20,286 nt of DNA, taken from positions 1 to 20,286 of IMG/VR virus record IMGVR_UViG_3300027733_002377. The stretch is one strand, 5' to 3'. The stretch is from a virus. The notes beneath the pieces are model-generated. The model was not told where the DNA came from. It did not search any database and was given only the letters and a program-made list of their open reading frames with translations. Shown piece by piece: positions 1 to 20,286 of this stretch. A program made the translations under genes and the position numbers. Within the stretch, counting starts at the first letter, position 1. Each line of letters opens with the position of its first letter.

Positions 1-326
1 TTCAAAATTTCTTCGTCAGAAGCGTCAGTTAAATCAATTGGAGTTTCGTCTGAATCCATATCAAAGTCCATTTCCATATCTTCAGATTCATCATCTGAGT
101 CCACATCCATGTCCATGTCTACTTCATCATTATCAGCGGACATATCCATGTCAGCATCTAATTCAACCTCATCTTCGTCAGCTTGTTCGGAAAGAGATTC
201 TTTTACTAGTTGATTGATTTCTTCCTTCATAGTAGAAGCAAGTATTCCTTTTGCGTTTTCGGCTATAGCTTCTTCAACTTGTTTCATTTGAATAAGAGCC
301 TCTTGAACTAATTTGTTTTCTTTCAT
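1..326 (-). CDS. Prohead core scaffold protein, gp22-like (partial, runs off left edge)
   Basis: The frame opens with ATG at 326-324 (minus strand) and is still open at the window edge, giving 108 residues. The first 50 residues look helical (start MKENKLVQEALIQMKQVEEA); the rest is extremely Asp/Glu/Met rich with DMDMD-type runs. In T4 the gene directly after the prohead protease gene 21 is gene 22, the major internal scaffold of the prohead, which is acidic and is degraded by gp21 during maturation. This gene has the same position, the same direction and a similar acidic character, and its LVQE/A beginning resembles the T4 gp22 N-terminal protease site (LIAE/A). The assignment is by synteny and composition, not by strong sequence identity. 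It lies downstream of a terminator and of two TATTTAT boxes. No Shine-Dalgarno sequence is seen. Confidence 0.68.
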   Translation of the reverse strand, partial: MKENKLVQEALIQMKQVEEAIAENAKGILASTMKEEINQLVKESLSEQADEDEVELDADMDMSADNDEVDMDMDVDSDDESEDMEMDFDMDSDETPIDLTDASDEEIL

Positions 327-351
327 ATAGAAAATCTATTTATTTTAACTA

Positions 352-358
352 ATAAATA
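352..358 (-). promoter_or_regulatory. TATTTAT box upstream of scaffold gene
   Basis: On the minus strand the sequence reads ATATTTATT, 25 nt before the scaffold ATG. It matches the box found ahead of most genes in this window. Its role as a promoter is inferred from the repeated position. Confidence 0.4.
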
Positions 359-457
359 TTACCAAAAACCAAAAAATATCGTTTTTGAATTATATATCTT
401 TTATTTTTTAATGTTTTATGATTATTAATCTTGTGGAAATACAATATTATATCAACA

Positions 458-465
458 TATAAATA
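458..465 (-). promoter_or_regulatory. TATTTATA box just beyond a terminator
   Basis: Exact TATTTATA on the minus strand, starting 9 nt beyond the A-run of the terminator at 475-504 and about 130 nt ahead of the scaffold gene. A terminator followed at once by this box suggests that a new transcript (scaffold and, off the window, probably the major capsid gene) starts here. Confidence 0.5.
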
Positions 466-474
466 TGTACGAGC

Positions 475-504
475 AAAAAAAAAGTGGTCAAAACTGACCA
501 CTTT
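475..504 (-). terminator. Rho-independent terminator after the 69-aa gene
   Basis: On the minus strand a 9-bp perfect stem AAGTGGTCA/TGACCACTT (482-490 with 495-503, four-base loop) is followed by a run of T (the A-run 475-483 on the plus strand). It lies about 20 nt past the stop codon of the gene at 527-736 and separates it from the scaffold gene. Confidence 0.85.
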
Positions 505-526
505 AGATAAATTGATTTAAAATCAA

Positions 527-736
527 TTATTCAATAACTTCATCTATTTTACTTTCAGATACTGAAGTAATTCTCCAATCATGAGTAAACCCTTCGTATT
601 TTGTTGTTACTTTTGCTTCTACATCTGTAACAGAATAACCTTTTACAAGTTTTTCTTCTCTGATTTTTTTAATTTTACCAGTGTTTTCATCAGGTAAATC
701 GTACTGAACTTTTGCGACAAAAAATTTTTCTTCCAT
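527..736 (-). CDS. Small DUF4494-like protein
   Basis: This 69-residue protein has the order FFVAKVQYD, a KIKKIREEKLV segment, a SVTDVEAKVT segment and a WRITSVSESKIDEVI end. It resembles the DUF4494 family of small Bacteroidota proteins (pattern: short strand with KVxY, a basic loop, LV, a helix containing EA, and a last strand with V/I before a hydrophilic tail). No function is known for that family. It starts 8 nt after the prohead protease stop codon, so it is probably co-transcribed with it, and a strong terminator follows. The family call comes from recall of the pattern and could be wrong; it could alternatively be an unrelated small head-assembly factor. Confidence 0.55.
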   Translation of the reverse strand: MEEKFFVAKVQYDLPDENTGKIKKIREEKLVKGYSVTDVEAKVTTKYEGFTHDWRITSVSESKIDEVIE

Positions 737-744
737 AATTATTT

Positions 745-1467
745 TTATTTTCCCAAATAATCGGTTAATTTTCTCATTAAGTCAACTCCTTTGGATTGGA
801 ATTCTGAATTTTCTGGTGTTTTGTGCCTTTTTTCTTCTTCTAAATTTTCTTCGTACTTATTTCTATCTTCAGGGTTAGTGAATAAATAAGCCCCTGGTGT
901 TGATGGTGAAGATACCAAGTCAAAACAAATTAATTCAAAATCGTCTTGTACTTCATTTCTTTCTCCAACCTTTTTTAAAGAACCTACTCCTCTTGAAGAT
1001 ACTCCCATTGTAACACCTTGTCTCATTAAGTTTGCCGCTTGGTCACCTTTAGTTGATACAATACCTCTTTCGTGGAATCCTGGTGATGTTAACAATTTAA
1101 GTTTACCCATTAATATATTTCCATCCCACCATATATCAGTAATGATATGTGCCACTCTGTCTAAGTCTATTAAAGATGATTCAGGGTGGTTAAGTTCTGA
1201 AGTTGATAAACCCTTGGCAATTGCCTTCTTATAGTTCTCAGCCTCTCTTTTTAATATTCTTTCAGGATAAAATCTTCCGTTTCTATTTGGAGTGTCATAC
1301 TTTTGTAATACAGCATAAAACTCAAATGGGTTTCTATAATCTAAGTTAGCGGCTTCCTTTAACATTTCGGAATTACGAATGTCTTTTGGGGAAACCCAAC
1401 CCGCATCCGTCTCAATCAATATACCATGACCGACTTCACTTGCTTCTAAAATTCTTAATTGTTTCAT
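745..1467 (-). CDS. Prohead core protease, gp21-like (peptidase family S77)
   Basis: The 240-residue protein carries the hallmarks of the T4 gp21 prohead protease family: a conserved NPFEFYAVLQKYDTPNRNGR segment (46-65), the catalytic His in ELNHPE (H94), a SPGF segment (128-131), the nucleophile Ser in MGVSSRG (S157 or S158) and an acidic residue in FDLVSSPS (D183). In T4 this enzyme sits in the prohead core and after assembly cuts the capsid, scaffold and internal proteins after Glu in (I/L)xE contexts. The N-terminus RILE/A (residues 5-9) itself looks like such a site, consistent with self-processing. The length fits T4 gp21 (about 210 residues). It lies between the portal region and the scaffold, as in T4, with a TATATTTAT box 14 nt upstream and no Shine-Dalgarno sequence. 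Confidence 0.92.
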   Translation of the reverse strand: MKQLRILEASEVGHGILIETDAGWVSPKDIRNSEMLKEAANLDYRNPFEFYAVLQKYDTPNRNGRFYPERILKREAENYKKAIAKGLSTSELNHPESSLIDLDRVAHIITDIWWDGNILMGKLKLLTSPGFHERGIVSTKGDQAANLMRQGVTMGVSSRGVGSLKKVGERNEVQDDFELICFDLVSSPSTPGAYLFTNPEDRNKYEENLEEEKRHKTPENSEFQSKGVDLMRKLTDYLGK

Positions 1468-1481
1468 TAATAGTTTTTAAG

Positions 1482-1488
1482 ATAAATA
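1482..1488 (-). promoter_or_regulatory. TATTTAT box upstream of prohead protease
   Basis: The minus strand reads ATATATTTATC, 14 nt before the protease ATG, in the short gap after the stop codon of the gene at 1513-1944. Same orientation relative to the gene as the other boxes. Confidence 0.42.
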
Positions 1489-1512
1489 TATCAAAGGAGT
1501 TATTTATTGACT

Positions 1513-1944
1513 TTATTTAGTTTTTGATATTGAAAAATCAAAGTACTTGTTTTCAATAACGTTATCCCTTACTATACTTCTTACTATTTTTTTAACTGAT
1601 TCTTTTAATTCAATTGATTTAAAATCAAATTCTTGGTTAGTATATAAATTAACTTCTAAATTAAAAAATGATTTTTTTCCATGTGATATTCCGCTAGTTC
1701 TAAGGTCTAAATCAACAATAGTGTTTTCCTTAAAAAGATTTATATCTATTGAATTAAACACCGAATGTTTTATTTCTCGGTTTAAATTACATACGACCCG
1801 ATTCCAATTATCGTGGTCAAATTTTGGGGAAACCCATGATTGAATGTTTATATATAATGATTTTAAATTTTTAGAATCTACCGTACCATATACCGATTTT
1901 ATCGGACTGAATAGATTTAACTTTACACTTTTTCCTTTTTTCAT
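1513..1944 (-). CDS. Conserved-looking phage protein of unknown function (143 aa)
   Basis: I do not recognise the function. The protein has a basic start (MKKGKSVKLNLFSP), a QSWVSPKFDHDNW segment (35-47), a IVDLDLRTSGISHGKKSFF segment (77-95) and a C-terminal basic helix followed by a NKYFDF end. It has no membrane segment or signal peptide. The gene sits between the bS21 gene and the prohead protease, where T4 has the small prohead core genes 67 and 68, but it is neither acidic nor clearly helical, so I do not transfer those names. It ends about 45 nt before the protease start. Unlike its neighbours it has no TATTTATA box ahead of it. The opposite strand has an open frame (1547-1843) that I take to be a shadow. 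Confidence 0.72.
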   Translation of the reverse strand: MKKGKSVKLNLFSPIKSVYGTVDSKNLKSLYINIQSWVSPKFDHDNWNRVVCNLNREIKHSVFNSIDINLFKENTIVDLDLRTSGISHGKKSFFNLEVNLYTNQEFDFKSIELKESVKKIVRSIVRDNVIENKYFDFSISKTK

Positions 1945-2031
1945 TAAATTTCATTGATGTCAATGTTTATTTGTTTGTTAAAAAATAACACAAATTATAC
2001 CCATTGTCAAAAATTTTTAAAAAAATTGTGA

Positions 2032-2039
2032 TATTTGTA
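2032..2039 (+). promoter_or_regulatory. Variant TATTTGTA box upstream of bS21
   Basis: TATTTGTA, one mismatch from TATTTATA, ends 5 nt before the bS21 ATG. The spacing equals that of the other plus-strand boxes (4-5 nt). Weak on its own; listed because of the position. Confidence 0.3.
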
Positions 2040-2044
2040 ATAAT

Positions 2045-2233
2045 ATGCTAATAGTAGAAGTAAAAAAAGACGGAATTGAAAAAGCCCTGAAAACTTTAAA
2101 ATCTAAAGTTATCAAGACTAAGCAAAATCAAATTTTATTTGATAGAAAAGAATTCGTTAAAAAATCTGTTGTAAGACGAGCTCAGATATTAAAAGCCTCG
2201 TATGTTGAAAAAAAGAAAAATTCTTTAGATTGA
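2045..2233 (+). CDS. rpsU: Phage-encoded 30S ribosomal protein bS21
   Basis: The 62-residue basic protein matches the bS21 pattern from end to end: MLIVEVKKDGIEKALKTLK (N-terminal strand and first helix), a KTKQ turn, then RKEFVKKSVVRRAQILKASY and a Lys-rich tail. Bacteroidota bS21 proteins begin MLII.VK.GE.I..ALK and are about 63 residues long, so this is the Bacteroidota form. bS21 binds the 30S platform near the 3' end of 16S rRNA; in Bacteroidota it helps hide the anti-Shine-Dalgarno sequence. Phage copies of bS21 are known from other viruses. It is on the plus strand inside a minus-strand head operon, and its last 9 bp overlap the end of the convergent gene at 2225-2923. No Shine-Dalgarno precedes it (only A/T, with GTAATAAT before the ATG), which matters because host rpsU in flavobacteria is thought to be controlled through one. 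Confidence 0.88.
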   Translation: MLIVEVKKDGIEKALKTLKSKVIKTKQNQILFDRKEFVKKSVVRRAQILKASYVEKKKNSLD

Positions 2234-2923
2234 TTCCTCTAAGTTTTTTAACTTAAGAAAATTCAATTGGTCAAATTTTTCAGTTTTTAATCTGTCTATA
2301 GTTTCAGACAATTTTGTCTTTAACTCAAATTCCTCTTCTTTTTCTAAGATGACGTTAAGTTTACTGATTGCGCTTTCACGAATAGTTTCAAACTTGTCCT
2401 CAAGAGATTTTGAATCTTCAGAAATTAATTGAAGAAATTCTTTTTTAGATGATTCATCAAGATTTTCAACATATTTGTTTAAAGTTTGGTTTGCAATACT
2501 AACCATTGATTTCAATGGAATATTGATAGATTCTTTAACAACATTATTTGTTGAAGTTAACACACTTGTAATATTTTTTTTGGAATTAACCCTCTCTAAC
2601 AAATTTAATTTATTTGTATAAACAAGGGCATCAATATCAGAATATCTATTCTGAACATTCTCAGATAAACTTCTTGGTAGTTTAATACTTGGCAGTAATT
2701 TTTGAATTAAATGAATCCCCTCTTCTAAAAAATCTTTAGCGTCAGACTCGTTTAGTCCTTGAGGAGTACTCAATTGGTCGTACAAAGAATACAATTTAGA
2801 CATAGTTTTGTTGTTCAAAACATTGTGTTTGAATTCTTTTAGAGATTTCTTAAATTCTTTTTCATCTTTGTAAGATTCAAGAAGATTGTTTTCTATTATG
2901 GATTTGATTTTTCCGAAAGTCAT
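2225..2923 (-). CDS. Helical protein in the prohead-core position (gp67/gp68-like by synteny)
   Basis: This 232-residue protein is predicted to be almost entirely helical, charged and Leu/Lys/Glu/Ser rich, with no Cys and no membrane segment. It follows the portal gene directly (24 nt gap) and precedes the prohead protease, the place where T4 keeps the core proteins gp67 and gp68. Its N-terminus contains IIENNLLES (residues 9-17), two overlapping (I/L)xE sites of the type cut by T4 gp21, and the same signature (LIESNLLEG) occurs near the C-terminus of the adjacent portal protein. This supports a role inside the prohead, but no sequence match to T4 proteins is visible and it is longer than gp67 (80) or gp68 (141). 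A TATTTATA box lies 16 nt ahead of the ATG. Its tail overlaps the bS21 tail by 9 bp. Confidence 0.6.
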   Translation of the reverse strand: MTFGKIKSIIENNLLESYKDEKEFKKSLKEFKHNVLNNKTMSKLYSLYDQLSTPQGLNESDAKDFLEEGIHLIQKLLPSIKLPRSLSENVQNRYSDIDALVYTNKLNLLERVNSKKNITSVLTSTNNVVKESINIPLKSMVSIANQTLNKYVENLDESSKKEFLQLISEDSKSLEDKFETIRESAISKLNVILEKEEEFELKTKLSETIDRLKTEKFDQLNFLKLKNLEESI

Positions 2924-2939
2924 TATAGTGTGTTTTCAA

Positions 2940-2947
2940 TATAAATA
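2940..2947 (-). promoter_or_regulatory. TATTTATA box between portal and next gene
   Basis: Exact TATTTATA on the minus strand, directly after the portal stop codon and 16 nt before the next ATG. Confidence 0.5.
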
Positions 2948-4804
2948 TTAGGAGTTTAGTAACTTATCCAATTCTTTTGAAATTTCTCCTAAAGAATCTT
3001 GTCCTTGACCTAAATCTAAAAATGTTGACCCTTCTAATAAATTACTTTCTATCAACAAATTCATATTTTTCATTCTTGATTCTGGTGTAACGGCAGCTTC
3101 TCCACCTTCAGGTGCTCCACCTTCTGCTGGCGGTGGTGGTAAGCTTTCTTCACCTCCTCCTGCTGGCGGTGGTGCTGTTTCAAAACTACCTCCACCTCCA
3201 AGTGTTTCTTCACCACCAGTAGATGCCGCAGCATTAGCGGTTGCTCCTGATGGATTACCGTATAATTTGTCAATATTATCAAATAAACCTGTTTTAGTAA
3301 TAACTGTAGGTGTTGCTTTAAGTTCCTCACCAACAGCTCTTTCAATTCTTTGTTGTTGTAAATCCAATCTAATTTCTTCGTCAGACCAATTGAAAATGTG
3401 TTTTTTAGCCCAAGTAGAAGATGTTGGTTGAATACCATTTCCTGGGTCCGCAACTAAATCTTTATACAATAAAACTTTTTCTTTCCAAACGTCAATTTTT
3501 AATAAATCTGCTTGTGTAGATGGATTAGATAAACCTAATGTAAAGTTTTGTAATTCATCCTCAAACCCTAATAAGAATAAATGAACGATTGCAATTTTAT
3601 TTAACTCAGCAATCATACTTTTTTGAATTCTGTTGATTGTACGAGCAAAACGGATATCTTGTAATGATAAGTTTTTACCATCGCCAACAACTTCCTCAAA
3701 TCCTAAGAATGCCTTAGGAACACGAAGTGCTGTTAATAATTTCTTTTGAATGTATTCAATATCGGCAATCTCTGATAAGTTTGTTGCTCCAGGTAATGTT
3801 GTAATTGGGTCTGGTGCCGCAGGGTCACGAACAGGAATAAAGTAATCTTGGTCAACCGCCATTTGGTTGAATCTCATATCCACATTACCTGTTTTAGAAT
3901 CCACAATTTGTTCTCTTTTGAACTTGTTGGCAACACGGTTTACATATGCTTCAACGTCATCATCATTCATGTTACCCACAAATACTTTAAACATTCTTCT
4001 TTCAGGTGCTCTTGATGTACGATAGATTAACATCGCATCTTCAGACAATAATAATTGTTTCCAAATACGTCTTGCCTTTTCCAACATAGAGGTACCATAA
4101 GGAAGTTTTCTGTCATCACCTAATAATCTAAAGTGAGCAATCTCCCATGATTGGAATTCCATGTTTCTGTTTTTCCAAGTAAAGTGAAGAGCCTTTTTAT
4201 TCTCATCTTTTTCTTGTGTAATATCAACAGTAATTTTGGCAGTAACACCAACCTCATGACGTTCAATTTCAATTGTTGGTAATTGTTGGCAACCAACAAT
4301 CCCTTTTTCAGGGTCTAATTTAAGGTAAACAAAGTTATCACCATACTTACAAGTGTTTCTTGTCCACATTGGTAAGTTGGTGTTAATGTCTAAGTTGTTA
4401 TTAAATAAATCAGCTAATACTGACTTAATACGTTTTGATTCTGAGTAAATTTGAAGAATAAAACCATCTTCGTTTGTTGTTGTAGATTCTTCAGAGTAAA
4501 TGTCTAATGCCGCTGAAATCTCAGGAGTATACTCCATTGATTCATAGTCATATTGAGCAGATAATCTTGATGGTTCATAATAAATCGCTTGAGAGTATAA
4601 ATTGTTTTCAACTTTAGCCCATTGATTTGTTAAATAAAATGTTTGTTGTGCTTGAAGTTTTTCTCTTTCGTAATCATCACGATTTGGGGTACGCAAAAGT
4701 TCTTTTTTATCAAACTTAAAAGTCGGATAATCTTGCTTTAATAAAGAGTTTGGTCCAAATGTTTTGGACAACCTCTGCCATACCGTTAAATTATTATCAC
4801 TCAT
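2948..4804 (-). CDS. Portal vertex protein, gp20-like
   Basis: The 618-residue protein is a T4-type portal: the segment SAQYDYESMEYTPEISAALD (82-101), CKYGDNFVYLKL (152-163), the FRLLGDDRKLPYGTSMLEKA region (226-245), RAPERRMFKV (265-274) and the FLGFEE segment (366-371) are typical of the family. Twelve copies form the ring at one head vertex through which DNA is pumped and to which the neck attaches. Compared with T4 gp20 (524 residues) it is longer at the C-terminus: residues 517-574 are a Gly/Pro/Glu/Ala-rich linker, followed by a short helical end containing LLIESNLLEG (583-592), which looks like prohead-protease sites. It lies between the terminase and the core genes; a TATTTATA box is 28 nt ahead of the ATG. 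Confidence 0.96.
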   Translation of the reverse strand: MSDNNLTVWQRLSKTFGPNSLLKQDYPTFKFDKKELLRTPNRDDYEREKLQAQQTFYLTNQWAKVENNLYSQAIYYEPSRLSAQYDYESMEYTPEISAALDIYSEESTTTNEDGFILQIYSESKRIKSVLADLFNNNLDINTNLPMWTRNTCKYGDNFVYLKLDPEKGIVGCQQLPTIEIERHEVGVTAKITVDITQEKDENKKALHFTWKNRNMEFQSWEIAHFRLLGDDRKLPYGTSMLEKARRIWKQLLLSEDAMLIYRTSRAPERRMFKVFVGNMNDDDVEAYVNRVANKFKREQIVDSKTGNVDMRFNQMAVDQDYFIPVRDPAAPDPITTLPGATNLSEIADIEYIQKKLLTALRVPKAFLGFEEVVGDGKNLSLQDIRFARTINRIQKSMIAELNKIAIVHLFLLGFEDELQNFTLGLSNPSTQADLLKIDVWKEKVLLYKDLVADPGNGIQPTSSTWAKKHIFNWSDEEIRLDLQQQRIERAVGEELKATPTVITKTGLFDNIDKLYGNPSGATANAAASTGGEETLGGGGSFETAPPPAGGGEESLPPPPAEGGAPEGGEAAVTPESRMKNMNLLIESNLLEGSTFLDLGQGQDSLGEISKELDKLLNS

Positions 4805-4832
4805 AGTTTAAATTTACTAATTACCTTGATAA

Positions 4833-4840
4833 TATAAATA
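4833..4840 (-). promoter_or_regulatory. TATTTATA box upstream of portal gene
   Basis: Exact TATTTATA on the minus strand, one base after the terminase stop codon and 28 nt ahead of the portal ATG. Confidence 0.5.
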
Positions 4841-4841
4841 G

Positions 4842-6605
4842 TTAATGCGAACCAAATAACCACCCATATTTTTGGTAATCAGCCTTGGTGGCTTCACCTT
4901 GATTATTCATACCATTACCTCTACCCATTTGTGGAACCATAGGATTAAAGAAGTCTGAAGAGTTTTTATTTTCATTAATATTTGTTGACCATGAATTAAT
5001 CATTGCTTTTGTATGATTGGTAACTTTTTCTAATGATTGAAATGATTTTTCTGCAACATACAAAGCCATTGATACTCCCATAATACAGTCATCATGATGG
5101 CCTTTTTGGTGGTCAGGTCTTCCGTTAATATAAATAAATGTATTCATTTCATTGTATAATCTACTTGAGTATACTTTAAATCCATGTCTAACATTTTCCT
5201 CAAACGCCGATATAATTTGAACCCTTTTTGAGTTAAAATTAATACCTGGTATTCTGTCATTAATTTTTGGGTCCCATTTCCATTTATTAGTTGTATCAAC
5301 ATTATCAACATATAATCCACCTTGATATGATAATTCTTGTAATTTTCTTGATGTAGAAATACCCATACCTCCTGTAATATCAATTACACAGTAAGCATTA
5401 TACATTGTTCCCCATTTATAAGCAATTTCCGCTACAACATCTGGTGGAACTTTGGCAACATACTCTAACACCTGTTCTCTTTCATCAAAATCAATGATTT
5501 GTATACACGAGAAGTCTTCAGAGTCACCCCTTGATACATCAACACCCATTACATACTTATGTCCGTTTACAGGTTCTTTAAATATCCATAGTGAACCTCC
5601 CATAAGTTTAGCTTGAGCATCACGTAGCGTATTTTTGGAAATACCTTGCATTAATTCAGATTCAAACACATTATCACCTGAACCTAAAAAATCACATTCT
5701 AATTCCTGAGCAACTTTTCTTCGGTCAAACTTTAATTTTTTAACCATACTTTCAAACCAAGCAGAACATGGTTTATACCCTTGTTCAATATAGTCGGTTA
5801 CAACAGTGTGGTCTCTTTCATATGGATTTTCCATTGACAAATTAATGATATCTTTATCACTGTATTCTTCTCTATTTAATAGAAAGTGTACTAAATCATT
5901 AGTTTTAACCATATACAAATCTTTTGTATATCTTGGGTCACGATACCAAAACATCTCAGATATTTTGAAATCATTCATATTTCTTAATGATTGGTCGTAA
6001 ATTTCATAATAAATTTGGTCATATCCATTTGGTGTAGATACAACAATAACTTTACCCCCTGTAGATAGGGACGCCATACAAGCTGACCAGAAATCTGAGT
6101 CTGCCTCAATAAACGCCGCTTCGTCAAATACAAGAATGGTTGGAGTATAACCCCTCAAGGCATCTTTTGATGTTGCAACCGCTTTAACTTCACAATTATT
6201 ATTAAGTTTAAAGTGTCTTTGAGAGTTTTTTTCTTTTGAGAATGAAATGCCAACCCACGGGGGCCATTGTTCAGTAAATCCTCTAACTTTGTTAGCCATC
6301 TCCATTGACGTATCTAACTTGTTGGCAATAATAAGAATTTTTTCAGGTTTGTTCTTTTGGGCAAATGCTAATTTTTTTGATATCCAAGCCGCGGTTACGG
6401 TTGTTACACCCGCCTGACGATACTTTAACGCAATATTTTCATTGTGTTTGTCGTAATCTTCAATTAAACTAACTTGGTCGGGGAATAAATCTAATGGGAC
6501 GTATTTTGATACGGTATTATCGTATGTCTGTAAATAAGTTCGAAGTGCGTAAGGAGTATTCCTCATGCACTTCGTTAATTCTATAATAAGTTGTTCTTTA
6601 TTCAC
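4842..6605 (-). CDS. Terminase large subunit, gp17-like
   Basis: The 587-residue protein is the DNA-packaging motor. The ATPase domain has a deviant Walker A KYRQAGVTT (61-69), Walker B ILVFDEAAF (157-165, D161 and E162) and the coupling motif STPNG (190-194). The nuclease domain shows VMGVDVSRGDSEDFS (352-366, D356), VIDITGG (407-413, D409) and GHHDDCIMG (502-510, D505/D506), matching the three acidic residues of T4 gp17. The length is close to T4 gp17 (610). The start is GTG at 6605; the next Met (residue 13) would remove the ELTKCMRNTPYAL region that the family conserves, so GTG is preferred. It begins 6 nt after the upstream stop, so it belongs to the same transcript. In T4 the tail sheath and tube genes 18 and 19 lie between 17 and 20; here they are absent. 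Confidence 0.97.
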   Translation of the reverse strand: MNKEQLIIELTKCMRNTPYALRTYLQTYDNTVSKYVPLDLFPDQVSLIEDYDKHNENIALKYRQAGVTTVTAAWISKKLAFAQKNKPEKILIIANKLDTSMEMANKVRGFTEQWPPWVGISFSKEKNSQRHFKLNNNCEVKAVATSKDALRGYTPTILVFDEAAFIEADSDFWSACMASLSTGGKVIVVSTPNGYDQIYYEIYDQSLRNMNDFKISEMFWYRDPRYTKDLYMVKTNDLVHFLLNREEYSDKDIINLSMENPYERDHTVVTDYIEQGYKPCSAWFESMVKKLKFDRRKVAQELECDFLGSGDNVFESELMQGISKNTLRDAQAKLMGGSLWIFKEPVNGHKYVMGVDVSRGDSEDFSCIQIIDFDEREQVLEYVAKVPPDVVAEIAYKWGTMYNAYCVIDITGGMGISTSRKLQELSYQGGLYVDNVDTTNKWKWDPKINDRIPGINFNSKRVQIISAFEENVRHGFKVYSSRLYNEMNTFIYINGRPDHQKGHHDDCIMGVSMALYVAEKSFQSLEKVTNHTKAMINSWSTNINENKNSSDFFNPMVPQMGRGNGMNNQGEATKADYQKYGWLFGSH

Positions 6606-6611
6606 AAAATG

Positions 6612-7898
6612 TTATTTAGGTCTTGTTATACCTAAACCACTCAAGAAATCATCTAAACCATCATCGTCATCCTCATCTGAATCAATATTTTCTTCTTCTT
6701 TGTAGTTTTCAAACTCATCTTTCATTTGAATCGCTTCTTTCATAATTTCTTCAAATTTTGAAGTTGCTTTTTTAACTTTTGAAGAATCCTCAGAGATGGC
6801 GTTTCCAATAATTTCTAAAAACTCTTGTGCTGGTATTTGGTATAACAATATATGAAACCAGTTTATTAGTCCTTTATTATCTTGGTCATACATTTTATCA
6901 GGTAATGCAAATCTAATTTTTTCAACAATTTCAGGACCAATCCTTAACTGCATTGGTTCGTTAGATAAAATGTCTGTTTGACCTTGTACTTTTTGACGAA
7001 GACCTGGCTCCTTTGGTAATCCGTGTCTACCTTTAGCCTCTTCTAATCCTTTGATAATTTCATGACAAAGAATTGGGAAAATCATACCTGTTGCCATAAT
7101 TTTTGTATCAGATTGTGATTCACCTTCTTCACCATCTTCATCTTCATCTGCATCACCTAATTCAACTTTCCCTGCAACTCCCTGACCTGTTTGACTCATC
7201 ATTTCAATCATTTGTTCCATACTAAAATATAGGAAATCATTGATTGCCATGATACCCAAATAATCACCATAAAGTGATGGGTCAATAGCATCTAATCTTG
7301 ATTTAATTTCAGGTTTTTGAAAAAGGTAATGTCCTTTTTTTGCTGCTCCCTGAATAAGGGCGTTAATAATATTTCTTTTATGTTTCTCTAATTCTAATAT
7401 TTCTTCATCAGTTAAATCTTCAACATCAAAAGACGGAAACTCTAAAGGCTCTTCTTTTTCATCCTCATCTTCTTCATCATCTTCAGGTTCAAATCTAAAA
7501 TTATCGGTATCTGGCATACCTAAAGTCGCCTCAATTTGATACCAATTAGCAGGTACTTCAGCTTCATCTAATGAAGCTTCTTTTGCTAAATCAATAAGTT
7601 CATCTCTATGTTGAGACTCAATTCTCATGATATTAGGAAGTTTTCTCATCATTTCTTGGTAAACCATACCTTGAACTTGTTTTGAACTTAAATCCTGAAT
7701 ACCAGTTACTTCTCTTAATTTATCGGCAACTTTTTGAAATCTTTTACTAACTAATCTTTGTACATCTGCAGTACCTTGTTTCATTGCTGGATTCTGAGCA
7801 TACAATCCTTCAGGACTTGCTAATTTTCTTTCCAAATTTGGGTCCATTCTTTCAGGAGTATTCCCGTAATCTATTTGTTCTTTTAATTTCTTTGCCAT
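6612..7898 (-). CDS. Acidic phage protein of unknown function next to terminase (428 aa)
   Basis: I do not recognise a known domain. The N-terminal half (1-125) is helical and mixed charge (YGNTPERMDPNLERKLASPE, 11-30), followed by a Glu/Asp run with EDDEEDEDEKEE, a helical middle, a second acidic loop (DADEDEDGEEGES) and an acidic tail DSDEDDDDGLDDFLSGLG. There are no Cys clusters or membrane segments. It immediately precedes the terminase gene (6-nt gap) and starts 3 nt after its own upstream neighbour, so it is tightly co-transcribed. In T4 the small terminase gp16 is upstream of gp17, but gp16 is much shorter (164 residues) and this protein has no visible similarity, so I give no name. 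A structural or packaging role is plausible only from position. Confidence 0.8.
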   Translation of the reverse strand: MAKKLKEQIDYGNTPERMDPNLERKLASPEGLYAQNPAMKQGTADVQRLVSKRFQKVADKLREVTGIQDLSSKQVQGMVYQEMMRKLPNIMRIESQHRDELIDLAKEASLDEAEVPANWYQIEATLGMPDTDNFRFEPEDDEEDEDEKEEPLEFPSFDVEDLTDEEILELEKHKRNIINALIQGAAKKGHYLFQKPEIKSRLDAIDPSLYGDYLGIMAINDFLYFSMEQMIEMMSQTGQGVAGKVELGDADEDEDGEEGESQSDTKIMATGMIFPILCHEIIKGLEEAKGRHGLPKEPGLRQKVQGQTDILSNEPMQLRIGPEIVEKIRFALPDKMYDQDNKGLINWFHILLYQIPAQEFLEIIGNAISEDSSKVKKATSKFEEIMKEAIQMKDEFENYKEEENIDSDEDDDDGLDDFLSGLGITRPK

Positions 7899-7901
7899 AA
7901 A

Positions 7902-8831
7902 TTATTTTTCTAATAAGTTCATAATAACATCAATTACTTTATCCTTGGCATCTTCAGCAGAAACTTTTTTAGCCTTTGGAGCAGGATTTTCACCTGGGTT
8001 TGGATTCTTACCAGGGTGTGAAGGTTTGTTTGGCCTTGTTGTTGGTTTTGTGCCAGGTTTTGTTGGTGCAGGTTTTGTTGTTGGTGCGGGACTATTTTCT
8101 TTAGTCTCACTTTTCTTCGCCTTTGGAGCTGGATTTTCGCCTGGGTTTGGATTCTTACCAGGATGAGCAGGTCTACTTGGTCTTGTTGTTGGTTTTGTAC
8201 CAGGTTTTGTTGTTGGTTTTGTAGGCGCAACAGATGGTTCTGATTCCGAAATAACTTTTAATAAGTCACCTTTTGTAATTCTTGGGGGTATATGTTTTTC
8301 CACTATTTTTTCTATTTGAGATTCTAAAAACAAAGATACGGGATTTTTTCCTTCTTTCAATTGTTTTTTTACTTCTCTAACACATCTTTCCCATTTTCTT
8401 GATTTTTTAGGTCCAACTTGTGTATGACAAATAGCCCAAGCATTTGGACCATCTTTCTTTTCTTCTTCTATTGACTCAACAGTCCCAACTGAATTTTTTT
8501 CATTTGGATTATCTAAATCATCATCCATACCATCAGGTGCTGGTTTTTGTGGCATGTCTTGAGTGTATTCGCCTGAACTGGCGTTATCTTTATCAACCTC
8601 AACACTAGCCTGTTCTTCCATTTCTTTTTCTGCCATAGTAACATTAACATTTTGAGCCACCATTTTTTTTGCAATCTCTGCGGCATTTGGGTTTTTACTA
8701 CTAACAGTTACTGAAGCTTCCCCCAATAATTTTTTATGTAAAATATCAATTTGTGACTCAGTTAATTTACTAACTGTTTTAGACGATAAACCTTTATCAA
8801 TCAATTCAAGGGCTTTTTTATTAATTCTCAT
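7902..8831 (-). CDS. Phage protein with duplicated Pro/Lys-rich segment (309 aa)
   Basis: The function is unknown. From the ATG at 8831 the order is: a helical start (MRINKKALELIDKG), an acidic linker, a compact segment WAICHTQVGPKKSRKWERC (about residues 142-160) of a kind I recall from other phage proteins, a short helical part, two copies of a Pro-rich unit (TKPGTKPTTRP, then HPGKNPNPGENPAPKAKK) separated by a SETKENSPAP spacer, and a helical end. The two Cys in WAICHTQ...WERC could form a disulphide or metal pair. A TTG at 8849 would add six residues; ATG is preferred and overlaps the upstream gene by 11 nt. The Pro-rich units would form an extended linker. It starts a tightly packed series leading to the terminase. 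Confidence 0.78.
   Translation of the reverse strand: MRINKKALELIDKGLSSKTVSKLTESQIDILHKKLLGEASVTVSSKNPNAAEIAKKMVAQNVNVTMAEKEMEEQASVEVDKDNASSGEYTQDMPQKPAPDGMDDDLDNPNEKNSVGTVESIEEEKKDGPNAWAICHTQVGPKKSRKWERCVREVKKQLKEGKNPVSLFLESQIEKIVEKHIPPRITKGDLLKVISESEPSVAPTKPTTKPGTKPTTRPSRPAHPGKNPNPGENPAPKAKKSETKENSPAPTTKPAPTKPGTKPTTRPNKPSHPGKNPNPGENPAPKAKKVSAEDAKDKVIDVIMNLLEK
7972..8227. repeat. Imperfect direct repeat, 147-bp period, two copies
   Basis: Unit 1 begins at 7972 and unit 2 at 8119, both with GCCTTTGGAGC; about 105 bp of each copy are nearly identical, including GGATTCTTACCAGG. The repeat is in frame (49 codons) and encodes the duplicated Pro/Lys-rich segment. Confidence 0.85.
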
Positions 8832-9216
8832 ATACCAATTTTTTTTCAAATTCTAAAATCAAATCTCTTTCGTAGAGTTTATCTTTAATTTCTTGCTCGG
8901 TACTTCCAAATCTAAAGACCATTCTTTTTTGTCCTTCAGATTCTTCAGTTTCCCAGGCTAATGCAACAACATCGTCCATTGCGTCTATCATACAAAAAAA
9001 ATCGGAGTTCTGAATCAATTCCAATTTTAAATCAGTATTTCTCAGAACTCCCACTTTCTTAATGTATTGTAATTCAGGTGGAGTTGGATAACCGTTGGAA
9101 GGTTTACTTTCCCAAGATTCTCCCCAAACATCCAAACTATCTGAAAATATAAATTCGTATAAATTATCTCCCTTATAGTTAGGACCTAGTCCGTTAACAT
9201 AAGTTAAATAGCTCAT
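8821..9216 (-). CDS. Phage protein of unknown function (131 aa)
   Basis: I do not recognise this protein. It starts MSYLTYVNGLGPNYKGDNLY, contains VWGESWESKPSNGYPTPPE (31-49), a middle part DFFCMIDAMDDVVALAWE (73-90) and a charged helical end. It appears to be a small mixed alpha/beta domain with several aromatic residues and no signal or membrane segment. Its ATG overlaps the upstream stop codon in an ATGA arrangement (4 nt), and its end overlaps the next start by 11 nt, so translational coupling on both sides is likely. Context suggests a structural or assembly role in the terminase-proximal cluster, but this is only positional. Confidence 0.75.
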   Translation of the reverse strand: MSYLTYVNGLGPNYKGDNLYEFIFSDSLDVWGESWESKPSNGYPTPPELQYIKKVGVLRNTDLKLELIQNSDFFCMIDAMDDVVALAWETEESEGQKRMVFRFGSTEQEIKDKLYERDLILEFEKKLVYEN

Positions 9217-10457
9217 ATCAAATCTCCGTTTGGTGTTATTCTAACTTGTCCTGTTTTAGTTTCAAAAACTAAATTCTTTTTATTTGTAATTCCAACAAAT
9301 TTAGAATTTAAATTTTCTTTTACAAATTTCTTAGCTGCTAATTCTTGCTCAATAGTTTCAGTCATTTTAACAACTGATTCCATGATTTGGTTAACCATTG
9401 TTTTTTTCTTAGCGGTTTCTTGAATTTGTTTTTCCTTACTTTCTCTGATTTCTTTTTTTGAAATCTCAAAATATTTTGAAATTACTTTGTCAACTTTTGA
9501 CTCTCCAAAAATACTATCAAAGATTGCTCCGTTACCGTAGTCCTCTTCTTCCATTTCGTAACCTTCAACAGGTACATCCATGTCAGCTTGGATATCTTCA
9601 ACTTCTGAATCGTCAGTCATATCTTCACCACCCATATCATCTTCTTGACCAAAATCTTCAGTCTCATCTTCTTCAAACTTAGACATAATATCTTCTTTAT
9701 CTTCTTCAGATAATGAAGTTAAATCAAGAGCCGATAATACCATATTAATAACGTATTTAACATTTTCTGATGTCATACCTTCTTCGGTATCAAGAGTTCT
9801 AATTTTTTGAGTTAATTTACCTGTTAATTTTTGAATTGTTTTAAAAGTAACTTGTTCTTCTCCGCCTTCTTCAGTATCAACATTTACGTCAACATCAACA
9901 TCTTCAACATCACCTTCAGGTGACATACCTTCAGCTCCCATATCTTCCATTCCCATATCTTCCATTCCCATATCTTCACCTCCATCCATTGGTGATGGTG
10001 GTAATTCAGGTGCAGGTACTGCTGGTGGTGCCGCTGGCGGTGCCATAGGTGCCTCAGCTGCAGGTACTGGTGCTGGTTTTGGAGTTTTTAATGTGAATTT
10101 TTTTTGTTCACCATATAAAGAAATACCTTCTTCATTTTCATTAATTCTATTTAATTCACCCGCAACAAGATTTAATCTTTTGAATGCTTGTGAATACGAA
10201 GAATAATATTTCCTATTTTTCATAGGTTCAATATATTCAGTTTCAGATTCTGAAATAGTTTTTTTAATAATATATCCTTGTCTTTCTCTAACAATTTCAT
10301 ATTTGTTTCCATCTGCAAGAGATACCGAATATTCAGATTTAGCGGTTTCATTGATAGTTTTTGGCATTACTTCGTTAAAACGAGCAATTTCCATAATTCT
10401 ATTTAGTTTGTCTTGGCCTGTTAGTTTTTCACTACCAATTGGTTTTAAGTCTGCCAT
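9213..10457 (-). CDS. Large acidic phage protein of unknown function (414 aa)
   Basis: The function is not recognised. An N-terminal domain (1-122) contains SVSLADGNKYEIVRERQGY and a Tyr-rich NRKYYSSYSQAFKRLN part; then comes an Ala/Pro linker (about 128-155), tandem MGMED copies (about 160-175), a long Asp/Glu/Met-rich stretch up to residue 310 interrupted by a helical segment (TFKTIQKLTGKLTQKIRTLD), a Lys/Glu helix, and a small C-terminal beta-like end (FVGITNKKNLVFETKTGQVR). The composition resembles scaffold or virion proteins with flexible acidic arms. It ends in an ATGA overlap with the next gene and begins 19 nt after the Thr/Pro-rich gene; no TATTTATA box is seen ahead of it, so it is probably read from the 11732 box. 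Confidence 0.8.
   Translation of the reverse strand: MADLKPIGSEKLTGQDKLNRIMEIARFNEVMPKTINETAKSEYSVSLADGNKYEIVRERQGYIIKKTISESETEYIEPMKNRKYYSSYSQAFKRLNLVAGELNRINENEEGISLYGEQKKFTLKTPKPAPVPAAEAPMAPPAAPPAVPAPELPPSPMDGGEDMGMEDMGMEDMGAEGMSPEGDVEDVDVDVNVDTEEGGEEQVTFKTIQKLTGKLTQKIRTLDTEEGMTSENVKYVINMVLSALDLTSLSEEDKEDIMSKFEEDETEDFGQEDDMGGEDMTDDSEVEDIQADMDVPVEGYEMEEEDYGNGAIFDSIFGESKVDKVISKYFEISKKEIRESKEKQIQETAKKKTMVNQIMESVVKMTETIEQELAAKKFVKENLNSKFVGITNKKNLVFETKTGQVRITPNGDLI
9936..9980. repeat. Tandem 15-bp repeat, three copies
   Basis: The unit TCCCATATCTTCCAT is present as 9936-9950 and 9951-9965, then a degenerate third copy to 9980. It encodes the MGMED MGMED MGAEG series in the acidic protein and keeps the reading frame. 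Confidence 0.85.
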
Positions 10458-10476
10458 ATTTTTTTTATTTTATATT

Positions 10477-11718
10477 TTAATTATTTAGTCCGTTAAAACC
10501 ACCTAAGGTGATTCCGTTTAATTGAGCTAATGGTACACCATTTGCGTCTGTAAATATTGGGTGAGGAGCAGTTGCTCCTGCTGGTGCGGTACCTCCACTA
10601 AATGAACCTAACATATCAATAGTATATTCATATTGAACATCAACACCAATTCCTGAGAATGGATATTGTGTTGGACTTGGAGTATTAGTTACTGTTGGAG
10701 TTGGGGTTTTTGTAGGTGTTATACTTGGAGTTGCGGTTTTTGTAGGAGTTACGCTTGGCGTAGATGTATTTGTCGTAGTAACTGATGGTGTAACTGTTGC
10801 GGTATTTGTTATCGTTGGAGTTGGAGTTTTAGTTGATGTTACTGTCGGTGTTGGTGTTTTAGTTGGTGTTACACTATTAGTTGGTGTTACAGTTGAAGTC
10901 ACAGTTGAAGTTACAGTTGGTGTTGGACTATTACTTGGAGTTACAGTTGGTGTTGCGGTATTTGTTGGTGTTGGTAAAGGACAACTACCTATAGAGGTAA
11001 ATGTTCCGTTACCCGATACAATAATAACTTCTGTTGCACATTTAACTAAAGTTTGACCTGCCTGTACTTGTATTGTGAATGTGAAACCATCACAATCTTT
11101 TCCAATAAATGTAGTATCCGTAGAACCACCGTATAGTTCATATGTTTTACATACATTAGGAGTATTACTTGGAGTTACCGATATTGTTGGGGTAACTGTT
11201 GGTGTTGCTGTTTTAGTTGGTGTTACAGTTGCGGTGTTTGTTGGTGTTTGAGTATTAGTTGGTGTTGTGGTTTTTGTTGGTGTTTGAGTATTAGTTGGTG
11301 TTTGAGTAACTGTTAGAGTTTGAGTATTAGTTGGTGTACTTGTATTTGTCGGAGTATTAGTTGGTGTTTTTGTTACTGTAGGAGTATTAGTTGTAGTAAC
11401 ACTTGGAGTATTAGTTGTAGTAACACTTGGAGTAACAGTTTTTGTTGGAGTTTGAGTAACTGTTGGAGTTGGTGTTGGTGTTGGATTTGCGGTTAAACAA
11501 GTTGAACAATCACCATAGTCCGTTCCTAAAGAAAGAACCACATCAGTACCAGTTCCTGGCTCTGCAGAATCAACAATTTCGTAACATCCTTGAGTCGTTA
11601 CTCCAGTAAATGTTAAGTAATAATTACCTCCAACCGCAGGAAGAGAAGAACCACTAAAATCTATATTGAGAGATGAGCCTCCCGAACAAGGTGCTACTAA
11701 ATAAGTTACTAATGCCAT
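10477..11718 (-). CDS. Thr/Pro-rich three-domain protein, likely surface or fibre protein
   Basis: The 413-residue protein is built as: an N-terminal beta-rich domain with four Cys (1-78; C11, C45, C71, C74), a Thr/Pro/Asn/Val linker (79-186), a middle domain with four Cys (187-248; C190, C209, C227, C246), a second Thr/Pro linker (249-350) and a C-terminal Gly/Ala-rich domain (351-413). The linkers are runs of TPT, VTPS, NTPT and TKT. Such mucin-like linkers with small Cys-paired domains suggest an extended exposed protein such as a head decoration, fibre or adhesin; the linkers are candidates for O-glycosylation. There is no signal peptide, as expected for a virion protein assembled in the cytoplasm. 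It is the first gene after a TATTTATA box (13 nt upstream) and leads the series to the terminase. The exact role is not known. Confidence 0.75.
   Translation of the reverse strand: MALVTYLVAPCSGGSSLNIDFSGSSLPAVGGNYYLTFTGVTTQGCYEIVDSAEPGTGTDVVLSLGTDYGDCSTCLTANPTPTPTPTVTQTPTKTVTPSVTTTNTPSVTTTNTPTVTKTPTNTPTNTSTPTNTQTLTVTQTPTNTQTPTKTTTPTNTQTPTNTATVTPTKTATPTVTPTISVTPSNTPNVCKTYELYGGSTDTTFIGKDCDGFTFTIQVQAGQTLVKCATEVIIVSGNGTFTSIGSCPLPTPTNTATPTVTPSNSPTPTVTSTVTSTVTPTNSVTPTKTPTPTVTSTKTPTPTITNTATVTPSVTTTNTSTPSVTPTKTATPSITPTKTPTPTVTNTPSPTQYPFSGIGVDVQYEYTIDMLGSFSGGTAPAGATAPHPIFTDANGVPLAQLNGITLGGFNGLNN
10669..10974. repeat. Degenerate Thr/Pro-codon repeat, second linker
   Basis: Irregular copies of GTTGGTGTT/GTTGGAGTT-type units encode the second Thr/Pro linker of the gene at 10477-11718. 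The unit length varies and third positions vary, so this is a coding low-complexity tract and not a CRISPR. Confidence 0.85.
11161..11484. repeat. Degenerate Thr/Pro-codon repeat, first linker
   Basis: Same type of tract as 10669-10974; the unit GTATTAGTTGGTGTTTGA recurs with drift around 11250-11330, and GTATTAGTTGTAGTAACAC is duplicated near 11382-11430. Such tracts can expand or shrink by slippage or recombination in frame. Confidence 0.85.
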
Positions 11719-11731
11719 TTAATTTTTTCTT

Positions 11732-11739
11732 TATAAATA
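11732..11739 (-). promoter_or_regulatory. TATTTATA box upstream of the Thr/Pro-rich gene
   Basis: Exact TATTTATA on the minus strand within ATATATTTATAAAG, 13 nt before the ATG. No other box is seen between here and the portal gene, so it could serve the whole series down to the terminase. Confidence 0.52.
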
Positions 11740-11751
11740 TATGATTTATAC

Positions 11752-11768
11752 GAATAATTTAATTATTC
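11752..11768. repeat. Perfect 7-3-7 inverted repeat at a gene end
   Basis: GAATAAT TTA ATTATTC spans the stop codon of the nucleotidyltransferase gene. The stem is all A/T except one pair and no T-run follows, so it is at best a weak terminator or an RNA 3'-end hairpin. Confidence 0.4.
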
Positions 11769-12506
11769 TTCAATTGTTCTTTCAACTGAAAGCTCTTTAT
11801 CTTTGATTTTGGTTTTCTCATCAAAAAGTTTTCCAATATGACCTGACCTTCTTAGATACTTGAAAACCAAATTCTCATAAGAAAATTCACCATCTTTTTC
11901 TAACCCTGATTGTCTATAATCTTTTACCTTATCTTTGATTTTTTTCAATGTTTCGGTGTTTTTAGTGGACTTAGCGTCTTCAATTGCATCATCAATCTTA
12001 TCTGTCCAATTTTTTATTTTGGTTTTTAAAACAGACATATCAATATTTTTATGAGTTTTTGTTGGTCTATGTACCCATTCATTATTCATTACTGAAAATA
12101 CCCCATCACTATTTGCTTTATCGGACGCAGGTTGAGCATAAAGTTCAACATCGTATCCAAAAATTTTAATATTGTGTTTGTCGTTAAAAACCTTTTTCTT
12201 TAAATCAAAAAGTTCTTTATAAAGTTCTTCTTGTTTTTCATATCTTTCAAAATCAATAATAACGTGTAAATCAAAGTCAGAGAATTCCGACCAATTAAAA
12301 TTCACTAAAGAACCCATGAATAAAATATCTTCAACAAAAACATCTTCACCCAAATCATCAATAAACTCTTCTGCAATACGCATAAGTGCCTTTCGGACTT
12401 TTGGAACCATAGTCGCTTTTTTAGGGTCTTCTGAATTTTCCCAAACTTTTGGGTTTAAAGTATCCTTTATTGAAAAGCTATTAAGAATTTTTTGTGAATT
12501 ACTCAT
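11763..12506 (-). CDS. Nucleotidyltransferase-fold protein (pol beta superfamily)
   Basis: The 247-residue protein has the superfamily signature: ILFMGSLVNFNWSEFSDFDLH (61-81) holds the GS motif (G65, S66) and the two metal-binding Asp (D77, D79), and YDVELYAQ (118-125) can supply the third carboxylate. These enzymes move a nucleotide from an NTP to an RNA, protein or small molecule; the substrate here is unknown. The C-terminal part (about 145-247) is helical and Lys rich and may bind nucleic acid. Members of this superfamily occur as tRNA-modifying enzymes, toxins or resistance enzymes; a link to tRNA ends cannot be shown from sequence. The ATG is only 4 nt from a TATTTATA box, inside an inverted repeat (CATCCTA/TAGGATG), so the mRNA may be leaderless. 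Confidence 0.8.
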   Translation of the reverse strand: MSNSQKILNSFSIKDTLNPKVWENSEDPKKATMVPKVRKALMRIAEEFIDDLGEDVFVEDILFMGSLVNFNWSEFSDFDLHVIIDFERYEKQEELYKELFDLKKKVFNDKHNIKIFGYDVELYAQPASDKANSDGVFSVMNNEWVHRPTKTHKNIDMSVLKTKIKNWTDKIDDAIEDAKSTKNTETLKKIKDKVKDYRQSGLEKDGEFSYENLVFKYLRRSGHIGKLFDEKTKIKDKELSVERTIEE

Positions 12507-12510
12507 CCTA

Positions 12511-12518
12511 TATAAATA
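12511..12518 (-). promoter_or_regulatory. TATTTATA box 4 nt from a start codon
   Basis: Exact TATTTATA on the minus strand, between the arms of the inverted repeat CATCCTA/TAGGATG (12503-12525 region), whose one arm contains the start codon of the nucleotidyltransferase. Confidence 0.52.
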
Positions 12519-12527
12519 GTAGGATGT

Positions 12528-12770
12528 TTATAGTTTTTTATATGGATATTTTTTTGCAATATCTGTGGTGAAAAATTTACCTTGAGATTCGGCTAATCTG
12601 AGTTTTGTATATACTTGATGTGGAACACCATCGTATTTGTATTTTGCTCCGTTATTAAATTCAACAATTAAATCTTTTGTTTCAGTGTCGTATTCAGCTG
12701 ATTTAATATTTGACGATTTGATTTCATTTTTAATCTTCGTCCCGTTGATTTCTTCTTTTAGTATTGCCAT
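12528..12770 (-). CDS. KTSC-domain protein
   Basis: Residues 19-80 of this 80-residue protein fit the KTSC domain: SSNIKSAEYD (19-28), LIVEFNNGAKYKYDGVP (34-50), VYTKLRLAESQGKFF (53-67) and the end IAKKYPYKKL. The domain is a small beta-rich unit found in phages and bacteria, often fused or next to lysyl-tRNA synthetase or RNA/nucleotide genes; its molecular role is not established. The gene overlaps the upstream gene by 41 nt in another frame, so translational coupling is likely. It ends 21 nt before the nucleotidyltransferase ATG. Confidence 0.85.
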   Translation of the reverse strand: MAILKEEINGTKIKNEIKSSNIKSAEYDTETKDLIVEFNNGAKYKYDGVPHQVYTKLRLAESQGKFFTTDIAKKYPYKKL

Positions 12771-13062
12771 CTGGTTTAAGTGGTGTTAATTCGTTTATTT
12801 TTAGTAGTAACGGCATGATATAAGATTTTACTTCATCATTAGTCACTTCAAAACCATAATCTTTAATCAGTTGAAATAAAGATTTAAATTTATGATTAAA
12901 TTTTTCTTGTAAATTCATCATCTTAATGCTGTAAGTTGGAGGGTCATTAAGTTCCGATTCACTAAACCCCAACTCTTGAAGGTGTTGTCTTAATTCCAAA
13001 TAAATGTCAAGTAATTCTCGTACATCCGATTTATCTGATAAAAATTTTTCAAATGCTTTCAT
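12730..13062 (-). CDS. Small phage protein of unknown function (110 aa)
   Basis: I do not recognise it. It is predicted to be helical (MKAFEKFLSDKSDVRELLDI, then ELRQHLQELGFSESE and LFQLIKDYGFEV) with a hydrophilic basic/acidic tail (TKRRNQRDED). It is the first gene after a terminator and a TATTTATA box that lies only 3 nt before the ATG, so the mRNA may start at or next to the AUG. Its last 41 nt overlap the start of the KTSC gene, implying joint expression with it. Confidence 0.7.
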   Translation of the reverse strand: MKAFEKFLSDKSDVRELLDIYLELRQHLQELGFSESELNDPPTYSIKMMNLQEKFNHKFKSLFQLIKDYGFEVTNDEVKSYIMPLLLKINELTPLKPDGNTKRRNQRDED

Positions 13063-13065
13063 CTA

Positions 13066-13073
13066 TATAAATA
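13066..13073 (-). promoter_or_regulatory. TATTTATA box between a terminator and a start codon
   Basis: Exact TATTTATA on the minus strand, directly beyond the terminator at 13075-13098 and 3 nt from the next ATG. One of three terminator-box-start arrangements in the window. Confidence 0.58.
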
Positions 13074-13074
13074 C

Positions 13075-13098
13075 AAAACCCCCACCGTTTAGTGAGGG
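13075..13098 (-). terminator. Probable terminator after the UVR-motif gene
   Basis: On the minus strand CCCTCAC / GTGGGGG forms a 7-bp stem (one G-T pair, six-base loop; 13092-13098 with 13079-13085) followed by only four T. It starts 8 nt after the stop codon of the gene at 13106-13504. The short T-run makes it weaker than the others. Confidence 0.65.
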
Positions 13099-13105
13099 TC
13101 TCGTT

Positions 13106-13504
13106 TTAAGATTTCAATTTTTTCAATTGGTCTCGTAGTTCAATTGCCATTTCAAAGTTTTGTTCCTTAATTGCTTTTTTCAATTCAAGTTCAACTTTCT
13201 CAATTTCTTCTTGATTTAATTCCAAGTTTTTAATTTGGTCTCTTAACTTAACTGCCGATTCAAAATCTTCAGTTTCAATTGCCCTTTGAAGTTTAATCTT
13301 AAGGTATTCTTCTTTACTCATTTGTTTTGACTCATCTAAATCTGATAAATCAAATACCTTATAGTAACTTGTTACTTTATATGAACCATCAGGTGATTCA
13401 TAACTTTTTTCTGACCAATCCGTTTTATTGAATTCTTCCATCATTTTTTCATAGCGAGCCATCAGCTCATCAAAATTGAAATTAAAGTTTCTTCTTCCAA
13501 ACAT
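13106..13504 (-). CDS. Protein with two UVR motifs, possible Clp adaptor
   Basis: The 132-residue protein has an aromatic N-terminus (MFGRRNFNFNFDELMARYEK) and two tandem UVR motifs: about 70-93 (LQRAIETEDFESAVKLRDQI) and 106-130 (LKKAIKEQNFEMAIELRDQL). UVR motifs are helical hairpins for protein-protein contact in UvrB/UvrC, ClpC and the ClpC activator McsA. The gene lies head to head with a ClpC-like ATPase that itself has a UVR motif, so a partner or adaptor role is a reasonable inference. It lacks the Cys zinc fingers of McsA and all UvrB or UvrC catalytic parts. A TATTTATT box lies 60 nt upstream. The UVR call is firm; the role is inferred. Confidence 0.85.
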   Translation of the reverse strand: MFGRRNFNFNFDELMARYEKMMEEFNKTDWSEKSYESPDGSYKVTSYYKVFDLSDLDESKQMSKEEYLKIKLQRAIETEDFESAVKLRDQIKNLELNQEEIEKVELELKKAIKEQNFEMAIELRDQLKKLKS

Positions 13505-13510
13505 AATTTT

Positions 13511-13541
13511 TTTGTTTTTGTACTTTTATTGTTTATCTTTG
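13511..13541 (+). promoter_or_regulatory. Bacteroidota-type promoter for the Clp ATPase
   Basis: TTTG at 13511-13514 and TATCTTTG at 13534-13541 with a 19-bp spacer match the Bacteroidota housekeeping consensus TTTG...TAnnTTTG. The start site should be near 13547, leaving a leader of about 155 nt before the ATG at 13703. It lies inside the leader of the divergent UVR gene, so the two 5' ends probably overlap in antisense. Confidence 0.65.
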
Positions 13542-13564
13542 TGGTATCAAATTTTATTCCTTTA

Positions 13565-13571
13565 ATAAATA
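13565..13571 (-). promoter_or_regulatory. TATTTAT box upstream of UVR gene
   Basis: The minus strand reads TATATTTATT, 60 nt before the UVR gene ATG, the only gene in that direction. The distance is longer than at the other sites. Confidence 0.38.
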
Positions 13572-13603
13572 TAAGTCATTTTTTCAGATAAAACAAATAT
13601 TAT

Positions 13604-13618
13604 ATGACATTATGTCAT
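13604..13618. promoter_or_regulatory. Perfect inverted repeat, operator-like, in the Clp leader
   Basis: ATGACAT-T-ATGTCAT is a perfect 7-1-7 palindrome. Two further TGACA half-sites follow at 13634-13638 and 13642-13646. The cluster lies downstream of the predicted start site and 60-100 nt before the Clp ATG, a place for a repressor site or an RNA element. No binding protein can be named. Confidence 0.45.
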
Positions 13619-13702
13619 TATAAAAAAAATTACTGACAATTTGACAAATTATTTGGAGATGTACAGAATTTGTTGTTACTTTGTAAAAAATCTATAAAAT
13701 AT

Positions 13703-15718
13703 ATGAACGACTTAATGGACGACGACGACAAAATGATGAGTAAGAAATCAAAATCATCTGCCGATTCAAACACACCTGTATTGGACAATTTCAGTAGAGA
13801 CCTAAATAAACTAGCTGAAGCAGGTAAACTTGACCCCGTTATTGGTCGTGACCGAGAAATTTTAAGGATAGCTCAAATCCTTTCTCGTAGAAAGAAAAAT
13901 AACCCTATTATTATTGGTGAACCTGGTTGTGGTAAAACAGCACTTGTTGAAGGATTAGCAATCAAAATTGTAAATGGTGATTGTCCTCGTAACTTGGTGG
14001 ATAAACGTATTGTTAATCTTGACCTTACATCAGTTGTTGCGGGTACAAAATATCGTGGACAATTTGAAGAAAGAATGAAGGTGATTATTGAAGAACTTCA
14101 GTCAAATCCAAACATCATCGTATTCATTGATGAGATTCACACATTGGTTGGTTCTGGCAACTCTTCAGGTTCAATGGATGGTTCAAACATCTTCAAACCC
14201 GCATTGGCACGTGGGGAAGTTCAATGTATCGGAGCAACAACTTTAGATGAGTTCCGTAAAAATATTGAAAAAGATGGAGCATTGGAACGTAGATTCCAAA
14301 AGGTAATCGTTGAACCATCTTCAGTTGAAGAAACAATCCAAATCCTTAAAAATGTTCGTGACAAATACGAATCATTTCACAAGGTACATTACAGTGATGA
14401 AGTTATTGAAACTTGTGTTAAATTGGCTGACCGTTACATCACCGACCGTGAGTTCCCTGACAAAGCCTTTGATATCTTGGATGAGGTTGGAGCAAGAATG
14501 CAAACTGAATTAAAAGTTCCTGACGTTATTGAAGAATTGAAGAAAAAAGCTGCGGACATCAAACAACAAAAAATTGATGTGGTTAAAAAACAAAACTATG
14601 AACAAGCAGCTGAACTTCGTGACAAGGAGAAAAAATTGTTAATGAAACTTGAGCAAGAAAAAATTAAGTTTGAAGAACAATTGGCTAAAGAAAAACAATT
14701 GATTTTATTGGAACATGTTTACGATGTTGTATCAAATATGACCAAAATCCCTGTGAGCAAAATGAGTGTTGATGACACAAAATCATTGTTAGACTTAGAC
14801 AAAAACTTAATTGGTAAAGTTATTGGTCAAGACAATGCGGTTGTTAAGATTGCAAAATCAATCAAAAGAAATCGTTTGGGTATTAAAGACCCTAATCGTC
14901 CAATCGGTTCATTTGTATTCTTGGGTTCAACAGGTGTAGGTAAAACATACTTGGCAAAACAATTGGCTAAAGAAATGTTTGGTTCTGAAGATTCACTTAT
15001 CCGTGTGGATATGTCTGAATACCAAGAAAAACACAGTATCTCTAAATTGGTTGGAGCCCCTCCAGGATACGTAGGTTATGAGGAAGGTGGATTGTTAACT
15101 GAAAAGGTTAAGAACAAACCATATTCGGTTATCTTGTTTGATGAGGTTGAAAAAGCTCATAAAGATGTGTTCACGGTTTTACTTCAAATCCTGGATGATG
15201 GTCACGTTACGGATAGTTTGGGTCGTAAAATTAACTTTAAAAATACCTTGATTATTTTGACTTCAAACTTGGGTGTTAAAAAACTACAGGACTTTGGAAC
15301 AGGTATTGGTTTCTCATCTAACTCGTATAGTAACGAAGAAGCTAAGAAACAAATGTTGATGAAAGAAATGAAGAATTTCTTCTCTCCTGAGTTCTTAAAC
15401 CGTATTGATGACACAATTGTATTCAACTCACTATCTCAAGAAGATATCAAGAAGATTACAGACATTGAATTAAAGAGATTGGTGGCTCGTCTTGTGGACA
15501 TGAAATACAATATCAGTTATGATGATTCATTGGTTGAGTATTTGTCTAAGATTGGATTTGATGAATTGTATGGGGCTCGTCCATTGAAAAGAGCAATTCA
15601 AGATAAGGTTGAGGACCTATTGTCTGAAGAAGTTCTAACAGGTAAGATGATTGAGGGTAAAACCTATCTTATCAAAGTGGTGGATGAACAGGTGGTTGTC
15701 CAAAAGAAAGGACGATAA
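13703..15718 (+). CDS. ClpC-like double AAA+ unfoldase without N-domain
   Basis: From the ATG at 13703 the 671-residue protein has, in order: an acidic tail (1-25), AAA+ domain 1 (Walker A GEPGCGKT 72-79; Walker [10 protein letters not shown] 138-146; Arg fingers R196/R197), a short middle part with one UVR motif (about 286-312, [15 protein letters not shown]), and AAA+ domain 2 (Walker A GSTGVGKT 408-415; Walker B VILFDE 476-481; Arg finger in EFLNRID; sensor 2 GARPLKR 624-630). The loop GTGIGFSS (532-539) matches the IGF/VGF loop by which ClpA/ClpC dock on ClpP, so it should feed a protease rather than act as a ClpB disaggregase. The duplicated Clp N-domain (about 150 residues) is missing. 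No clpP is in the window, so host ClpP is the likely partner. A TTG at 13670 would add 11 residues; ATG is preferred. A terminator follows. Confidence 0.95.
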
Positions 15719-15723
15719 TTAAG

Positions 15724-15749
15724 AAGGGGGATTTATTCCCCCTTTTTTT
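15724..15749 (+). terminator. Rho-independent terminator after the Clp ATPase
   Basis: AAGGGGG / CCCCCTT with a seven-base loop (15724-15730 with 15738-15744), followed by a seven-base T-run to 15749. It begins 5 nt after the Clp stop codon. Confidence 0.93.
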
Positions 15750-15750
15750 A

Positions 15751-15758
15751 TATTTATA
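15751..15758 (+). promoter_or_regulatory. TATTTATA box between terminator and metalloprotease
   Basis: Exact TATTTATA on the plus strand, starting two bases past the terminator T-run and ending 5 nt before the next ATG. There is no room for a -35 or -33 element outside the terminator, as in T4-type late promoters. Confidence 0.6.
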
Positions 15759-15763
15759 ATCTG

Positions 15764-16528
15764 ATGAAAGAACTAATCAGAAAAGTATTATTAGAGACCG
15801 TTAAAGACGGTAAAGTTATCTGTGATGATTGTGGATGGTCTTGGGACATTTCTGCTGGTGGTGATGACTTATATGTGTGCCACAAGTGTGGTCATGATAA
15901 CACACCAAAGTCTCAATCTAATTTAAATAAACTATTAGAAAAATTCAAAAATAATTTTCCTGAAGAATTAAAACCAAAGGTTGATGCAATTGAAAAGTTT
16001 ATTGTGAACTATATTCAAGACCACAATTTTACCGTTAAGTTTCTTAATTCATGTTCTACAGGTTTTGCTGGTGTTAGAACCAAAGACCAAATCATTATTT
16101 GTTCACCAAATGCAATGACAACTCTTGGTGATTTTATCTACACCATATTCCACGAAATAAGACATGAAGAGCAAATGGATAAAAACAGGTTGGGATTAGA
16201 CAATCCTTTGACCGATTACGACTTAAATGATTTTGAAAAATTGTCTCAAAAATATTGGGAATTAGAAATGGATGCAGATAGATTTGGAAAAGAAATGATT
16301 GCCAAACTTATAATCAAACTTGGATTACCTATGGATGTATCAAAAGAAAATTTAAGATTATCTCCATACATTCAAAACTATCCTTTAGCATCAAAAATGA
16401 TAATGATGTCTTTACAACAAATTGTTAACGGAATTAAAGACATAAAAAAATCGGGTGAAGAATATACTGATATTCAAGACCACCCGATGATAAAAAGACA
16501 TTTAGATAAGTTAGAAAACTTAATTTAA
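15764..16528 (+). CDS. Zinc-ribbon HExxH metalloprotease-like protein
   Basis: This 254-residue protein joins a zinc ribbon to a protease-like domain. The ribbon has C20, C23, C39 and C42 in the context CDDCGWSWDIS...YVCHKCGHDN, a module common in phage proteins. The second domain has IFHEIRHEEQ (HExxH, H130-E131-H134), and an acidic helix WELEMDADRFGKE (165-177) that can supply the third zinc ligand, as in gluzincins. The substrate is unknown. The N-terminus MKELIRKVLLE/T (1-12) ends in an LLE site like T4 capsid-targeting sequences, so it may be packaged in the head and cut by the prohead protease. It starts 5 nt after a TATTTATA box, and its end overlaps the convergent peptidase gene by 4 bp. 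The protease call is likely but activity is not proven. Confidence 0.85.
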   Translation: MKELIRKVLLETVKDGKVICDDCGWSWDISAGGDDLYVCHKCGHDNTPKSQSNLNKLLEKFKNNFPEELKPKVDAIEKFIVNYIQDHNFTVKFLNSCSTGFAGVRTKDQIIICSPNAMTTLGDFIYTIFHEIRHEEQMDKNRLGLDNPLTDYDLNDFEKLSQKYWELEMDADRFGKEMIAKLIIKLGLPMDVSKENLRLSPYIQNYPLASKMIMMSLQQIVNGIKDIKKSGEEYTDIQDHPMIKRHLDKLENLI

Positions 16529-17364
16529 AAAACTACACTACTTCTCCAATTGTAATTAACTGATTTTTTGTGGTGTAATTTATTTCCAAGACCAACAATC
16601 ATTTGTTTTCCCATATCAATTCCGTTAAAAACATCCTCAACAACAACGTATTCATTTCTTGTGTGATAATCGTAATATCCAATTGAAATGTTAATACAAG
16701 AAAAATCAAACTTGCCTCTTAACGCATAAACATCTGTATAAGGATGAACCATGTATTCCATAAAATTATTGTCCATTCCTTCAGTTAAAACTTTATCACA
16801 TGTTTCAAAAAACTCAGTGTTTCTGTCAAACAAAACTTGACCATAACATTTTTCTGTAATCATCCAGTTTTCAGGGGCATCAAATTGGATTCCGTATCCA
16901 ACATTTTTAAAAAATTCCTCACTTGCTTTAAGTGAACCATGACAACCTGTTTCTTCAGACACGAAAAACGCCGCTTTAACATTTGGTAAATCTTGTAATA
17001 ACGTCAAACAAGCAAAAACACCACATTTGTCGTCACCACCAATACCAGTTGGGTTTCCTTCGTCATTGTAAGCCTTGTAAGATAATTTTTCTTCCCCTTG
17101 GGCATTCATCAACATTTCTTCACGAATGTTAATTGTGTCAATATTATGGACAGTATCTGTGTGGGAAATAACACATGGGAAATAAAAATCTTCAGGTAAT
17201 TCTGATGATTCTTGTTTTGTTGCGTATACGTTATTGTATTCATCAACAAAATGTGGTATACTATTCTCAGTTAACCAATTAACCAAAAATGCAACCATTC
17301 TTTCTTCTTGATATGTCTTTGTTGGAACGCTTAATACGTTTTTAAGTAATTCTATATTTTTCAT
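16525..17364 (-). CDS. M20-like zinc peptidase (peptidase T type)
   Basis: The 279-residue protein carries the metal-binding pattern of di-zinc aminopeptidases: SHTDTVH (67-73; H68, D70), GIGGDDKCG (107-115; D111), SEETGCHGS (136-144; E137/E138), PYTDV (208-212; D211) and YDYHTRNEYV (231-240; H234). It is shorter than cellular peptidase T or PepD (about 400 residues), which suggests that the dimerisation (lid) domain is missing or reduced. Such enzymes remove single residues from short peptides in the cytoplasm. Next to a Clp unfoldase and a tmRNA it could finish the breakdown of peptides, which is inference. The ATG lies 4 nt after a TATATTTG element, so the mRNA may be leaderless. It is convergent with the metalloprotease gene. 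Confidence 0.88.
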   Translation of the reverse strand: MKNIELLKNVLSVPTKTYQEERMVAFLVNWLTENSIPHFVDEYNNVYATKQESSELPEDFYFPCVISHTDTVHNIDTINIREEMLMNAQGEEKLSYKAYNDEGNPTGIGGDDKCGVFACLTLLQDLPNVKAAFFVSEETGCHGSLKASEEFFKNVGYGIQFDAPENWMITEKCYGQVLFDRNTEFFETCDKVLTEGMDNNFMEYMVHPYTDVYALRGKFDFSCINISIGYYDYHTRNEYVVVEDVFNGIDMGKQMIVGLGNKLHHKKSVNYNWRSSVVF

Positions 17365-17368
17365 GAAG

Positions 17369-17400
17369 CAAATATAGTAAATTTATTATTAAACTTCAAA
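17369..17400 (-). promoter_or_regulatory. Bacteroidota-type promoter for the M20-like peptidase
   Basis: On the minus strand TTTG (17400-17397), a 20-bp spacer, and TATATTTG (17376-17369) match TTTG...TAnnTTTG. The -33 part lies in the last codons of the upstream gene. The -7 element is only 4 nt from the ATG, so transcription would begin at about the start codon. Confidence 0.55.
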
Positions 17401-19203
17401 TAAATCAAATAATTGTGGCTGATATAATAAATTGTTGAAATTTTCTTCAGATAATTTTAGTCGGCGCATTCCTTTATAATGTTTTTCAACCATTATGGTA
17501 AGTTTCATCTCTTCTCGGTCAAATCCTTCAACTTTAAATGAAACATTCTTATCAATAGGTAATTTATTCCATTTATTTAATCCAAATTTTTTAACAATTC
17601 TATTTCTAAATGATAAAAATTCTTTAATTTTTTCTCCGCCAGCATCTTCATCCTCATCAAGTTTTTCTAAAATTTTTTCAAATTGTCTTTCAACAACATT
17701 ATTGAATGCGTTTGAATCAAAATTATCATAATCTTGATATTCATATGAATTTTCTTGCCAACCACCTAATCGTCCTGTACCTGAATATTCAACAATTTGA
17801 TTAAACAAAGAGATTACATCTATTTTTGGTAATTGTAGTCTTGTTGACCACATTAATAAGTTGGCTGCGGTTGTTGCAATTTGGTCATAATCTCTAACAA
17901 GTGTAAACCCAATTGACTCTAAAAAATTGTTAACTTCATTCTCAATTGAATTTCTTGCGGTTGTTAACATCTCACTATTTTTTTCGGACGCATAATCACC
18001 AAGAATCCAATCCATTTCATCTTCAAATAAACTTAATAATGTTTCTGATAATTTAACTTTATAATCATCATTATCTAAATCAAATTCTTCTCCAGGTAAT
18101 ATTAATTCGGCAATTTCTTTTAACTTTTCCTTATTTTCTTCATTAAGCTCACCATAGACTACATAACCTTGTTTAAAATCATCTTCAATAGTATAGGAAT
18201 CCATAAATTCATAACTACCATAAGTTGAATTAATGGCATTTAAAAACCATTGGTCATCTTCAGATATATCTAAAGTTTTAAAAAACTTGTCGTCTTCATC
18301 AAAATCAATTACAATAGTACTTTGACCTAATGGGTCTGAAGGTTTAACTTTAAGTATAGCATCGTCAGAGTCCTCCAATTCACGATAATCAATTTTACCT
18401 CTTGTAAACGCTCTAATAGCCTTAATAAATTCACCCGAACCTATTAACTCATCAATTAAGTCATTTTGGTTTGGGAAAGTTTCTCTTAAATCATCCAAAG
18501 AAACTAATCTATCCTGAGCATTATAAACTTCGGTTTTTCTATCTTCCGTATTTCTATACAACGCCATTTTGTTATTTTCTTTCTTCTTAATGAAATAATA
18601 TAACAAACCTGTTTTAATGTATTTTTCAAAATATCCTGAACTACCAGAGCTAGATGTACACCATTTGGTATTTGCACCATAATAACAAGACGCAGCATGA
18701 GATTTTGGTCTAATTACCAAAACATCATCATCTTCATATAATCTTTCGGCTTGAGATTTTAACTCTCTTTCTTTTTCTCTTTCAGTTTTCTTACTATCAA
18801 CAATCTCCATCAAAGTTCTAATGAACTCAGGATTTTCATATTGACTAATGTCTTTAAAAGATTTGGCAATCCCCTCAATGTTTGGGACCATTCCGTTTCT
18901 TTCTCTAAAAATTGTTTCAGCTTTCCAAATATCGTCTTCACTTATTCTATTAACATTATTATGGAACCATGGAATGACCATACTCAAAATGTCTCTAATT
19001 GCGTCTTGTTGTGTGACGTTAAGACCTCCCTTTTGTCCTGCAAGTTGCGGGATTATCTTTTCAAGTTGTTTGGCTATATAATCAACGTATTTGTACCCTG
19101 TTGGGTCAACAGATAACATACGGTCAATAAATGAACCATCATATTCAAACCTCTGTTTTAGACGTTTTGAGACATCTTCTTTCCTACCTTCTATTATTAT
19201 CAC
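17389..19203 (-). CDS. Large phage protein with GANTKWCT motif (604 aa)
   Basis: The function is unknown. The start is GTG at 19203; it is supported because the N-terminus MIIIEGRKED is shared with the gene starting at 20220. After a helical part (about 10-150) comes YEDDDVLVIRPKSHAASCYY, then GANTKWCTSS (176-185) and YFEKYIKTGLLYYFIKKK, a segment I recall from many phage and phage-like proteins, with C173, C182 and H169 as possible active residues. The rest (about 260-604) is acidic and rich in Asp, Glu and aromatic residues with DED and EEN runs. IIIE/G at the very start looks like a prohead-protease site, so it might be an internal head protein. It is flanked by the peptidase and the tmRNA. 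A TATTTATA box is 13 nt upstream. Confidence 0.82.
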   Translation of the reverse strand: MIIIEGRKEDVSKRLKQRFEYDGSFIDRMLSVDPTGYKYVDYIAKQLEKIIPQLAGQKGGLNVTQQDAIRDILSMVIPWFHNNVNRISEDDIWKAETIFRERNGMVPNIEGIAKSFKDISQYENPEFIRTLMEIVDSKKTEREKERELKSQAERLYEDDDVLVIRPKSHAASCYYGANTKWCTSSSGSSGYFEKYIKTGLLYYFIKKKENNKMALYRNTEDRKTEVYNAQDRLVSLDDLRETFPNQNDLIDELIGSGEFIKAIRAFTRGKIDYRELEDSDDAILKVKPSDPLGQSTIVIDFDEDDKFFKTLDISEDDQWFLNAINSTYGSYEFMDSYTIEDDFKQGYVVYGELNEENKEKLKEIAELILPGEEFDLDNDDYKVKLSETLLSLFEDEMDWILGDYASEKNSEMLTTARNSIENEVNNFLESIGFTLVRDYDQIATTAANLLMWSTRLQLPKIDVISLFNQIVEYSGTGRLGGWQENSYEYQDYDNFDSNAFNNVVERQFEKILEKLDEDEDAGGEKIKEFLSFRNRIVKKFGLNKWNKLPIDKNVSFKVEGFDREEMKLTIMVEKHYKGMRRLKLSEENFNNLLYQPQLFDLFEV

Positions 19204-19216
19204 CGTTGATTTTTAT

Positions 19217-19224
19217 TATAAATA
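19217..19224 (-). promoter_or_regulatory. TATTTATA box upstream of the 604-aa protein
   Basis: Exact TATTTATA on the minus strand, 13 nt before the GTG start. It lies next to, and points away from, the tmRNA promoter. Confidence 0.5.
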
Positions 19225-19233
19225 CCAAATTTG

Positions 19234-19264
19234 TTTGGAATTTCCATATTTATTGTTACCTTTG
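19234..19264 (+). promoter_or_regulatory. Bacteroidota-type promoter for the tmRNA
   Basis: TTTG at 19234-19237, a 19-bp spacer and TACCTTTG at 19257-19264 match TTTG...TAnnTTTG, with the same spacing as the Clp promoter. A plus-strand TATTTATT (19247-19254) lies within the spacer, so a second, phage-type start is possible. The start site is expected near 19270, about 100 nt ahead of the mature tmRNA. Confidence 0.68.
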
Positions 19265-19295
19265 TACAACAAATCACAGGTGGCTCCCTTAATAG

Positions 19296-19311
19296 TTAAG
19301 GCTGACCTTAA
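19296..19311 (+). other. Hairpin in the tmRNA 5' leader
   Basis: TTAAGG-CTGA-CCTTAA forms a 6-bp stem with a four-base loop. The region 19265-19368 has no open gene; it is the leader that RNase P should remove from the tmRNA precursor. I find no tRNA in it. Confidence 0.4.
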
Positions 19312-19368
19312 GCATCTGACGTAAGTCTATACAGGGGGCGAAAGTGATTTATTGTTCTTTGAAAATAT

Positions 19369-19751
19369 GGGGGTGCATGGTATTGATTGGCATGGTTGGG
19401 GATAGGTGGCACGTCGGAGCTGAATTAACTTCGTTATCAACTGGTTTAAAACAATCAAATGGCAATACTTTTGCTAAGCTTGCTGCTTTAGGTCTTACTA
19501 AAGAAGAAGCTGTTGTTACTATCTAAGGTAGGGAACAACAACGGGGTCGGTGAACATTAACCTAGCAACAGAAGTTCTCACACAGGTGGAAAAATGATTA
19601 AACCTTAAATTGAGTCGTCCATTGGTGGTTAGTTTACGATGGTGAAGAACAAACTGAATATTTTGGAACATTAGAAAATGTTATCCTAAACGTGTAGTCA
19701 TTTATTGTCAAAATGAGCAAGACGAGGGTTCGAATCCCTCCACCTCCACCA
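19369..19751 (+). ncRNA. ssrA: tmRNA (transfer-messenger RNA), phage-encoded
   Basis: The ends form a tRNA-like acceptor: GGGGGTG (19369-19375) pairs with CACCTCC (19741-19747, one G-U), followed by A and an encoded CCA (19749-19751). The T arm is GAGGG-TTCGAAT-CCCTC. Helix 2 is supported by GCACGT (19409-19414) pairing with ACGTGT (19690-19695). A first pseudoknot can start with CGGAG (19415-19419) and CTTCG (19429-19433 region). The middle holds an open tag frame that stops at TAA 19524-19526, and the RNA is followed by a terminator. The size (383 nt) is normal. tmRNA with SmpB frees stalled ribosomes and adds a peptide tag. The open frame across 19344-19526 is therefore not a separate protein gene. 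The exact 5' and 3' ends are from base pairing. Confidence 0.93.
19461..19526 (+). other. Predicted tmRNA tag-peptide frame
   Basis: Reading from GGC (19461) gives 21 residues beginning GNTFAKLAALG and ending KEEAVVTI before TAA at 19524-19526. Bacteroidota tags usually begin with Gly and end with (A)LAA; here an FAKLAA-like part is present but is followed by 12 more residues. The stop codon sits in the loop of a 5-bp stem CTATC-TAA-GGTAG (19519-19531), the same arrangement as helix 5 in E. coli tmRNA, which supports this frame. The resume codon itself cannot be fixed by sight; GCA at 19462 in the next frame would give AILLLSLLL. Confidence 0.55.
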
Positions 19752-19756
19752 AAATT

Positions 19757-19783
19757 AAGGGTTCCAATTGGAACCCTTTTTTT
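19757..19783 (+). terminator. Rho-independent terminator after the tmRNA
   Basis: AAGGGTTCC-AATT-GGAACCCTT is a 9-bp perfect stem followed by a seven-base T-run. It starts 5 nt after the CCA end of the tmRNA. Confidence 0.94.
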
Positions 19784-19811
19784 ATTCACATAATTTTACT
19801 ATATTTTGAAA

Positions 19812-20195
19812 ATGGGAACAGATTGTAATATATGTAGTACTAAATGTTTTGGTAGAGAAGGTTACCATGGCAGTTGTTGTACTTTAGAAGATAGAGATTG
19901 GATTATTGGACCTCACCATGACACTGAAGATTTTATTAAAAAACTATCATTAAAGTTAGGTAGAGAAATTCAAGAAGAAGAAATTTTTATAAACTATGAT
20001 GAAGGTAGTAAATTGTTTCCCAACAAATCAACTTGGCAAAATCCAGAATCTTATCCTGCTCTTAGAGTTGATTTTTTTAATCCAAGACTTCCTTGTATTT
20101 TTTATAACACAAAAATAAAGGCATGTACAATGTATGACATTCGTCCTAATACTTGTGAAATATATGAATGTGATTACTTGGCAAGTAATACATAA
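19812..20195 (+). CDS. YkgJ-type cysteine-cluster protein
   Basis: This 127-residue protein has the Cys pattern of the YkgJ (CxxCxxCC-type) family: C5, C8, C12, C22 and C23 at the N-terminus (CNICSTKC...GSCC), C95 in RLPCIFY, C105 in KACTMYDIRPNTC (with C115) and C120 in YECDYL. The RPxxC...C end is typical of the family, which is thought to bind zinc or an iron-sulphur cluster; the biochemical role is unclear. The ATG at 19812 is preferred over a TTG at 19806. It follows the tmRNA terminator by 28 nt, so it needs its own promoter; the AT-rich sequence TATATTTTG just ahead of the ATG is a poor match to either promoter type seen here. Confidence 0.82.
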   Translation: MGTDCNICSTKCFGREGYHGSCCTLEDRDWIIGPHHDTEDFIKKLSLKLGREIQEEEIFINYDEGSKLFPNKSTWQNPESYPALRVDFFNPRLPCIFYNTKIKACTMYDIRPNTCEIYECDYLASNT

Positions 20196-20208
20196 CCAAT
20201 TACCAATA

Positions 20209-20215
20209 TATTTAT
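20209..20215 (+). promoter_or_regulatory. TATTTAT box 4 nt from the last start codon
   Basis: The plus strand reads ATATATTTATTT, ending 4 nt before the ATG at 20220. Same short spacing as at 15751. Confidence 0.48.
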
Positions 20216-20219
20216 TTGT

Positions 20220-20286
20220 ATGAGATTAACACCAATCCTTATACAAGAGGGTCGTAAAGAAGATTTACGAAAAAAATACATTGAAA
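20220..20286 (+). CDS. Start of a gene sharing the EGRKED N-terminus (partial)
   Basis: Only the first 22 residues are in the window (MRLTPILIQEGRKEDLRKKY and on), and the frame is open to the edge. The EGRKED part is the same as at the start of the 604-residue protein at 17389-19203, with a longer hydrophobic lead. LIQE/G is a prohead-protease-type site. The product could be a relative of the 604-residue protein or only share its leader; the rest is not visible. Confidence 0.65.
   Translation, partial: MRLTPILIQEGRKEDLRKKYIE

Follow-up and report, generated by a model that had tools for sequence, protein, structure and literature searches.

A conserved phage tmRNA tag family without an LAA end, linked to a phage ClpC: a candidate phage-specific degron

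The window analysed here, that is, the whole stretch of 20,286 nucleotides of viral DNA, encodes a tmRNA whose tag of 21 residues carries VVTI at its C-terminus and belongs to a family of long tags found in T4-like Bacteroidota phages next to a ClpC-like unfoldase. On balance, the comparison of sequences makes it probable that the tag acts as a phage-specific degron which delivers proteins to the phage ClpC, working with phage or host ClpP.

The tmRNA gene and its tag reading frame

19369 to 19751, plus strand: complete tmRNA gene with encoded CCA (Rfam RF00023 and stem read from the sequence)
19461 to 19526, plus strand: tag reading frame from the resume codon GGC (19461-19463) to TAA, GNTFAKLAALGLTKEEAVVTI (comparative frame, codon statistics, A at -4)
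19511 to 19540, plus strand: helix 5 hairpin whose apical loop contains the stop codon (folds of the window and of relatives)

Scoring 90 bits where the cut-off is 47 and covering model positions 1-374 of 374, the Rfam RF00023 match identifies this gene as the single complete tmRNA of the window. In its acceptor stem, read from the sequence as GGGGGTG/CACCTCC and followed by ACCA, the G3-U70 pair known from alanine tRNAs is preserved. As regards the four pseudoknots of a tmRNA, the alignment to RF00023 is poor in its middle part. ARAGORN made no tmRNA call for 19369-19751, and the tmRNA region had zero DNA matches among 50,697 annotated phages. The silence of ARAGORN could be taken to indicate a non-functional or host-derived remnant; however, the full-length RF00023 match, the intact acceptor stem and CCA, the presence of a promoter and the conservation of the frame across divergent phages leave such a reading with almost no probability.

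The sequence-only reading that preceded this analysis had put the stop codon into the loop closed by a stem of 5 bp at 19519-19531. This stem was indeed found (19519-19523 paired with 19527-19531, the loop being the UAA of 19524-19526), nested within a longer hairpin in which 19511-19517 pairs with 19534-19540. In the folds of relatives' tmRNAs the stop again lies in or next to a hairpin, the letters of which have changed.

The same reading had proposed the frame 19461-19526 and comparison with phage tmRNAs as the means of fixing the resume codon. Two pattern scans of IMG/VR retrieved 61 loci with homologous tags, hereafter family A, comprising 50 different nucleotide sequences and 44 different peptides, the tags being 20-23 residues long in more than 60 phage tmRNAs of that database. 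Among the 33 distinct family-A tags of 21 residues, pN/pS was 0.63 in the tag frame; the two other frames gave 0.94 and 1.35, and each of them carries stops in 33/33 sequences. The resume codon lies at nt 91-97 of the family-A tmRNAs, preceded by an A at position -4 in 54 of 54 cases and by a pyrimidine at -5 in 53 of 54. In E. coli, A86 sets the frame four bases downstream, at G90 (PMC2481249), and the A at -4 in family A follows the same rule. Judged from these comparative statistics, the tag frame is under purifying selection and a chance origin is excluded. The proposed frame thus held, and, being common to dozens of phages, it does not have to be argued from a single sequence.

Three other explanations of the frame and its end were discarded. 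A long frame arising by chance was ruled out by the codon statistics, the alternative frame AILLLSLLL was rejected as the other frames show no conservation, and a sequencing error as the source of VVTI was rejected because this end recurs in other contigs (L004, L009, L405, L413, L466, L469, L595 and L606).

A tag family without an LAA end

The genes of the window are T4-like as a set, and some of the best terminase matches are to Flavobacterium phages. The host tag GE[NT]NYALAA was found in at least 120 genome-contig stretches, nearly all titled Bacteroidota. It shares with the phage tag the initial Gly and the same trans-translation step, but it has 9 residues and an LAA end, whereas the tag of the window has 21 residues and ends in VVTI.

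After the addition of later loci, 70 distinct family-A tags could be compared. Ala is the last residue in 66, following small or hydrophobic residues, three end in VVTI and one in VTVS; the usual end is VxVA, and the canonical (A)LAA degron occurs in 0/70. VVTI is accordingly a local variant, which the window shares with L004, L009 and some other contigs. The earlier claim that the window tag lacks an LAA end was thus borne out, and its relatives, which were to reveal a normal LAA end if the sequence were in error, revealed none. The accompanying idea of an LAA-type tag prolonged by a tail did not survive the comparison, which shows family A to be a separate conserved tag family. An inner KLAA or FAKLAA as a relic of the host tag was likewise rejected: the matching residues vary (KLEA, KLSA, KLQA, KMAA, NMEV), in contrast to the nearly invariant GL at positions 11-12, meaning that the FAKLAA-like part of the window tag is incidental.

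The conserved portion of the tag is its N-terminal and middle GNTFxKLxxLGL stretch, with Gly11 in 70/70, Leu12 in 69/70, Met or Leu at position 7 in 70/70 and Lys6 in 54/70 tags. Conservation of the first half argues, as far as sequences can tell, for a binding partner beyond the C-terminus. No match to the tag peptides was obtained by tblastn among the 50,697 annotated phages, and in the open literature searched (outside which lie most subscription papers and all bioRxiv preprints) neither the family-A tag nor its ClpC linkage was found reported.

The composition of the tag end bears on two other readings of its role. The phage tmRNA might merely raise rescue capacity by ordinary trans-translation, its divergent degron still being read by host ClpXP or a different host protease, e.g. 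FtsH or Lon. FtsH may accept non-polar tails, and FtsH and Lon favour non-polar C-termini, which together with the prevalence of Ala ends lends support to this proposal. E. coli tag variants, e.g. LVA, remain degradation tags in use (PMC9382460), which also speaks for it. The proposal is nevertheless rather unlikely, since none of the tags ends in LAA, the clade of the window ends in TI, the GNTFxKLxxLGL stretch would be superfluous for a simple C-terminal degron and the linkage to ClpC described below would be left unexplained. The lack of a canonical degron would also suit ribosome rescue without proteolysis, in which phage proteins tagged on stalled ribosomes escape host ClpXP, or the host protease is spared from flooding, and the tagged chains stay intact; ribosome release alone suffices in some phage growth assays (PMC2481249). 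An undegraded tag, however, would need no conserved sequence of 21 residues; the pN/pS of 0.63 and the nearly invariant GL imply a binding partner, and the phage ClpC and ClpP encoded alongside argue for proteolysis, which makes this second reading improbable.

Linkage of the tag to a phage Clp unfoldase

13670 to 15718, plus strand (start maybe ATG 13703): ClpC-like AAA+ unfoldase with GIGF loop (Pfam, PDB match, loop)
13106 to 13504, minus strand: small protein with two UVR motifs, possible ClpC partner or adaptor (Pfam UVR, 52.7 bits)
15764 to 16528, plus strand: putative metallopeptidase with zinc-ribbon-like start and HExxH motif, HEIRH (motif from translation)
16525 to 17364, minus strand: M20-family-like peptidase (Pfam Peptidase_M20, 23.9 bits, just under cut-off)
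17389 to 19203, minus strand: 604-residue protein (no Pfam match; conserved cluster)

The unfoldase of the window has two AAA modules, a UVR-type middle domain and an IGF-type loop, and among PDB entries it matches ClpC best, the alignment starting at ClpC residue 146. The Clp_N domain is absent from it according to Pfam; this domain was found in the ClpC of one relative (L145). A Clp ATPase is encoded in 29 of the 30 records with a family-A tag, usually 2.5-5 kb upstream of the tmRNA on the same strand (3.7 kb in the window). In the exception, L176, the T4-type portal is missing too, and the record is probably a fragment. When the search was reversed and started from Clp, 79 new loci were fetched, and all 67 that reach far enough downstream hold a family-A tmRNA on the same strand, at a distance of 2.5-4.5 kb, with 2.5-4.2 kb in the 18 that were measured. 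Clp and tmRNA are neighbours within one phage clade, and the association is therefore not a matter of many independent events; the portal tree of these phages has long branches, and the records are mostly fragments.

Of 19 family-A records, 11 encode a ClpP with intact Ser-His-Asp (175-195 bits), and L004, the nearest long relative, is one of them; no ClpP gene lies within the 20-kb window. The best NCBIfam models for this ClpP are those of cellular ClpP, with scores below the cut-offs and far above the head-maturation models. In L139 and L181, SmpB adjoins the tmRNA. The suggestion that the phage Clp could be the partner of the tag is thereby strengthened by linkage in both directions of search. 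The more specific proposal paired the phage Clp with host ClpP; many relatives, L004 among them, encode a ClpP themselves.

Other genes around the unfoldase and the tmRNA recur in relatives. The gene of the two-UVR protein is divergent from clpC and kept beside Clp, its product being weakly similar to the McsA C-terminus (NCBIfam McsA, 35 bits, below cut-off). The M20-like peptidase shows weak PepT-like matches and has homologues in five related phage regions; together with the 604-residue protein, it recurs between Clp and tmRNA. The HEIRH protein had no Pfam match above cut-off and is kept in the nearest relative. Directly 3' of the tmRNA, at 19806-20195 on the plus strand, lies a gene, conserved in L004, whose small product matches, below cut-off, a zinc- or iron-binding domain of the CxxCxxCC-like type. 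A separate observation was made in L276, where a phage DnaK-like chaperone (2121-3998, minus strand, assigned by its N-terminus) is encoded near clpC, the M20-like peptidase and the tmRNA.

This neighbourhood also bears on the notion that the tag is some other ligand, for instance one that inhibits or re-targets host Clp, or one that addresses truncated chains to ClpC acting as a disaggregase without ClpP. Such a role would account for a first half of the tag that is hydrophobic and conserved, for the records in which ClpC occurs without ClpP and for the McsA-like UVR protein adjoining ClpC. It seems decidedly improbable, given that every phage ClpC with a readable loop has a ClpP-docking loop of the IGF type (IGF, VGF or LGF) and that the records without ClpP are mostly fragments.

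A possible route for tagged proteins

In the degron model, the tmRNA of T4-like Bacteroidota phages would replace the host GENNYALAA-type tag by the 21-residue phage tag. The RNA would be loaded by host (sometimes phage) SmpB and by the host alanyl-tRNA synthetase, and translation on stalled ribosomes would restart at GGC 19461 and end at UAA 19524. The phage ClpC-like unfoldase would then thread the tagged proteins into a ClpP that many relatives make themselves and that otherwise comes from the host, and nearby peptidases may complete the recycling. The RNA, its frame, their conservation, the Clp linkage, the docking loop and the ClpP of relatives are the parts of this model that can be read from the sequences. 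The model further supposes that the tmRNA is expressed and tags proteins, that ClpC recognizes the tag and that host ClpXP recognizes it poorly or no longer.

Several observations weigh against the model, among them the linkage within a single phage clade, the position of ClpP outside the 20-kb window and the tags of family B and of L101/L120 described below. Most family-A tags end in Ala (VxVA), the -TI of the window being exceptional, and host ClpX might still accept the Ala-ended tags. Furthermore, Firmicutes ClpC usually needs adaptors, bound by its N-domain, and the window ClpC has no adaptor-binding N-domain. Taken jointly, a tmRNA with a non-LAA degron, an adaptor-domain-free ClpC reading that degron, ClpP, sometimes SmpB, and amino-acid-returning peptidases could tentatively be viewed as a self-contained phage line, operating apart from that of the host during infection by large Bacteroidota phages; the chances of this wider reading are put at somewhat below even.

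Relation to known systems

The window ClpC resembles Firmicutes ClpC (ClpCP) in its D1/D2 AAA+ modules, UVR-type middle domain and ClpP loop, and differs from it by the missing N-terminal adaptor-binding domain. With regard to the tag, the closest parallel is the extended ssrA tag of Mycoplasma and Mesoplasma, read by Lon according to the passages that cite Gur and Sauer 2008 and Ge and Karzai 2009 (in PMC3985003 and PMC9382460). As in the phages, the tag described in those passages is longer, has a non-ALAA end and probably evolved alongside another protease; there, the partner is the cellular Lon, in organisms where ClpXP is absent. The phage tag is unrelated to it, phage-encoded and tied to phage ClpC (often with ClpP), while the host keeps LAA-type tags. 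Moreover, Mycoplasma-type tags are long, end in AFA and are read by Lon, and the corresponding ends are VVTI in the window and VxVA in family A.

Among mycobacteriophages, Bxz1 also has a long tag. Phage tmRNAs have been described in the mycobacteriophage Bxz1 group, Bacillus phage G, methylophage Melnitz and huge phages (PMC4131195, PMC9004378, PMC7162821), where, as here, a complete tmRNA is carried by the phage, sometimes with SmpB; these papers do not appear to describe any conserved non-LAA tag family or any linkage of one to a phage Clp. Phage tmRNAs on the one hand, and phage ClpP, ClpX and ClpA on the other, were already known separately. The degron model offers a testable answer to why a phage would bring its own tmRNA, namely that what stalled ribosomes have made then goes to the phage protease rather than to that of the host. 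If true, only Mycoplasma would precede it as a case in which a tag has switched protease, and among viruses it would, to our knowledge, be the first. It would also provide a natural pair of tag and unfoldase that might not depend on bacterial ClpXP and could serve as a degradation tool.

Other long phage tags

A second long tag family (family B), exemplified by DEMSTMTFDDLMAFVGADYAVAA and ending in AVAA, was observed in L024, L075, L112, L132, L156, L167, L170, L189, L193, L224 and other loci. It is strongly conserved (pN/pS 0.26 for tags of 23 residues), and a phage Clp was found in 0/16 of its records, which are short (35-65 kb). The tags of family C, e.g. GESYIDADGNITFNGQSVEFADLELV and GASYITADGDIVLNGQPVEVAEPAFA, have about 26 residues and end in ELV, ELA or AFA; they occur in L143, L164, L207, L698 (G079) and L702 (G074), relatives whose portals are related. 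No Clp was found in the records L143 and L164, and the idea that family C reflects a loss of Clp was dropped, as two longer family-C records encode a ClpC that has an N-terminal extension and about 818 residues. This pairing of a further extended tag (ends ELA/AFA) with a phage ClpC speaks for the degron model. Two distant phages of about 270 kb, L101 and L120, combine ClpC, ClpP and SmpB with a 24-residue tag, GNTNFWSLVNESVNAPVTEELLAA, ending in LLAA, and are the 2 of about 19 tmRNA records with other tags in which a Clp ATPase was found. There is consequently no strict rule connecting tag end and Clp, because these two phages have an LLAA end together with Clp and the family-B records searched had no phage Clp.

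Promoter and structured RNA leader

19234 to 19264, plus strand: Bacteroidota-type promoter TTTG-N19-TACCTTTG (pattern match)
19271 to 19350, plus strand: structured RNA leader of about 80 nt, outer stem AAATCAC...GTGATTT (alignment, compensatory change)

The promoter motif occurs 6 times in the window against 1.6 expected, and upstream of 29 of the 61 family-A tmRNAs against 0.5 expected after shuffling. Between promoter and tmRNA lies the leader RNA, whose core (GGTGGCTCCCTTAATAGTTAAGGCTGACCTTAAGCATCTGAC...GTCTATACAGGGGGCGAAAG) is almost invariant and which is far more conserved than the tmRNA itself, with compensatory change in L220 and L593. It had no credible match in Rfam. Altogether 40 viral contigs contain it, in front of a tmRNA or of tRNA clusters; besides the window, its carriers include L004, L031, L045, L048, L196, L210, L220 and L584-L614. 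In L586, L589, L604 and L613 the leader heads phage tRNA clusters instead of a tmRNA.
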